DNA of 64,000 nucleotides from Oscillochloris sp. ZM17-4 (GTDB lineage: Bacteria > Chloroflexota > Chloroflexia > Chloroflexales > Chloroflexaceae): NCBI RefSeq assembly GCF_019599295.1, contig NZ_JAIEWN010000006.1, positions 38,365 through 102,364 of the forward strand. The letters run 5' to 3'. Under the pieces are notes generated by a model. It was not told where the DNA came from. It did no database searches and worked only from the letters and a program-made list of their open reading frames with translations. Within the stretch, counting starts at the first letter, position 1, and every line of letters begins with the position of its first letter. This document shows, piece by piece, positions 1 to 64,000 of this stretch. A program made the translations under genes and the position numbers.

Positions 1-1106
1 CGGAAGGTGTCGGGCCGGGTGATGGCGGAGATCATCAGGTGGACGCCAGTCACCTCGCCGTAGTAGAACCCCGGGTGGGTGAGGACGCCGTGGTCGAGCA
101 GGTGAAGGGCGAGAGTCTCCTCGTCGTCCCACCCGTCGACGGACGGGAAGAGATAGTAGCCGCCATCGGGCGCGGCGGCGCGCAGCCGCGGGTGGCCCCT
201 CAGGGCGGCCAGAGCGTAGTCGAGGTTCTCGCGGACGCGCCCGGCCATCATCTCGACAAAGGGCATACCGCCGGCGAAGAGCTGCGGCAGCATGTGCTGG
301 GTCAGGCTGTTGGCGCCGAGGAAGGTGTCGTTGAGCAGCTCCAGGCGGGCGCCGTACCCGGCTGCCTCCCGGCTGAGCGCCGCCCATCCCAGCTTCATGT
401 CGGGCAGCGCGAAGATCTTCGAGATGCCGTTTAGCGTGAAGACCGGCAGCTCGGGGTGCAGGGCGGCCAGGGGCGGGGCCGGCGGCGCGGCGTAGTGGAA
501 GGGCGCGAAGACCTCGTCGCAGATGATCGGCAGCCCCAGGCGGCTCAGGGCCGCTACCGGCGCACTGACGATCGCCCCGGTGGGGTTGTGCGGCGAGATG
601 ATCAGCACGCCACGGGTGCGGCTGTCGGCGGCGGCCAGCAGCGACTCCCCATCGATCCGCCAGCCCTCAGACTCGACCATGTCGTAGGGGCGCAGCTCGA
701 TGTCGCGCATGGCGGCCAGGTACTCGAAGAGCGGGTAGGTGACGGCGGGTGCCAGCAGGTTGTCGCCGGGGTCGGCCAGCAGGGCGAAGAGCAGCCCGTA
801 TGCCTCGCTGGTGCTGGCGGTGATGAAGATGTCGTCGCCGACCAGGGCGAGGGGTGGGGTGCGGCCGGCGTAGTAGGCGGCGATGGCGGCGCGGGCGGCC
901 TGGCTGCCGCGCGGGTCGGGCGCGTAGCGCCGGGTCTCCCAGTAGCCCTCGGCGGCGGCGCGCAGCAGGGCGGGCGGGAAGAGCAGGCCCTGCTGGGTTG
1001 GGTTGCTGCTGGTCAGGTCGATGTAGCCGGCCCCGGCGGCGCGGGCCAGGCGGGCGATCTCCAGCGGGTTCGGGCTCAGGTCGAGGTCGTTGTAGCAGCC
1101 GGGCAT
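1..1106 (-). CDS. PLP-dependent aminotransferase, class I/II (partial, 3' end outside window)
   Basis: Reads leftwards and runs off the window edge, so the C-terminus is missing. The N-terminal part (about 368 residues) has the fold-type I layout: an SSNPTQQG motif near residue 35, a co-factor binding stretch containing ITASTSEAYG, ISPHNPTG, CDEVFAPF and the PLP-lysine region NGISKIFALPDMKLGW. The family transfers amino groups between amino and keto acids in the cytoplasm; the substrate cannot be told from this. The ATG at 1106 is preferred because AGGGA lies six bases upstream; an in-frame ATG at 1112 is too close to it. A GATTGCA heptamer array lies immediately upstream of the gene. Confidence 0.85.
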   Translation of the reverse strand, partial: MPGCYNDLDLSPNPLEIARLARAAGAGYIDLTSSNPTQQGLLFPPALLRAAAEGYWETRRYAPDPRGSQAARAAIAAYYAGRTPPLALVGDDIFITASTSEAYGLLFALLADPGDNLLAPAVTYPLFEYLAAMRDIELRPYDMVESEGWRIDGESLLAAADSRTRGVLIISPHNPTGAIVSAPVAALSRLGLPIICDEVFAPFHYAAPPAPPLAALHPELPVFTLNGISKIFALPDMKLGWAALSREAAGYGARLELLNDTFLGANSLTQHMLPQLFAGGMPFVEMMAGRVRENLDYALAALRGHPRLRAAAPDGGYYLFPSVDGWDDEETLALHLLDHGVLTHPGFYYGEVTGVHLMISAITRPDTF

Positions 1107-1117
1107 GACCATTCCCT

Positions 1118-1149
1118 GATTGCAGATTGCAGATTGCAGATTGCAGATT
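1118..1149. repeat. GATTGCA heptamer array (left arm; decayed right arm near 1267-1279)
   Basis: About four and a half tandem copies of GATTGCA between the divergent aminotransferase and the 1298 gene. A degenerate inverted copy (TGCAATCTGTAAT) lies about 120 bases away at 1267-1279. It belongs to the family that also sits inside cimA and bchH. Confidence 0.9.
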
Positions 1150-1208
1150 GGCGCTATTATCGCATATGCTTGCCGCCCAAGATGACAAACTTGGTACCAG
1201 ATGCCTAC

Positions 1209-1237
1209 TTGAAACTGTATGGCAAAGATCCTACAAT
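1209..1237 (+). promoter_or_regulatory. Sigma70-type promoter for the 1298 gene
   Basis: TTGAAA at 1209-1214, a 17-bp spacer, and TACAAT at 1232-1237. The position, about 60 bases before the start codon, fits a vegetative promoter for the membrane protein gene that follows. Confidence 0.55.
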
Positions 1238-1297
1238 AGGTAGTAGTACCAAGGCGAGTGGGGGCCTGCAATCTGTAATCACACCAGGGAGCCTGCC

Positions 1298-1861
1298 GTG
1301 CCCGACGTTCTTGACCTTGTGGACCATCGGCTGCTGGATGATAGCCCGCCCCGCCGGCTGCCCTTCTTCTTCCTGCCGAACCTGATCGGCGAGTACATGC
1401 TTGAGCGCCCGCCGAGCTTCTACCTCGACCCAGTCCTGATCTTCGGCCTAGCCGCCGCTGTGGTGCTACTCTTCCTCCACGTCGACCCGCTGATCTGGCT
1501 GATCCTGGGGCTCGTCCTGGGGCTGCGGGCGGTGGCCGCCTGCTGGAAGATCTACCGCGATGTGCGCGAGGACTATCTGCTGATGCGGCACGGCGTTGTC
1601 ACCAGCGCCCATGTGATGGGCGTGCGGGCCTGCCGCGACGCTGGCGGCGCGCCGTCGGGGGCCTATGTCGACTGCGTGATCCCGATCTCGCGGCGGCGCA
1701 CCTCGGTGGGCAGTGTCTGGATGCCCGACGCCGGCGAGGCCACGCGCATCGGCCAGGCCGGGCACCTGACGGTGATCTGCCTCGCCCGCTCCCCCGGCGC
1801 CTGGCGCCTGCGCGAGGGCGACGGCCCGCACCTGCGCTACGAGCCGACCGGCGGCGAGTGA
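1298..1861 (+). CDS. Hypothetical membrane protein, 187 aa
   Basis: GTG start preceded by AGGGA at good spacing. After a charged N-terminus of about 47 residues there are two adjacent hydrophobic segments (roughly residues 46-60 and 64-82), then a soluble C-terminal half of about 100 residues. That half starts with a basic linker (RDVREDYLLMRHG) and looks like a small beta-rich cytoplasmic or external domain. I do not recognise the family; the layout of two membrane spans followed by a beta domain resembles DUF3592-type proteins, but this is only an impression. It has its own likely promoter at 1209-1237 and is followed by a GGGGACA repeat array. Confidence 0.6.
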   Translation: MPDVLDLVDHRLLDDSPPRRLPFFFLPNLIGEYMLERPPSFYLDPVLIFGLAAAVVLLFLHVDPLIWLILGLVLGLRAVAACWKIYRDVREDYLLMRHGVVTSAHVMGVRACRDAGGAPSGAYVDCVIPISRRRTSVGSVWMPDAGEATRIGQAGHLTVICLARSPGAWRLREGDGPHLRYEPTGGE

Positions 1862-1866
1862 GCTAA

Positions 1867-1950
1867 GGGGACAGGGGACAGGGGACAGGGGGCAGGGGAC
1901 AGGCAGCGCGCATTAGTGAGTGCTGTAATCTGCCTATCCCCTGTCCCCTT
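1867..1950. repeat. GGGGACA heptamer palindrome
   Basis: About five direct heptamers (GGGGACA, one variant GGGGGCA) at 1867-1903 are followed about 30 bases later by inverted units (TGTCCCC) at 1930-1950. The array fills the gap between the 1298 gene and ridA and could fold as an imperfect hairpin. A TATAAT at 1960-1965 directly after it may be the -10 box for ridA. Confidence 0.85.
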
Positions 1951-2002
1951 GCCTGATGCTATAATGGCGCGTCCCCAACGCGATGTGAATGAAGGAGTAT
2001 GT

Positions 2003-2383
2003 ATGCAGCGCACTGTGATCAGCACCTCGGACGCGCCCGCCGCGATCGGCCCCTACTCGCAGGCCGTCCGGGTCGGCGACATGATCTTCCTCTCCGGCCA
2101 GCTCCCCATCGACCCTGCCAGCGGCGAGATCGTCGCTGGCGATATCGCCGCGATGACCCGCCAGATCTTCACGAATATCTCCGCCGTTCTCGCCGCCGCC
2201 GGCAGCTCTCTGGAGAAGGTCGCCAAGGTGACGGTTTTTCTGGCCGATATGGGCGACTTCATCCCGATGAACGCGGCCTACGCCGAGTTCTTCCCCGCCG
2301 CGCCGCCGGCCCGCTCGACGGTGCAGGTTGCCCGGCTCCCGAAGGACGCCCGCATCGAGATCGAGGTGGTGGCTCAGGCGTAG
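2003..2383 (+). CDS. ridA: RidA family enamine/imine deaminase
   Basis: 126 residues, the normal length for the YjgF/YER057c/UK114 family. It starts MQRTVISTSDAPAAIGPYSQAV and contains the expected FLSGQLPIDPASGE segment, the helix with TRQIFTNISAVLAAAG, and the C-terminal signature ARSTVQVARLPKDARIEIE, whose Arg binds the substrate carboxylate in characterised members. The family hydrolyses reactive 2-aminoacrylate and related enamines made by PLP enzymes, protecting among others branched-chain amino acid metabolism. That fits the nearby ilv/leu cluster, although it is not in that operon. The ATG at 2003 is chosen because GAAGGAG ends six bases upstream. Confidence 0.93.
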   Translation: MQRTVISTSDAPAAIGPYSQAVRVGDMIFLSGQLPIDPASGEIVAGDIAAMTRQIFTNISAVLAAAGSSLEKVAKVTVFLADMGDFIPMNAAYAEFFPAAPPARSTVQVARLPKDARIEIEVVAQA

Positions 2384-2390
2384 GGCAATC

Positions 2391-2413
2391 GCAGATTGCA
2401 GATTGCAGATTGC
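2391..2413. repeat. GATTGCA heptamer array, short
   Basis: About three tandem GATTGCA units directly after the ridA stop codon, without a clear inverted partner. This is the shortest member of the family in the window. Confidence 0.85.
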
Positions 2414-2476
2414 GCATCCTAACAAGCGCTCCCACGGTACATGCATTGGTGTGCCGATAGGTACGGGAGGCGGCGG

Positions 2477-3310
2477 ATGGATGCTCCGAAGGATGATCGA
2501 CGATCACGGCTGTGGCGGGCGGCGCGCTGGCTGGCGCTGATGCTGGCCTGTCTGCTGGCGGTGGCCTGGGCGCAGCGCCCCGACGGGCGGCTGCACGTCT
2601 ACTTTCTCGACACGCCCGGCGACGCGGTGCTGGTGCAGGCGCCGTCGGGCCGCTTCGCGCTGATCGATGGCGGGGGCGACCCGGCGCTGATGGCGACGAC
2701 CCTGGGCCGGCTGATGCCCTTCTGGCGGCGCGACATGGCTGCGGTGGCGCTGACCCGCGCCGACGGCGCGCATCTGCCGGGCCAGGTCGCCGCCCTGGCC
2801 CGTTACCGCCCCGATCTTGTGCTTGGCCCGCCGGGGATGCCCGCGGGCGGCGTGGCCGGCGAGTGGCTCCGGCTGGTGGGGGCGCAGGGCGCGCCGCTCC
2901 GCGCCCTGCGCCCCGGCGCGCGGATCGGCCTGGGCGGCGGGGCGACCCTGTCGGTGCTCGGGGTGTCGGCGGGCGAGGGGGGCGGCGCGGTGCTGCTGGT
3001 CGAGTACGGCGCGGCGCGGGTGCTCATCCACGGCGGCGGGCCGGATGGCGATGCGGCGGCTATGGCCGCCGCGGGCAAGCCCCTGGCCGCCATAGCCTAC
3101 CCCTGGCAGCGCGAGTTCGACACGCCCCTGCTGGCCGCCCTGCGCCCGCGCGCCGTCGCCTTCACCAGCGCCTACGAGGCCGCCGAGCCGGCCCTGCTCA
3201 GCTACGCCGAGCGCCGCCTGGTCAGCCCGGCCCTCTACCACGAGAAGAATGACGGCACGGTCGAGCTGATCAGCGATGGGAGAAGTGTCTGGTTTGCGAC
3301 GCAGCGCTAG
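2477..3310 (+). CDS. ComEC C-terminal-like metallo-beta-lactamase-fold protein, degenerate
   Basis: 277 residues. A single N-terminal membrane anchor or signal (about residues 15-32) leads into a domain starting LHVYFLDTPGDAVLVQAPSG and ALIDGGGDP, which matches the opening strands of the beta-lactamase domain found at the end of ComEC/Rec2 DNA-uptake proteins. The usual metal-binding HxHxDH segment is replaced by TRADGAHLPGQ, so metal-dependent hydrolysis is doubtful. The C-terminus (YHEKNDGTVELISDG) also resembles ComEC tails. The ATG at 2477 is preferred over an earlier one at 2441 because GGGAGG lies seven bases upstream. Role unknown; a non-catalytic relative is the cautious reading. Confidence 0.7.
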   Translation: MDAPKDDRRSRLWRAARWLALMLACLLAVAWAQRPDGRLHVYFLDTPGDAVLVQAPSGRFALIDGGGDPALMATTLGRLMPFWRRDMAAVALTRADGAHLPGQVAALARYRPDLVLGPPGMPAGGVAGEWLRLVGAQGAPLRALRPGARIGLGGGATLSVLGVSAGEGGGAVLLVEYGAARVLIHGGGPDGDAAAMAAAGKPLAAIAYPWQREFDTPLLAALRPRAVAFTSAYEAAEPALLSYAERRLVSPALYHEKNDGTVELISDGRSVWFATQR

Positions 3311-3387
3311 CGCCGCGTCGCAGACCGCATGAGCAAGACAGGTAGCGATCTCTGCGCATCTACATCATCATCGCCATTCTCGTCGGG

Positions 3388-4971
3388 GTGCTGATCGCCG
3401 CCGCTGTGGGCGCGCTGCTCTGGCGGCGCTTCTACCGGGACGACCCGGGGAACGCGGCGCGGCGGATCTTTAAGAACAGCGCCGTCACCTTCGGGCTGCG
3501 CGTGCTCGTCAAGGGCCTCGACACCATCGTGCTGCTGCTGCTCGTCGGCAGCTTCGGCCTGGCCGAGCTCGGCGCGTATAATGTCGCCGCGCTGCTGGTG
3601 GTCCAGTACCTCGCCACCTTCAGCGAGTTTGGCCTGGGCGTGCTGCTCACCCGTGAGGTGGCGCGCGAGCCGGGGGCCGCGCGCCGGCTCTTCGGCGTCA
3701 CGCTGACCCTGCGCCTGCTGCTGGTCGCCATCGCCGCCGCGCCGGTCGCGCTGCTGGTGGCGCTGGCCTACGGCGCGCTCAGCCGGCTCGGCCTGAGCGC
3801 GCCGCTCAGCGCCGAGGCGCAGGCGGTGAACTGGGTCCTCCTGCTCACGCTCATCCCGAGCGCCTACTCGGGGGCGGTGACGGCGCTGTACAACGCCGCC
3901 GAGCGCATGGAGGTGCCCGCCCTGATCGAGCTGATCACCGCGGTGATCAGCTTCCTGGCCCGGATCGGCGTCCTCGCCCTGGGGCTCGGCATCGTCGGCC
4001 TGGCCTGGGCCGCCGTCGGGGTCAGCTCGATCACGGCGCTGCTCTTTCTCGGCCTCCAGATGGGGGCTTTCTTCGCGCCCACGCTCAGCTGGGACCCGCC
4101 GGCGATGCGCGCCCTTGTGCCGCAGGCCTTCCCGCTGATGCTGAACAACCTGCTCAGCGCGGTCTTCTTCCGCTTCGACATGTTCATTGTGCGCGGCTTC
4201 AGCGGCGCGCGGGCCGACGCCCTGGTGCAGCAGTACACGCTGCCCTACCAGCTGCTCAACATCGCGCTGGTGCTGCCGCCCGCCGTCACCTTCGCGGTCT
4301 TCCCGCTGCTGGCCCGCCGGGCGGCCGGCGAACGATCTGCCATGGCCGACGCGCAGCGGCGCACGCTCCAGCTGCTGCTGCTGCTGGCCTTCCCGCTGGC
4401 GATGGGCATGTGTGTCCTATCGAGCGACCTGGTCTGGGTCTTCGCCCGCAGCAAGTTCGCCGAGTACCTGCCCTCGGTGACGGTGCTGGCGATCCTGGCC
4501 TGGTTCCTGCCGCTCTCCTTCGCGAACGGGCTGCTCCAGTACGTGCTGATCGCGGTCAACCGGCAGGCGGCGATCACGCGGGCCTTCGTGATCGGGGCGG
4601 CCGTCAACCTGGCGCTGAACCTGGCGGCGATACCGGCGGCCAGCCTGCTGCTCGACCGGCCCGAGTGGGGGCTCTACGCGGCGGCGGCGATCACGATCCT
4701 CTCCGAGCTGGTGCTCTACCTGGTCTTCCGCCCGCTGCTGGCGGGCGAGGGCCTGGCCCCCGGCGTGTCCCGGCTCTCCTGGCGGCCGCTGCTGGCCTCC
4801 CTGGCCATGGGCGCGGCCATGCTGGCGCTGCGCCTGCCGCTCGGCGCGCCCCTCGGCACCGCCCTGGCCATCCTGGCCGCCCCGCCGGTCTACGCCCTGG
4901 CGCTCTGGCTGCTGGGCGGGGTGGGGGCGGAGGAGCGGGCGCTGGCGATGAGAATTCTGGGGCGTAGGTAG
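3388..4971 (+). CDS. Polysaccharide/lipid flippase, MOP (Wzx/MurJ-like) superfamily
   Basis: 527 residues with about 13-14 hydrophobic helices in the pattern of oligosaccharide flippases. The typical opening (KNSAVTFGLRVLVKGLDT, then GSFGLAELGAYNVAALL) begins near residue 30 and AVFFRFDMFIVRGF lies in mid-protein. The family moves lipid-linked glycans or related lipids across the cytoplasmic membrane. The open frame continues upstream of the GTG at 3388 and encodes an extra hydrophobic stretch (IYIIIAILVG), and an ATG at 3329 lies in another frame, so the true start is uncertain. The last seven codons lie inside a perfect 60-bp palindrome. Confidence 0.8.
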   Translation: MLIAAAVGALLWRRFYRDDPGNAARRIFKNSAVTFGLRVLVKGLDTIVLLLLVGSFGLAELGAYNVAALLVVQYLATFSEFGLGVLLTREVAREPGAARRLFGVTLTLRLLLVAIAAAPVALLVALAYGALSRLGLSAPLSAEAQAVNWVLLLTLIPSAYSGAVTALYNAAERMEVPALIELITAVISFLARIGVLALGLGIVGLAWAAVGVSSITALLFLGLQMGAFFAPTLSWDPPAMRALVPQAFPLMLNNLLSAVFFRFDMFIVRGFSGARADALVQQYTLPYQLLNIALVLPPAVTFAVFPLLARRAAGERSAMADAQRRTLQLLLLLAFPLAMGMCVLSSDLVWVFARSKFAEYLPSVTVLAILAWFLPLSFANGLLQYVLIAVNRQAAITRAFVIGAAVNLALNLAAIPAASLLLDRPEWGLYAAAAITILSELVLYLVFRPLLAGEGLAPGVSRLSWRPLLASLAMGAAMLALRLPLGAPLGTALAILAAPPVYALALWLLGGVGAEERALAMRILGRR

Positions 4972-5010
4972 GGCGCATCGCGATGCGCCCTACCTACGCC
5001 CCAGAATTCT
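4951..5010. repeat. Perfect 60-bp palindrome over the flippase stop codon
   Basis: The left arm 4951-4980 is exactly the reverse complement of 4981-5010, with no loop (centre CATCG|CGATG). The left arm codes for the last residues and TAG stop of the flippase. It could act as a terminator hairpin but has no T-tract. Confidence 0.95.
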
Positions 5011-5014
5011 GATT

Positions 5015-5090
5015 CTGTGCATAGTGAGGGTGTAGGAGAGCTTCGCTCTCCCACACCCTCTCTGTGCACAGTGTTGTTGCTGGCAACAAC
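5015..5090. repeat. Two hairpins in the flippase-propeller intergenic gap
   Basis: 5015-5071 is a long imperfect hairpin with tip GAGAGC-TTC-GCTCTC (GCGAAGC on the other strand). 5073-5090 is a short hairpin GTTGTTGC/GCAACAAC. The rest of the gap up to 5289 shows only a possible -10 box (TATAGT at 5177-5182). Confidence 0.8.
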
Positions 5091-5289
5091 AATCCTGATA
5101 TTCCCCTCACACTCCCTTCAGATCCTCACGAGCGCCACACGATCCGCCCGTCATTCCCTGTCGCGTCCCCGCGCGCTATAGTGGTGGCACGATAGATGCA
5201 ACACACAGCGAGAACGGGTTGGAACGTACAGTTCTCTCTGATCGTCTGGATGTACGCAGCATACTATCACATATCAGAAGGAGGAGCGT

Positions 5290-7176
5290 ATGATGCTCGG
5301 AACACTTCGGCGGCGCGGCGGCGCGGTTGTCGCTGCGGTGATGCTCGGCGCCCTGGCCCTGACGGCGATCTCGGCCGGCGCGGCGCCCTTCGACGGCGCG
5401 CGCAACCAGTTCGCCGACGCGCGGTTCTCGACCGTCTGGGCGCGCACCGACGGCCAGGCCGTGCGCGGCGGGCGCAGCTGGTACTGGGGGCCCGGCCCCT
5501 GGTTCGACTACGCCGAGTTCTACCGCGAGAGCGAGAACGGCCTGCGCACCGTGCAGTACTTCGACAAGGCCCGCATGGAGCTCAACAACCCGGCCGACCG
5601 CTCCGGCCCCAGCCAGGGCGTCACCAACGGCCTGCTGGTGAAGGAGCTGGTGAGCGGGCGGGTGCAGCTCGCCAACAACCCCTACGACTACGACCAGCGC
5701 GAGCCGGCCGATGTGCCGGTGGCCGGCAACCCGCGCAGCGCCAACGATAGCGCGCCCGGCTACGGGGCCTTCGCCGGCGTGGCCACGATCGAGAACGGCT
5801 ACCGCGACCCGCAGCGGCTCGGCGAGACGGTGGCCACCACCCTCGACCGCAGCGGCAACCTGGGATTGAACCCTGCCCTGGCCCTGCCCGAGACGAAGAT
5901 CGTCCAGTACAACAGCGTCACCGGCCACAACATCCCGCAGGTTTTTTGGGACTTCATGAACCTGCGGGGAAAGATCGACACCGGCCGGGTGGAGAATGGC
6001 CCGGTGGTGGACTGGCTCTTCGCGATGGGCCTGCCGATCAGCGACGCCTACTGGACGCGGGCGCAGGTGGGCGGCGAGACCAAGGACGTGCTGGTGCAGC
6101 TCTTCGAGCGGCGCGTACTGACCTATGTGCCGACCAACCCGGCGGGCTACAAGGTGGAGATGGGCAACGTGGGCCAGCACTACTTCCAGTGGCGCTACCC
6201 GCACCTGGGCACGCCCTGGGCCTCGCCCGAGCCGAGCATGCCGCTGGTCTACGCCTCGGACATCGACACCGGCGGCAAGCACTGGGAGCTGTACACATCG
6301 AACAACGTCGGCGGCGGCGTGCGGATGACCAACAACGCCCAGGAGACGGTGGCCTTCTCGTGGCGGCGCAGCTGGGACCCGGCCCAGATCGCCCTGCTCG
6401 TGGACTCGCGGCGCAGCAACGCGCAGTTCCGCCAGATCTACGAGTTTGATGTGAACGCCTTCTACAGCGGCGACCATAGCGCAAACGCCAAGGTGCGCCG
6501 GCTGAGCTACAGCGACGGCACGCCGCCGCCGCCGAACGGCCCCTGGCCGGGCTACCTGCCCAACGGCACATCCAACGATTACAACGCCAGCTACTCGCCG
6601 GACGGCACCAAGATCGTCTTCGTGAGCGACCGGATGGGCGGTGGCGGGCAGGAGCTGTTCATCATGGGCGCGACCGCCAACGGCCCGGCCCAGCTGACCA
6701 GCCAGGGCTGTGTGAACGAGACGCCGACATGGTCGCCTGACGGCCGGCGGATCTACTGGGCGAGCAACTGCGACGGCGACTTCGACATCTACCGCGCCGA
6801 CATCGCCTACAACAACGATACGGCCTGGGGCGTGGACGCGCACCTGGTGAACACCGTCAACCTGACCAACAACCAGAGCGACGACCGCCTCGCGCGGGTG
6901 TCGCCGGACGGCAAGACGATCGCCTTCTCCGGCAACCGCGAGGGCAACTGGAACATCTACACGATCAACACGGAGAATGGCGGGGGCGAGCGCACGCTGA
7001 CGATCAGCCTCGCCAACGACGACGCGCCGACCTGGTCGCCCGACGGCGTGTGGCTGGCCTTCGCCAGCGACCGCGACGGCGACTACGAGATCTACACGAT
7101 GCGGTTTGACAGCAGCAACGTGACCCAGATCACCAACAACGCGGCGCAGGACCGCTGGCCGCTCTGGGCGCAGTAG
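5290..7176 (+). CDS. Secreted protein with TolB-like (PD40/WD40-like) propeller
   Basis: 628 residues. An N-terminal signal peptide (RRRGG, then a hydrophobic stretch to ISAGAA) predicts export. Residues about 35-340 form a domain rich in Trp, Tyr and Asn that I do not recognise; it includes MGNVGQHYFQWRYP, which I associate with secreted Chloroflexota proteins. Residues about 430-625 hold four PD40-type propeller strands with the repeated core SPDG...(I/L)xFxSDRxGxxxIY, for example YSPDGTKIVFVSD and WSPDGVWLAFASD. Such repeats occur in TolB and bind proteins or glycans; the function here is unknown. The first of two adjacent ATGs is used; AAGGAGGA lies five bases upstream. Confidence 0.8.
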   Translation: MMLGTLRRRGGAVVAAVMLGALALTAISAGAAPFDGARNQFADARFSTVWARTDGQAVRGGRSWYWGPGPWFDYAEFYRESENGLRTVQYFDKARMELNNPADRSGPSQGVTNGLLVKELVSGRVQLANNPYDYDQREPADVPVAGNPRSANDSAPGYGAFAGVATIENGYRDPQRLGETVATTLDRSGNLGLNPALALPETKIVQYNSVTGHNIPQVFWDFMNLRGKIDTGRVENGPVVDWLFAMGLPISDAYWTRAQVGGETKDVLVQLFERRVLTYVPTNPAGYKVEMGNVGQHYFQWRYPHLGTPWASPEPSMPLVYASDIDTGGKHWELYTSNNVGGGVRMTNNAQETVAFSWRRSWDPAQIALLVDSRRSNAQFRQIYEFDVNAFYSGDHSANAKVRRLSYSDGTPPPPNGPWPGYLPNGTSNDYNASYSPDGTKIVFVSDRMGGGGQELFIMGATANGPAQLTSQGCVNETPTWSPDGRRIYWASNCDGDFDIYRADIAYNNDTAWGVDAHLVNTVNLTNNQSDDRLARVSPDGKTIAFSGNREGNWNIYTINTENGGGERTLTISLANDDAPTWSPDGVWLAFASDRDGDYEIYTMRFDSSNVTQITNNAAQDRWPLWAQ

Positions 7177-7321
7177 GAAATAGGGAACAGGGGACAGGGG
7201 ACAGGGGACAGGGGACAGGGGACAGGGGACAGGTGGTCTCGCCTGGTGGTGTAGATAACGAACAGGGGACAAGTGGGCAGAGATGTTGCCCGCCTGTCCC
7301 CTGTTCGCTGTCCCCTGTCCC

Positions 7322-7323
<2 letters not shown>
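7176..7323. repeat. GGGGACA heptamer palindrome between convergent genes
   Basis: Direct GGGGACA units at about 7186-7232 face inverted TGTCCCC units at about 7293-7323, enclosing one more short inner pair. The array fills the whole gap between the propeller gene and eno, which converge here, and may serve as a bidirectional terminator. Confidence 0.9.
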
Positions 7324-8623
<1,300 letters not shown>

Positions 8624-8688
8624 TCAGCCCTATCAGTGGGCATCACCGCGTTAGCCTGTCATTGCCGGCTGTCGGCGCCCGCCAGTAT

Positions 8689-8730
8689 AGCATAGAACCC
8701 GCGCGCGCTTCGGCTCGCGGGTTCTATGCT
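8689..8730. terminator. Hairpin between uspA and eno
   Basis: A 15-bp perfect stem (8689-8703 with 8716-8730) and a GC-rich 12-base loop. It lies downstream of uspA and upstream of eno on the minus strand, so it may end the uspA transcript. There is no T-tract. Confidence 0.6.
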
Positions 8731-8771
8731 AGGTGGGGGGCGGGGAGGGTGAAACCCTCCCCGAAATCGTC

Positions 8772-9686
8772 TCACCCGTCAGGGTGGCTGGGGCGCAGGG
8801 CGAGCACCGGCAGCGCGCCGCCGCGGATGATCTTGTCGGCCACGCTGCCGAGGAGGGCGCTGGCCATGCCGCTGCGCCCACGGGTGGCCAGGGCGATCAG
8901 GTCGGCGCCGCGCCCCTCGGCGGCGGCGAGGATGGCCTGGGCCGGGCCGTCGGCGGCCTCGATGGCGGTGTGGGCGGGGTGCCCGCCGGCCAGGAGCTCC
9001 GCGGCCAGGCGGCTCAGGTAGAGCTCGGCCGTGTCGCGCTGCTCGGTGACGCTGCTCTCGTGGGGGCGATAGTCGATCGGGTTCCCCAGGATGTGGGCCG
9101 GGTGGCCCTCGATGATCCGCAGCAGCGTGATCTCGGCGCCGTCGTGCTCGGCCATCGCCACGGCGTGGGGCAAGATCTGCTCGGCCAGGGCCGAGCCGTC
9201 GAGCGGCACGATGATATGTCGGAAGGGCTGCGGCGTCGCGGCCTCGGGCGTGGGGCGTAGCAGCAGCATGGGCACGTGCAGGCTGCGCAGCAGCGCCTCG
9301 GCCACGCTGCCCAGCCAGAGCTGGGTGAACCCGCTGCGGCCGTGGGTGGTCATCACCAGCAGGTCGGCGCCGATCGCGTGGCAGTAGCTGGCGAGCCGGA
9401 AGGCCACCGGCCCCTCCAGGCGGGCGATGACCGGCTTGTGAAAGGTGCCGGCCACGCCGTCTGCCGTCCGGTGCAGATAGGCCAGCTCGTGGTCGACGGC
9501 GAGCGAGCGCAGCTCCTCGTCGATCACCGGGAGGCCCTCGATGCTGATCGGGGCGGTGGTGTATGGCGAGTGGACGTGGACGAGGTGGAGCGCGGCGGAG
9601 CTGCCCTGGGCGAGCCGGGCGGCGGCCGCGATGGCCTGCTCGCTGGTAGGCGAGCCGTCGAGGGGAACCATAATTGTCTGGAACAT
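8772..9686 (-). CDS. Tandem universal stress protein (two UspA domains)
   Basis: 304 residues made of two UspA domains (about 1-147 and 153-300). Each begins with the beta-strand signature (MFQTIMVPLDGSPTSEQA and FRHIIVPLDGSALAEQI) and each ends with the ATP-binding motif G-x2-G-x9-GS: THGRSGFTQLWLGS and TRGRSGMASALLGS. Both halves should therefore bind nucleotide. Family members help cells survive stress, but the exact activity is unknown. The start at 9686 has GGGAG upstream, and a TATACT at 9733-9738 on the minus strand may be its -10 box. Confidence 0.92.
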   Translation of the reverse strand: MFQTIMVPLDGSPTSEQAIAAAARLAQGSSAALHLVHVHSPYTTAPISIEGLPVIDEELRSLAVDHELAYLHRTADGVAGTFHKPVIARLEGPVAFRLASYCHAIGADLLVMTTHGRSGFTQLWLGSVAEALLRSLHVPMLLLRPTPEAATPQPFRHIIVPLDGSALAEQILPHAVAMAEHDGAEITLLRIIEGHPAHILGNPIDYRPHESSVTEQRDTAELYLSRLAAELLAGGHPAHTAIEAADGPAQAILAAAEGRGADLIALATRGRSGMASALLGSVADKIIRGGALPVLALRPSHPDG

Positions 9687-9806
9687 GGCTCAACTCCCTT
9701 GTTGTGTCAGTTCCGCGAAGGACACACTTTCAGTATACCCCGCCGCCGGCGATTCGCCGGTGTCGCCTTCTATCCGTCTGGTAATGAAGGTGCTACCCTG
9801 CGCCGC

Positions 9807-20118: not shown

Positions 20119-20254
20119 GGGCGAAGCATTCGCCAGCTGACGCCCTGGCGATACCGGATTGAGATACGTGGGGAGATCTCGTAGGGCGAAGCATTCGCCA
20201 GCTGACGCCCTGGCGATACCGGATTGAGATACGTGGCGAATGCTTCGCCCCTAC
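20115..20254. repeat. Duplicated palindromic element between cimA and leuC
   Basis: A unit of about 53 bases (GGGCGAAGCATTCGCCAGCT ... GAGATACGTGG) occurs twice in direct orientation, 65 bases apart. An inverted end GCGAATGCTTCGCCCCTAC closes the element at 20236-20254. Its first TAG is the cimA stop codon. Confidence 0.9.
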
Positions 20255-20280
20255 ATCATACGTATGAGGAATATATTGTT

Positions 20281-21699
20281 ATGAGCCCAAAGACCCTTTT
20301 CGAGAAGGTGTGGGACGCCCACCAGGTGCGCCCGGAGACGGCGGACACCCCGGCGGTGCTCTACATCGACCTGCACCTCATCCACGAGGTCACGTCGCCG
20401 CAGGCCTTCACCGAGATCCGCGAGCGCGGCCTGAAGGTGCGCCGGCCCGACCGCACCCTGGCCACGATGGACCACAGCACGCCGACGACGCCGCGCAACG
20501 CCCAGGGGATCATCCCGGTGATCGACCCGCAGGCGATCAATCAGCTCGACCAGCTGCGCACCAACTGCGCCGAGTTCGGCATCCCGCTCTTCGAGCTGGG
20601 CAGCGAGAACCAGGGCATCGTCCACGTGATCGGCCCCGAGCAGGGGGCGACCCAGCCCGGCATGACGATCGTCTGCGGCGATAGCCACACCTCCACCCAC
20701 GGGGCCTTCGGCGCGCTGGCCTTCGGCATCGGCACCAGCGAGGTGGGCCACGTGCTGGCCACCCAGTGCCTGCTCCAGCGCAAGGCGAAGACCTGCGCGG
20801 TGCGGGTGGATGGCCGGCTCGGGCCGGGCGTGACCGCCAAGGATATCATCCTGGCGATCATCGCCAAGTACGGCGTGGGCGGCGGCACCGGCTACGTCTT
20901 CGAGTACATGGGCGAGGCCATCCGGGCGCTCTCGATGGAGGAGCGCATGACGATCTGCAACATGAGCATCGAGGGCGGCGCGCGGGCCGGCATGGTCGCC
21001 CCCGACGAGACGACCTTCCAGTACGTGGCCGGGCGACACTTCGCCCCTAAGGGCGCCGACTTCGAGGCCGCCGTGGCCCGCTGGCGCACGCTGCCCAGCG
21101 ACGAGGGCGCGACCTTCGACCACGAGATGACCCTGGACGCCGACGAGCTGGTGCCCATGATCACCTACGGCACCAACCCCGGCATGGGCATGCCGATCAC
21201 CGGGACGGTGCCGACCCTGGACGAGATGGGCGACGCCAGCTCCCGCGCGGCCCTCGACAAGGCCCTGGCCTACATGGCCCTGGAGCCCGGCAAGCCGCTG
21301 CTCGGCCACCCGATCGACATGGTCTTTATCGGCAGCTGCACCAACGGTCGGCTCAGCGACCTGCGCGAGGCGGCGGGGCTGCTCAAGGGCCGCAAGGTGG
21401 CCGAGGGCGTGCGGGTGATGGTGGTGCCCGGCAGCCAGCAGGTGCGCCAGCAGGCCCAGGCCGAGGGGCTAGATGAGATCTTCAAGGCCGCCGGCGCCGA
21501 GTGGCGCGAGGCGGGCTGCTCGGCCTGCCTGGCCATGAACGACGACCGGGTGCCCGCCGGCAAGTACGCGGTCAGCACCTCCAACCGCAACTTCGTCGGC
21601 CGCCAGGGGCCGGGCTCGCGCAGCCTGCTGGCAAGCCCGCTGACGGCGGCGGCGGCGGCGGTCACCGGCGTGGTGACGGACCCGCGGACGATGATGTAG
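20281..21699 (+). CDS. leuC: 3-isopropylmalate dehydratase, large subunit
   Basis: 472 residues of the aconitase superfamily. With LeuD it isomerises 2-isopropylmalate to 3-isopropylmalate, and in citramalate-pathway organisms it also handles citramalate. The [4Fe-4S] ligands are Cys353 ([13 protein letters not shown]), Cys413 and Cys416 ([10 protein letters not shown]). Substrate and cluster motifs [18 protein letters not shown] and [11 protein letters not shown] are intact. The start ATG at 20281 gives the family N-terminus [20 protein letters not shown] lies about ten bases upstream. The partner leuD follows after a hairpin. Confidence 0.96.
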
Positions 21700-21720
21700 C
21701 CTTGGCTAGAGCATACCAGC

Positions 21721-21788
21721 GTAAGGGCGCAGCAGCAGGAATGCGGCTGTGCTGTAGGCACAGCCGCATTCCTGCTGCTGCGCCCCAA
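21721..21788. repeat. Hairpin element between leuC and leuD
   Basis: A long stem: GTAAGGGCGCAGCAGCAGGA and on to GGCTGTGC pairs with GCACAGCCGCATTCCTGCTG and on to GCGCCCC, with a loop of about four bases and few mismatches. Five bases later comes the leuD ribosome-binding site (GAGGA). Confidence 0.88.
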
Positions 21789-21800
21789 CGAGGAATACTT

Positions 21801-22406
21801 ATGGACCCGATCAATACCTTTGCCGGCAAGGTGGTCGCCATCCCGGCGGAGAACATCGACACGGACCAGATCATCCCGGCGCGCTTCTTAAAAGTTACGA
21901 CTAAAGAGGGCCTCGGCGACGGCCTGTTCGAGACCTGGCGCTACAACGCCGACGGCACGCCGAACCCGGACTTTGTGCTGAACCGGCCGGAGTCGGCGGG
22001 GGCGACGGTGCTGGTGGCCGGGAAGAACTTCGGCTCGGGCAGCTCGCGCGAGCACGCGCCCTGGGCGCTGCAGGCCTACGGCTTCCAGGCCGTGATCTCG
22101 CCCTCCTTCGCCGACATCTTTAAGAGCAACTCGCTGAAGATCGGCCTGCTGCCGATCGTCGTGGACGAGGACACCTACTACCAGCTGGTCAGCCTCTGCG
22201 AGGAGGACCCGCAGACGACGCTGACGGTGGACCTTGCCGCCCAGACGGTGACGCTGCCGGGCGGCCAGCAGGTGGGCTTCCCGATCGACGGCTTCAGCAA
22301 GCACTGCCTGCTCAACGGGGTGGACCAGCTCGGCTTCATCCAGCAGCAGGAGGCGGACATCGCCGCGTTTGAGGCGACGAACCCGGTGGCGTCACTGAGG
22401 GGCTGA
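21801..22406 (+). CDS. leuD: 3-isopropylmalate dehydratase, small subunit
   Basis: 201 residues, the swivel-domain partner of LeuC. It has the family signature RFLKVTTKEGLGDGLFETWR and the substrate-binding NFGSGSSREHAPWALQAYG, with FADIFKSNSLKIGLLPIV completing the domain. The ATG at 21801 has GAGGA eight bases upstream; the open frame extends back through the hairpin and the end of leuC but lacks sequence similarity there. It is the last gene of the cluster, followed by a 20-bp-stem hairpin. Confidence 0.96.
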   Translation: MDPINTFAGKVVAIPAENIDTDQIIPARFLKVTTKEGLGDGLFETWRYNADGTPNPDFVLNRPESAGATVLVAGKNFGSGSSREHAPWALQAYGFQAVISPSFADIFKSNSLKIGLLPIVVDEDTYYQLVSLCEEDPQTTLTVDLAAQTVTLPGGQQVGFPIDGFSKHCLLNGVDQLGFIQQQEADIAAFEATNPVASLRG

Positions 22407-22426
22407 GGCACTGAGGCACTGAGGGT

Positions 22427-22468
22427 ATAATAAAGACGCGGCGCGATTTCGCGCCGCGTCTTTATTAT
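22427..22468. terminator. Hairpin after leuD
   Basis: A 20-bp perfect stem (22427-22446 with 22449-22468), A/T-rich at its base: the ascending arm opens ATAATAAAG and the descending arm ends CTTTATTAT. Position and shape suit an end-of-operon terminator. TATAAT at 22426-22431 overlaps the left foot and could also be a -10 box for the next gene. Confidence 0.6.
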
Positions 22469-23237
22469 GAATAGCAGAATTGGTATACGCATGGAAGAAG
22501 AGATCATCGCGCCGCCGGCCGCGCCCGCCGATGGGCCGGGCTTCGGCTGGCGCGATCTGGGCCTGGCCCTGCTGGTGTTTGTGGCCGGCAGCGCGGCGGT
22601 GATCATCCTGGCGCGCTTCGTGGCGGCCGCGCTGGGCCTGCAGCCCGGCGGCGGGCTGCTCTCGCCGGTGGCCTACGTGGCCGGGGTGGGGCTCTACCTG
22701 GCCCTGCTGCTCGGCATGTACCTATTCGGGGCGCGGCGGGCGGGCTGGGCCGCCCTGGGTCTGCGCGGCACCAGCTGGCTCAACTTCGCCCTGGTGCCGC
22801 TGATCTTCGTGGTCGGGCTGAGCGCGCTGCTCTCGGTGAACCTGCTGATCACGCGGGTGGCCGGGTCGTTCGAGAACCCGCAGGTCGAGGCGATCAGCGG
22901 GGGCAAGGCGATGAGCCTGGGCGAGCTCGGGGCGGGCCTGCTGCTGATCGCGGTGCTGGTGCCCTTCGTCGAGGAGCTGTTCTTCCGCGGGATGCTCTAC
23001 CCGCTGCTGCGCCGGCGGCTCGCGGCGCCCCTGGCGGTCGTGGCCAACGCCGCGATCTTCTCGGCTGTCCACGCCATCCCCGTGCTCATGCCCGGCCTCT
23101 TCATCGTCGGCCTCTGCCTGGCCTTCCTGCGCGAGCGCAGCGGCTCGGTCTGGCCGGGCATGCTCTACCACGCCATGCAGAACAGCCTGGCCATGCTGGC
23201 GATCTACGCGGTGCTGAATATGGGGGCCATCAAGTAG
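22467..23237 (+). CDS. CPBP-family (CAAX-like) intramembrane protease
   Basis: 256 residues with six or seven membrane helices. The three ABI/CPBP motifs are present in order: EELFFRG (about residue 170), FSAVHA (about 195) and the late segment LYHAMQNS (about 233), which supply the Glu and His residues thought to be catalytic. The family cuts prenylated or membrane substrates, or serves in bacteriocin self-immunity; the target here is unknown. No good ribosome-binding site precedes the first ATG, which lies at the foot of the hairpin; an in-frame ATG at 22491 is an alternative start. The stop codon lies inside the convergent palindrome. Confidence 0.85.
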   Translation: MNSRIGIRMEEEIIAPPAAPADGPGFGWRDLGLALLVFVAGSAAVIILARFVAAALGLQPGGGLLSPVAYVAGVGLYLALLLGMYLFGARRAGWAALGLRGTSWLNFALVPLIFVVGLSALLSVNLLITRVAGSFENPQVEAISGGKAMSLGELGAGLLLIAVLVPFVEELFFRGMLYPLLRRRLAAPLAVVANAAIFSAVHAIPVLMPGLFIVGLCLAFLRERSGSVWPGMLYHAMQNSLAMLAIYAVLNMGAIK

Positions 23238-23291
23238 GGCCGAAGCATTTGGCCAAGGCGCTTGCGCCTTGGCCAAATGCTTCGGCCCTAC
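23234..23291. repeat. Perfect palindrome holding the stop codons of two convergent genes
   Basis: 28-bp arms (starting GTAGGGCCGAAGCATTTGGC) with a two-base loop, no mismatch seen. The left TAG ends the CPBP protease gene; the mirror-image TAG on the other strand ends the HDAC-like gene. Likely a bidirectional terminator. Confidence 0.92.
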
Positions 23292-24358
23292 GATTCGTAC
23301 CCCCGCAATAACTCCACCACATTATTCCCCAATGCCTCCACCGCGTAGCCGCCCTCCTGCACGAAGAGGGTGGGCAGGCCGAGCTGGGCGATCCGCGCGC
23401 CGATGGCCGGGTAGGCCGCCGAGGTCAGGGCGAAGTCGCCGAGCGGGTCCTCGGCGAAGGTGTCGAGCCCGACGGAGACGACCAGGTAGCGCGGGCTGTA
23501 GGCGGCGATCGCCTCCAGCGCCTGCTCCAGGGCGGCCAGGTAGCGTGCGTCGTCCACCCCAGCCTCCAGCGGGATGTTCAGGTTGTAGCCCTCGCCGGGG
23601 CCGGCGCCGCGCTCGTCGGCGAAGCCCAGGAAGTAGGGGTACTCGCGGTCGGGGTCGGCGTGGATGGAGGCGAAGAGGACGTCGCTGCGCTCGTAGAAGA
23701 TGGCCTGGGTGCCGTTGCCGTGGTGGTAGTCGATGTCGAGGACGGCCACGCTGGGGGGGGCCATGGCCCAGGGCCGCCGGTCGACCTCGGCGTCGGGCGG
23801 CTGCGCGGCGGCGGCCAGGTGGTGGGCGGCGATGGCGGCGTTGTTCAGGTAGCAGTAGCCGCCGGCCAGGGCGGGCATGGCGTGGTGGCCGGGCGGCCGG
23901 CAGAGGGCGTAGGCCGCCCGCGTGCCAGCCAGCAATACCTCTGCCCCCGTCAGGGCGGCGTCGGCGGCGCAGCGGGCGGCGGCGTAGGTGCCGGCCACGA
24001 TCGGCGCGCTCAGGTCGAAGCAGTAGCGCCCGGCCTCGGCGGTGGGCGCCGTGGAGCGCCCGGCCATGCCGCCCAGCGGCAGCGTGCAGGGCATCACCCC
24101 GTCCGGCGAGAGCCCCGCCGCCACCCAGCGACCGTGGGCGCGCTCCAGATACTCGACATAATCCTGGCGATGCACGGCCAGCAGCGGCCCGAGGCCAAAC
24201 TCGCGCGGCGCGGTGGGCGCGGGGAAGCCGGCGGCCGCCAGCGCCCCGGCGATGATCGCGGCGCGGCGCGGCGCCTCGAAGTAGGGTGTGCGCTCGCCGT
24301 CCAGGATCTCGAAGGGCGGGTCGTGCCGCGTGTGCTGCGGGCTGTCGATGATCTGCAT
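23288..24358 (-). CDS. Histone deacetylase superfamily / acetylpolyamine amidohydrolase-like
   Basis: 356 residues. Members remove acetyl groups from acetylated amines using zinc. The motifs are intact: RPPGHHA with the catalytic His158-His159 pair, and DIDYHHGNGTQ with zinc ligands Asp210 and His212. VGLDTFAEDPLGDF probably supplies the third zinc Asp, with EGGY near the end. Bacterial substrates include acetylated polyamines or acetoin-linked proteins; sequence alone does not choose. The start at 24358 is preferred over the longer frame because AGGAG lies upstream and family similarity begins there (MQIIDSPQHTRHDPPFEI). A palindrome lies upstream, toward bchH. Confidence 0.9.
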   Translation of the reverse strand: MQIIDSPQHTRHDPPFEILDGERTPYFEAPRRAAIIAGALAAAGFPAPTAPREFGLGPLLAVHRQDYVEYLERAHGRWVAAGLSPDGVMPCTLPLGGMAGRSTAPTAEAGRYCFDLSAPIVAGTYAAARCAADAALTGAEVLLAGTRAAYALCRPPGHHAMPALAGGYCYLNNAAIAAHHLAAAAQPPDAEVDRRPWAMAPPSVAVLDIDYHHGNGTQAIFYERSDVLFASIHADPDREYPYFLGFADERGAGPGEGYNLNIPLEAGVDDARYLAALEQALEAIAAYSPRYLVVSVGLDTFAEDPLGDFALTSAAYPAIGARIAQLGLPTLFVQEGGYAVEALGNNVVELLRGYES

Positions 24359-24449
24359 AAGATCTCCTCTTGGGTGCATTATATCGGTGGTTGGATGGGG
24401 TCGCAATTGCCGGCGGGGAGTGCGGGGTGCATGCGTCACCGGCATTCCC

Positions 24450-24521
24450 GTAGGGCCGAAGCATTCGCCTCGGATGCATCGCGCGGGCGGGAGGAGACAG
24501 GGGCGAATGCTTCGGCCCTAC
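24450..24521. repeat. Hairpin element upstream of bchH
   Basis: Arms GTAGGGCCGAAGCATTCGCC and GGCGAATGCTTCGGCCCTAC pair around a loop of about 32 bases. A second short inverted repeat (GGCGTCACCGGC/GCCGGTGACGCC) lies at 24534-24575. The remaining gap to bchH holds a TATAAT at 24595-24600. Confidence 0.85.
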
Positions 24522-24629
24522 CTTGGTGCGGGCGGCGTCACCGGCGGCGGGCGGACACCCTACGCCGGTGACGCCCGGTTATCTAACGGCGACGTATAAT
24601 AACGAAACCTTCACATATGTCATGCGGAT

Positions 24630-24705
24630 CTCGCGCTAGGATTATGGGAGCAGCAAATACTCAGATTAGACTATTCGCCTCTGGACTGGCCTAAGGAGAC
24701 GCGAG
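24630..24705 (+). promoter_or_regulatory. Possible 5' UTR structure sequestering the bchH ribosome-binding site
   Basis: CTCGCG (24630-24635) can pair with CGCGAG (24700-24705), and TAGG (24637-24640) with CCTA (24690-24693). The AAGGAG at 24693-24698 would then be caught in the internal loop just before the ATG. No known riboswitch family is recognised. Confidence 0.35.
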
Positions 24706-27700
24706 ATGCGCTTTGTCTTTGTGACCACGCAGGATAACTACACCACCGCCCTGCGCGACGCGGCCGCCGCGATCACGCGCGAGCATGGGATCGACGTGTC
24801 GGTCGGCGTCTACATGACCTCGGAGCTGAGCGACCCGGCCATGCGCGGGCGGCTTGAGGAGGACCTGGCGCGGGCCGACTTTATCTTCGGCGGGATGATC
24901 TTTGGCGAGGCGATCGTGCGGCCCCTGGTGGAGCAGCTGGCGAAGGTGAGCTGCCCGGTCTGCATCATCATCAGCAACCCGGCGCTCATCCGGCTCACCC
25001 ACCTGGGCAAGTTCAACCTGGGCATGATCAGCGATGGTAAGGATAAGGACAAAGAGAAGGAGAAGGAGAAGGAGAAGGGGGGCATCAGCAGCATCCTCCA
25101 GTCGCTGAAGCCCAAGCACGGCCACGGCGAGGTCTCGCGCCAGATGAACCTGGTCAAGGGGCTGACCAAGATCCTCAAGTTTCTGCCGGGCCGCTTCCGC
25201 GACCTGCACACCTACGTGTCGGCCCACCAGTTCTGGGTCCACAACACGCCCAAGAACATGGAGCGCATGCTCTGCATGCTGATCGAGCGCTACGTGCCGG
25301 GCTACAAGGGCAAGCTGCCGGTCGAGGACCCCGAGATCTTCCCGGATGTGGCGATCTGGCACCCGGACGCGCCCAAGCCCTTCACCGACATGAAGAGCTA
25401 CCAGAAGTGGCAGAAGGGCCGCCGGCTCAAGCTGGATAAGGGCGTGGCCGGGCTGCTCTCGCTGCGCGTGATCGTCCTCGGCGACAATGTGCGCCACCTG
25501 GCCGGCCTCATCCACGCCCTGGAGAAGCGCGGCGTCGAGGCCCGCCTGGTCTACACCGCCGGCCTCGATGGCCGCCCGGCGATCGAGGCCTTCTTCACCC
25601 AGCCCGCCGGCGGGCGGGCCGAGCCGACGATCGACCTGATCGCCACCACCTCGGGCTTCGCCCTGGTGGGCGGCATGGCCCAGAGCAAGCCCGACGAGGC
25701 CCGCGCGGCCATGGAGGCGCTGAACCTCCCCTTCCTCCAGACTATCCCGCTGGTCTTCCAGAGCGTCGATAGCTGGCTGGCCGACGATCGCGGCCTGAAC
25801 CCGATGCACATCGCTATGAACGTGGCCCTGGCCGAGCTGGAGGGCGCGGCCGAGCCGCTGGTCTACGGCGGGCCGTCGAGCGACTCGGGCGTGGCCGTGC
25901 CGGTGCAGGCTCAGGTCGACCGTTTCGCCGAGCGGGTGGCCCGCCGGATCGCCCTGGGGCGCAAGGCCAACGCCGAGAAGAAGGTGGCCCTGGTGCTCTT
26001 CAACTACCCGCCGAACCTGGGCAGCATCGGCACCGCCGCCTACCTGGACGTGTTCGCCAGCACCTACGAACTGCTCTCGCAGATGCGCGCGGCCGGCTAC
26101 CAGATCGACCTGCCGGCCAGCGCCGACGAGCTGCGCCAGATGCTGGTCGAGGGCAAGGGCGACCCGTCCAGCGCGCCGCTCGTCCACGGCACCGACGCCG
26201 CCGTGGGCGCCTTCCTCTCGCTCGACGACTACCGCAAGCTCTTCCCCGACTATGTGGACATCGAGCCCTTCTGGGGCGCGGCCCCCGGCGAGCTGCTGAG
26301 CGACGGCCGGCGCTTCCAGATCCTCGGCCGCCGGCTGGGCAACGTCTTTGTGGGCGTGCAGCCGACCTTCGGCTACGAGCGCGACCCGATGCGCATGCTG
26401 ATGGCCAAGGACGCCGCGCCGCACCACGGCTTCGCCGCCTTCTACACCTGGATCGATAAGGTCTTTGGCGCGGACGCGGTGGTGCACATGGGCACCCACG
26501 GCGCGCTGGAGTTCATGCCCGGCAAGCAGGCCGGCCTCGGCCCGCAGTGCTGGCCGCCCCGCCTGCTCGGCGGCCTGCCCAACATCTACTACTACTGCGT
26601 GAACAACCCCAGCGAGGGCACGATCGCCCGCCGCCGCGGCGCGGCCACCCTGGTCAGCTACCTGGTGCCGCCGGTGCAGCAGGCCGGGCTCTACAAGGGC
26701 CTGCGCGTCCTCAAGGACAGCATCGATATGTATCGGGCGAAGCCGTCGCCAGAGCTGCTTGAGGATATCCAGGTGCAGGCCGAGCGATTGCAGATTGCAG
26801 ATTGCAGATTGCAGACCGAACAATCTGAAATCTACAATCTGCAATCTGCAATGGACAGCTACATCGCCGCGCTCAGCCACGAGCTGCTCCAGGTCGAGCA
26901 GCGGCTCATCCCGATCGGCCTGCACGTGCTGGGGCGGGCACCCTCGACCGAGGAGCTGGTGGACACCCTGGCCCTGGTGGCGGCCTTCCAGCGGCCCGAC
27001 CCGGGCGCGCCCACCCTGCCCGAGCGGGTCGCCGCCGGCCTGGGCTTCTCCTACGCCGAGCTGGGCGCCGGCCTCAGCCGCGACCCGGTGGCCCAGGACC
27101 GCTACCGCCAGGTTGATACGATCTGCAAGGAGGCCATCCGCAGGTTTATTGCAGATTGCAGATTGCAGATTGCAGATTTGCAGACAGACCAATCTGCAAT
27201 CTACAATCTGCAATCTGCAATCGCCTCCACCAACCTCTACCTGTACGAGACGGCGCAGGTGCCGCCCGACTCGTTGGCCGCGACCTGGCGCCTGCTGGGC
27301 GACCTGCGCGGCAAGCTGACGGTTGACCACGAGACCTCGGGGCTGCTGAACGCCCTCTCGGGCGGCTACACCCCGCCCTCGCCCGGCAACGATGTGGTGC
27401 GCAACCCGGCCGTCGTGCCCACCGGGCGCAACATCCACGGGCTCGACCCCTACCGCATCCCGTCGGCGGCGGCCCAGGTCAGCGGCGCACGGGTGGTGGA
27501 CGATCTGCTGGCCCGCCTGACGAAGGAGCAGGGCCAGATCCCCGAGACGGTGGCGCTCATCCTGTGGGGCACCGATAACATTAAGACCGAGGGCGAGGGC
27601 GTGGCCCAGGCCCTGTCCCTGCTGGGCGCCCGCGCGATCAGCGACGAGCTGGGCAAGGTGGCCGATGTGGCGCTCATCCCGCTGGAGGAGCTGGGCCGCC

Positions 27701-28617
27701 CGCGCGTCGATGTGGTGGCCACCGTCAGCGGCATCTTCCGCGACCTGATGGCTATGCAGGCCCAGCTGATCGATAAGGCCGTGCGTATGGCCGCCGCCGC
27801 CGATGAGCCCGAGGCGATGAACTTCGTGCGCAAGCACACCTTGGCCCAGGCCGCCGAGCTGGGCGTGAGCATCGACGAGGCCGCCTGCCGGGTCTTCTCC
27901 AACGCGCCGGGCACCTACGGGGCCAACGTCAACAACATGGTCGAGAGCGGCTCCTGGGAGGACGACTCCCAGATCGGCGACGTGTTCATGACCCGCAAGG
28001 GCTTCGCGATGGACAAGCGCGGCGAGTGGCAGGCCGCCCGGCCCATCCTGGAGCAGGCGCTGGGCACCGTCCAGGCCACCTTCCAGAACGTAGACAGCGT
28101 CGAGGTCGGCATCAGCGACGTGGACCACTACTACGAGTACCTGGGCGGGGTGACGAAGAGCGTGGAGAAGCTGCGCGGCACCCGCCCGACGGTGATGATG
28201 GCCGAGGTGGAGGCCTTCAGCGGGCCTGGCGGCGGGCGGGTGCGCTCGCTGGAGCAGATGGTGCGCCTGGATAGCCGGGCCAAGCTGCTCAACCCGAAGT
28301 GGTTCGAGGGCATGCTCGCCCACGGCTACGAGGGCGCCCACGAGATCGAGGTGCGCGTCAGCAACACCTACGGCTGGAGCGCCACATCCGGCGCCGTGGA
28401 GGGCTGGGTCTACCAGGGCGTCGCCGAGACCTACCTGCTCGACGAGGCCATGCGCGAGCGGCTGGCCGCGCTCAACCCGCACGCCGCCGCCGGCGTGGCC
28501 CGCCGCCTGCTGGAGGCCAACAGCCGCGGCTTCTGGGACGCCGACGAGGCCACCCTGGAGCAGCTGCGCGAGATCTACGCCGACCTGGAGGATAAGCTGG
28601 AGGGCGTGACGTCCTAA
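24706..28617 (+). CDS. bchH: Magnesium chelatase subunit H
   Basis: 1303 residues, CobN/BchH family. The large subunit binds protoporphyrin IX and inserts magnesium with BchI and BchD, the first dedicated step to bacteriochlorophyll. The N-terminal domain opens RFVFVTTQDNYTTALRDAA; the core holds VLFNYPPNLGSIGTAAYLDV and VVHMGTHGALEFMPGKQAGL; the C-terminus holds NNMVESGSWEDDSQIGDVF. A Lys/Glu-rich stretch (KDKDKEKEKEKEK) occurs near residue 110. Two GATTGCA palindromes are read in frame at residues about 694-716 and 815-839, making it slightly longer than usual. AAGGAG precedes the ATG. BchI and BchD are not in the window. Confidence 0.95.
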   Translation: MRFVFVTTQDNYTTALRDAAAAITREHGIDVSVGVYMTSELSDPAMRGRLEEDLARADFIFGGMIFGEAIVRPLVEQLAKVSCPVCIIISNPALIRLTHLGKFNLGMISDGKDKDKEKEKEKEKGGISSILQSLKPKHGHGEVSRQMNLVKGLTKILKFLPGRFRDLHTYVSAHQFWVHNTPKNMERMLCMLIERYVPGYKGKLPVEDPEIFPDVAIWHPDAPKPFTDMKSYQKWQKGRRLKLDKGVAGLLSLRVIVLGDNVRHLAGLIHALEKRGVEARLVYTAGLDGRPAIEAFFTQPAGGRAEPTIDLIATTSGFALVGGMAQSKPDEARAAMEALNLPFLQTIPLVFQSVDSWLADDRGLNPMHIAMNVALAELEGAAEPLVYGGPSSDSGVAVPVQAQVDRFAERVARRIALGRKANAEKKVALVLFNYPPNLGSIGTAAYLDVFASTYELLSQMRAAGYQIDLPASADELRQMLVEGKGDPSSAPLVHGTDAAVGAFLSLDDYRKLFPDYVDIEPFWGAAPGELLSDGRRFQILGRRLGNVFVGVQPTFGYERDPMRMLMAKDAAPHHGFAAFYTWIDKVFGADAVVHMGTHGALEFMPGKQAGLGPQCWPPRLLGGLPNIYYYCVNNPSEGTIARRRGAATLVSYLVPPVQQAGLYKGLRVLKDSIDMYRAKPSPELLEDIQVQAERLQIADCRLQTEQSEIYNLQSAMDSYIAALSHELLQVEQRLIPIGLHVLGRAPSTEELVDTLALVAAFQRPDPGAPTLPERVAAGLGFSYAELGAGLSRDPVAQDRYRQVDTICKEAIRRFIADCRLQIADLQTDQSAIYNLQSAIASTNLYLYETAQVPPDSLAATWRLLGDLRGKLTVDHETSGLLNALSGGYTPPSPGNDVVRNPAVVPTGRNIHGLDPYRIPSAAAQVSGARVVDDLLARLTKEQGQIPETVALILWGTDNIKTEGEGVAQALSLLGARAISDELGKVADVALIPLEELGRPRVDVVATVSGIFRDLMAMQAQLIDKAVRMAAAADEPEAMNFVRKHTLAQAAELGVSIDEAACRVFSNAPGTYGANVNNMVESGSWEDDSQIGDVFMTRKGFAMDKRGEWQAARPILEQALGTVQATFQNVDSVEVGISDVDHYYEYLGGVTKSVEKLRGTRPTVMMAEVEAFSGPGGGRVRSLEQMVRLDSRAKLLNPKWFEGMLAHGYEGAHEIEVRVSNTYGWSATSGAVEGWVYQGVAETYLLDEAMRERLAALNPHAAAGVARRLLEANSRGFWDADEATLEQLREIYADLEDKLEGVTS
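26786..26852. repeat. GATTGCA heptamer palindrome inside bchH (first)
   Basis: Four direct heptamers (GATTGCA) and about four inverted units with variants (TGAAATC, TACAATC) around the centre GACCGAA. Read as RLQIADCRLQ...IYNLQSAM in BchH. Confidence 0.95.
27148..27222. repeat. GATTGCA heptamer palindrome inside bchH (second)
   Basis: 75 bases, a multiple of three: direct heptamers, a small irregular centre (TTTGCAGACAGACC) and inverted heptamers with one TACAATC variant. Read as FIADCRLQIAD...SAIYNLQSAIA in BchH. Confidence 0.95.
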
Positions 28618-28641
28618 GCGCGCGGGCCTGGGAGTTACCGG

Positions 28642-28676
28642 AGGCTCAGGGGAGGGCTTCGCCCTCCCCTGAGCCT
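28642..28676. terminator. Hairpin between bchH and the convergent gene
   Basis: A 16-bp perfect stem with a TTC loop (other strand GCGAAGC tip). It covers the final codons and TGA stop of the minus-strand gene and lies 25 bases after bchH. Likely terminates both transcripts. Confidence 0.75.
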
Positions 28677-29596
28677 TCTCCGATGACGCCGTTGGGCGCG
28701 TAGGGGATGAGCGCGCTCAGGCGCTGGTCGGCGAGGTTGAGCCGGACGGGGCCGGGCGCGAGGAGCATGGGCAGGCCGAGGGCGCGCAGCCACTCTTCGT
28801 CGTCGGCGGCGGAGCCGGGGCGCGGCCCGCCCATGTCGCAGATCTCGGCCTGGTCGCAGCGGTCGACAGGCAGCCCGTGGAGCAGGAGGCTGTCGGTGTC
28901 GAGGCCGATCACGGCGGCCTCGACGGCGGGGTCGGCGAGCAGGCTGCGGGCGGCGTCGAAGCCCAGCCCGTCCTCGGCGCGCGCGGCGACGCCGGCGGCG
29001 GCGATCGCGGCGGCCGCCAGCGCCACCGCCGCGGCGCGCAGGGCGTCGCCGGTGATCAGCGTGACCGGGATGGCGCCGAGCCGCCCCCAGGGCGGCGCGG
29101 GCGCCGTATCGGAGCGCGGGTCGTAGGCCCAGCCGCGCGCGCCGTAGCCGATCTGGAGGCGGCCGTCGGGCAGGCGCATGGCGGGCAGGCCGCGCCGGCG
29201 GGCCTCGGCGAGCAGCTGGAGGGCGGGCACGGGCAGCGCCTCGCGCCGGCGGCGGGCCTGGAGCGCGTAGAGCGGCCCGTCGCGGTCCCACTCCTCGTCG
29301 CCCGCGGCCTCGGCGCGCATCCCGGCTACAATGTAGCGGCAGAGCTCGGCGCCGATCTCCGGCTCGTCGGTGCTGAAGCGGGCCTCAAGCAGGAAGCCGT
29401 CGCCCAGCGGGCGGGACTCGGCCTCCAGGTAGGCGATCACCAGGCCGATGGCCTGTGCGCCGTCGCGGACGGCCGCGCGCAGGCGGCGCGCCCGGTCGGC
29501 GGCGGAGGTGATGCGCAGCAGCGCGCCCGGCAGCGGGCCGTGGATGTTGGGGCCGCGGTAGGCCCGGAGCTGGGCGATGGTGATTGGTGTGGGCAT
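28646..29596 (-). CDS. Cyanophycin-synthetase N-terminal-like protein without ATP-grasp domain
   Basis: 316 residues. The opening (TIAQLRAYRGPNIHGPLPGALLRI) matches the start of cyanophycin synthetase (RxYRGPNIxS), and around residue 150 RLPDGRLQIGYGARG matches the segment that in CphA leads into the ATP-grasp domain. Here no ATP-grasp or Mur-ligase domain follows. Instead comes an Ala-rich stretch (about 185-215) and a tail with GLDTDSLLLHGLPVDRC and QAEICDMGG, which recalls the CphA Mur-like part only weakly. The function is unknown. The ATG at 29596 has AGGGA five bases upstream. It converges with bchH. Confidence 0.6.
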   Translation of the reverse strand: MPTPITIAQLRAYRGPNIHGPLPGALLRITSAADRARRLRAAVRDGAQAIGLVIAYLEAESRPLGDGFLLEARFSTDEPEIGAELCRYIVAGMRAEAAGDEEWDRDGPLYALQARRRREALPVPALQLLAEARRRGLPAMRLPDGRLQIGYGARGWAYDPRSDTAPAPPWGRLGAIPVTLITGDALRAAAVALAAAAIAAAGVAARAEDGLGFDAARSLLADPAVEAAVIGLDTDSLLLHGLPVDRCDQAEICDMGGPRPGSAADDEEWLRALGLPMLLAPGPVRLNLADQRLSALIPYAPNGVIGEGSGEGEALP

Positions 29597-29632
29597 GACG
29601 TTCCCTGTGGTCATGATGAGTTGGTGGTGCCC

Positions 29633-29669
29633 GTCGGGGCGCAGCAGCGCCGCGCTGCTGCGCCCTTAC
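29633..29669. repeat. Hairpin element upstream of the methyltransferase
   Basis: GTCGGGGCGCAGCAGCGC pairs with GCGCTGCTGCGCCCTTAC; very small loop. Partial arm copies follow at 29708-29730 (CTCGCTGCGCCCTTAC). Confidence 0.85.
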
Positions 29670-29736
29670 ACAAGCGTGTCACTTCACTGGTATGGTAATC
29701 GATCATAGCGGCGCTCGCTGCGCCCTTACAGAGAGT

Positions 29737-30459
29737 ATGCGACACCTCCTCGATGATCTCCACGCGCCCCACGCCGCGCTGCTGCGGGCGGCCCTGGCCC
29801 TGGCGAGCCCGCCGGGGGCGCGGCTGGCCGTGGATATCGGCTGCGGGCCGGGCCTGAAGGCCGGCTGGCTGGCCGAGCGCCTGGCCCCCGGCGGGCTGCT
29901 GGTCGGCGTCGATATCGACCGGGCGGCGCTCGCGGAGGCGGCGCGGCTGCGCCCCGGCGCGTGGGTTGTCGGCGACGCCCGCGATCTGCCAATGGCGGAC
30001 CGATGCGCCGGGCTCGGCTGGTGTGTGGCCGCCCTTGACCTGTTCGGCAGCCCCGATCTGGCCCTGTCCGAGGCGCGGCGCGTGCTGGGCCCGGGGGGCA
30101 CGCTGGTGGTGGCGTCGGCGGCGCAGCTCTGGGCGCGCCCGCGACCCTGGCCCGCCGGGCTTGTCGCCGCCTGGGCCGAGCGCGCCCCGCCGCCGCCGGC
30201 CGATGGCCTGGGCGATCATCTGGCCGAGTCCCTGCTCGCGGCGGGCTTCGCCGGGGTCTATCTGCGGGCCTACCTGCTCGACCCGCCCGGCCGCGGGCTG
30301 GCCGGCGCGGCGCTGCCCCTGGCCGGGTGGGATTGGCTGGCGGCGCGTCTGGACGGCCTGCTCGCGCCCGCCGATCTGGCCGCCTGCGCGGCGGCCGAGG
30401 CCGAGGCCGAGCCGGAGCCGCTGGCGGTGCTGCTCGTCGCCGCCGGATCTGTGGCGTGA
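29737..30459 (+). CDS. Class I SAM-dependent methyltransferase
   Basis: 240 residues with the Rossmann methyltransferase signature: motif I VDIGCGPGLKAGWLAERL, the acidic end of strand 2 VGVDIDRAAL, motif II region VGDARDLPMADRC, and a post-motif block RVLGPGGTLVVAS typical of small-molecule (ubiE-like) methyltransferases. The substrate is not predictable. It lies divergent from the CphA-N-like gene and upstream of a conserved hypothetical gene; a role in pigment or quinone methylation near bchH is possible but unproven. The ATG at 29737 is chosen over an earlier one at 29692 because homology begins at the second; no strong ribosome-binding site is seen. Confidence 0.85.
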   Translation: MRHLLDDLHAPHAALLRAALALASPPGARLAVDIGCGPGLKAGWLAERLAPGGLLVGVDIDRAALAEAARLRPGAWVVGDARDLPMADRCAGLGWCVAALDLFGSPDLALSEARRVLGPGGTLVVASAAQLWARPRPWPAGLVAAWAERAPPPPADGLGDHLAESLLAAGFAGVYLRAYLLDPPGRGLAGAALPLAGWDWLAARLDGLLAPADLAACAAAEAEAEPEPLAVLLVAAGSVA

Positions 30460-30517
30460 GTATATGACAACGCGTGCTATAATCTGGCAAAACCCCAGAC
30501 AACCCAAGGAGCGAGCG

Positions 30518-31048
30518 ATGAGCGACCAGCAGATGCCCTGGGAGCGGGCCGGGATGAATGCGGCATGGTATGAGAACCAGCCCTTCGATGTGGGCATGCG
30601 CGTGGAGATCCGCGACTCGGTGTGGCGCACGCGCGCGGGCGCGATGGCCGGCCGGGTGGTGGGCTTTGACGCCAGCGGGCCGCTTCCGGGCGAGAACTTT
30701 GTCCGGGTGCTGGTGCAGCCCGACGCGGCGGTCGCGGCGATCGTGGCCATCCCGCCGGCGGCGCTCGGCCCCGAGGAGGGCTCGGAGCTGCGCGGCATCG
30801 CCCTGACCCTGCTGACCGGCGCGGAGCAGGCGATGCGGCCCGAGCAGTTCGACACGCTGCTGCGCTGGCTCACCGGCGACGCCTGCAAGGGGCTGATGGC
30901 CGAGCCCAACATCCGGTTTCAGCGCATCCGCGCCGGCGGGCTCTACATCCCCGGCCTGGTGCTGCCCGAGCTGGCCGCGCTCGCCGAGGAGCGGCTGCGC
31001 CAGCCTGAGCCCTCGGGGCAGGCCGGCATGCGGCTCACGCCTCGATAA
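30518..31048 (+). CDS. Conserved-looking hypothetical protein, 176 aa
   Basis: A soluble protein of about 19 kDa without signal or membrane segments. The first 90 residues look like a small beta-barrel (MRVEIRDSVWRTRAGAMAGR, then ENFVRVLVQPD), the rest is helical. AAGGAG lies seven bases before the ATG, and a TATAAT at 30478-30483 may be its -10 box. I do not recognise a family. It follows the methyltransferase with a 58-base gap. Confidence 0.7.
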   Translation: MSDQQMPWERAGMNAAWYENQPFDVGMRVEIRDSVWRTRAGAMAGRVVGFDASGPLPGENFVRVLVQPDAAVAAIVAIPPAALGPEEGSELRGIALTLLTGAEQAMRPEQFDTLLRWLTGDACKGLMAEPNIRFQRIRAGGLYIPGLVLPELAALAEERLRQPEPSGQAGMRLTPR

Positions 31049-31096
31049 CATAGAGAAGGGACGCTGTGGCGCATCGCCCGCCGGGGCGACCCATCC

Positions 31097-31320
31097 CCGC
31101 CGGGGGCACCGTAGGGCCGAAGCATGCGCACCCCACGCATGTGCGACACGCAGATTCCTCCGGTGCGCATGCTTCGGCCCTACCTATGCCGGGGGCGGCT
31201 ATCCCACCCCGCCGGGGGCACCGTAGGGCCGAAGCATGCGCACCCCACGCATGTGCGACACGCAGATTCCTCCGGTGCGCATGCTTCGGCCCTACCTATG
31301 CCGGGGGCGGCTATCCCATA
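31097..31320. repeat. Tandemly duplicated palindromic element
   Basis: Two nearly identical copies of a 112-bp unit (starting about 31097 and 31209). Each contains arms GTAGGGCCGAAGCATGCGCA and TGCGCATGCTTCGGCCCTAC around about 32 bases, plus a CCGCCGGGGGC flank. No coding capacity in the gap 31049-31338. Confidence 0.93.
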
Positions 31321-31338
31321 TACGTGCGGTATTGCCAT

Positions 31339-31824
31339 TTATCTGTGCCGCAGCTCGACCGGGTCGCCGGGGCGCACCTCGCCGGGGCTGACCACGCTGG
31401 CGTAGAGCCGGCTCCAGCCGGGGCGCAGCTTCTGCGATATGCGCGTGAACTCCCCATCGATGAAGGACTCGGCGATCGTGCTGCACGGCGCGGCGTAGCC
31501 GGTGACCTCGAGCTCCACCCAGTCGCCGACCCGGAGGGTGTCCCCCACCCGCACCGCGTCCCAGTCGATCCCGGCCACGGTCAGGTTCTCGCCGGCGCTG
31601 CCGGGCGTGATCGGGTGGCCCTCGGCGCGCAGGGCCGCGATGCGCTCCTGGGCGAAGAGCGAGACGGCGCGGGTCGGCCCGCCGTGGTGCTCCCGGTCGC
31701 GCTGCATGTCGCCGGCCACCCCCTGCGCCGTCAGCTCGGCGGCGGGCACGGGGCGCTTGGGCACGCCGCCGCGCGGGTTCACGTTCACCTGGACGACTCG
31801 CCCGAGGGCACTCGCTGCGCTCAT
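31339..31824 (-). CDS. MOSC domain protein
   Basis: 161 residues, a stand-alone MOSC domain related to the end of molybdenum cofactor sulfurases and to YiiM. Visible are GRVVQVNVNPRGGVPK at the start, DREHHGGPTRAVSLFAQE with the conserved HGG, GSAGENLTVAGIDWDAV (SxGENL motif) and the conserved Cys in GYAAPCSTI that is proposed to carry sulfur or bind the cofactor. Likely handles sulfur or molybdenum cofactor or reduces N-hydroxylated compounds. AGAGGAG precedes the start. Divergent from the transporter at 31926. Confidence 0.92.
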   Translation of the reverse strand: MSAASALGRVVQVNVNPRGGVPKRPVPAAELTAQGVAGDMQRDREHHGGPTRAVSLFAQERIAALRAEGHPITPGSAGENLTVAGIDWDAVRVGDTLRVGDWVELEVTGYAAPCSTIAESFIDGEFTRISQKLRPGWSRLYASVVSPGEVRPGDPVELRHR

Positions 31825-31840
31825 CGGCTGCGCTCCTCTC

Positions 31841-31870
31841 TTGCTCTCTCATTGGCGGGGCCAGTATAAT
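31841..31870 (+). promoter_or_regulatory. Possible promoter of the Na/Pi-type transporter
   Basis: TTGCTC at 31841-31846, an 18-bp spacer, and TATAAT at 31865-31870, about 50 bases before the start codon, in the divergent gap with the MOSC gene. Confidence 0.5.
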
Positions 31871-31925
31871 GGTGCGCGCACCTATGCGCAACCGGCCCGA
31901 CAGCGATGTCTGAAAGGAGGCCAGG

Positions 31926-33050
31926 TTGATCGATGTTGATCGCCCACCCCCGTCCGCCGACCCCGACGTTGCCGAGGCGCTTCCGGTGATGCCTCCCGAG
32001 GGGGGCGCCCGCGCGGCGCTGGGCCGGGCCGCGGCCCTGATCCTCGGGCTGCTGCTCTTTATCGTGGCCCTGGAGCTGCTCAAGAAGGGCGCCGGCGGCT
32101 ACGGGCGCGAGGTGGTCGGCTTCCTGCGCGTCGGCGGCCCGGTCGCCTCGCTGGGCCTGGGCTGGCTGCTGGCCTACCTCTTCCTGAGCGGGTCGCCGGT
32201 GGCGGCGGTGGCCGTCTCGCTCTTTGCGGCGGGCACGCTCGACGCGCTACAGACCTTCACCATGATCACCGGCTCGCGGCTGGGGGCGGCACTGATCGTG
32301 CTGATCACCGGCGCGGTCTACGCGGCGCGGGTGCGCCAGAACACCGACGGGCTGGCGGTGGGCGTGCTGGCGATGATCACGACGGCGGCGATCTACCTGC
32401 CGGCCCTGGCGATCGGCTCGTGGCTGCTGGGCAGCGGCCTGCTGGGCGAGCTGCAGGTGAGCGCCTCGGCGCCGCTGGCCTCGCTGCTCGACTGGCTGAT
32501 CGACCCGCTGGTGGGGCTGCTGGCGGCGCGGCTGCCACCCTGGGGCCTGCTGCTGGTGGGGGTCGCCGCGCTGCTGCTGGCCTTCAACCTGCTCGACCGG
32601 GCGCTGCCCTCGATGAGCGGCGGCCACGGGCTGTTTCAGCACCTGGACAAGATCTCGCGGCGGCCGCTGGCCATGTTCGCCCTGGGCGCCGTCGTCACCG
32701 GGCTGACCCTCTCGGTCTCGGTGTCGATCTCGGTGCTGGTGCCGCTGGCGGCGCGCGGGCTGCTGCGGCGCGAGCGGGTGGTGCCCTACATCATGGGCGC
32801 GAACATCACGACCTTCATCGACACGCTGGTGGCGGCGCTGCTGGTGGGCGGGCCGGCGGCCTTCACGATCGTGCTGGTGGAGATGGTGAGCGTGGCGGCG
32901 CTCTCGCTGCTGGTGCTGCTGGCGGCCTACGCGCCCTTCGAGCGCGGGCTGCTGCGGCTCCAGGAGCGCATCCTGGGCGACCGGCGGGCCCTGGGGGCGT
33001 TCATCGGCGTGCTGGTGGTGGCGCCGCTGGCCCTGCTCCTGTGGAGGTGA
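31926..33050 (+). CDS. Na/Pi cotransporter-like membrane protein
   Basis: 374 residues with about nine membrane helices arranged as an inverted repeat. The second half has the signature of the PF02690 group: ALGAVVTGLTLSVSVSISVLVPL followed by YIMGANITTFIDTL, where GANITT corresponds to the GSNIGTT substrate loop of NptA/PNaS proteins. The first half (VGGPVASLGLGWLLAYLFLS) is more diverged. It probably moves phosphate or another anion with sodium. The start is a TTG with GGAGG five bases before it; the N-terminal 30 residues are a Pro-rich cytoplasmic tail. No PhoU domain is attached. Confidence 0.75.
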   Translation: MIDVDRPPPSADPDVAEALPVMPPEGGARAALGRAAALILGLLLFIVALELLKKGAGGYGREVVGFLRVGGPVASLGLGWLLAYLFLSGSPVAAVAVSLFAAGTLDALQTFTMITGSRLGAALIVLITGAVYAARVRQNTDGLAVGVLAMITTAAIYLPALAIGSWLLGSGLLGELQVSASAPLASLLDWLIDPLVGLLAARLPPWGLLLVGVAALLLAFNLLDRALPSMSGGHGLFQHLDKISRRPLAMFALGAVVTGLTLSVSVSISVLVPLAARGLLRRERVVPYIMGANITTFIDTLVAALLVGGPAAFTIVLVEMVSVAALSLLVLLAAYAPFERGLLRLQERILGDRRALGAFIGVLVVAPLALLLWR

Positions 33051-33075
33051 GGGGCGGACGCAGCACGCTGCGTCC

Positions 33076-34515
33076 CTACGGCGCGCGGATCGCCTGGATG
33101 GCGGCGATGATCTGCGGGTCCGCATCGGGGGGGTAGCGCCACCACTCCGCGTCGACGGTGCGGTCGGGGATGACGCCGCGGCCCTCGATCAGGGTGCCGT
33201 CGGGGAGCCGGTAGGCCACCACCGCCAGCAGGATGCGCGACCCGTCCTCGAAGTCGTAGGCGTAGAGGTTCTCGGTGTTGCCGGCGCTGGGCAGGCCGGC
33301 CACCTTGGCCCGGCCGAGCACCTGCATGCCGGCGGCGAACATCTCGGCGGCGCTGACCGTCTCGGGGCCGGTGAGCACGGCGATCGGCACGCCGCCCATG
33401 CCTGGGATCGTCCTGCCCGCGGGGATGCGCTGATCGTCGCTCTCGTTTCGCCCGCTGGTGCTGCCGATCGAGCCGCCGTCATGGAAGAGCGCGATCGTGT
33501 TGGCCATCAGGTGGACGTAGCCGCCCGAGTTGGAGCGCACATCGATCAGCAGCCCCTCCAGCGGGCCAGCGGCCAGCAGCCCCTCCACGGCCTCGCGCAC
33601 GTGGGCGTCGACCGATTCGACATAGAAGCTGGGGATGGTGACGAGGCCGATCGTGCCGCCGTCGAGGCGCTGGGCGGTGACCCGGTTAAAGGCGTCGAGG
33701 TCGATCACCTCGCGGATGACGATGACGACGCGCTCGGCCTGGCCGGGCGAGATGATGCCGAGGCGCACGCCGGTGCCGGGCTGGCCGCGCACCTCGCCGA
33801 TCGGGCCGCTGGGGCCGAAGGCCGCGCTGTCGAGGTAGGCGACCCCGTTGATCGAGGTGAGCAGATCGCGCGGCCTGATCCCGGCGCGCTCGGCCGGGCC
33901 GCCGGGCACCACGCTGCTGACCATGCCGCCCTCCTCCACATCGCGGATCTCGGCGCCGATGCCGCCGTAGCGCAGCTTGCCCGCGAACTCGGCCTGCTGC
34001 TCTGCCACCTCCTGGGGCGACTCGAAGCGCGAGTGGTCGTCGCCCAGGAGGTCGATCATCTGGCGCATGAGGCCGTAGAACGCGTCGGGCGTCGTGGCCG
34101 CCGCGACCAGCGGCGCGTACTCCTCGCGCGTCGCCTCCCAGTCCACCCCCCGGTAGTCCTCGTAGAGGTAGTTATCGCGCACCGTCTGCCAGATATCCTG
34201 GAAGATCCGCTCGCGCTCATCGGCGGCCAGGGGGGCCAGGGTGGGCGTCGGGTCGAGGGGGGCGATGGTGGGCGCGGGCGTGGGCGGGCGGGTGGGCCGC
34301 GCCGTCGAGGGCCGCGCGGCGGTGGACGTGGGCGCCTGGGCGAGCTCCGTGGGCGCGGCGACGGTGGGCACGGGGGGCATCGTGGGCACGGCGGCCGCCG
34401 TCGCGCTGGGCACAGGCATCGCCGTGTGCACGGCGACCGCGCGCGACGAGAGCCCGCAGGCCACGAGGGCGAGGGCGGCCAGGGCGAGGGCTGCGGCGCG
34501 TGTGAGGCGGTTCAT
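33076..34515 (-). CDS. S41 family C-terminal-processing peptidase, lipoprotein
   Basis: 479 residues. A lipoprotein signal (RAAALALAALALVAC) is followed by a Pro/Thr/Ala-rich linker (about residues 30-110), which should hold the enzyme outside the membrane. Then comes a helical segment, a PDZ domain (GGIGAEIRDVEEGGMVSSVV to LLTSINGVAYLD), and the protease core with LLIDVRSNSGGYVHL and the serine in GPETVSAAEMFAAGM; the lysine partner is likely in GRAKVAGLP. Family members degrade or trim exported proteins. The start at 34515 gives a proper signal peptide; the open frame runs on upstream into the MITE-like element without similarity. It converges with the transporter gene. Confidence 0.92.
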   Translation of the reverse strand: MNRLTRAAALALAALALVACGLSSRAVAVHTAMPVPSATAAAVPTMPPVPTVAAPTELAQAPTSTAARPSTARPTRPPTPAPTIAPLDPTPTLAPLAADERERIFQDIWQTVRDNYLYEDYRGVDWEATREEYAPLVAAATTPDAFYGLMRQMIDLLGDDHSRFESPQEVAEQQAEFAGKLRYGGIGAEIRDVEEGGMVSSVVPGGPAERAGIRPRDLLTSINGVAYLDSAAFGPSGPIGEVRGQPGTGVRLGIISPGQAERVVIVIREVIDLDAFNRVTAQRLDGGTIGLVTIPSFYVESVDAHVREAVEGLLAAGPLEGLLIDVRSNSGGYVHLMANTIALFHDGGSIGSTSGRNESDDQRIPAGRTIPGMGGVPIAVLTGPETVSAAEMFAAGMQVLGRAKVAGLPSAGNTENLYAYDFEDGSRILLAVVAYRLPDGTLIEGRGVIPDRTVDAEWWRYPPDADPQIIAAIQAIRAP

Positions 34516-34557
34516 AGTATAGGTATCATACCATGGGGGCTGGGTGTTGGGGGTTGG

Positions 34558-34733
34558 CAGGGCATGGGCAACGTCGCTGGCGGCTGAAGCCGCGTCGCGG
34601 GGGCCTGCGGCCGACCGCCCACCTTCGTGGGCGGATCCGGCGTCGGCCTGCGCCGACGCCCGGCGCAGCGCGCCATGCCGGCGCGACGTCAGTCGCCAGC
34701 CAGGGGGGCGCGCAGGACGTTGCACATGCCCTG
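34558..34733. mobile_element. MITE-like palindromic element, copy 2 (long form)
   Basis: 176 bp between CAGGGCATGGGCAACGTC and GACGTTGCACATGCCCTG (18-bp inverted ends, one mismatch). The interior has further inverted repeats (GCCCACC TTC GTGGGCG; GGCGTCGG/CCGACGCC). It carries about 50 bp that copy 1 lacks. It sits between the divergent S41 protease and surface protein genes. Confidence 0.85.
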
Positions 34734-34773
34734 ATCATACCCCCTAATATACTATCGGCCTACGTTTGTACTG

Positions 34774-34782
34774 TGGTATAAT
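34774..34782 (+). promoter_or_regulatory. Extended -10 promoter for the riboswitch-surface protein unit
   Basis: TGGTATAAT is a full extended -10 element. No convincing -35 box lies 17 bases upstream. Transcription would start near 34789, just before the riboswitch P1 strand. Confidence 0.6.
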
Positions 34783-34795
34783 GCGCGTCCTTTTC

Positions 34796-34940
34796 GGACA
34801 AGCGCTCTAACTTATAAATATCAGATGCAATGAAGCGTGATCTCGCTTCGCCTGGGCTGTGCGCTGGCGAAACTGGGCACCAGAGACACGCAGAGCGAGT
34901 GGTGCAACCGGCTGTCGATTGATCGGCAGCCGGTTTTTTT
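34796..34940 (+). ncRNA. Candidate c-di-GMP-II riboswitch with terminator
   Basis: The core GGCGAAACUGGGCACC ... GGUGCAACCGG at 34866-34911 matches what I recall of the class II c-di-GMP aptamer (GGGCAC, a variable hairpin, then GUGCAACCG). GCACC pairs with GGUGC. GACA-A-GC at 34797-34803 can form P1 with GCUGUC at 34911-34916. That 3' strand is also the left arm of a 13-bp terminator stem (34907-34919 with 34922-34934) followed by seven T. Ligand binding would therefore block termination (ON switch). An extra hairpin at 34832-34849 would be an insertion. A second alternative stem, GCGAGTGG (34895-34902) with CCACTCGC (34943-34950), spans the terminator. Confidence 0.6.
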
Positions 34941-34970
34941 GCCCACTCGCCTGCTCCGGAGGTCAGTAGT

Positions 34971-37241
34971 ATGAAATCCATTTCTTCCCTGTGCTACGCT
35001 CATGCACTCGTATTTCTCTCGGTTACGCTGATACTTGTCGCCGCCATGCCCACCCCCGCCTCCAAGGCGGCTGAGCTACCACCCGTAAGCTTGCCGATCT
35101 TCATCCAGACCAACGGCGCCAGCGCAGATATCGGCCTTGGGGACTGGTACAGCAGCGACCAGAACGGATTTGGCGGAGGGTACCACTACCTCGGCATAGA
35201 GATCCCATGCCGCTGGCCATCCACGCTCGATGTACACATCGACCTGTTCAGCCCGGAGATCAACACCTTCGCCCCGCCGCCTCGTATCGACGAGGTCGGG
35301 GGAGCCACGCTCAGCGATACCGTCTTCGAGCTCTATGATCAGCATACGCCATACGGCGGGCTGAGCACGCCTGGGCCAGGCGCCCCAGGCAGCCTCATCC
35401 AGCTCCCCTTTACCCCGGTGACAGGCCAGGCCGAGCAGTGGGTGCGCTTCTACACGCTGCCCGCCCCGGTGGCATGCGGCACCTATCTGCTGCGCGCCGA
35501 GACTCTCGGCGACGACCAGAACGGCTGGCGCCTGCGCGTCGGCCACGACAATGACAGCGACCCGAACAACGCCATGCCGGCGAACTACGACAACCCCGAC
35601 GGCAGCGCCGGCACCGGCGATGAGCTCGCGATCAGCATCGAGCAGACGACCTACCAGCACAACGAGCTCGGCCAGGTTGAGTGCCTGCTGAACTACCAGT
35701 ATGTGCGCCCCAATTTGCCCGATGTAAGCTTCCATAACTTCGACCTCGACAATAATGAGCGGGTCACCTACTACCCGCCAAGCGCGACGCTCGACCTCCA
35801 GGGGAATCCAGCGCCCGGGAGCATTGCGGGGACCGTATCGGGCTCCTCGGTCTGGAACGGCGGCACGCAGACGAGCCGCGGCACTGGCGACGTGGTGCTC
35901 AACCCCGAGCCCGGCTGGTGGCGACTGGTGACCTGCGTGAAGGACGACAACCAATTCAACCAGGAGGGGCAGACAGGCGTGCCGAGCTTCCTCGAGCCAG
36001 TGCCCGAGCCCGATATGGCGATCAGTAAAGATAACCAGCGCACCCTGGTGTCTGCCGGCGATGTGCTTACCTACACGATCCGCTTTAGCAACAACTCCCC
36101 CACCACAAAGCAGGTTCCGGGCGCCGCCTTCGACGTGATGATCACCGACACGCTTCCCCTGAGCCTCGGGTTTCTCAGCTGCCGGCTGATGACGCCGGGC
36201 CTGTCCGGGAGCTGCGCAAATAGCGGCCAGGATGTGACCTTCACCCTCGACGACCCGGTGTTCGCCGGCGCATCGGGCGAGGTGGAGGTCGTCGCCGAGG
36301 TGCAGCCGGGCGCGAGCGGTCAGGTGCTCAACGTGGCGACGATGGACTACACCGATCTCCTGGGGAACCCCCGCCCAACGGAGCGCGCCGAGGATCTTGA
36401 CCTGATCCCCGCTGCGGCCCCCCTGCCCTCCATCGTAGTCGATAAGACTGCGAGCCTATCGCGGGATAACAATGGCGACGGGAAGGCCGACCCGGCTGAC
36501 GAGATCGCGTACACGATCAGCATCACGAACACCGGACCGACGACGGCGACGGGCGTCCTGCTGCGCGACGCGCCAGACGCAAACACCACGCTGGTGATCG
36601 GCACCGTCGCCATCGACCCAGCGGGGGGGCTGGTGCTTCACGGGAATAGCCTGGGCGACCGCTATGTTGAGGCGCAGATCGGCATGATCGCGCCCGGCGA
36701 CAGCGCCCAGGTCAGCTTCACCGCACGGGTCAACAACACGCTCCTGGCGGGCACAACCACGATCGCCAACCAGGCGGTCGTGCGCGGCGATAACGTGCCC
36801 GACACCCCAAGCGACGATCCGAGCACGCCCGAGCCGGATGACCCCACCGATGTTCCGGCGGGAGGATCGCCTGGGGGCGGCCCACCAACGGCGATCACGC
36901 TCACCGACTTTCGCGTCGTGACAGATAAGCACGCAGTGACGGTGCTCTGGTCCACCGGCAGCGAGATTCGCACGGTCGGCTTCGAGATCCTGCGCGCCGC
37001 CACAGCTGATCAGGCAGGCGCCGTGCGACTAGGGCCGATCATACCGGCCCAGGGGGTCGGCGGGGGCGGGGCGAGCTACCGCTACGCCGACAGCTCCGCA
37101 TCGCCCGACGAGACGTATTACTACTGGCTGGTAGAGCGCGAGAGCGGCGGGGCAGCATCGCGCTACGGCCCGGTCGCGAGACCGGCAACGGCGGCGGATG
37201 CCGGGGGCTACCAGGTCTATCTGCCGCTCGCCATACGCTAA
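34971..37241 (+). CDS. Secreted surface protein with DUF11 repeats
   Basis: 756 residues with a signal peptide (hydrophobic stretch about 10-26, ending near ASKA). The first 330 residues are a Trp/Tyr-rich region I do not recognise. Two DUF11-type domains follow: about 345-460 (MAISKDNQRTLVSAGDVLTY) and 485-610 (VVDKTASLSRDNNGDGKADP, with a calcium-loop-like DNNGDGKAD). A Pro/Asp-rich linker and a fibronectin-like end domain (FRVVTDKHAVTVLWSTGSEI) come last. The very end is QVYLPLAIR, a tail style I associate with Chloroflexota exported proteins. It is probably a cell-surface or matrix protein. GGAGG lies nine bases before the ATG. Controlled by the candidate riboswitch upstream. Confidence 0.8.
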   Translation: MKSISSLCYAHALVFLSVTLILVAAMPTPASKAAELPPVSLPIFIQTNGASADIGLGDWYSSDQNGFGGGYHYLGIEIPCRWPSTLDVHIDLFSPEINTFAPPPRIDEVGGATLSDTVFELYDQHTPYGGLSTPGPGAPGSLIQLPFTPVTGQAEQWVRFYTLPAPVACGTYLLRAETLGDDQNGWRLRVGHDNDSDPNNAMPANYDNPDGSAGTGDELAISIEQTTYQHNELGQVECLLNYQYVRPNLPDVSFHNFDLDNNERVTYYPPSATLDLQGNPAPGSIAGTVSGSSVWNGGTQTSRGTGDVVLNPEPGWWRLVTCVKDDNQFNQEGQTGVPSFLEPVPEPDMAISKDNQRTLVSAGDVLTYTIRFSNNSPTTKQVPGAAFDVMITDTLPLSLGFLSCRLMTPGLSGSCANSGQDVTFTLDDPVFAGASGEVEVVAEVQPGASGQVLNVATMDYTDLLGNPRPTERAEDLDLIPAAAPLPSIVVDKTASLSRDNNGDGKADPADEIAYTISITNTGPTTATGVLLRDAPDANTTLVIGTVAIDPAGGLVLHGNSLGDRYVEAQIGMIAPGDSAQVSFTARVNNTLLAGTTTIANQAVVRGDNVPDTPSDDPSTPEPDDPTDVPAGGSPGGGPPTAITLTDFRVVTDKHAVTVLWSTGSEIRTVGFEILRAATADQAGAVRLGPIIPAQGVGGGGASYRYADSSASPDETYYYWLVERESGGAASRYGPVARPATAADAGGYQVYLPLAIR

Positions 37242-37354
37242 TAAGATCACGGTTGAGTATGGTACTATTCCAGAACATATCACGTTCGTCTCCGTCCGCG
37301 CTGGGGTGATGAGGCCTGTCATACGGACTGATGAGTTGCGAAGGAGCAGAGATA

Positions 37355-38158
37355 ATGAACATCGCGTTTTCGCGGGTGGCCCTGTTTGTCACCGGCCTCG
37401 CATTCATGCTCACCGCGCTGTTGATGGCGCTCGCCGGCCCTGTGGGAGCCGCTCCCAGCATGCTCGTCACAGAGACCGCGTCTGTTGAGCCTGCGACGCG
37501 CACCGCGACACCGATCATCGCCGCGACCAGCACCCCCATCCCGCCAACGGAGACCAGCCCTCCCTCCCCGCCAACCGCGACCAGCACCCCCGTCCCTAGC
37601 GGCGGCGGCGGCGGAAGCAACCCCACGAACACGCCTGTGCCGACCAGCACCCCGGAGGCGACGATGACGCCCGTCATACAGATCGCTGATCCGGCGATCA
37701 CCAAGTCGGTGAGTGTTAGCGCCGCGCAGGTCGGCGACACCGTCGAATTCACCCTCACCGCGACAAACTTGGGCAACGCACCAGCGAGCAACGTGGTCGT
37801 TGAGGACACGCTGCCCAGCTTCCTCGCCCTCGATGGAGTCAGCGCCACCCGAGGCACCGTCACCGTAAGCGGGGCGACTATCCGGGTTGATATTGGCGAC
37901 CTGGCCCCAGGCGAGGTTGTGACGGTCACGATCACCGCGCGGGTGGTGGCCTCAGCCGCCCCGCCAAACAATAGCAATGTCGCCACGATCATCTCCGACA
38001 GCGCCACGGACGACCCGGGCAACAACAGCAGCTCAGTCTCGCTGACCGTCGATGCGCCCCCGCCGGCGAGCCTGCCCAACACCGGCAACCCCGATGGCGG
38101 GGCATCCCTGCTCATGCTGCTGGCCCTCGGTGTCGGCCTCAACCCTCGCTCCTACTGA
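37355..38158 (+). CDS. LPNTG-tailed surface protein with one DUF11 domain
   Basis: 267 residues. A signal peptide (to about residue 32, GPVGAA) leads to a Thr/Pro/Ser-rich stalk (about 40-115), likely a flexible or glycosylated spacer. One DUF11 domain follows (ADPAITKSVSVSAAQVGDTVE onward) and then LPNTG, a hydrophobic run (ASLLMLLALGVGL) and a short tail NPRSY. This is the three-part layout of a sortase substrate, though the tail has just one Arg. A sortase would link it to cell wall; none is seen here. AAGGAG lies eight bases before the ATG at 37355. Probably co-transcribed with the DUF11 protein upstream, since no terminator is seen between them. Confidence 0.8.
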   Translation: MNIAFSRVALFVTGLAFMLTALLMALAGPVGAAPSMLVTETASVEPATRTATPIIAATSTPIPPTETSPPSPPTATSTPVPSGGGGGSNPTNTPVPTSTPEATMTPVIQIADPAITKSVSVSAAQVGDTVEFTLTATNLGNAPASNVVVEDTLPSFLALDGVSATRGTVTVSGATIRVDIGDLAPGEVVTVTITARVVASAAPPNNSNVATIISDSATDDPGNNSSSVSLTVDAPPPASLPNTGNPDGGASLLMLLALGVGLNPRSY

Positions 38159-38161
38159 TGG

Positions 38162-38190
38162 TTGACAATTCTTTTTGGGCGGTGTATACT
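38162..38190 (+). promoter_or_regulatory. Strong sigma70 promoter before the LacI gene
   Basis: TTGACA, a 17-bp spacer and TATACT: both hexamers at or one base from consensus. Directly after the -10 box, GGAAACCGTTTTAC (38193-38206) resembles half-symmetric LacI-family operators and overlaps the expected start site. A 220-base leader follows, with an imperfect inverted repeat TTTATGG-TGCC/GGCA-CTCCATAAA at about 38269-38301 and no convincing gene. Confidence 0.75.
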
Positions 38191-38411
38191 TCCGGAAACC
38201 GTTTTACTATCGACCTATACGCTCAGTGAAGAGGCGCGCAGGTGTGCTGCGCACATGTCGTTTCGGGCTTTTATGGTGCCTTTCTATGAGGCACTCCATA
38301 AAAGTTCTTCGCGTTATGCCCGCCGTCTGCGCACGCGCCTGCCCACACAGAAACCCTTTACAGTTTTTGTGATAATTGGCGCAATCGAGCCCCAACTATC
38401 GGCCACAACTC

Positions 38412-39428
38412 ATGCCAACAATCGACGACATCGCTCGGATCGCCCAGGTCTCGCCGGCCACCGTCTCGAAGGTGGTGAACAACCGGCCCTACGTGAGCGC
38501 AGAGACGCGGGCGCGGGTCGAGCGGGTGATCGCCGAGACGGGCTTCGTGCCGAGCCAGCGGGCGCGCGGGCTCAGCCGGAAGCGCTCGTCGATCCTGGGC
38601 CTGATCATCCCCTACACCTCCGACCAGCTCTTCCTCGACCCGCACCTGCTCGAGCTGATGCGCGGGATCGAGGCGGTGGCCAACGAGCACGACTACAACC
38701 TGCTGCTCTCGACGGCCCGCGAGGCGGTGGATGCGGCGAGCGCCTGTGTGCGGATGCTGCGCAGCGACATGATCGACGGCGCGATCATCGTCGAGACGAA
38801 TGACGTGCAGCCCTTCGCCGCGGCCCTGGCCGCCGAGAGCTCGCCCTGGGTCGTGGTGGGCTACGCCCAGCAGAGCGCCACCCCCGCCGTCCACGCCGAC
38901 GACTACGGCGGCGCGCTCCAGGCCACGCGCCACCTGCTCCGCCTGGGGCACCGGCGCATCGGCGTGATCAGCAGCGTCTGGCGGCCCTTCGCGATCGAGG
39001 AGCGCGAGCGCGGCATCCGCGACGCCCTGTCCGAGGCCGGGGTCGCCCTCGACCAGGATCTGATGGCCCTGGGCGACTTCTCGATCGAGAGCGGCGGCCA
39101 CGCCGGGCGCGCCCTGCTTGAGGGCGGCTCGCCGCCGACCGCGATCTTCGCCCTGAACGACCGCATGGCCCTCGGCCTCATCCGCGCGGCCGCCGACCAC
39201 GGCCTGCGCGTCCCCGACGACCTGTCCGTCGTCGGCTTCGACGATATCTCCCTGGCGACGCTGCTCACGCCGGCCCTGACCACCGTGAGCCAGCCCGGCT
39301 TCGCCCTCGGCACGGCCGCCGCCAGCGCCCTCTTTCAGCTGCTCGACGGCGCGCCCCTGGCGCCGCCCGCGGCGCTGCCCACCGACCTGATCGTCCGCGG
39401 CAGCACGGGCCAGCCGCGCGACCTATGA
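38412..39428 (+). CDS. LacI-family transcriptional regulator
   Basis: 338 residues. The N-terminal helix-turn-helix is exact for the family (TIDDIARIAQVSPATVSKVV), followed by the hinge region RARGLSRKRSSILGLIIP and a periplasmic-binding-protein-like effector domain ending VPDDLSVVGFDDISLATLLT. It lies immediately upstream of a carbohydrate ABC importer and probably represses it, releasing DNA when a sugar binds. The sugar cannot be named. The ATG at 38412 is set by family alignment; there is no clear ribosome-binding site. Own promoter at 38162, with a possible autoregulatory operator. Confidence 0.93.
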   Translation: MPTIDDIARIAQVSPATVSKVVNNRPYVSAETRARVERVIAETGFVPSQRARGLSRKRSSILGLIIPYTSDQLFLDPHLLELMRGIEAVANEHDYNLLLSTAREAVDAASACVRMLRSDMIDGAIIVETNDVQPFAAALAAESSPWVVVGYAQQSATPAVHADDYGGALQATRHLLRLGHRRIGVISSVWRPFAIEERERGIRDALSEAGVALDQDLMALGDFSIESGGHAGRALLEGGSPPTAIFALNDRMALGLIRAAADHGLRVPDDLSVVGFDDISLATLLTPALTTVSQPGFALGTAAASALFQLLDGAPLAPPAALPTDLIVRGSTGQPRDL

Positions 39429-39448
39429 AGGAGGTGCGATGACATGTT

Positions 39449-39550
39449 CTGGGGCTGCGCCCCAAACCCTGCTTTTGTCAGGCTTGGGTGGCGAAGCCAC
39501 CCAAGCCTGACAAAAAATACCGTGGGGCGGCGGAGCCGCCCCCACACCCC
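39449..39550. repeat. Three-hairpin element B between the LacI gene and the ABC importer
   Basis: Hairpins at 39450-39464 (TGGGGC-TGC-GCCCCA), 39473-39515 (20-bp stem, tip GGTGGC-GAA-GCCACC) and 39522-39545 (GTGGGGCGGCG/GCCGCCCCCAC). Same order as the elements at 14566 and 40935. A ribosome-binding-site-like GAAGGAGGTGCGATG at about 39427-39441 precedes it but opens only a 23-codon frame. Confidence 0.88.
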
Positions 39551-39595
39551 ACCGCAAGGTGGTGTATCAACGGACAGATTTAGAAAGGAACAACG

Positions 39596-40930
39596 ATGTA
39601 CTGGAAGCGATCCCTGACGATCTTCAGCCTGCTGATGATCATCGCCACGATGCTGGCCGCCTGTGGCGCCTCGACCACCCCCCAGGGCGGCGCCGCCGCC
39701 CCGGCCGCCCCCGCCGCCACCACCGCCCCGGCCGCCCCCGCCGCCGCCACCGTCCGCTGGCGCACTCGCCCCGGCGACGCCGCCGAGCAGAAGGTCTACG
39801 AGGAGCTGAACACCCTCGCCAACGATCAGCTCAAGGACAAGGGCATCTCCGTCACCTACGACCCGGCCCCCAACAACGGTGACTACTTCACCAAGATCCA
39901 GACCGAGCTGGCCGCCGGCAACGCCCCCGACATCTTCTGGATCGGCGGCGCGAACCTGGCCGACTTCGTCAACACCGGCCAGATTCTCGACCTCAAGCCG
40001 CTGATGGACAAGGACAGCAGCTTCAAGATCGGCGACTTCTACGACAACGTGATCGGCGAGCTGACCCGCGACGGCAAGATCTACGGCCTGCCGCGCGACA
40101 TCTCGACGATGGTGGTCTACTACAACGAGGATATGTTCAAGGCCGCCGGCCTGCAGACCCCCAAGGAGCTGGCTGCGGCGGGCAACTGGAACCTCGACAC
40201 CCTGCTCGACACCGCCAAGAAGCTGACCGACCCGGCCAAGCAGCAGTACGGCCTCGGCTTCGGCAACTGGTGGGGCCCGGGCTGGGGCTACTTTGTCAAC
40301 GTCGAGGGCGGCAGCCCGCTGACCCCGGACCGCAAGGGCTGCGGCCTGAACACGCCCGAGGCGATCGCCGGCGCGGCCTACGCGCAGAACCTGTACAACG
40401 AGAAGCTGCTGCCGGCCGGCGACGCCGACGGCGAGGCTCTGTTCAGCGCCGGCAACGTGGGCATGTACTTCAACGGCCGCTGGTTCGCCCCCGGCGTGCG
40501 CACCAACGCCAAGTTTAACTGGGACGTGGCCCCGATGCCGAAGGGCAAGGTCGAGAGCACATGGCTCTTCTGGGGCCCCTACCTGGTGAACGCCAAGACC
40601 GCCAACCCCGACGCGACCTGGGAGGTCCTCAAGGTGCTGACCAGCGCCGAGGCCACCGGCAAGGTCGCCGCCCTGGGCACCAACGTGCCTCCGCGCAAGG
40701 ACGCCGCCGCCGTCAACGCCTTCCTCGGCGCCACCCCGCCGGCCAACAACCAGGCCTACCTGGACGGCATCTCCTACGCCGCCCTTGAGGCCCCGGTCTG
40801 GGACGGCAACTGGGGCGACTTCAGCGGCAAGGTGCAGAGCCTCTGGGACCAGATGATCGCCGGGCAGATCACCCCCGAGGAGTTCGGAAATCAGGCCTGC
40901 GAGCAGACGGCCGACACCTTCACGAAGTAA
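39596..40930 (+). CDS. ABC sugar transporter, substrate-binding lipoprotein
   Basis: 444 residues of the family 1 (MalE-like) extracellular solute-binding proteins. Lipobox LAAC (MIIATMLAACG) for membrane anchoring, then an Ala/Pro-rich tether (about 27-52). The fold shows YDPAPNNGDYFTKIQTELAAG and PDIFWIGGANLADFV early, with FSAGNVGMYFNGRW near residue 285. AAAGGA lies six bases before the ATG. Two permease genes follow, but no ATPase gene, so the importer probably borrows a shared MsmK/MalK-type ATPase. Likely controlled by the LacI regulator upstream. Confidence 0.95.
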   Translation: MYWKRSLTIFSLLMIIATMLAACGASTTPQGGAAAPAAPAATTAPAAPAAATVRWRTRPGDAAEQKVYEELNTLANDQLKDKGISVTYDPAPNNGDYFTKIQTELAAGNAPDIFWIGGANLADFVNTGQILDLKPLMDKDSSFKIGDFYDNVIGELTRDGKIYGLPRDISTMVVYYNEDMFKAAGLQTPKELAAAGNWNLDTLLDTAKKLTDPAKQQYGLGFGNWWGPGWGYFVNVEGGSPLTPDRKGCGLNTPEAIAGAAYAQNLYNEKLLPAGDADGEALFSAGNVGMYFNGRWFAPGVRTNAKFNWDVAPMPKGKVESTWLFWGPYLVNAKTANPDATWEVLKVLTSAEATGKVAALGTNVPPRKDAAAVNAFLGATPPANNQAYLDGISYAALEAPVWDGNWGDFSGKVQSLWDQMIAGQITPEEFGNQACEQTADTFTK

Positions 40931-40934
40931 GGGT

Positions 40935-41040
40935 GTCCGTTGGGGCGCAGCCCCAAACCGGCATTGTGTGGACATGGGCGGCTGCGCCGCCCATGTCCAC
41001 ACAACAGATCATGGGGCGGCGTCGCCGCCCCAGCCCCGCC
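40935..41040. repeat. Three-hairpin element C between the binding protein and permease genes
   Basis: Hairpins at 40940-40956 (TTGGGGC-GCA-GCCCCAA), 40964-41004 (19-bp stem, TGC loop) and 41012-41032 (TGGGGCGGCG/CGCCGCCCCA). Third member of this family, located where expression between the binding protein and permeases could be differentially set. Confidence 0.9.
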
Positions 41041-41063
41041 GGCAGGCGACAAGGGAGGCCTTG

Positions 41064-42008
41064 ATGAGTAAACAGGCACAGGCAACGGTTGCCTCAGGCT
41101 CGGTGCGGAGCCGCCGCAGCAGCAAGCAGCTCCGCGAGACGCTCGACGCCTACAGCATGCTCCTGCCGACGATCATCGGCGTGGCGATCTTCTTCGCCAT
41201 CCCGCTCGGCATCTCGCTCTATCTGAGCTTCACGAACGCGCGGCTCTTTGGCGACACGAAGATCATCGGGTTCGAGAACTATCTGAAGGCGCTCAGCGAC
41301 GCCACCTTCTGGATCGCCCTGCGCAACACCTTCGTGTTCTCGCTGTTCACGCTCATCCTCTCCACCGTCCCGGCGCTGATCGTCGCCATCCTGCTCAACG
41401 AGAAGATTATCGGACGATCCTTCTTCCGCGTGCTCTTCTTCATCCCGGTGGTGGCCTCGGTGGTCGGCGTCAGCCTGCTCTGGCGCTACCTGCTCAACCT
41501 CGACTTCGGCTTCGTCAACTACGCGATCCATTTGCTCGGCTTCGAGCCCATCCCCTGGCTGACCCGCCCCGAGTGGGGGCTGGCCAGCGTGATCTTGATC
41601 TTCACCTGGAAGACGGTGGGCTACAACATGGTGATCTTCCTGGCCGGCCTGCAGGGCGTGCCGCGCCAGCTCTACGAGGCGGCCAGCCTGGACGGGGCCA
41701 GCCGCTGGCGGCAGTTCCTCAACATCACCCTGCCCATCCTCTCGCCGACCACCTTCTTCGTGCTGGTGACGACTCTGATCAACTGCCTGCAGATCTTCGA
41801 CGTTCCGGTGGCCCTCGGCCTGACCCGCGGCAACACGGTCGGCCCGGCCGACTCGATGCTGACGGTGGTGCCCCTGCTCTACCGCGAGGCTTTCCTGAAC
41901 ACGCGCATGGGCTACGCCTCGGCCCTGGCCTGGATCTTGTTCCTGATCATTATGGCCATTAGCTTCGTGCAGTTCCGCGTCTCCGACCGCTGGGTGAACT
42001 ACGAATAG
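41064..42008 (+). CDS. ABC sugar transporter permease, MalF-like
   Basis: 314 residues with six predicted membrane helices. The EAA loop that contacts the ATPase is present: YEAASLDGASRWRQFLNITLP near residue 210. AGGGAGG lies before the ATG at 41064. It is the first of two permeases, separated from the second by just 11 bases. Imports an unidentified carbohydrate with the lipoprotein at 39596. Confidence 0.95.
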   Translation: MSKQAQATVASGSVRSRRSSKQLRETLDAYSMLLPTIIGVAIFFAIPLGISLYLSFTNARLFGDTKIIGFENYLKALSDATFWIALRNTFVFSLFTLILSTVPALIVAILLNEKIIGRSFFRVLFFIPVVASVVGVSLLWRYLLNLDFGFVNYAIHLLGFEPIPWLTRPEWGLASVILIFTWKTVGYNMVIFLAGLQGVPRQLYEAASLDGASRWRQFLNITLPILSPTTFFVLVTTLINCLQIFDVPVALGLTRGNTVGPADSMLTVVPLLYREAFLNTRMGYASALAWILFLIIMAISFVQFRVSDRWVNYE

Positions 42009-42019
42009 GGGGTGCCATC

Positions 42020-42859
42020 ATGGTCGGTCAAGTCTTGCAGCGGCCGTGGGAGAAGGCGCTGGCCTACCTGTTCCTGAGCTTCAGCGGCCTGATCATGGTC
42101 TTCCCGTTTATCTATATGGTCGCCTCATCGCTGAAGACCTCCTCTGAGGTGGTGCAGGTGCCGCCGCAGCTCTTCCCCTCGGTGCTCCAGCTCGGCAACT
42201 ATATCGAGGTGGTGAACATCGTGCCGCTGGGCACCCAGCTGGTGAACACGGTGATCGTGACCGCGCTGGTGGTGCTGGGCTGGGTGATCACCTCGGTGCT
42301 GGCCGGCTACGCCTTCGCCCGCCTAGAATTCCCCGGCCGCGACCTGCTCTTCGGGGCCTACCTGGGCACGCTGATGGTGCCCTTCGCCGTGCTGATCGTG
42401 CCGATGTACCGGATCATGCTGCTCTTCGGCTGGGTCGACCAGCTCACCGCGCTGATCGTGCCCTGGCTCTTCACCGCCTACGGCACCTTCCTGCTACGCC
42501 AGTTCTTCATGAGCATCCCGAAGGACCTGGAGGAGGCCGCGCTGATGGACGGGGCCAGCCGCTGGGGCGTGCTCTTCCGCATCTTCCTGCCCCTGGCCCG
42601 CCCGGCCATGGCGACCCTGGCCACCTTCGGCTTCCTCTACGCATGGAACAGCTTCCTCTGGCCGCTGATCATCATCAGCAGCCCGAGCAAGAAGGTGATC
42701 ACCCAGGGGCTGGTGGACCTCCAGGCGCTCTACGCCGTCCGCGTCGACCTGATCATGGCCGGCTCGACCCTAGCCATCCTGCCGACGCTGCTGATCTTCC
42801 TGCTGGCCCAGCGCTACTTTATCGAGGGAATCGCCACGGCGGGCCTGGCCGGGAGGTAG
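42020..42859 (+). CDS. ABC sugar transporter permease, MalG-like
   Basis: 279 residues with six predicted membrane helices and the EAA loop EEAALMDGASRWGVLFRIFLP near residue 170. It pairs with the preceding permease to form the transmembrane channel. GGGGGTG lies before the start. The stop TAG begins the sequence TAGGGCG, which leads straight into a heptamer array. No hydrolase or ATPase gene follows, so the transport operon ends here. Confidence 0.95.
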   Translation: MVGQVLQRPWEKALAYLFLSFSGLIMVFPFIYMVASSLKTSSEVVQVPPQLFPSVLQLGNYIEVVNIVPLGTQLVNTVIVTALVVLGWVITSVLAGYAFARLEFPGRDLLFGAYLGTLMVPFAVLIVPMYRIMLLFGWVDQLTALIVPWLFTAYGTFLLRQFFMSIPKDLEEAALMDGASRWGVLFRIFLPLARPAMATLATFGFLYAWNSFLWPLIIISSPSKKVITQGLVDLQALYAVRVDLIMAGSTLAILPTLLIFLLAQRYFIEGIATAGLAGR

Positions 42860-42862
42860 GGC

Positions 42863-42895
42863 GAATGCTGAATGCTGAATGTTGAATGTTGAATT
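42863..42895. repeat. GTTGAAT-type heptamer array after the permease gene
   Basis: About four and a half direct units (GAATGCT, GAATGTT) without an inverted partner. Second member of the family seen at 12069 and 61432. Confidence 0.85.
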
Positions 42896-42966
42896 GCTAC
42901 AGCCTCTCCGCTGAGATCTGGCGGTTGTGGGAATATTTTCCCTAGCGCGGCACGGCACGCGGCGGC

Positions 42967-42972
42967 TATACT
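42967..42972 (+). promoter_or_regulatory. -10 box before the manganese riboswitch
   Basis: TATACT, placed so that transcription would start at about 42979, exactly at the 5' side of the aptamer. No clear -35 box is seen. Confidence 0.45.
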
Positions 42973-42974
42973 CG

Positions 42975-43113
42975 ATAGCGGTTGGGGAGTAGCCGCTCGG
43001 CTTCGAGCGGGCCGTCGTCAGTTCGGGGAGACCCCGGCGGCCCGTCTGCGCATCTGCGCTTATGGCGAGACCACCATGGCATAGGTGTGCCTGGTGGCCT
43101 CTTTTTGTGTGCC
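42975..43113 (+). ncRNA. yybP-ykoY manganese riboswitch with terminator
   Basis: The hallmark sequences occur in order: GGUUGGGGAGUAGCC (42980-42994), a small hairpin GCTCG-GCTT-CGAGC, then GUCGUCAG, a GC-rich helix, and GCGCUUAUGGCGAGACC (the L3 element) at about 43055-43072. A terminator-like stem CCACCATGGCA/TGCCTGGTGG with a following T-run (43073-43106) overlaps the aptamer end. Known members sense manganese and turn on exporters by preventing termination. The regulated gene is the CaCA antiporter that follows. Confidence 0.9.
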
Positions 43114-43138
43114 ACCGGCAGGAGTAGGGAGCAAACGT

Positions 43139-44233
43139 GTGGATGCGCTGACGATGGTGCTCTTTGTGATCGGCCTGGGCCTGCTGATCGGCGGGGCCGA
43201 GCTGCTGGTGCGCGGGGCCTCGCGCCTCGCTGGGGCGGCAGGGATCCCGCCGCTGGTGATCGGCCTGACGGTGGTGGCCTTCGGCACCAGCGCCCCCGAG
43301 TTCGCGGTGAGCGCCCAGTCGGCGCTCTCCGGCCAGGCCGACATCGCCGTGGGCAACGTGGTGGGCAGCAACATCTTCAACGTGCTGTTCATCCTGGGCG
43401 TCTCGGCGCTGATCGTGCCGCTGGTGGTGCAGCGCCAGCTGGTGCGCACCGATGTGCCGCTGATGATCGGGGCGGGCCTGCTGATGGCCCTGCTGGCCCT
43501 TGATGGGCGGGTGGGCCGGCTCGATGGCCTGATGATGTTCGGGCTGCTGCTGGCCTACATCGTCTTCCAGGTGCGCCAGGGGCTGCGTGAGGGCGCGGCC
43601 TCGGCCGAGGCGCCGGCGCAGCAGGAGGGCCGACCGACCGGGGGCGGCCAGCTGGCCATGAACCTGGGCCTGGTGGCTGGCGGCCTGGTGCTGCTGGTGG
43701 TCGGCTCGGGCTGGCTCGTGGACGGGGCTGTGGCCATGGCCCGCGCCCTCGGCCTGAGCGAGCTGATCATCGGGCTGACGATCATCGCCGCCGGCACCTC
43801 GCTGCCCGAGGTGGCCGCCTCGCTGGTGGCCGCCCTGCGCGGCGAGCGCGATATCGCCGTGGGCAATGTGGTGGGCAGCAACCTGTTCAACATCCTGGGC
43901 ATCCTCGGGCTAACCGCCGTGATCGCTCCCGATGGCGTGACGGTTTCCCCGGCGGCTATGGCCTTCGACATCCCGGTGATGATCGCGGTGCTGCTGGCCT
44001 GTCTGCCGATCTTTTTCACCGGCTACCGCATCGCCCGCTGGGAGGGCGGCCTGTTCCTCGCCTACTATGCGGCCTACACGGCCTACCTGATGCTGTCAGC
44101 GGCCAACCACGACGCCCTGCCGGCTTTCAGCGCGGCCATGCAGCTGTTTGTCCTGCCGCTGACCGCGATCACCCTCGCCCTGCTCGGCGCGCGGGCATTT
44201 GTCCAGCGCCGAGCGCAGCGCGAAGCCATCTGA
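43139..44233 (+). CDS. CaCA-family cation/sodium or proton antiporter, YrbG-like
   Basis: 364 residues, ten to eleven membrane helices in two homologous halves. Both alpha repeats are seen: VVAFGTSAPEFAVSAQSALSG with GNVVGSNIFNVLFILG, and IIAAGTSLPEVAASLVAAL with GNVVGSNLFNILGILG. A cytoplasmic linker with AEAPAQQEGR separates them. The family exports calcium or other divalent cations. Control by a manganese riboswitch suggests that this member exports Mn2+ or protects against it. GTG start chosen for the AGGGAG seven bases upstream; an ATG at 43154 is possible. Confidence 0.92.
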   Translation: MDALTMVLFVIGLGLLIGGAELLVRGASRLAGAAGIPPLVIGLTVVAFGTSAPEFAVSAQSALSGQADIAVGNVVGSNIFNVLFILGVSALIVPLVVQRQLVRTDVPLMIGAGLLMALLALDGRVGRLDGLMMFGLLLAYIVFQVRQGLREGAASAEAPAQQEGRPTGGGQLAMNLGLVAGGLVLLVVGSGWLVDGAVAMARALGLSELIIGLTIIAAGTSLPEVAASLVAALRGERDIAVGNVVGSNLFNILGILGLTAVIAPDGVTVSPAAMAFDIPVMIAVLLACLPIFFTGYRIARWEGGLFLAYYAAYTAYLMLSAANHDALPAFSAAMQLFVLPLTAITLALLGARAFVQRRAQREAI

Positions 44234-44234
44234 A

Positions 44235-44582
44235 TCAGGGCAGGATCGTGATCTCGCCCTGCATGGCCTCGTGGCCGGGCACCGAGCAGTAGAAGCGGAA
44301 GGTGCCCGCCGTGCGTGCCGGGAAGATCATCACCGCGTCCACGCCGTCGGTGGCGGCGATCGACCGGTCGCCCGAGGGCAGCAGGATGACGAGGTTGTGG
44401 GCCAGCTTGCCCTTGTTGCTCAACGTCAGGAAGACCTGGTCGCCCACGTGGGCCTCGACCTTGTCGGGGGTGAACTGCATCTCGGTGGCCACGACGGTGA
44501 TATGAGTCTCGGGCAGCGGCGCGCCGCAGCCGCTGAGGATGACCGTGAGGGTGAACAGAAGGGCGGGCAGTAGCCGACGCAT
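44235..44582 (-). CDS. Cupredoxin lipoprotein (auracyanin/plastocyanin-like)
   Basis: 115 residues with a lipobox (LSGC, Cys19), so the mature protein is anchored outside the membrane. The type 1 copper ligands are in place: His62 (LAHNLV), Cys99, His104 and Met107 (YCSVPGHEAM). Such proteins carry electrons between membrane complexes; in phototrophic Chloroflexota the related auracyanins serve this role. Here the protein is short and could also be a copper-binding or terminal-oxidase-associated protein. The ATG at 44582 has GGAGAG upstream. It converges with the antiporter gene, with a single base between the two coding regions. Confidence 0.85.
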   Translation of the reverse strand: MRRLLPALLFTLTVILSGCGAPLPETHITVVATEMQFTPDKVEAHVGDQVFLTLSNKGKLAHNLVILLPSGDRSIAATDGVDAVMIFPARTAGTFRFYCSVPGHEAMQGEITILP

Positions 44583-44640
44583 GCGCTCTCCATACACAAT
44601 GAGATAACGAGGGCCTTTGGGAATTCAGGTACAATGGGCT

Positions 44641-44677
44641 GTAAGGGCGCAGCAGCGCGGCGCTGCTGCGCCCCGAC
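44641..44677. repeat. Hairpin element upstream of mrpA
   Basis: GTAAGGGCGCAGCAGCGC pairs with GCGCTGCTGCGCCCC over a very short loop. Nearly the same sequence as the elements at 29633 and 59445 (inverted relation of arms). Confidence 0.88.
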
Positions 44678-44736
44678 AAATCACATATCTCTAGTATACT
44701 CCACAAGCTGACGCCGGCTGATGATAAGGGAGAGGG

Positions 44737-47130
44737 ATGCTCGCTTCAATCGTGCTGATCACGCTGGCCGCCGCGCCGCTCGGGCTGCTCGCCAGACGCG
44801 GGCCACGGCCCCTGGTGGGCTGGGGGCTGGCCCTGCTCCCGGCGGCCATCTTCGCCCTGCTGCTGTCCCAGCTCCCGGCGGTGGCGGGCGAGGCCCACAT
44901 CACCCAGGCCATCCCCTGGGCGCCCGCGATGGGCGTGGAGCTGCGCTTTACGCTCGACGGCCTGAGCCTGCTCTTCGGCCTAGTGATCAGCGGCATTGGC
45001 GCGCTGATCTTCGGCTACGCTGGCCACTATATGCAGAGCGACCCCGGCCTGGGCCGGTTTTTCGTCTACCTGATCCTGTTCATGGGCGCGATGCTCGGCC
45101 TGGTGCTGGCCGGCAATGTGCTGACGATGTTCCTCTTCTGGGAGCTGACCTCGGTCACCTCCTACCTGCTGATCGGCTATAAGCACGACTACCCGGACGC
45201 CCGGCGCGGCGCGCAGCAGTCGCTGCTGATCACAGCGGGGGGCGGGCTGGCCCTGCTGGTGGGCCTGCTGCTGCTCGGCGAGGCGGCCCGGCGGGCGGGC
45301 GTCCCTCCGGGCGAGGCCTACACCTTCGAGGCGATCATCGGCGCGGGCGAGGCGATCAAGGCCGGGCCGCTCTACGCCCCGGCGATGATCCTGGTCTTCC
45401 TGGGCGCCTTCACCAAGTCGGCGCAGTTCCCCTTCCACTTCTGGCTGCCCGGCGCGATGCAGGCCCCCACGCCGGCGTCGGCCTTCCTGCACTCGGCCAC
45501 CATGGTCAAGGCCGGGATCTACCTGCTGGCCCGCCTGGCCCCCGGCCTGGGCGGCACGCCGCTCTGGAGCGGCACGCTGGTGCTGGTGGGCGGCTTCACC
45601 TTCGCCTTCGGCGCGCTGGTGGCGACTCGTAAGCTTGACATAAAAGCTCTGCTGGCCTACACCACCCTGAGCATGCTCGGCGGGCTGGTGATGCTGATCG
45701 GCCTCGGCGGCAAGTACGCCGCCGAGGCCCTGGCGGTCAACATCCTGGCCCACGCGCTCTACAAGTCCGCGCTGTTCATGATCGCCGGGATCATCGACCA
45801 CGAGACGGGCACGCGCGACCTGAACCGGCTGGGCGGGCTGCGCCGCTTTATGCCGGGCACGGCCGCCTTCACCGCCCTGGCCCTGCTCTCGCAGATGGGC
45901 ATCCCGGTCTTCTTCGGCTTTGTGGGCAAGGAGATCATGATCGAGGCGGCCCTCCAGAGCCCGCTGGATGCGCCCTGGCGCTACGCGGCCCTGGCGGCGA
46001 TCGTCGTCGGCGCGGTGGGCTACATCGTGGCCGCCTGGCGCCTGTTCAAGGGCGCCTTCCTGGGCCAGCCCTCGCCCGATGTGCTCCAGCACCATGTGTT
46101 CGACCCGCACCTGGGGATGCTGGCCGCCCCGGCGGTCCCGGCGGCGCTCTCGCTGCTGCTGCCGCTCGGCCTGCTGCCCCTCGTCTCGCAGCTGCTGGCC
46201 CCGGCCGCCTCGGCGGTCTACGGCAAGGAGCTGGAGCTGGAGCTGGCCCTCTGGCACGGGCTGAACGTGGCCCTGGGCGTGAGCGCGGCGGCCATCCTCG
46301 GCGGCGCCCTGCTGGCTCGCTTCGAGCGGCGGCTGGCCGCCCTGCCCTCGCCCCTGCCGGCCTGGGCCGACGGGGCCAGGCTGTTCGACCGGCTGACCGA
46401 CGCCATGCTCGCCGGGGCGACGGCCTTCACCGCCGCCATCCAGGCCGGCCAGCTGCGCCGCTACATCCTGTACACCACCGCCGCCTTCCTCTGCGCCGTG
46501 GGCATCCCCCTGGCGATCTACGGCGCGGCCAGCGCCATCCCGATCACCCCCGACCCGCAGCTGCAGCCCTACGAGGTCTTCGCCGCCGCGCTCATCCCGG
46601 TGGCGATCGTGGCCACGATCAGAGCCCGCTCGCGGGTCGGCGCGATCATCGCCGTGGGCGTGGTGGGCGCGATGGTCTCGCTCTTCTTCATCCTCTTCAG
46701 CGCGCCGGACCTGGCCCTGACCCAGCTGCTGATCGAGGTGCTCTCTACGGTCTTCCTGCTGCTGGTCTTCTCGGTGCTGCCGGCCCGCTTCGAGATCCTC
46801 TCGTCGCCATGGGCGCGCGCGCGCGACGCGGCCATGGCCGCGCTGGTGGGCCTGCTGATGACCGGCCTGGTGCTGGCCACCGCCGGCAGCGACGCCTTCG
46901 GCTCGATCGCGCCCTACTTCCTGGAGAACAGCCTGGAGAAGGGCAAGGGCCACAATGTGGTGAATGTGATCCTGGTGGACTTCCGCGGCTTCGACACGCT
47001 GGGCGAGATCACGGTGCTGCTCACCGCGCTGCTCGGGATCTACGGCCTGCTGCGGATGCGGCGGGCTTCCCCTCCCCCCCCAGCCCCCTCTCCCAGCAGG
47101 GGAGAGGGGGGGCAGAAGGAGGGCGCATAG
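44737..47130 (+). CDS. mrpA: Na+/H+ antiporter subunit A
   Basis: 797 residues, about 20 membrane helices. The NADH-dehydrogenase-type antiporter core covers about 100-430 (FLFWELTSVTSYLLIGYKHD, then LHSATMVKAGIYLLARLAPG and KALLAYTTLSMLGGLVMLIG), and the C-terminal MrpB-like part contains FFILFSAPDLALTQLLIEVL. Subunit A forms the ion path of the seven-subunit Mrp complex that exchanges Na+ for H+. The last about 20 residues (SPPPPAPSPSRGEGG) are encoded by a hairpin repeat at 47084-47110. GGGAGAGGG precedes the ATG. First gene of a complete mrpABCDEFG operon. Confidence 0.95.
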   Translation: MLASIVLITLAAAPLGLLARRGPRPLVGWGLALLPAAIFALLLSQLPAVAGEAHITQAIPWAPAMGVELRFTLDGLSLLFGLVISGIGALIFGYAGHYMQSDPGLGRFFVYLILFMGAMLGLVLAGNVLTMFLFWELTSVTSYLLIGYKHDYPDARRGAQQSLLITAGGGLALLVGLLLLGEAARRAGVPPGEAYTFEAIIGAGEAIKAGPLYAPAMILVFLGAFTKSAQFPFHFWLPGAMQAPTPASAFLHSATMVKAGIYLLARLAPGLGGTPLWSGTLVLVGGFTFAFGALVATRKLDIKALLAYTTLSMLGGLVMLIGLGGKYAAEALAVNILAHALYKSALFMIAGIIDHETGTRDLNRLGGLRRFMPGTAAFTALALLSQMGIPVFFGFVGKEIMIEAALQSPLDAPWRYAALAAIVVGAVGYIVAAWRLFKGAFLGQPSPDVLQHHVFDPHLGMLAAPAVPAALSLLLPLGLLPLVSQLLAPAASAVYGKELELELALWHGLNVALGVSAAAILGGALLARFERRLAALPSPLPAWADGARLFDRLTDAMLAGATAFTAAIQAGQLRRYILYTTAAFLCAVGIPLAIYGAASAIPITPDPQLQPYEVFAAALIPVAIVATIRARSRVGAIIAVGVVGAMVSLFFILFSAPDLALTQLLIEVLSTVFLLLVFSVLPARFEILSSPWARARDAAMAALVGLLMTGLVLATAGSDAFGSIAPYFLENSLEKGKGHNVVNVILVDFRGFDTLGEITVLLTALLGIYGLLRMRRASPPPPAPSPSRGEGGQKEGA
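47084..47110. repeat. Hairpin repeat coding for the MrpA tail
   Basis: CCCCCTCTCCC (47084-47094) pairs with GGGAGAGGGGG (47100-47110), in-frame within the last codons of mrpA and giving a Pro/Ser-rich tail. It appears to be an insertion of a dispersed palindrome at the end of the gene. Confidence 0.8.
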
Positions 47131-47133
47131 CTC

Positions 47134-47601
47134 ATGTACGACTCCGTCATCCTGCGCAGCGTGTCCCGGCTGATGCTGCCGATCCTGCTGCTGCTCTCGG
47201 TGTTCATGCTGCTGCGCGGCCACAACCTGCCCGGCGGCGGCTTCATCGGCGGGCTGGTGGCCTCCTGCGCGGTGATCTTGCAGATGGTGGCCTTTGGGCC
47301 GACCTTCGCCCGCCGCGTGCTGCCGGCCAACTACCTGGCCATGGCCGCCGTCGGCGTGATCTTCGCGGCGAGCTGGGGCCTGCCGGCGCTGCTCGGCGGA
47401 CAGCCCTTCCTGACCGCCCTCTGGCTCCCCGAGCCCATCCCGGGCGTGGGCAAGATCGGCACGCCGGTGCTCTTCGACGTGGGCGTCTTCCTGACGGTGA
47501 TCGGGGTGACGACGCAGATCGCCCTGCTGCTCTCCGAGGAGCCGCTGCTCTTCCCCATGGAGCGGGGGCCGGCCAGGGACGAGGGCGCGCCGCGGGCGTA
47601 A
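47134..47601 (+). CDS. mrpB: Na+/H+ antiporter subunit B
   Basis: 155 residues with four membrane helices and the MrpB/MnhB signature [20 protein letters not shown], followed by [17 protein letters not shown]. It starts three bases after the mrpA stop codon, so it is translated with it. Part of the small-subunit module of the Mrp complex in the cytoplasmic membrane. Confidence 0.95.
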
Positions 47602-47609
47602 AAGCGTAT

Positions 47610-47660
47610 GGTCTGTTGGCGAGCATGGCCAGCTTCGCTGGCCATGCTCGCCAACAGACC
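47610..47660. repeat. Perfect hairpin between mrpB and mrpC
   Basis: A 24-bp perfect stem (47610-47633 with 47637-47660) and a TTC loop; the other strand shows the GCGAAGC tip. Related to the hairpin at 50845-50895, which shares TGGCCAGC arms. Confidence 0.95.
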
Positions 47661-47673
47661 AAGAGATACTGTC

Positions 47674-48012
47674 ATGGTCTTAATCCTCGCGATAACCATT
47701 GGCTGCCTGTTCGCCGGGGCGATCTACCTGATGCTGCGGCGCAGCGTGGTCAAGCTCATCCTGGGGCTGCTCCTGCTCAGCCACGGGGTCAACCTGCTGA
47801 TCTTCACCATGGGCGACGGGGTGCGCCGGGGCGCGCCGCCGATCGTGGACGACGCCGGCCTGCCGCCGGCCAACGTGGCCGACCCACTGGTGCAGGCGCT
47901 CATCCTGACGGCGATCGTGATCAGCTTCGGCATCATGGCCTTCGTCCTGGCCCTGGCCTACCGGGCCAACCAGGCCGTCGGCTCGGACGACCTGGACGAT
48001 ATGATTGAGTAG
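47674..48012 (+). CDS. mrpC: Na+/H+ antiporter subunit C
   Basis: 112 residues, three membrane helices, NuoK-like: MLRRSVVKLILGLLLLSHGVNLL is the conserved second helix with its membrane Glu position replaced by Lys/Leu context, and LVQALILTAIVISFGIMAF is the third. The ATG at 47674 lies 14 bases after the hairpin; only weak AGAG serves as ribosome-binding site. The stop codon begins the next hairpin element (TAGGGCC). Confidence 0.93.
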   Translation: MVLILAITIGCLFAGAIYLMLRRSVVKLILGLLLLSHGVNLLIFTMGDGVRRGAPPIVDDAGLPPANVADPLVQALILTAIVISFGIMAFVLALAYRANQAVGSDDLDDMIE

Positions 48013-48080
48013 GGCCGCAGCAGCGCGCCCTGTTGCGCTGCGAGGCCCCGATGACATGGGCCGCGCTGCTGTGGCCCTAC
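48009..48080. repeat. Hairpin element between mrpC and mrpD
   Basis: Arms GTAGGGCCGCAGCAGCGCG and CGCGCTGCTGTGGCCCTAC around a loop of about 34 bases. The left arm supplies the mrpC TAG. The mrpD ATG follows ten bases later. Confidence 0.88.
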
Positions 48081-48089
48081 AGGTGATCT

Positions 48090-49607
48090 ATGGCAAACCA
48101 TCTCTTTCTCCCGTTCATCGTGCCGATCTTCGGGGCGGCCCTGGCGGTGCTGCTGGGCCAGCGGCGGCCCCTGGCCCGCGCGGCCGTCCTGGCGAGCGTG
48201 CTGTTCAACGTCGGCTACGGCGGCTGGCTGCTCTGGCTGGTGATCTCGGGCGGGCGCCTGGTCGCCCAGGCCTCGGGCTGGCCGGCTCCCTTCGGCATCT
48301 CGCTGGTGGCCGACGCCCTCGGCGCGACGATGCTGCTCGTCGCGGCGCTGCTGATGCTGGGCACGCTGCTCTACGGCCGGGCCAGCACGGGGCCGATCTA
48401 CGACTCGCCCTTCTACGAGCCGCTGCTGCTGCTGCTGCTGCTCGGCGTCAGCGGGGCCTTCCTCACCGGGGACCTGTTCAACCTCTATGTGTGGTTCGAG
48501 GTGCTGCTGATGGCCTCGTTCGGGCTGATCACCCTGGGCGGCACGCGCGCCCAGCTGGTCGGCGGCCTGAAGTATGTGGTGCTCAACCTGTTCGGCAGCA
48601 CGGCCTTCCTGATCGGCTGCGGCCTGATCTACGGGCTGGCGGGCACCCTGAACATGGCCCACCTGGGCGAGCGCATGGCCGCCCTGCGCCAGCCCGGCCT
48701 GAGCACGGCGATCGCCGGGCTGTTCCTCTTCGCCTTCGGCAGCAAGGCCGCTATCGCGCCGCTGTTCTTCTGGCTGCCCGACAGCTACCACACCCCGCCG
48801 CCCGCCGTGACGGCGATCTTTAGCGGCCTGATGACCAAGGTCGGCGTCTACGCGCTCTACCGGGTCTTCGGCATCGTCCTGCCGGGCGAGCTAGCCCTGA
48901 TCGCGCCGCTCATCCTGGCCCTGGCCGGCGTCACCATGGTGGTCGGGGTGATCGGGGCCATGGCCCAGATGAACATCCGGCGCATCCTCTCGTTCCACAT
49001 CGTCAGCCAGATCGGCTACAGCATCATGGGGCTGGGGCTGGCCAGCGCGGCCGGGCTGGCCGCCGGCCTGCTCTTCACCACCCACGTGATGATCGTCAAG
49101 GCGGCGCTGTTCTTCCTGGGCGGGGCCGTCGAGCAGGTGGCCGGCACGGGCGACCTGAAGAAGCTGGGCGGCATGGCCCGCCGCGAGCCGGCCCTGGCGA
49201 CCTTCTGGTTCCTGGGCATCCTCTCGCTGGCCGGCATCCCGCCCATGAGCGGCTTCTTCGGCAAGCTGGCCCTGCTCCAGGCCGGCGTGGCCCAGGGCCA
49301 GCTCCTGATCACCGGGGTGGCCGCCGGCGTCAGCCTGCTGACCTTCTTCTCCATGCTGAAGATCTGGAACGAGGTGTTCTGGAAGAAGTCCTACGAGGAT
49401 ATGAGCAAGCTGCCGCGGGTGCCGCTGGGCCTGCTGCTCCCCGGCGCGCTGCTGGTGCTGCTGAGCCTGGCGATCGGCGTCGGCGCAGGCCCGATCTCCG
49501 CGCTGAGCGCGCAGGCCGGCGCGCAGGCCCTCGACCTGAGCGGCTACGCGCAGGCCGTCTGCGGGGCGGGCGGCTGCGAGGCGGCCGTGTCGGATCTGAT
49601 GAAGTGA
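48090..49607 (+). CDS. mrpD: Na+/H+ antiporter subunit D
   Basis: 505 residues, about 14 membrane helices, with the same antiporter fold as NuoN/L/M. Motifs include FNLYVWFEVLLMASFGLITLG (conserved Glu in helix 5), FFWLPDSYHTPPPAVTAIFSG, MTKVGVYALYRVF and the late segment GIPPMSGFFGKLALLQAG. With MrpA it forms the proton/sodium translocating part. AGGTGA lies before the ATG. Confidence 0.95.
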   Translation: MANHLFLPFIVPIFGAALAVLLGQRRPLARAAVLASVLFNVGYGGWLLWLVISGGRLVAQASGWPAPFGISLVADALGATMLLVAALLMLGTLLYGRASTGPIYDSPFYEPLLLLLLLGVSGAFLTGDLFNLYVWFEVLLMASFGLITLGGTRAQLVGGLKYVVLNLFGSTAFLIGCGLIYGLAGTLNMAHLGERMAALRQPGLSTAIAGLFLFAFGSKAAIAPLFFWLPDSYHTPPPAVTAIFSGLMTKVGVYALYRVFGIVLPGELALIAPLILALAGVTMVVGVIGAMAQMNIRRILSFHIVSQIGYSIMGLGLASAAGLAAGLLFTTHVMIVKAALFFLGGAVEQVAGTGDLKKLGGMARREPALATFWFLGILSLAGIPPMSGFFGKLALLQAGVAQGQLLITGVAAGVSLLTFFSMLKIWNEVFWKKSYEDMSKLPRVPLGLLLPGALLVLLSLAIGVGAGPISALSAQAGAQALDLSGYAQAVCGAGGCEAAVSDLMK

Positions 49608-49614
49608 GGCCCCT

Positions 49615-50124
49615 ATGCTTGTCCTAAACCTGATGCTCGCCATCGTCTGGATGGTGCTCCAGACCTCCTTCACCTGGCCCGACTTCGTGGTGGGCATGGG
49701 CGTCGGCTTCGCGATCATCGGCCTGAGCGAGGGCGCCCTGCGCTGGCAGGGGTCGCCCGCGCCCAGCCCGGCCGCCGGGCGGGCCCACGTCGGCTACGTG
49801 GCCTTCACCCTGCGCGTGCTCGGCTTCATCTGGTTTGTGATCGTGGCGATCGTGCGCTCGAACCTGGAGGTGGCCCGGATCGTGCTGAGCCCGCGCCACG
49901 ACTTCCGGCCGGGGATCGTCGGCGTGCCGCTGGACGTGCGCAGCGACGCCGGGATCACCCTGCTGGCGATCGTGGTGACGATCACCCCCGGCACGGTGGC
50001 CCTAGACGTGTCGAGCGACCGGCAGACAATGTATATCCACGCGATGGACGTGCGCGATGTGGCGGCCCTGCGCTCCGAGATCAAGGACGAGTTCGAGCGC
50101 CGCGTGATGGAGATCTTCCCATGA
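49615..50124 (+). CDS. mrpE: Na+/H+ antiporter subunit E
   Basis: 169 residues with two or three membrane helices at the N-terminus (NLMLAIVWMVLQTSF, then FTLRVLGFIWFVIVAI) and a cytoplasmic C-terminal domain with TPGTVALDVSSDRQTMYIHA, typical of MrpE. It overlaps mrpF by four bases (ATGA), so the two are translationally coupled. Confidence 0.93.
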   Translation: MLVLNLMLAIVWMVLQTSFTWPDFVVGMGVGFAIIGLSEGALRWQGSPAPSPAAGRAHVGYVAFTLRVLGFIWFVIVAIVRSNLEVARIVLSPRHDFRPGIVGVPLDVRSDAGITLLAIVVTITPGTVALDVSSDRQTMYIHAMDVRDVAALRSEIKDEFERRVMEIFP

Positions 50125-50390
50125 GCCTGTTCGCGACCCTGATGGGCGGCCTGCTGGCGGTGCTGGTGATCTCGCTGGTGCTGACCATGGCCCGCCTGCT
50201 GATCGGCCCGAGCATCCCCGACCGGGCGGTGGCCTTCGACATGGTCATGATCCACGTGGTGGGCATCGGCGCGATCACCGCCGCGCTGACCGACGAGTCC
50301 ATCCTGATCGACGCGGTGATCGTCGTCGCCGTGCTGGGCTTCCTGGGCACGGTGGCCCTGGCCCGCTACATCGAGGAGGGGGGCAGCTGA
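50121..50390 (+). CDS. mrpF: Na+/H+ antiporter subunit F
   Basis: 89 residues, three membrane helices, with MrpF signature ARLLIGPSIPDRAVAFDMVM and the ending AVIVVAVLGFLGTVALARYI. It overlaps mrpE by four bases and mrpG by one base, and is one of the small membrane subunits. Confidence 0.94.
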   Translation: MSLFATLMGGLLAVLVISLVLTMARLLIGPSIPDRAVAFDMVMIHVVGIGAITAALTDESILIDAVIVVAVLGFLGTVALARYIEEGGS

Positions 50391-50743
50391 TGACCCTTAT
50401 CGAGATACTCGCCGTGGCCCTGACCGCCGTGGGCGTGCTGTTCACCCTGATCTCATCGGTGGGCATCATCCGCATGCCCGACCTCTACACCCGCGTCCAC
50501 GCGGTCGGCAAGGCCGGCACCCTCGGCGTGGCCGGGGTGCTGCTGGGCGTGGCCGTCTCCTTCGCCGACCTGCTCACCGGCGTGAAGATGCTCGCCCTGG
50601 TGGCCTTCTTCTTCCTCACGGCGCCGGTGGCTACGCATATGCTCGACCGGGCGGCCTTCATCACCGGCGTGCGGCCGATCCCGGCGACCCGGCCGAACGA
50701 CCTGGAGGGCGCCTACGACCGCGAGAGCAAGCGGCTGCGGTAG
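50390..50743 (+). CDS. mrpG: Na+/H+ antiporter subunit G
   Basis: 117 residues, three membrane helices, with MrpG signature LISSVGIIRMPDLYTRVHAV and FFFLTAPVATHMLDRAAF. It overlaps mrpF by one base and ends the operon. Its TAG is the start of a hairpin element. Confidence 0.94.
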   Translation: MTLIEILAVALTAVGVLFTLISSVGIIRMPDLYTRVHAVGKAGTLGVAGVLLGVAVSFADLLTGVKMLALVAFFFLTAPVATHMLDRAAFITGVRPIPATRPNDLEGAYDRESKRLR

Positions 50744-50953
50744 GGACGCAGCGTGCTGCGCCCCGGGGGCCAGCCCCCGGGACCCCCGCTGGGGGCGCTA
50801 CGCCCATGCGCATCAACGTAAGCCCCAGCTTCTCGGAATTCCTTGTTGTTTTGGCCAACATGGCCAGCGAAGCTGGCCATGTTGGCCAAAACAACGTCGG
50901 GTTTTAGGGCGGCAGCCCTAACGTTGATGCGCATGGGGCGCGCAGCCCCGGCG
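50740..50953. repeat. Nested palindromes between mrpG and the WD40 gene
   Basis: An outer inverted pair CGCCCATGCGCATCAACGT (50801-50819) and ACGTTGATGCGCATGGGGCG (50921-50940) surrounds a perfect 24-bp hairpin with GAA loop at 50845-50895 (tip GCGAAGC). GC-rich hairpins (CCGGGGG/CCCCCGG) precede them at about 50762-50782. No gene is seen; likely the terminator zone for both convergent transcripts. Confidence 0.88.
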
Positions 50954-53900
50954 CTACAGCCCGAGCTGCGCGCGCAGCTCGTCGGTGAGCTCCGGCGCGT
51001 AGCGGTTCGCCGCGACCCAGCCGAGCAGCGCGTCCAGGCTGTCGAAGCGCCAGATCCGCGCCTCCCCGCTGCCGCTGCCGATCAGGATGTCGCCCGAGTC
51101 GCGGTCGATCGCCAGGCTCGTGATCGTCCCATCGGTGATGTCGATAAACTGCGCCTCGGCGTTGCTGTCCAGATCCCAGAGCGAGATCCGGCGGTCGGTC
51201 GCCGCCGAGATGACCTGCGTGCCGTCTGTGGAGAAGGCGACCCCCACCACCGGCCCGCGGTGGGTGAAGGAGTGTAGCTCCTCGTCGCTGCTCGCGTCGA
51301 ACACCCACACGACATTGTTGCTTGAGCCTACGGCGAACATGCTGCCATCCTGGTTCCATGCCACCGCCAGGGTCGATGTCCTTGGCCAGCTATCCCCAAT
51401 GTGGGCCTGTCCCTGGGCCACATCCCAGCGCAGCACACCTTCGCTCGTGCCCATCAGCAGCTGGCTGCCGTCGCGGCTCCACGCCACCGACTCAAGCACC
51501 GCCGGGATGCTCGGGTCATCCGGGGCGGTCAGGTCGACCGACCGACTCTGGCTCCGAGTGGCTACATCCCAGATCTTCAGCTGCTTGTCGAGCCCCCCCG
51601 AGGCCAGCCGCGCGCCGCTGGCGTCAAAGGCCAGGCTCAGGATCTTATCGCTGTGGCCCTCCAGCGTGCCCAGCGTCTCTCCCGAGCGCGGGTTCCAGAG
51701 CGTGATCGTGCCGTCGGCGCCGCCCACTGCGGCTAGGCTGCCATCGCCGCTCAGCGCCGCCACCGCCGGCAGGGCCGGGTTATCGATGGAGAGGCTCTGG
51801 AGCGTCTGGGTGCCCGAGACACCGATGCTGACCGACACCACGCCTTCGGAGGATGCCAGCAGGCCCAGCGCGCCGTTATCGCTCAGGGCGACCGTGTCGA
51901 CCGCGCCTGAGGCGTAGATGCGGGCGACCTCGCGGCCGTCGGTGAGGTCCCATAGCCGCAGGGCGGGGCCGACGTCGTCGTAGCCCAGCGACACCGCCTG
52001 GAGCGGGCTGCTCTGCGGCCGGAACAGGGCCAGGTAGGCGCCGGAGCTGTGGGCCTCTAGGCGCAGCTGCTCGCCCAGGCTGAGCTGGCTCCACAGCCGC
52101 ACGGTGCCGTCATCCGAGGCCGAGATGATCTGCTGTCCATCATCGCTGAACTGCACACTTTTAACCGTTGCCGTGTGGCCTGTGAGGAAGCCGATCGCCG
52201 CCGGGTCACGTCGGCCCACGTCCCAGATCCCGATCGTCTGATCGGCCGAGCCGGTGATCGCCAGGCTGCCATTCGGGCTGAAGGCCACGCTGGTGATCTG
52301 GTCGCTGTGGCGCACCCGCTCGCCCTGCTCATTGCGGCTGCCGCCGTTCTGCCCGCCGTCGAAGCGCACGATCGGCGTCTGGCTCGTAAGATCCCACAGC
52401 GTCGCGGTGCCATTCAGGTCGCCGGTGAGCAGGTCTGGCCCGGTGGGGCTGAAGGCCACGCTGCTGATCGGCCCCTGGCCGGTGATCGTGGCGGTGATCT
52501 GGAGGCTGGCCGTGTCCCAGATCTGCACCTGGCCGCCCTCAGTCACGACAGCGAGCGAGGTGCTGTTCGGGCTATAGGCCACCGCGAGCGCCTGGGAGCC
52601 GCCCGTGGTGCTGCCCAGGTCGCGCTCGCTGCCGAGGGTCTGGATCGTCACGCCGCGCCGTGCGCGAGCCACCGCCAGGCTTCTGCCATCGGGGCTGAAG
52701 GCCAGGCTGTTGATGGCGTCAGCCTCGCCTCCGGCGCTCGTACTCGCCAGGCTGCCGTCGCTCAGGTTCCAGATCGCCAGGACGCCATCACCGCTGCCGG
52801 TGGCCGCCAGCTTGCCGTCAGGGCTGAGCGCCAGCGTGTAGATAAAGGTGCCCGCCTTCTCCTGGCTGAGGTTGATCTGCGTGCGCACGCCTGGCGGGTA
52901 GGCCACCTGGCTCAGGTCGCGCAGGGCCTCGGTGTTGTCGCCGCTGCGCGTGGCGCGCTCACGGTCGATCGCGATTGCCTCGCTGAGGTTGCCCGCGCTC
53001 ATAGCCGCCTGGGCGGCCGCCTCAAGGGCGTTACTCCTTGCCAGGTCGCTGGCGGCTACGGCGGTCTGCTGCTGGGCCTGGGCCAGATCGTTGGCGACCT
53101 CGGCGGTCGCCTTCTGGGCCTGGGCCAGATCGTTGGCCACCTCGGCGGTGGACTTCTGGGCCTGGGCCTCGGCGGCGGCCGTCTGGGCCTGCTGGGCGTT
53201 CAGGTCCGACCGGCCCTGCTGGTAGTTGGCCTGGCCCCAGAAGCCCAGGGCGGCGATGGCGGCCACGGCGGCCACGGCGGCGATCCCGGCCATAACGCGC
53301 GAGAGCTGGCGCTGGCGGGCGGCGGCGGCGGCGGCCTCGTCGGCGCGGCGCTGCTGCTCGTTGGCCAGATCCCGTGCCGCCTGGAGCTCGCGCTCGCGGG
53401 CGGCCTCGCGCCCGGCGGCCTCACGCGCGCGCAGGGCCGTCGCCGCATCGAGGAACTGCTGCTCCTGGGCGTTCAGCGCGAAGCGCGCCAGCGCCGCCAG
53501 GGCCACGGCCTCGTCCAGGCGGGTGCCCCGGAAGAGGAAGTCCTCGTCCTGGCCGCCGGCCGCCCACTCGCGGGCCGCGCTGTGGATCGCCTCGCGCAGC
53601 AGCAGACCCTGGCGGTCCTCGCTCAGCCAGGCCCGCAGACGCGGCCAGCCGCGGATCAGCGCCTCGTGGGCGACCTCGGCCGTCTCCTCGCCGCCGGGGC
53701 CGATGCCCGTCACTAGCAGGCGGGCGTCGGCCATGCGGCCGACCAATGCGCGGGTGGGCGTCGGGTCGGCCCCGGCGGGCACCAGATCGGCCAGGACCAC
53801 CCGCTGGCGAGTGTCGCGCTGCGCGCCCTCGGCCCGCTCGGCGTCCAGGCGGGTCAGCCGCACAAAGATCGCGCGCAGGCGCTCCTTGTCCTCGGGCGAG

Positions 53901-54253
53901 GCCTTGTCGTAGATCTGGTCGGCGCTATGGGCGATCGCCTGCTGGATGCCGCCGATCTCCCGGTACTCGGCCGCGCGCAGCCAGGAGCCGCGCCGTCGCT
54001 GCCAGAGCTCCTGGAGGGCGTGCTGGAGCAGCGGCATGGCCCCCGGCTCATCGCGCACGTCGTCGAGGATCTGGCCGCCCAGATCGGCCTCGAAGCGCAG
54101 GCCCACGGCGGCGGCCTGGCGCTCCATGGCCCGCCGCAGCTCCTCGGGGGTCATCGGGGCGATCAGCTCCTGGCGGGCCGTCACCATATCGCGCAGCGCA
54201 GGGTAGGGCGCCACCTCGCCCAGGAAGTCGGCGCGAAGGGTGATGATCACCAT
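50954..54253 (-). CDS. nSTAND-WD40 fragment of a disrupted CHAT-nSTAND-WD40 protein
   Basis: 1099 residues. Similarity begins before the first Met: in this frame FEEVFTLCKDEDDRRAFFDE, read from about 54337, is the Walker B region of an nSTAND NTPase, followed by MVIITLRADFLGEVAPYP and the winged-helix/helical block to about residue 240. A membrane helix follows (about 323-345, VMAGIAAVAAVAAIAAL), then an Ala/Gln-rich coiled coil with a repeated AEVANDLAQAQ unit. The C-terminus has about 14 WD40 blades (for example LAFSPDGRSLAVA, RLASGGLDKQLKIWDV), enough for two seven-bladed propellers. No Walker A (P-loop) exists in either fragment. Probably inactive as an NTPase, though the propellers are intact. 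Confidence 0.8.
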   Translation of the reverse strand: MVIITLRADFLGEVAPYPALRDMVTARQELIAPMTPEELRRAMERQAAAVGLRFEADLGGQILDDVRDEPGAMPLLQHALQELWQRRRGSWLRAAEYREIGGIQQAIAHSADQIYDKASPEDKERLRAIFVRLTRLDAERAEGAQRDTRQRVVLADLVPAGADPTPTRALVGRMADARLLVTGIGPGGEETAEVAHEALIRGWPRLRAWLSEDRQGLLLREAIHSAAREWAAGGQDEDFLFRGTRLDEAVALAALARFALNAQEQQFLDAATALRAREAAGREAARERELQAARDLANEQQRRADEAAAAAARQRQLSRVMAGIAAVAAVAAIAALGFWGQANYQQGRSDLNAQQAQTAAAEAQAQKSTAEVANDLAQAQKATAEVANDLAQAQQQTAVAASDLARSNALEAAAQAAMSAGNLSEAIAIDRERATRSGDNTEALRDLSQVAYPPGVRTQINLSQEKAGTFIYTLALSPDGKLAATGSGDGVLAIWNLSDGSLASTSAGGEADAINSLAFSPDGRSLAVARARRGVTIQTLGSERDLGSTTGGSQALAVAYSPNSTSLAVVTEGGQVQIWDTASLQITATITGQGPISSVAFSPTGPDLLTGDLNGTATLWDLTSQTPIVRFDGGQNGGSRNEQGERVRHSDQITSVAFSPNGSLAITGSADQTIGIWDVGRRDPAAIGFLTGHTATVKSVQFSDDGQQIISASDDGTVRLWSQLSLGEQLRLEAHSSGAYLALFRPQSSPLQAVSLGYDDVGPALRLWDLTDGREVARIYASGAVDTVALSDNGALGLLASSEGVVSVSIGVSGTQTLQSLSIDNPALPAVAALSGDGSLAAVGGADGTITLWNPRSGETLGTLEGHSDKILSLAFDASGARLASGGLDKQLKIWDVATRSQSRSVDLTAPDDPSIPAVLESVAWSRDGSQLLMGTSEGVLRWDVAQGQAHIGDSWPRTSTLAVAWNQDGSMFAVGSSNNVVWVFDASSDEELHSFTHRGPVVGVAFSTDGTQVISAATDRRISLWDLDSNAEAQFIDITDGTITSLAIDRDSGDILIGSGSGEARIWRFDSLDALLGWVAANRYAPELTDELRAQLGL

Positions 54254-54340
54254 GAGCGGGCCGACCTGGCGCAGCAGCTCGTCGAAGAAGGCCCGGCGGT
54301 CATCCTCGTCTTTGCAAAGGGTGAAGACCTCCTCAAAGCC
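54247..54340 (-). other. Deletion/frameshift junction in the CHAT-nSTAND-WD40 gene
   Basis: Over this overlap the upstream frame reads nonsense (RRSSPFAKTRMTAGPSST), whereas the other frame reads a Walker B-like FEEVFTLCKDEDD followed by FFDELLRQVGPLM. Normally about 100 or more residues with a P-loop would lie between the CHAT end and this motif. Confidence 0.7.
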
Positions 54341-55515
54341 TCGCCGAGCTCGTCCGCCAGCGTCGGCGCGCGCGCGGGCAGCAGCAGCTCCAGCGCGTCG
54401 AGTCCGGCGCGCAGCTCGGCCGGGGTCAGCGCGCGATCCAGCGTGTCGCTGAACAGCGGCAGCCCGCCCAGCCGGCTGAACAGCACCGGCACCATCGCGT
54501 CGCCGCGCTCGGCCAGGCGCACCGCCCCCTCGACCAGCGCCCGGTCCGGCTCGCCGTGCTCGCGCAGCCGCAGGTAGATCGCCGCCGACAGCGCGGTGGC
54601 GGTGACGACGCTCACCTTGTCGGTCATCGCCACCACGGCGGGCATGCCCAGCTCGCGCACCAGGCGCTGGCCCAGGCCGCCCATGGCCTCGTCGGCATCG
54701 GGGCTGGCGCTCTCACAGGTCGACAGGAAGGCGAAGTGGGGCAGGCCGCGGGCGCCATCCAGGCTGCTCAGCCGCTCGATAAGCCGGGTCCCGGTCACGG
54801 CCTCCACGCTGCTGGGGCCGTCGGCGCCGGCAAGAAAGAGCACCAGGTCGCCGCCCTTGAGCACGCGGCCGTGGCAGACGAGGTGCAGGATGGTGGTGGG
54901 CTCGGCGGTGATGCGGGCGCAGATCTCATCGAGCGTGGGCGGCCCATCGGCACCGTCGATGTCGGCCAGCAGGGTGGACGGGATGGGGCCGAGCGACTCG
55001 CGGACGCCGGCGGTGGAGGCGGCCACGTCGAAGGGCGCCAGCTGGAAGCGATTGCCGGGGGCGGGGCTGGCGACCACGATCAGCGCGCGTAGGTCGCGCC
55101 GGCCGATCGGCGGGAAGCGCCGGTCGGTCAGGCTGGGCATATAGCGCGAGAAGGGGGCGCGCTGGAAGGTGGCGAGCAGCTTCCAGCCGCCGTCGATCGG
55201 CGCGTAGAGCCGCTCCCAGCGCAGGCCGCGCATGGGCACATCCTCGATGAAGAGCAGGACGCGCAGCGTGGCGTCCGCGCGGGCCAGCGCCTCGACGAAG
55301 GCGTCGCGCACGGCGCCGCCGAACAGGGCCGCGCCCAGGGCCTGCCCGTAGGCCGCCACGTCGCCCTCGATCGCCAGCAGCTCGTTCTGGTCTAGGCGCA
55401 GCGCGCCCTCGACGCGGATGGGCAGCTGCCCGCCGTCGCGGCGCTCCTCGGCTATCACCGGGCAGGCCCCCTCGCCCTCGCCCTGGCGCTGGATGGTGAT
55501 CTCAAATGTGTGCAT
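54247..55515 (-). CDS. CHAT-domain protease fragment of the same disrupted gene
   Basis: 422 residues. A beta-rich N-terminal region (LFIEDVPMRGLRWERLYAPI) leads to a CHAT domain, a caspase-like protease. The catalytic pair is visible: His in HLVCHGRVLKGGDLVLF and Cys in FAFLSTCESASPDADEAMG. The domain ends near residue 370 (LTPAELRAGLDALELL). The rest (from LADELGE) collides with the Walker B region of the downstream fragment in another frame, so a deletion that removed the P-loop region and shifted the frame is the best explanation. Such CHAT-STAND proteins act in signalling, cell death or defence. No strong ribosome-binding site is seen. Confidence 0.8.
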   Translation of the reverse strand: MHTFEITIQRQGEGEGACPVIAEERRDGGQLPIRVEGALRLDQNELLAIEGDVAAYGQALGAALFGGAVRDAFVEALARADATLRVLLFIEDVPMRGLRWERLYAPIDGGWKLLATFQRAPFSRYMPSLTDRRFPPIGRRDLRALIVVASPAPGNRFQLAPFDVAASTAGVRESLGPIPSTLLADIDGADGPPTLDEICARITAEPTTILHLVCHGRVLKGGDLVLFLAGADGPSSVEAVTGTRLIERLSSLDGARGLPHFAFLSTCESASPDADEAMGGLGQRLVRELGMPAVVAMTDKVSVVTATALSAAIYLRLREHGEPDRALVEGAVRLAERGDAMVPVLFSRLGGLPLFSDTLDRALTPAELRAGLDALELLLPARAPTLADELGEALRRSSPFAKTRMTAGPSSTSCCARSARSW

Positions 55516-55546
55516 GCGTGCTCCCGCTGTGCTGCTCTGGATGAAG

Positions 55547-55583
55547 TGATGATAGCACGCCCCTGGGGCGTGCTATCATCACG
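55547..55583. repeat. Perfect hairpin upstream of the STAS gene
   Basis: An 18-bp perfect stem (GTGATGATAGCACGCCCC and its complement) with a one-base centre. It lies between divergent genes. A TATGAT at about 55598 may be a -10 box for the next gene. Confidence 0.9.
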
Positions 55584-55693
55584 GCGGGTATGGTATGATG
55601 GCGATGGAATGCGGCAGGCACCGTATGGCACGTGCGGGGCCGCGCCCGCAGATCTGGAGCGTGCGCCGCCCTACATGACCTGCTGCCGCAACT

Positions 55694-56671
55694 ATGCACA
55701 ACTCCCTCGACCGTACTGCATTCCGTATCCAGGCTCTCGCCTTCGTTGAGCTCGGCATCCTGTCGCTCATCCTCATCCTCGGCACCCTGGTCTTCCCTCA
55801 CCTGCTCCTGCTCTTCGTTGCGCTCTGCGGGATCGGCATGCTGGCCGCAGGCGCCATCTACTGGCTGCGCCAGAGCGCGATCATCGAGCCGATCATCTAC
55901 GCCAACATCATGACCATGATCGTCCTCCTGGTGATCGTCGACCCGCTCAGCGGCACGCTCAGCGGCTCCACCTGGACGCTCTACCAGATCTGGCCGCTTG
56001 TCGTCGCCCTGATCCTGCGCAACCTGCGCTCGACGGCCATCGTAGTGGTCATCACCCTCGCCATCCTGGTCACCAGCGCCTGGCTCCAGATCAGCGGGGT
56101 CATCCCCGTCGAGCTCATGGTGCGGCCCGATCTGCTCTGGTTCAACCTCGGCATCCAGATCCTGGTGATGATCATGATGTCCTCGATTATCTCGGTGATC
56201 ACCGCTGATGAGCAGCGCTCGTACGAGGCGGTCTCGCGGCTCGGCGCGGCGCGCGAGCGGCAGCTCGCCGAGAACCAGGTGCTGCTCGACCAGCAGGGGC
56301 AGCTCAACCAGGAGCTGCGCGCCAGCCTCGATCAGATCCACCTGCGCGAGGCGCAGCTGCGCGACGAGCAGACCCTCAACCAGGAGCTGCTGCGCACGGT
56401 GGATGCCCTGGCCGCTCCGATCATCCCGATCAGCGATGAGGTCGTGGTGGCGCCGCTGGTCGGCTCGTTTCACCAGGAGCGGCTGGCCGCGCTGGCCGGG
56501 GGGCTGCTGGAGCAGATCGCCCGCCGCCATACGCGCGTGCTGATCCTAGATGTCACCGGGCTCGCCGCCTTCGATACGGCCACCGCCCAGGCGCTGATGG
56601 CCACCGTCGATAGCTGCCGCCTCATGGGCATACAGGCGATGCTGGTCGGGATCCAGCCCGAGATGGCATAG
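55694..56671 (+). CDS. Membrane STAS-domain signalling protein, C-terminus truncated
   Basis: 325 residues. About six membrane helices (roughly 10-165) precede a coiled coil (about 170-235, with LDQQGQLNQELRASLDQIHL) and an RsbR-type STAS domain starting ALAAPIIPISDEVVVAPLVG with RVLILDVTGLAAFDTATAQA. The STAS domain stops at VGIQPEMA, where family members continue for about 25 residues (compare the intact GISPEIAQTLVQLGVDLSKL in the gene at 57529). A GATTGCA array begins 18 bases after this stop. Such proteins sense stress through partner-switching. No clear ribosome-binding site. Confidence 0.75.
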   Translation: MHNSLDRTAFRIQALAFVELGILSLILILGTLVFPHLLLLFVALCGIGMLAAGAIYWLRQSAIIEPIIYANIMTMIVLLVIVDPLSGTLSGSTWTLYQIWPLVVALILRNLRSTAIVVVITLAILVTSAWLQISGVIPVELMVRPDLLWFNLGIQILVMIMMSSIISVITADEQRSYEAVSRLGAARERQLAENQVLLDQQGQLNQELRASLDQIHLREAQLRDEQTLNQELLRTVDALAAPIIPISDEVVVAPLVGSFHQERLAALAGGLLEQIARRHTRVLILDVTGLAAFDTATAQALMATVDSCRLMGIQAMLVGIQPEMA

Positions 56672-56688
56672 CCTGAGCGCGCTTTGCC

Positions 56689-56721
56689 CAATCTGCAATC
56701 TGCAATCTGCAATCTGCAATC
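56689..56721. repeat. GATTGCA heptamer array (inverted orientation) after the STAS gene
   Basis: Four tandem TGCAATC units without an inverted partner, 18 bases after a premature-looking stop codon. Confidence 0.88.
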
Positions 56722-56734
56722 GTACCAGGGTCCG

Positions 56735-57331
56735 TTACCGGCGGAACCAGCCCAGGTAGAGCCCGGCGCCGATCAGCAGCAGCGGCCCCCAGATCATGCC
56801 GAGGCCAAGGATCGAGGGCAGGTTGGCGGCCGCCACGATCAGCCCCACGGCGAAGAGCGGCACCGCCGGGTAGATCGGCCACTGGGTGCGCTTCCCGAAG
56901 AGGCCGCGGCCCAGGGCGAAGACGCCCAGGAAGCCGAGAGACAGGCCCCAGAGCACAGAGACACCAGCGGTCAGGTTGGCGAAGGTGACGCCGACGCTCA
57001 GCCCGGCCAGGATGCAGGCGGGGATGATCAGGCCGTAGAGGCGCTTCCAGAGGCCGAAGAAGAAAAAGCACGAGGAGATCGTCAGCAGGACCATGCCGCC
57101 GGTGAGCTCCATCGGCGCGGTCGCCCCGCGGGACAGCAGCAGCAGCACGCCCAGCCCGATCATGCCAAGCGCCAGAGGGTTGGCGCGCTGCGCCGGGGCG
57201 GCGCCGATCTGCCCCGCCGGGGCGTAGCCCGCGCCGCTGGGCATCTGAAGCTGCTGAGTCTGCACGCCGGCAGATGATCGCTCGGCCTGCCGCGCACGCT
57301 CGGTGTCCTGATCCGTATAGTCGGTCTGCAT
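56735..57331 (-). CDS. Hypothetical membrane protein, 198 aa
   Basis: A hydrophilic Gln-rich N-terminus (about 50 residues) is followed by four or five membrane helices (GMIGLGVLLLLSRG, GGMVLLTISSCFFFFGLW, LSLGFLGVFALGRGLF, YPAVPLFAVGLIVAAA, and GPLLLIGAGLYLGWFRR at the end). The family is not recognised. The ATG at 57331 has GGAGG eight bases upstream; an earlier in-frame ATG at 57358 is unlikely. It converges with the STAS gene at 55694. Confidence 0.65.
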   Translation of the reverse strand: MQTDYTDQDTERARQAERSSAGVQTQQLQMPSGAGYAPAGQIGAAPAQRANPLALGMIGLGVLLLLSRGATAPMELTGGMVLLTISSCFFFFGLWKRLYGLIIPACILAGLSVGVTFANLTAGVSVLWGLSLGFLGVFALGRGLFGKRTQWPIYPAVPLFAVGLIVAAANLPSILGLGMIWGPLLLIGAGLYLGWFRR

Positions 57332-57528
57332 CTTCGCTCCTCCGCTCTCATCACACACGATCCGCTATCATCTACGACGAGAAGCCATAGGCGCATGTTG
57401 CACACCGCTGGCCAGGATTGCTGAATTACTGCCCTTTTTCCTTTGCTCGTGCATAAATTTGCGGCTATACTAGTAAATATTCGTATGCTCATATGTCATC
57501 ACTCAGAATAGGATGAAGGATCTGTCGC

Positions 57529-58377
57529 ATGAGCGCTCAAGATGATCTCCATCAACTGCCTATCACCGCATTCGCCGACATCTTCGAGCAACTGCCGATT
57601 GCGGTCAGCGCTTACGATTCAACCGGACTGCAAGTTGCCATGAACGAGGCCCAAGCCAAGCTCTGGGGTCTCCGCCGCGAGGAGTGGGTCGGCCACTTCA
57701 ATATGGTCACCGACCCGCAGCTGGCGTCACAGGGGAGCGGCGAGATGTTCCGCAGAGTGATGCAGGGCGAGACAGTGGTGCTCCCCCCCCACTCCTACGA
57801 CGGCACCGCGACTGGCCTGCAATCCGCCGCCACCGCCCCGGTCTGGATCGAGGCATCCTACTTCCCGATGCGGGCCGCAAGCGGCGAGGTGACGCACCTG
57901 ATCGCCATCTTGCGCGATGTCTCTAGCGAGATCTTGCAGCGCCAGAGCGCCGACAAGGCCCAGGAGGAGATCGCCAGCCAGCGCATGATCATCGAGACGC
58001 TCTCGAACCCGGTGATCCAGATCTGGCAGGGCATCCTGACCCTCCCGCTGATCGGCGCGATCGACAGCCGGCGGGCGATGAACATCACCGAGGGCCTGCT
58101 GACCGCGATCGCTGAGCGGCAGGCCAGCTGTATCATCCTCGATATCACCGGCGTGCCGATGGTCGATACGCAGGTGGCGCAGCACCTGGTGCAGACCGCG
58201 CGCGCCAGCCAGCTGCTCGGCTGCGACGTGGCCCTTGTCGGCATTAGCCCCGAGATTGCGCAGACTCTGGTGCAGCTGGGGGTCGATCTGAGCAAGCTGA
58301 AGACGCTGGCCAACCTCCAGGCCGGCATCGCCTGGGCCTTCGCCCAGCAGCGGCTGCGTATCGTCGCCATCGAGTAG
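57529..58377 (+). CDS. PAS-STAS (RsbR-like) signalling protein
   Basis: 282 residues. A PAS domain (about 15-145, with FEQLPIAVSAYDSTGLQVAM and the closing THLIAILRDVSSEI) is joined by a short helix to a STAS domain (about 160-275): NPVIQIWQGILTLPLIGAID, ASCIILDITGVPMVDTQVAQ (phosphorylation-site Thr region), and GISPEIAQTLVQLGVDLSKL. Such proteins form stressosome-like partner-switching complexes that respond to a signal at the PAS domain. It stands alone; its stop TAG opens the sequence TAGGGAC before a hairpin. Confidence 0.88.
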   Translation: MSAQDDLHQLPITAFADIFEQLPIAVSAYDSTGLQVAMNEAQAKLWGLRREEWVGHFNMVTDPQLASQGSGEMFRRVMQGETVVLPPHSYDGTATGLQSAATAPVWIEASYFPMRAASGEVTHLIAILRDVSSEILQRQSADKAQEEIASQRMIIETLSNPVIQIWQGILTLPLIGAIDSRRAMNITEGLLTAIAERQASCIILDITGVPMVDTQVAQHLVQTARASQLLGCDVALVGISPEIAQTLVQLGVDLSKLKTLANLQAGIAWAFAQQRLRIVAIE

Positions 58378-58398
58378 GGACACAGCGCCAAGAATCTC

Positions 58399-58453
58399 GT
58401 ATTGGGTTGTGGAAATGTCCCAGCGAAGCTGGGACATTTCCACAACCCAATAC
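58399..58453. repeat. Perfect hairpin between convergent PAS-STAS and ABC ATPase genes
   Basis: A 26-bp perfect stem (58399-58424 with 58428-58453) and a GAA loop (tip GCGAAGC). The longest perfect hairpin with this tip in the window; probably a bidirectional terminator. Confidence 0.95.
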
Positions 58454-58472
58454 AGTTTTTCGGGCGGCAGCC

Positions 58473-59432
58473 CTAGTTCGTCCCGCCGTAGGCGCTGCCC
58501 TGGGTGACGCGCATGAAGATGTCCTCCAGGTCGTTCACCTGGCCGGCGAAGTGGGTCACGATCGCGCCGCCCTGTACCAGGCGGGCCAGCAGCTCGCCCG
58601 CCGCATGGTCGTCGCCGTCCACATCGATCTCGATCTGGGGCGGCTCGCCCTCGGGCAGCAGGCGCACGTCGAGCACGTGGGGCGCCCCGCGGGCCAGATC
58701 CGCCGCCTCGGCCAGGTCGCTCAGCAGGTGAACCGCGAAGGTGCGGTGCGGCTGGAGCGAGCGCATGATCGTCGCCACATCGCCGGAGGCCAGCAGGTGC
58801 CCGCGCTCGATGATCCCGATGTGGGTCGACATCTCGGCCAGCTCGGTGAGGATGTGCGAGCTGATCATGATCGTCTTGCCCATGCTGCGCAGCTCCTTGA
58901 GCAGCTCGCGCAGCTCGACGCGGGCCCGCGGGTCGAGCCCGCTGGCCGGCTCGTCGAGGATGAGCAGGGCCGGGTCGTGGAGCATGGTGCGGGCCAGGCT
59001 AAGCCGCTGCTTCATGCCGCGCGAGAGCCCCATCACCTCAGCGTCCCGCTTGTGGCTTAGGTCGACGAGCGCCAGCAGGTCGTCGATCAGCTTCGGGCGG
59101 CGGGCGGTGGGGATGTCGTAGGAGGCCGCGAAAAAGTCCAGGTACTCCCAGGACTTCATCGCCTCATAGACCCCGAAGAAGTCGGGCATAAAGCCGACCG
59201 AGCGCCTCACGGCGGCGCGGTCGCGCACCACCGAGTTGCCGGCCACCCAGGCCTCGCCGCTGCTCGGCAGCAGCAGGGTGGTCAGAATGCGCATCGTCGT
59301 GGTCTTGCCGGCGCCGTTCGGCCCGATAAACCCATAGACCGCGCCCTGTGGGATCTGGAGGCTCAGGCTGCTCAGGGCGGTGGTGCCCCCGTAGCGCTGG
59401 GTGAGCTCTTTGGTTTCGACAATGGTCGTCAT
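58473..59432 (-). CDS. ABC transporter ATP-binding protein
   Basis: 319 residues of the CcmA/DrrA/NatA type. Walker A GPNGAGKTTTMRIL, Q-loop near GFMPDFFGVYEAMKSWEYLD, signature LSRGMKQRLSLARTML, and Walker B LLILDEPASGLDPRA are intact, as is the switch His in MISSHILTEL. A C-terminal domain (about 215-319) follows. It likely energises a drug, lipid or polymer exporter. The upstream gene on the same strand (59499) is its probable partner, but no typical ABC-2 permease lies between them. Confidence 0.93.
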   Translation of the reverse strand: MTTIVETKELTQRYGGTTALSSLSLQIPQGAVYGFIGPNGAGKTTTMRILTTLLLPSSGEAWVAGNSVVRDRAAVRRSVGFMPDFFGVYEAMKSWEYLDFFAASYDIPTARRPKLIDDLLALVDLSHKRDAEVMGLSRGMKQRLSLARTMLHDPALLILDEPASGLDPRARVELRELLKELRSMGKTIMISSHILTELAEMSTHIGIIERGHLLASGDVATIMRSLQPHRTFAVHLLSDLAEAADLARGAPHVLDVRLLPEGEPPQIEIDVDGDDHAAGELLARLVQGGAIVTHFAGQVNDLEDIFMRVTQGSAYGGTN

Positions 59433-59444
59433 ATAAGAGGCTCC

Positions 59445-59481
59445 GTTGGGGCGCAGTAGCGCGGCGCTGCTGCGCCTTTAC
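59445..59481. repeat. Hairpin element between the ABC ATPase and its upstream neighbour
   Basis: GTTGGGGCGCAGTAGCGC pairs with GCGCTGCTGCGCCTTTAC, one or two mismatches. Same family as 29633 and 44641. Confidence 0.85.
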
Positions 59482-59498
59482 ACTCAGATCCCATGCCG

Positions 59499-61406
59499 CT
59501 AGGTGTTGAGCCGAATCAGGTAGAGGGTGAGGCCCTTCTGAAGCTCCCCGTCGCTGTCCACGGCCACCGTGATCGTCGGCGCGGAGCGCCAGGCCAGGAG
59601 GTAGACGGCGTCGCGCTCGGGGAGGCCCTGCTGGCCCTGGAAGGTCGGCCCGCCGAAGGCGAACCTATCGTAGCTAAACAGGGTCGCGAGCACCTGCTGC
59701 TGGTTGAACAGCGCCCCGGAGGGCGCGACGGTCTGGTCGGGGAAGATCTGAAGGTTGAGCGCCAGGTTCACCTCGACCGTGTCCCCAGGAGCGATATCGC
59801 CGACCGACTGCGCGGCGTCGCCCGAGACAATCAGCGCGTTGTGCAGCGTCTCGCTGCTCGCATTGCGCAGGCTGCCGGTGACGCGCGAAGCATCGCGGGA
59901 GAGCTGGCTCTCGACGTCTGGGGTCACGGCCACCGGCTGCTCGATCAGCAGCGTGCGCAGCGACGAGACATCGACCAGCAGGTCGGGCACCTGCACCGCG
60001 CTATCGCTGATCGTCACCGGGATAGTGCTGAACTCGAAGCTCTCGAAGGTGCCGGGCGAGACGAGGGCCTCCGGGGCGAAGCCCAGGGTGTAGCTGCGCC
60101 GCTGGGGCGAGAAGATGCTCACGAAGGCGGTCGCCTGGCCGCCGGGCACGCCCTCGAAGCTCTGGACGAGGGCCAGCTGCGAGAGCTGCGGGCGCGTGCC
60201 GCGCAGGATGAAGCTCGCGCCGTAGGCCGCCAGCAGGAAGACCGCCACGAGGAGCGGCGTCGTGATCCAGGCCAGGTCGACCCGGCGGATGCGCCGCAGC
60301 ACCAGGAAGTTCACCGGGCCGATCACCACGATGTAGACAATGATCAGCAGCAGCAGGATGGCGGGCGAGGGCAGCTTGAGCGAGGCGAGCTGGAGCGTGT
60401 CGCGCACGAGGTTCTCGCTGCGCCAGCGGAACGAGTAGCCCATCTGCATGCGGTCCTCGATCGTGAGGATGGGCCCCCAGAGATCGGGCTCGCCCCGCCA
60501 TGCCCGCAGGGCGGCCAGGTCGAAGGCGGCGAAGATCACCTTGCCGGCGCCGACCGCGCCGGCGACGATCAGCCCGTCCCGGTCGATGGCGCGGGCGCCG
60601 GGCAGGGGCGTGATCTGGTTGGCCGTGATGCCCTGGACAAGGCTGGAGAGCCCGCTGCTGCCGGCCAGGCGCTCCAGCGAGTCGGTCGACACATCCGCCC
60701 GCAGGCCGGGGCCGATCTGCACCGGCAGGAGGTCGCCCAGGTCGCCGGCGGTGCGCGCGGCGTCGGGGCCGCCGCTCACCAGGAGCGTGCCCCCCAGGCG
60801 CACCCAGCGCTCCAGCGCGCCGCGCTGGCTGGCGGTGAGCGTCGTCGGGGCCACATCGTGGATGACGATCACATCCAGGCCCTCAAGCAGCGTGGCATCC
60901 TCGGGAAGGAGGTCCGCGCGCAGATGGCTCAGCGCCGTCGTATAGCCGATCACCAGCTGCGCGGTGCCCAGGCTGTTGAGCAGGGTCTGGTCGCTACTCA
61001 GCACGCCGACGACCACCTCGCTCGTATCGATCGGCGCGAGGCGCACGCTGCGGCTCAGCAGCGGCGCGCCGTCCACCATCAGGCGCAGATCGGCGGCGCG
61101 GGCGCTGGTGTTGGTGACGACGGGGATGCGCACCTGCTTGCGGGCGCCCCGGGGGAGATCGATCTCGTAGCGAAAGGACGGGCTGCTGTCGCCGGGGAAG
61201 CGCCACTCGATGGTGCCGCGCAGATCCCCGCCATCGTTGGCGGCCACCAGGCTCACCGGGAACCAGTGGCCGACGTGGTACTGGCCGCTGCCATCATAGC
61301 CGGCCCGGACATCGAGGGAGACCGGATCCTGCTGCGCGGCCCGCGCCGCCCCCGCCGGGGCCAGAAGGAGCAGGAAGAGCAGGGTAAATCGAAAGAATCG
61401 AGTCAA
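59499..61406 (-). CDS. Large exported membrane protein next to an ABC ATPase
   Basis: 635 residues with an N-terminal signal peptide (FTLLFLLLLAPAGAARA). The first 340 residues are a large extracellular region, with a beta-sandwich and a part resembling class I glutamine-amidotransferase/GldG-like folds (LLEGLDVIVIHDVAPTTLTA, then LERWVRLGGTLLVSGGP). Two membrane helices follow (about 363-380 PAILLLLIIVYIVVIGPVNF, and 396-414), and a second extracellular region makes up the last 220 residues. The function is unknown. Proteins of this layout occur beside ABC exporters; it may be the extracellular partner of the ATPase at 58473. Start at 61406. Confidence 0.65.
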   Translation of the reverse strand: MTRFFRFTLLFLLLLAPAGAARAAQQDPVSLDVRAGYDGSGQYHVGHWFPVSLVAANDGGDLRGTIEWRFPGDSSPSFRYEIDLPRGARKQVRIPVVTNTSARAADLRLMVDGAPLLSRSVRLAPIDTSEVVVGVLSSDQTLLNSLGTAQLVIGYTTALSHLRADLLPEDATLLEGLDVIVIHDVAPTTLTASQRGALERWVRLGGTLLVSGGPDAARTAGDLGDLLPVQIGPGLRADVSTDSLERLAGSSGLSSLVQGITANQITPLPGARAIDRDGLIVAGAVGAGKVIFAAFDLAALRAWRGEPDLWGPILTIEDRMQMGYSFRWRSENLVRDTLQLASLKLPSPAILLLLIIVYIVVIGPVNFLVLRRIRRVDLAWITTPLLVAVFLLAAYGASFILRGTRPQLSQLALVQSFEGVPGGQATAFVSIFSPQRRSYTLGFAPEALVSPGTFESFEFSTIPVTISDSAVQVPDLLVDVSSLRTLLIEQPVAVTPDVESQLSRDASRVTGSLRNASSETLHNALIVSGDAAQSVGDIAPGDTVEVNLALNLQIFPDQTVAPSGALFNQQQVLATLFSYDRFAFGGPTFQGQQGLPERDAVYLLAWRSAPTITVAVDSDGELQKGLTLYLIRLNT

Positions 61407-61431
61407 GATAGCTCCCTCGCATGCTCGTATT

Positions 61432-61499
61432 CAGTGTTGAGTGTTGAGTGTTAAGCGTTGAGTGTTGAGTGCCACACTCAACACTCAACGCTTAACACT
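61432..61499. repeat. GTTGAGT heptamer palindrome between two minus-strand genes
   Basis: Five direct units (GTGTTGA, one variant GTTAAGC) and their mirror image (ACTCAACACTCAACGCTTAA), loop CCAC. The right arm ends within the stop codon of the PH-domain gene. Third member of this family. Confidence 0.92.
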
Positions 61500-63015
61500 A
61501 CGCCGCAGGCGGCGCGGTCAGCTCCTGGTGGCGCTGCTGGGCGTCGTGATAGTGCTTGAGCAGGCTCAGGGTATCGTTCAGGTTCTTCTCCTTCTCGCCG
61601 CGCTTAAAGGCGAGCTGGTAGTCATTGATCTTTTGAACGACATCGCGCGGGCGCGGCACGTGGTCGAAGGTAAACTTCCCGCCGCCGCCGGCCGTCTCCA
61701 GCACCACATTGCCGTAGCCGAGCAGGTTGCTGATGAAGGTCGTCTCGAAGGAGACATTCGTGACCGCGCCGAGGCTGGCCTGGCGGCGGTCCTCGGGGCC
61801 GAAGGGCTTCTTCTCGATATCGATCACATTTGTCTGGCTGAGGATGTAGAGGTCGTTGCGATGATCCTCGATCTCCCAGGATGCCCAGGCCACAAAGGAG
61901 ATAATCAGCGCGGCCGTGGCCACGCCGATCAGGGCCGGGCCGGGCTGAAGCAGGCTCGTGCCGATAGCGATCACCAGCAGGCCGCCGAAGAGCATGAGCA
62001 CCGGGCCGATCAGGGCGCGCACGGCGAAGATCCAGTGGGCGCGCCATGTGATCGTGCCGTTATCCTCGTTGATCTCGGGGTTCTCGTGGAAGAGCCAGCG
62101 CAGCCAGCGGACTCCCTGCGATGTCTTGATATCCTTCTTGAAGACCTTCTTCTCGCCCTGGGCGTTATAGACCTTCGTCTCGATCATGCGGTCGAACTCG
62201 GCGGCCGTGTGCTGCTTACGGTAGGAGTTCACCTCGCCCATGATCTTCTGCTGCATGAGCTTAGGGTTCGCCGCCGATTCGAAGGTGATCTGGGAGCCGA
62301 TACGGGCCGACTTGACGATCACAACGCCATAGCCCAGCCAGTGCTGGCTGTAGGTCTTCGTCGAGGCCACCACATCCTGGATATCCTCAATATAGATCTG
62401 CTCCTGGACGCGCCGCTCGATCAGCTTGGGGATGAAGACCTCGTCGTTATCGTAGACGACGCGCTTATTCGTCAGGATCAGCTCATCGTTGAGCCAGTCG
62501 TAGGTACCAAAGAAGGTGAAGAGCAGACAGATCGCCGCCAGGATGAACAGAATAATATTCACCGCATCAAGCGTCTGGCTGACAAACATCATCGGGTCGA
62601 TGAAGAGCAGCCGCCCGCCCTGATAGCGGTAGTAGATCACCAGCAGCAGCACCGCGCCGGCGCCGAGCAAGATATTGCGCGTGCGCAGATCTCCCGCCAT
62701 CGGCTTCTTCTTCCCCGAGGTGCGAATCCACAGCGAGGTCCAGAGGAGCGCGAGCACCATGGCGACACCGATCAGCAGCCAGTTAAAAAAGTCGAAGCCG
62801 ACCGGCTCGCCGGTATCGGTGACGAGGAAGCTGCCGCCGATACTGCGATAGAAGGCGAGGCCGCCAAAGAAGATGATCCCGAGCACTGGCCCGATCAGGC
62901 GTGTGAGCAGGACAATCCAGTGCCGCCCAGTCACGTGCAAGATCTGCTCACCCTCGCTCAGATCCAGCGCCTCAGAGGCATCCTCAAGCAGCAGGTCTTT
63001 GAGAAAGTTCACCAT
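61498..63015 (-). CDS. Membrane protein with bacterial PH domains
   Basis: 505 residues. Two similar halves: membrane helices (about 35-60, 80-100, 115-130, 150-170) and then a PH-like block YDWLNDELILTNKRVVYDND to IYIEDIQDVVASTKTYSQ. Later helices (about 335-390) lead into a second PH-like block DHRNDLYILSQTNVIDIEKK to ASLGAVTNVSFETTFISN. The bPH2/YdbS-type domains bind membranes or partner proteins; the function is unknown. The ATG at 63015 has GAGGAG upstream; an earlier one at 63030 lacks it. Confidence 0.85.
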   Translation of the reverse strand: MVNFLKDLLLEDASEALDLSEGEQILHVTGRHWIVLLTRLIGPVLGIIFFGGLAFYRSIGGSFLVTDTGEPVGFDFFNWLLIGVAMVLALLWTSLWIRTSGKKKPMAGDLRTRNILLGAGAVLLLVIYYRYQGGRLLFIDPMMFVSQTLDAVNIILFILAAICLLFTFFGTYDWLNDELILTNKRVVYDNDEVFIPKLIERRVQEQIYIEDIQDVVASTKTYSQHWLGYGVVIVKSARIGSQITFESAANPKLMQQKIMGEVNSYRKQHTAAEFDRMIETKVYNAQGEKKVFKKDIKTSQGVRWLRWLFHENPEINEDNGTITWRAHWIFAVRALIGPVLMLFGGLLVIAIGTSLLQPGPALIGVATAALIISFVAWASWEIEDHRNDLYILSQTNVIDIEKKPFGPEDRRQASLGAVTNVSFETTFISNLLGYGNVVLETAGGGGKFTFDHVPRPRDVVQKINDYQLAFKRGEKEKNLNDTLSLLKHYHDAQQRHQELTAPPAA

Positions 63016-63075
63016 ACGCTGGCTCCTCAAGATTCCGAGATTGAGCGTTGCCGATGGGTGTGGCGGGGCGGCGTG

Positions 63076-63750
63076 TCAGCCTGCGCGCCCGGCGATATAG
63101 TCCATGATCCAGTCCACCTCAGCCTCGGGCGAGAGCCCGTCGTTCTTGAGCATCACCGCATCAGCGGCGGGGCGGAGCACATGCTGATCCATATCATCGC
63201 GGCGGGCGAGGTCAAAGCGCACCTCATCGAGGGGGCGCGGGTCTCGCTGCTGGCGTCGCTCGATGGCGCGACGGCGGGCGCGCTCGTCGAGCGACGCCTC
63301 CAGGTAGATCTTCAGCGGGGCGTCGGGCATCACAACGGTGCCGATATCGCGGCCGACCATCACCACCCGGCCGCGGCGCCCGATCGCCTGCTGCTGGCGG
63401 ACCATCTCGCGGCGGACGCCGGGGTAGCGGGCGGCGAGCGAGACCCCGCGCTCAACCTCAGGGCTGCGGATGGCCCATGTCACATCGACCCCATCGGCGA
63501 GGACGGTGTACTGGCGGCCGTCAGCTTCACGCGGCGGAGCAACCTCGATCACAATCCGCGCTGCCAGATCCTCCACCTCCTCGGGCACAGCGAGATCGAC
63601 CCCCTCTTGCAGGGCGGCCAGGGTGAGGGCTCGGTACATGACGCCAGTATCGAAGTAGAGGTAGCCGAGGCGATCGGCCAGCAGCGCGCCGAGCGTGCTT
63701 TTCCCCGCGCCTGCCGGGCCATCGATCGCGATCACGAGCGGTTGCTGCAT
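63076..63750 (-). CDS. cmk: Cytidylate kinase
   Basis: 224 residues, the usual length. Phosphorylates CMP and dCMP using ATP. The P-loop DGPAGAGKSTLGALLADRLG is at residues 10-29; FDTGVMYRALT (substrate loop), RGVSLAARYPGVRREM, GRDIGTVVMPDAPLKIYLEA and the lid RAIERRQQRDPRPLDEVRFDLARRD follow in order. It is followed on the minus strand by the PH-domain gene after about 60 bases. No good ribosome-binding site at the ATG. Confidence 0.97.
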   Translation of the reverse strand: MQQPLVIAIDGPAGAGKSTLGALLADRLGYLYFDTGVMYRALTLAALQEGVDLAVPEEVEDLAARIVIEVAPPREADGRQYTVLADGVDVTWAIRSPEVERGVSLAARYPGVRREMVRQQQAIGRRGRVVMVGRDIGTVVMPDAPLKIYLEASLDERARRRAIERRQQRDPRPLDEVRFDLARRDDMDQHVLRPAADAVMLKNDGLSPEAEVDWIMDYIAGRAG

Positions 63751-63876
63751 AGCGTTTACAGTTCAGACGGGGCGCCGCCCTTATACACTGGCGGGCACGC
63801 TGATTTCTTGCGGCATAAGGCAGGCCATATTGTAGCATGACGTGCTTATAGGTGGCAAGTGTTTGCGGGCGGCTGA

Positions 63877-64000
63877 TAGGGCATGCGCAACGTCGCTGGC
63901 GGCTGAAGCCGCGTCGCGGGGGGCCTGCGGCCGACCGCCCACCTTCGTGGGCGGATCCGGCGTCGGCCTGCGCCAACGCCCGGCGCAACGCGCCCCGCCG
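63877..64000. mobile_element. MITE-like palindromic element, copy 3 (cut by window end)
   Basis: AGGGCATGCGCAACGTC followed by GCTGGCGGCTGAAGCC and on, matching copy 2 base for base over most of its visible length with a few changes. It lies upstream of cmk; the right inverted end lies outside the window. Confidence 0.82.

What the first reader, a model, noticed from the sequence alone, without database searches (positions are those of the whole stretch)
26786..27222. Two independent palindromic inserts about 360 bases apart in bchH
Seen: both inserts carry identical unit sequence but different centres and lengths (67 and 75 bases) and differ in minor variants, so they look like separate insertions or diverged copies. 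They add about 23 and 25 residues to an enzyme essential for phototrophy. Inference: they sit in surface loops, since strongly conserved motifs on both sides are intact. Each could also form an RNA hairpin within the coding region and affect translation speed.
Basis: partly seen in the sequence, partly recalled or inferred. Interest (0 to 1): 0.7.

Follow-up and report, generated by a model that had tools for sequence, protein, structure and literature searches.

The report
Interchangeable seven-base-repeat hairpins inside bchH
The two inserts in this chlorophyll-pathway gene are copies of a small hairpin, built from a repeated seven-base word, that occurs hundreds of times in this bacterium; at most compared sites the close relative also has a hairpin, often built from a different word, so the hairpin tends to last while its sequence is rewritten.

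Summary
Confirmed and widened. Both inserts (26786-26852, 27148-27222) lie in frame in a BchH/CobN-type gene (24706-28617) and belong to a genome-wide family: the 15-mer GATTGCAGATTGCAG occurs 954 times in the 6.69-Mb genome, with none for the reversed control. Copies are convergent hairpins: about four GATTGCA units, a variable loop, then about four TGCAATC units. About 20 other heptamers form the same kind of hairpin. Period 7 dominates the tandem arrays. In 125 of 129 hairpins the 5' arm is the G-rich strand. Outside genes the hairpins abut stop codons. Inside genes nearly all units are stop-free.

New here: a hairpin often persists while its sequence changes. At bchH site 1 the closest relative (G005) has a GGAGTCG array and hairpin. 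At ten compared in-gene sites none is empty in the other genome, and six differ in unit. The insert sites are the two most length-variable stretches of BchH homologues. The gene is under purifying selection (dN/dS 0.24) and a paralogue without inserts exists.

Closest precedents are Xanthomonas/Nostoc heptamer arrays and the Nostoc trnL-intron P6b stem. The amplifying agent is unknown; Y1-transposase was not found and reverse transcriptases do not track copy number.

The parts
24706..28617 (+). bchH / Mg-chelatase subunit H-like gene (1303 aa) carrying both inserts
   Evidence: NCBIfam BchH equivalog 1504 bits over cut-off 829; PRK12493 1780 bits; 4zhj ChlH E=0
26786..26815 (+). insert 1, left arm, (GATTGCA)n
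26816..26821 (+). insert 1, loop
26822..26852 (+). insert 1, right arm, (TGCAATC)n with variants TCTGAAAT and TCTACAAT
27148..27178 (+). insert 2, left arm
27179..27190 (+). insert 2, loop; the G005 orthologue has closely the same loop (GCAGACAGACCAATCTGCAA)
27191..27222 (+). insert 2, right arm
17532..17600 (.). same family, between a stop codon and the next start codon; G005 has a TTGAATG hairpin at the same place
19086..19153 (.). same family, in frame inside ORF 18496-20118; G005 has an unrelated near-perfect palindrome there, G002 no hairpin
1118..1280 (.). same family, arms 115 bases apart, right arm decayed; G005 has GATTGCT units and another palindrome in the spacer
2391..2413 (+). single GATTGCA array just after a stop codon
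56689..56721 (-). single GATTGCA array

Best explanation
The inserts are two in-frame members of a large family of heptamer hairpins: small, convergent pairs of (GATTGCA)n arrays, REP/MITE-like in size and dispersal, that spread through this lineage before G000 and G005 parted. Shown: genome-wide copies, fixed convergent polarity, dispersed subfamilies with shared internal sequence, stop-codon-abutting positions, near-exclusion of stop-containing units from genes, and persistence of the hairpin position with change of its sequence. Inferred: most copies inside genes were removed by selection; those that kept the frame, used a stop-free unit and fell in an indel-tolerant loop survived. GATTGCA qualifies, because a heptamer array reads as the same seven-codon cycle in every frame and neither strand of this unit makes a stop. 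Inferred: arms are homogenised by period-7 slippage and fold-back templating, and whole hairpins are at times replaced by others, so the element is a passenger in BchH rather than a functional domain. At gene ends the hairpin itself, whatever its sequence, is probably kept or favoured (mRNA 3'-end or translation-termination structure), although tolerance alone is not excluded.
For: Copy number and patchy distribution: 954 in G000, 353 in G005, 235 in G004, 1 in G002 of the same genus, 0 in nearly all sampled genomes of other families of the order. Polarity: 31 of 31 convergent in G000, 26 of 26 in contigs of other genomes and phyla, 125 of 129 hairpins of all units with a G-rich 5' arm. Period 7: 296 arrays in 1.11 Mb against 2-20 for periods 5, 8, 10 and 11, and 55-70 for 6 and 9. 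Dispersal as units: six loci share a 20-nt non-repeat core with its surroundings, and one variant array occurs 18 times exactly. Filter in genes: 24 of 78 stop-free against 3 of 51 stop-containing hairpins, Fisher p 0.0007. Tolerant loops. Purifying selection on the gene. Persistence with rewriting: 10 of 10 in-gene sites still hold an array or hairpin in the other genome, 6 with another sequence; at gene junctions hairpin presence is correlated (odds ratio 9.2, p 6e-8) while 46 of 66 shared tandem and convergent cases are unrelated in sequence. Concerted change: G000_C1:415695 and G005 keep nearly the same loop while units changed GATTGCA to GATGGCA in both arms. Insert 2 differs by 15 nt between G000 and G005, frame kept.
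Against: No mobilising enzyme was identified, and no clean target-site duplication was seen. Different heptamers at one site could be recurrent insertion into a permissive spot rather than replacement. Gene calls come from my own simple caller, without reference annotation. Single arrays did not show the stop-codon filter (Fisher p 1.0). The in-gene comparison rests on ten sites and two genomes. At one of the ten the G000 sequence is arrays without a strong fold, and at another it is a single array, so 'hairpin' holds strictly for fewer than ten.
Confidence: 0.62

Rival explanations
1. Pure replication slippage and hairpin-templated correction: arrays arise locally by 7-nt slippage and the second arm is written by fold-back copying; no mobile element is needed.
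For: Dominant period 7 with many units in one genome; within-arm homogenisation (G000_C139:128790 against G005); a published proposal that 7 nt is the polymerase-contact length (cited in PMC4679880 and PMC4692102).
Against: The same unit GATTGCA is amplified hundreds of times and recurs across phyla; dispersed subfamilies share non-repeat internal sequence; loops of tens of bases and one-sided polarity are not expected from symmetrical slippage.
Confidence: 0.2
2. The hairpins are selected gene-end signals (terminator, mRNA 3' stabiliser or translation-termination structure), and copies inside genes are by-products.
For: Median distance to the upstream stop codon is +1 nt; convergent cases mostly run close to stop-to-stop; hairpins are depleted between divergent genes compared with single arrays; presence conserved without sequence; E. 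coli REPs within 15 nt of stop codons affect translation (PMC12306157, citing earlier work).
Against: No T-tract after any of 129 hairpins, so not canonical intrinsic terminators; 27 of 129 lie inside genes, where such a role is not expected; tolerance of short spacers could give the same positions.
Confidence: 0.3
3. A telomerase-like reverse transcriptase writes purine-rich heptamers on both 3' ends of broken DNA, which are then joined (geometry as in head-to-head telomere fusion).
For: Convergent G-rich 5' arms for nearly all units; bacterial DRT10 makes 9-nt tandem repeats from an RNA template (PMC12632851).
Against: RVT_1 genes do not track repeat number: none in G007 with 323 copies (88% complete), three matches in G002 with one copy; about 20 units in one genome would need many templates; DRT10 products are protein-primed and not known to be integrated.
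Confidence: 0.05
4. REP/REPIN elements mobilised by a Y1 transposase (RAYT).
For: Small, palindromic, dispersed, stop-codon proximal.
Against: No PF01797 match in G000, which has the most copies, while many low-copy relatives have the family.
Confidence: 0.07

Closest known systems
GGGAATC / GGGGA(C/T)T heptameric repeats of Xanthomonas and Nostoc (Rehm et al. 2015, PMC4692102)
   Same: Period 7, mode of four units, 70-75 convergent pairs per Xanthomonas genome, mostly intergenic and close to the upstream ORF, rare between divergent genes, same gene pairs in two species with variable sequence.
   Different: Their units are G-runs and the authors invoke quadruplexes; GATTGCA and AATGTTG have no G-run yet show the same geometry and arm length, so quadruplexes are unlikely to be the general reason. 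Here many units coexist and in-frame copies in protein genes are documented.
P6b stem of the Nostoc trnL intron (Kaasalainen et al. 2015, PMC4476775)
   Same: Hairpin built of heptamers; one class of unit (TDNGATT) repeatedly replaces another (NNTGAGT) at the same site.
   Different: A single RNA-gene site; here the replacement is seen at many sites, including protein-coding genes.
Geobacter metallireducens heptanucleotide elements (PMC2700814)
   Same: Four or five tandem heptanucleotides, some folding back, within and between genes.
   Different: Different units; described as putative regulatory sites.
Rickettsia palindromic elements (from memory, not tested here)
   Same: Palindromic elements inserted in frame in protein genes.
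   Different: Longer, not built from heptamers.

Membership tests
Heptameric convergent-repeat class (Xanthomonas/Nostoc type) | tandem units of seven bases | tested here: met
   period 7 dominates
Heptameric convergent-repeat class (Xanthomonas/Nostoc type) | convergent inverted pairs, about four units per arm | tested here: met
   70 of 129 5' arms hold four full units
Heptameric convergent-repeat class (Xanthomonas/Nostoc type) | located just after stop codons | tested here: met
   median +1 nt in tandem pairs
Heptameric convergent-repeat class (Xanthomonas/Nostoc type) | G-runs able to form quadruplexes | tested here: not met
   GATTGCA has no G-run; so it is filed as a variant of the broader heptamer class, not of the quadruplex-forming subset
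REP/REPIN with RAYT | Y1 (TnpA_REP) transposase in the genome | tested here: not met
   no PF01797 match in G000
Intrinsic terminators | T-tract after the hairpin | tested here: not met
   0 of 129
Telomerase-like RT (DRT10) product | RT present where the repeats are | tested here: inconclusive
   RVT_1 does not track copy number; DRT10 itself not searched
Rickettsia palindromic elements | sequence family relationship | not tested
   recalled only
BchH / Mg-chelatase H | curated equivalog cut-off | tested here: met

The most novel reading that the evidence does not exclude
There are conserved hairpin slots in which the hairpin is maintained but its sequence is repeatedly overwritten by a process with a 7-base period and a fixed purine-rich 5' arm, working in coding as well as non-coding DNA; this would imply a dedicated hairpin-replacing or hairpin-targeting machinery.
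Probability: 0.25. Interest if true: 0.85.

Novelty: new variant of a known kind. Interest (0 to 1): 0.55.

Why it matters
Heptamer arrays have been noted for decades in cyanobacteria, Xanthomonas and Geobacter without an accepted mechanism. This genus gives one genome with about 20 units, a fixed polarity, and orthologous sites where one hairpin stands in place of another, including in a conserved enzyme. That separates unit sequence from hairpin form, argues against quadruplexes as the general cause, and gives a comparative system in which slippage, transposition and selection for hairpins can be told apart.

Tried and rejected
RAYT/Y1 transposase as present mobiliser. Reverse transcriptase as correlate. 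Canonical intrinsic terminator. A polarity special to heptamers: non-heptamer hairpins share a weaker G-rich 5' bias, so polarity may be a general hairpin property. Two Nostoc plasmid accessions were not held; a Leptolyngbyales plasmid gave period-7 excess but only one hairpin, purine-rich 5' arm.

Full report
Observation. Both inserts are present as described. They fold strongly as RNA, and the unit is far beyond chance in the window. They lie in a gene that passes the NCBIfam BchH cut-off.

Not a bchH peculiarity. GATTGCAGATTGCAG occurs 954 times in the genome, the reversed control never. It is patchy among relatives: hundreds in some, one or none in others of the same genus or family. The same array occurs in contigs from many phyla, including Acidobacteria, Planctomycetes and Cyanobacteria.

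Anatomy. In 862 kb of the genome every close opposite pair is convergent: GATTGCA first, TGCAATC second, 31 of 31, and 26 of 26 in the other contigs. A palindrome reads alike on both strands, so this polarity is a real property. Loops run from none to over 100 bases and differ from copy to copy. A census by period shows that seven dominates, with about 20 units among the hairpins. In 125 of 129 hairpins the 5' arm has more G than C. Non-heptamer hairpins in the same genomes share a weaker bias.

Position. With a simple gene caller, hairpins between genes abut the upstream stop codon, and between convergent genes they mostly run close to stop-to-stop. They are rarer between divergent genes than single arrays are. 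No T-tract follows. Inside genes nearly all hairpins use stop-free units (24 of 78 against 3 of 51, p 0.0007); AATGTTG, which contains TGA, has none of 26. Single arrays show no such filter.

Comparison of species. G005 is the closest relative by BchH identity, and G002 is a nearly repeat-free species of the same genus. Insert 2 has closely the same loop in G000 and G005, with arms differing by 15 nt and the frame kept. At site 1 G005 has a long GGAGTCG array with a hairpin at its 3' end. G007, of another genus, shares the left junction with GATTGCA, and G004 shares the right end, so GATTGCA was probably there first. Of 44 intergenic and genic sites, 17 keep the same unit, 10 have another heptamer and 17 have no heptamer array; the printed G005 sequences at most of those 17 contain another palindrome by eye. 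At ten in-gene sites none is empty; four share ancestry and six differ. At three of these sites G002 has no hairpin. At gene junctions with spacers of at least 60 nt, hairpin presence in the two genomes is correlated (odds ratio 9.2, p 6e-8), although most shared cases are unrelated in sequence. One locus shows both arms changed in concert with nearly the same loop retained.

The gene. The two sites are the most length-variable windows across 32 BchH homologues. The gene evolves under purifying selection (dN/dS 0.24 against G005, 0.12 against G002). A paralogue of 59% identity lacks the inserts. Whether this copy is the essential Mg-chelatase subunit is unknown.

Agent. No Y1 transposase was found in the genome, and reverse transcriptases do not track copy number. 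Some subfamilies share internal non-repeat sequence at several loci, which argues for dispersal by copying and not slippage alone.

Placement. The class is known in outline: Xanthomonas/Nostoc arrays with convergent pairs, four units and gene-end positions, and repeated class replacement in the Nostoc trnL intron. What appears new, within the papers searched, is the generality of the geometry over many non-G-run units in one genome, the in-frame copies in a conserved enzyme, and the frequency of hairpin-for-hairpin change. The literature search covered open-licence papers only.

Noticed in passing
L098 (G004:C288), reverse strand: The G004 bchH orthologue lacks about residues 260-713, with the breakpoint inside the right arm of insert 1; a hairpin-linked deletion or an assembly error.
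   Followed up: partly
G005 at the homologue of window 1118-1280; G000:C139:137103-137307; G005:C1:50458-50743: A separate palindromic element of about 100 bases (GAAGTAACGC...GCGTTACTTC) sits in the spacer between heptamer arms, as if palindromes insert into hairpin loops.
   Followed up: no
G000:C1:286258, C13:28483, C2:108599, C24:125439, C139:194320: Dispersed unit with ends GACAAGRTTTCAG...CTGAAATCTTGTC and a GATTGCA array in one arm; looks like a MITE whose arms are heptamer arrays.
   Followed up: partly
window 26822-26852 and 27191-27222, and other copies: The variant TCTACAAT recurs in right arms of many copies, giving G-U pairs on the opposite RNA strand, which folds better (-45.9 and -54.8 kcal/mol).
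   Followed up: partly
G000:C1:383791-387588: Second full-length BchH-type gene, 59% identical, without GATTGCA inserts.
   Followed up: partly

Follow-up and report, generated by a model that had tools for sequence, protein, structure and literature searches.

A predicted class II c-di-GMP riboswitch in front of DUF11 and LPNTG surface protein genes in Oscillochloris sp. ZM17-4

In the window, the whole 64,000-nucleotide stretch of Oscillochloris sp. ZM17-4 DNA analysed here, the leader at 34777-34970 is very probably (at a probability of about 0.88) a class II c-di-GMP riboswitch that would act by transcription antitermination. It has a known role and belongs to a known class, and is predicted to switch on the genes of two surface proteins, one with DUF11 domains and one with an LPNTG motif (Table 1). 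Judged from its sequence, the element belongs to the c-di-GMP-II clan and is a new example of that class, filed as a c-di-GMP-II-type aptamer because of its structural features and not its score. It is not described in the titles and abstract openings of open-licence papers on c-di-GMP riboswitches or c-di-GMP surface proteins in Chloroflexi/Chloroflexota.

Table 1. Features of the leader and its predicted target genes, in window coordinates
Feature	Position	Strand	Basis or remark
TATAAT -10 with TG-G ahead (extended -10), probable riboswitch promoter	34777-34782	+	read directly
c-di-GMP-II aptamer	34814-34922	+	RF03169 and RF01786 matches, Rfam clan CL00127
P3, 5' strand GCGUG and 3' strand CACGC	34835-34839 / 34887-34891	+	pairing in alignment A1
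Extra hairpin in P3 loop, UUCGCC/GGCGAA	34847-34871	+	by eye; in ZM16-3 too, letters changed
GCACC, pseudoknot 5' strand	34877-34881	+	pairs with 34901-34905
GGUGC, pseudoknot 3' strand	34901-34905	+	pairs with 34877-34881
AACCG, pocket residues A69 A70 C71 C72 G73 (3Q3Z numbering)	34906-34910	+	contacts from excerpted text of PMC7288161
Intrinsic terminator: 13-bp stem, 4-nt loop, T run	34906-34940	+	pattern scan, fold
GGAGG ribosome-binding site	34958-34962	+	read directly; conserved in three genomes
Target gene 1: 756-aa signal-peptide protein, DUF11 domains, ends YLPLAIR	34971-37241	+	
Probable target gene 2: DUF11 protein, C-terminal LPNTG	37331-38158 (start perhaps 37355)	+	

The aptamer and its ligand pocket

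The class and the location put forward in the original prediction are borne out: the letters on which it relied are present (read directly, CUGGGCACC at 34873-34881 and GGUGCAACCGG at 34901-34911), and the clan match falls at the same place. An Infernal search had been proposed as the check, and it gave a divided answer. RF03169 (c-di-GMP-II-GAG), the sole match of the Rfam curated search of the whole window, scored 42.4 bits and so exceeded its gathering score of 40, whereas RF01786 (c-di-GMP-II), in a permissive search of 34500-35200 (701 bases), reached 43.7 bits (E 3.6e-8) against a gathering score of 53.5, a shortfall of about 10 bits that counts against the riboswitch reading. Across the whole 6.69-Mb genome (182 contigs, 98.6% complete) each of the two models finds this one place at E<=1, RF01786 doing so with E 8.2e-8. 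No RF01786 match was found at E<=0.001 among 14 control genomes, nor a class I c-di-GMP riboswitch in this genome at E<=0.01.

The structure was examined in an alignment (A1) of 42 sequences, namely the window and 41 aptamers of its order and phylum, from which a covariance model (R1) was built; the R1 scores of A1 members accordingly follow by construction. Each of the 42 sequences forms all five pairs of GCACC/GGUGC, and at every one of the five both partners vary (GC/UA/AU, CG/UA, AU/GC, CG/UA, UA/CG/GC); the 3' strands of both P2 and P3 lie enclosed between the two strands of this pairing. This complete pairing and these compensatory changes identify GCACC/GGUGC as the pseudoknot of the class. 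The pairing noticed originally is therefore real, but it is not the stem of a hairpin, and the hairpin drawn between GGGCAC and GUGC was wrong in detail. When the isolated aptamer is folded without modelling pseudoknots, the minimum-energy structure pairs GCACC/GGUGC as a hairpin, and for this reason a reader without a covariance model would see one. Folded in this pseudoknot-free way, the isolated aptamer is no stabler than shuffles (z 0.74), which counts against the riboswitch reading.

P2 and P3 are backed by compensatory changes as well: 94.4% of P2 cells and 94.8% of P3 cells are paired in A1, and P3 has both-sided changes at five of its five pairs. The covariation score of the whole structure with its pseudoknot is 0.580, against 0.182 for shuffled and at most 0.132 for slid versions. 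The eleven-pair P1 of the family is only 59.4% paired across A1, a further point against the riboswitch reading; in the window it starts at 34814 and is solid only in its inner three pairs, CAG/CUG (34822-34824 / 34912-34914), with four of the eleven model pairs non-standard. A different P1 had been proposed, GACAAGC at 34797-34803 with GCUGUC; it can be drawn, yet it is not conserved and its 5' strand is absent from Chloroflexales bacterium ZM16-3, and it was rejected on these grounds.

According to the excerpted text of PMC7288161, the ligand contacts in structure 3Q3Z are A13, A14, U37, G39, U60, A61, C68, A69, A70, C71, C72, G73 and A74. The pocket was placed in the window by register rather than by structure superposition, C68-A74 corresponding to aptamer positions 92-98, for which the window has C A A C C G G. 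The contact residues A69, A70 and G73 are thus present as A93, A94 and G97, and in A1 A93 occurs in 41 of 42 sequences, A94 in 40 of 42, and C95, C96 and G97 in 42 of 42 each. Position 74 is G in the window as against A in 3Q3Z; of the 42 sequences, 22 have G there and 19 have A. By these residues the window's pocket is of the standard type, and given the A-A-G at 69/70/73 the ligand is taken to be c-di-GMP.

Terminator, target genes and orthologous loci

The terminator sharing the 3' strand of P1, as first proposed, holds up. Its stem, AACCGGCTGTCGA / TCGGCAGCCGGTT (34906-34918 / 34923-34935), is followed by seven T at 34934-34940; the pattern scan found one such terminator against 0.3 expected in shuffles, and its fold of -22.6 kcal/mol (z -6.15) was equalled in stability by 0 of 200 shuffles. 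The 5' arm begins at A69 (34906) and is built of the ligand pocket and the P1 3' strand. Since the terminator starts inside the pocket, bound c-di-GMP and the terminator would be mutually exclusive, and an ON switch is the direction that this model predicts. At low c-di-GMP the nascent RNA would form the 13-bp hairpin (34906-34935) and the U run, and transcription would stop 5' of the genes. At high c-di-GMP the aptamer would close its pseudoknot and P1 and sequester AACCGGCUG (34906-34914) within the pocket and in P1; with AACCGGCUG so held, the terminator hairpin would be blocked and the polymerase would continue into the DUF11 gene, read-through probably reaching the LPNTG protein gene too.

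The pattern scan for promoters found no full sigma-70 site at the riboswitch promoter; TATAAT/TACAAT and GC[GA]CG[CT]CCTTTT are conserved in ZM16-3 and in the genome G032. Downstream, the DUF11 surface gene followed by an LPNTG protein is as the original prediction had it, and two other genomes have the genes in the same order. On the + strand, the stretch between the two genes showed neither a promoter-like nor a terminator-like site, and a good promoter-like site lies 3' of gene 2, at 38162-38190. We infer that the LPNTG gene is co-transcribed with gene 1, and the two proteins may serve in surface attachment or matrix. One search of genome contigs found no relatives of the DUF11 protein; a second search, over genomes, did find them. 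Three sortase domains are encoded in the genome; one of them lies about 0.8 kb beyond the window's left end.

Two observations concern the protein ends. The C-terminal module of gene 1 (36879-37238, residues 637-756, ending YLPLAIR) matches segments of many other large proteins of the order at 40-48% identity, in open frames of up to 6426 aa, and is perhaps a shared sorting module. The LPNTG protein ends in GLNPRSY (window 38100-38158), while its ZM16-3 ortholog has a longer hydrophobic stretch and RRRRV, so that the sorting signal of the window protein looks shortened.

Orthologous loci were compared in ZM16-3, which was taken as one genome with the same-genus genome G034 since the aptamer coordinates of the two differ by no more than one base, and in G032. 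Identity of gene 1 is 76% in ZM16-3/G034 and 55% in G032; that of gene 2, beside it, is 62% in ZM16-3 and 48% in G032. Promoter, aptamer, overlapping terminator, Shine-Dalgarno sequence and both genes are kept in the same order in ZM16-3/G034. G032 keeps both genes, but its aptamer is a 14.5-bit 3' remnant only, which counts against the riboswitch reading; with that remnant alone, the G032 leader was rejected as a diverged switch. No aptamer was found near nine more distant gene 1 orthologs (L049-L057), another point against the riboswitch reading, although two of them, L049 and L057, have little upstream sequence. Given the remnant in G032 and the lack of aptamers around these nine, the window riboswitch looks lineage-specific.

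Alternative readings of the element

The window aptamer might be a c-di-GMP-II-GAG variant with altered ligand preference, RF03169 being the only family that exceeds its gathering score. RF03169 and RF03170 do share clan and fold with the window, but both have G at position 69, where the window has A, and RF03170 (GCG) has C at position 70, again A in the window. We read the names GAG and GCG as residues 69/70/73, a reading of our own taken from the model consensus and the best-matching members: among scanned aptamers, those with AGACCG, AGACCC or GGACCC (L011, L151, L177; L011 has AGACCG) match GAG best, and those with AGCCC[GC] or GGCCCG match GCG best (for example L134 with AGCCCG and L114 with GGCCCG). 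The G at position 69 that marks GAG is absent from the window, whose A-A-G is that of 111 of the 151 phylum aptamers among the matches listed. The RF01786 bit score is, moreover, slightly the higher of the two, the threshold of the GAG model merely being lower. With A at residue 69 the GAG label was rejected as a threshold effect, and a variant of altered preference appears very unlikely.

Somewhat less improbable, though still unlikely, is a decayed or constitutive element in which the aptamer is recognisable and switching has been lost. The weak outer P1, the score below the RF01786 cut-off and the G032 ortholog that retains the 3' part alone would all fit such decay, and non-functional c-di-GMP riboswitches are reported in Clostridioides difficile (excerpted text of PMC6366702); against it, pocket, pseudoknot and terminator are intact, and they are kept in ZM16-3 despite a protein identity of 76%. 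A further alternative is a plain terminator or attenuator with no link to c-di-GMP that resembles an aptamer by chance. In its favour, no other part of the fold is as stable as the terminator, but we regard it as exceedingly improbable: the match is single in 6.69 Mb at the whole-genome E-value given above, the pseudoknot is complete, and the same element lies 5' of the orthologous gene in ZM16-3. A working antitermination switch of the standard c-di-GMP-II type stays the preferred reading.

Class II aptamers in Chloroflexota and known systems

RF01786 matches at E<=1e-4 occur in at least 97 of 400 Chloroflexota genomes and above the cut-off in at least 48 of 400, which makes the cut-off a strict one for Chloroflexota. 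In the window's order, 10 of 82 genomes have a match at E<=0.001. Our census comprises 151 aptamers among the matches listed, which are not independent, many coming from one family of genomes. Left out of it were the rows G170:C46, G441:C243:34129, G393:C61, G272:C49, G306:C39, G403:C14, G243:C14, G332:C85 and G314:C42, and a spurious row (L023:2366-2446) was dropped from alignment A2 before counting.

Among the matches listed, an overlapping terminator, with its 5' arm on the pocket or P1, was found for 91 of 150 testable aptamers against 17 of 750 mononucleotide shuffles; within the order it was found for 6 of 12 aptamers (the window, L006, L010, L004, L007 and L009). For 143 of the 151 aptamers an ORF of 60 codons or more starts within 600 nt, and a hydrophobic N-terminus was scored in 117 of the 143 downstream genes, compared with 6 of 39 control ORFs taken upstream (again among the matches listed), the score being a simple rule of our own rather than a signal-peptide predictor, passed also by 15 of the 40 longest window ORFs, and the controls being the longest upstream ORFs, which may include false ones. 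By this measure, the c-di-GMP-II class precedes genes of putative secreted or membrane proteins throughout Chloroflexota. The aptamers L002, L003 and L005, of Candidatus Chloroploca asiatica and two relatives, likewise lie 5' of secreted proteins; no overlapping terminator was detected at these three, which points to a different expression platform.

Grouped by residues 69/70/73, the 151 aptamers among the matches listed comprise AAG 111, ACG 17, GAG 13, GAC 3, GCC 2 and GCG 2, with ACC, AAA and ATG once each. G73 is thus changed to C in a few. The ACG aptamers, in which C replaces A70 with A69 and G73 kept, are L008, L009, L119, L109, L099, L126, L132, L131, L106, L165, L154, L073, L066, L063, L115, L108 and L161. 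For those scanned, the best model was RF01786, once GCG, and no Rfam family of their own was found. We put forward tentatively, as a wider reading that may well prove wrong, that the window element (the sole c-di-GMP riboswitch found in its genome, one of class II and none of class I) is a dedicated RNA link to a DUF11/LPNTG coat, and that the class II switches of Chloroflexota, their pocket diversified to include an A70C 'ACG' form that might read another ligand, together make up a large ON regulon for secreted and membrane proteins.

Among the matches listed, 27 of the 143 class II loci in Chloroflexota are followed by a long gene whose product looks like an HD-GYP-type membrane protein (HD_5, some with MASE9), an assignment made by Pfam for 5 of the 27 and by BLAST for the remainder, with L116 excluded as a weak 28th match. 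These loci are L018-L022, L026-L029, L031-L033, L035, L058, L065, L067, L068, L070, L072-L074, L076, L098, L101, L135, L139 and L155, and the protein is probably a c-di-GMP phosphodiesterase under c-di-GMP control. Their leaders (L027 and L028, for example) hold two tiny ORFs between the riboswitch and the HD-GYP gene: a short one, 8-10 aa long with the ending K[GPA][WFY], at 25 of 27 loci, and a hydrophobic one of about 28-33 aa ending [KR][GP][FWLY] or similar at 26 of 27. At 10 of 24 loci the two peptides end in the same two residues, where 4.9 loci would be expected (P 0.0007 by permutation, relatedness not corrected), and differences by codon position in the longer ORF (0.43/0.30/0.64 in 15 sequences) fit a coding sequence. 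The pair is possibly a riboswitch-controlled peptide signal; no literature title matched such a pair.

The ZM17-4 genome could supply the ligand. GGDEF and EAL proteins had been named as something to look for, and 21 GGDEF domains (with GG[DE]EF intact in 15 of 20 retrieved) and three EAL domains, each adjoining GGDEF domains, were found. As to the host, the window encodes at 24706-28617 a BchH-like CobN/magnesium-chelatase protein with DUF3479, whose best segments share 85% identity with the ZM16-3 protein and 79% with that of Candidatus Oscillochloris fontis, which suggests a phototroph among the filamentous phototrophic Chloroflexales.

With the RF01786 class the window shares the pseudoknot, P2, P3, AACCG, the GGGCAC/GUGC motif, a site in the 5' UTR, a terminator on the P1 3' strand and a surface-protein target; it differs in its long extra P3-loop hairpin, weak outer P1 and Chloroflexales host. 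In C. difficile, as given in the excerpted text of PMC6366702, each of the four class II switches works as an ON switch and two serve sortase-anchored surface proteins, Cdi-2-3 and Cdi-2-1 preceding the sortase substrates CD630_28310 and CD630_32460; the excerpted text of PMC6447587 likewise gives positive control of CD2831 with a type II switch. The two Cdi-2 switches have in common with the window a class II aptamer and a surface protein with a sorting motif, but host and protein family are unrelated, and positive control by c-di-GMP is reported there from experiments whereas in the window it is predicted.

If the reading is true, the element would offer a direct handle on the role of c-di-GMP in filamentous green phototrophs, one RNA governing two surface-protein genes. 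With the curated Rfam cut-offs, class II aptamers of Chloroflexota can be missed, as by RF01786, or given a wrong label, as with GAG, and the surface-protein regulon in this phylum may therefore exceed what is annotated.
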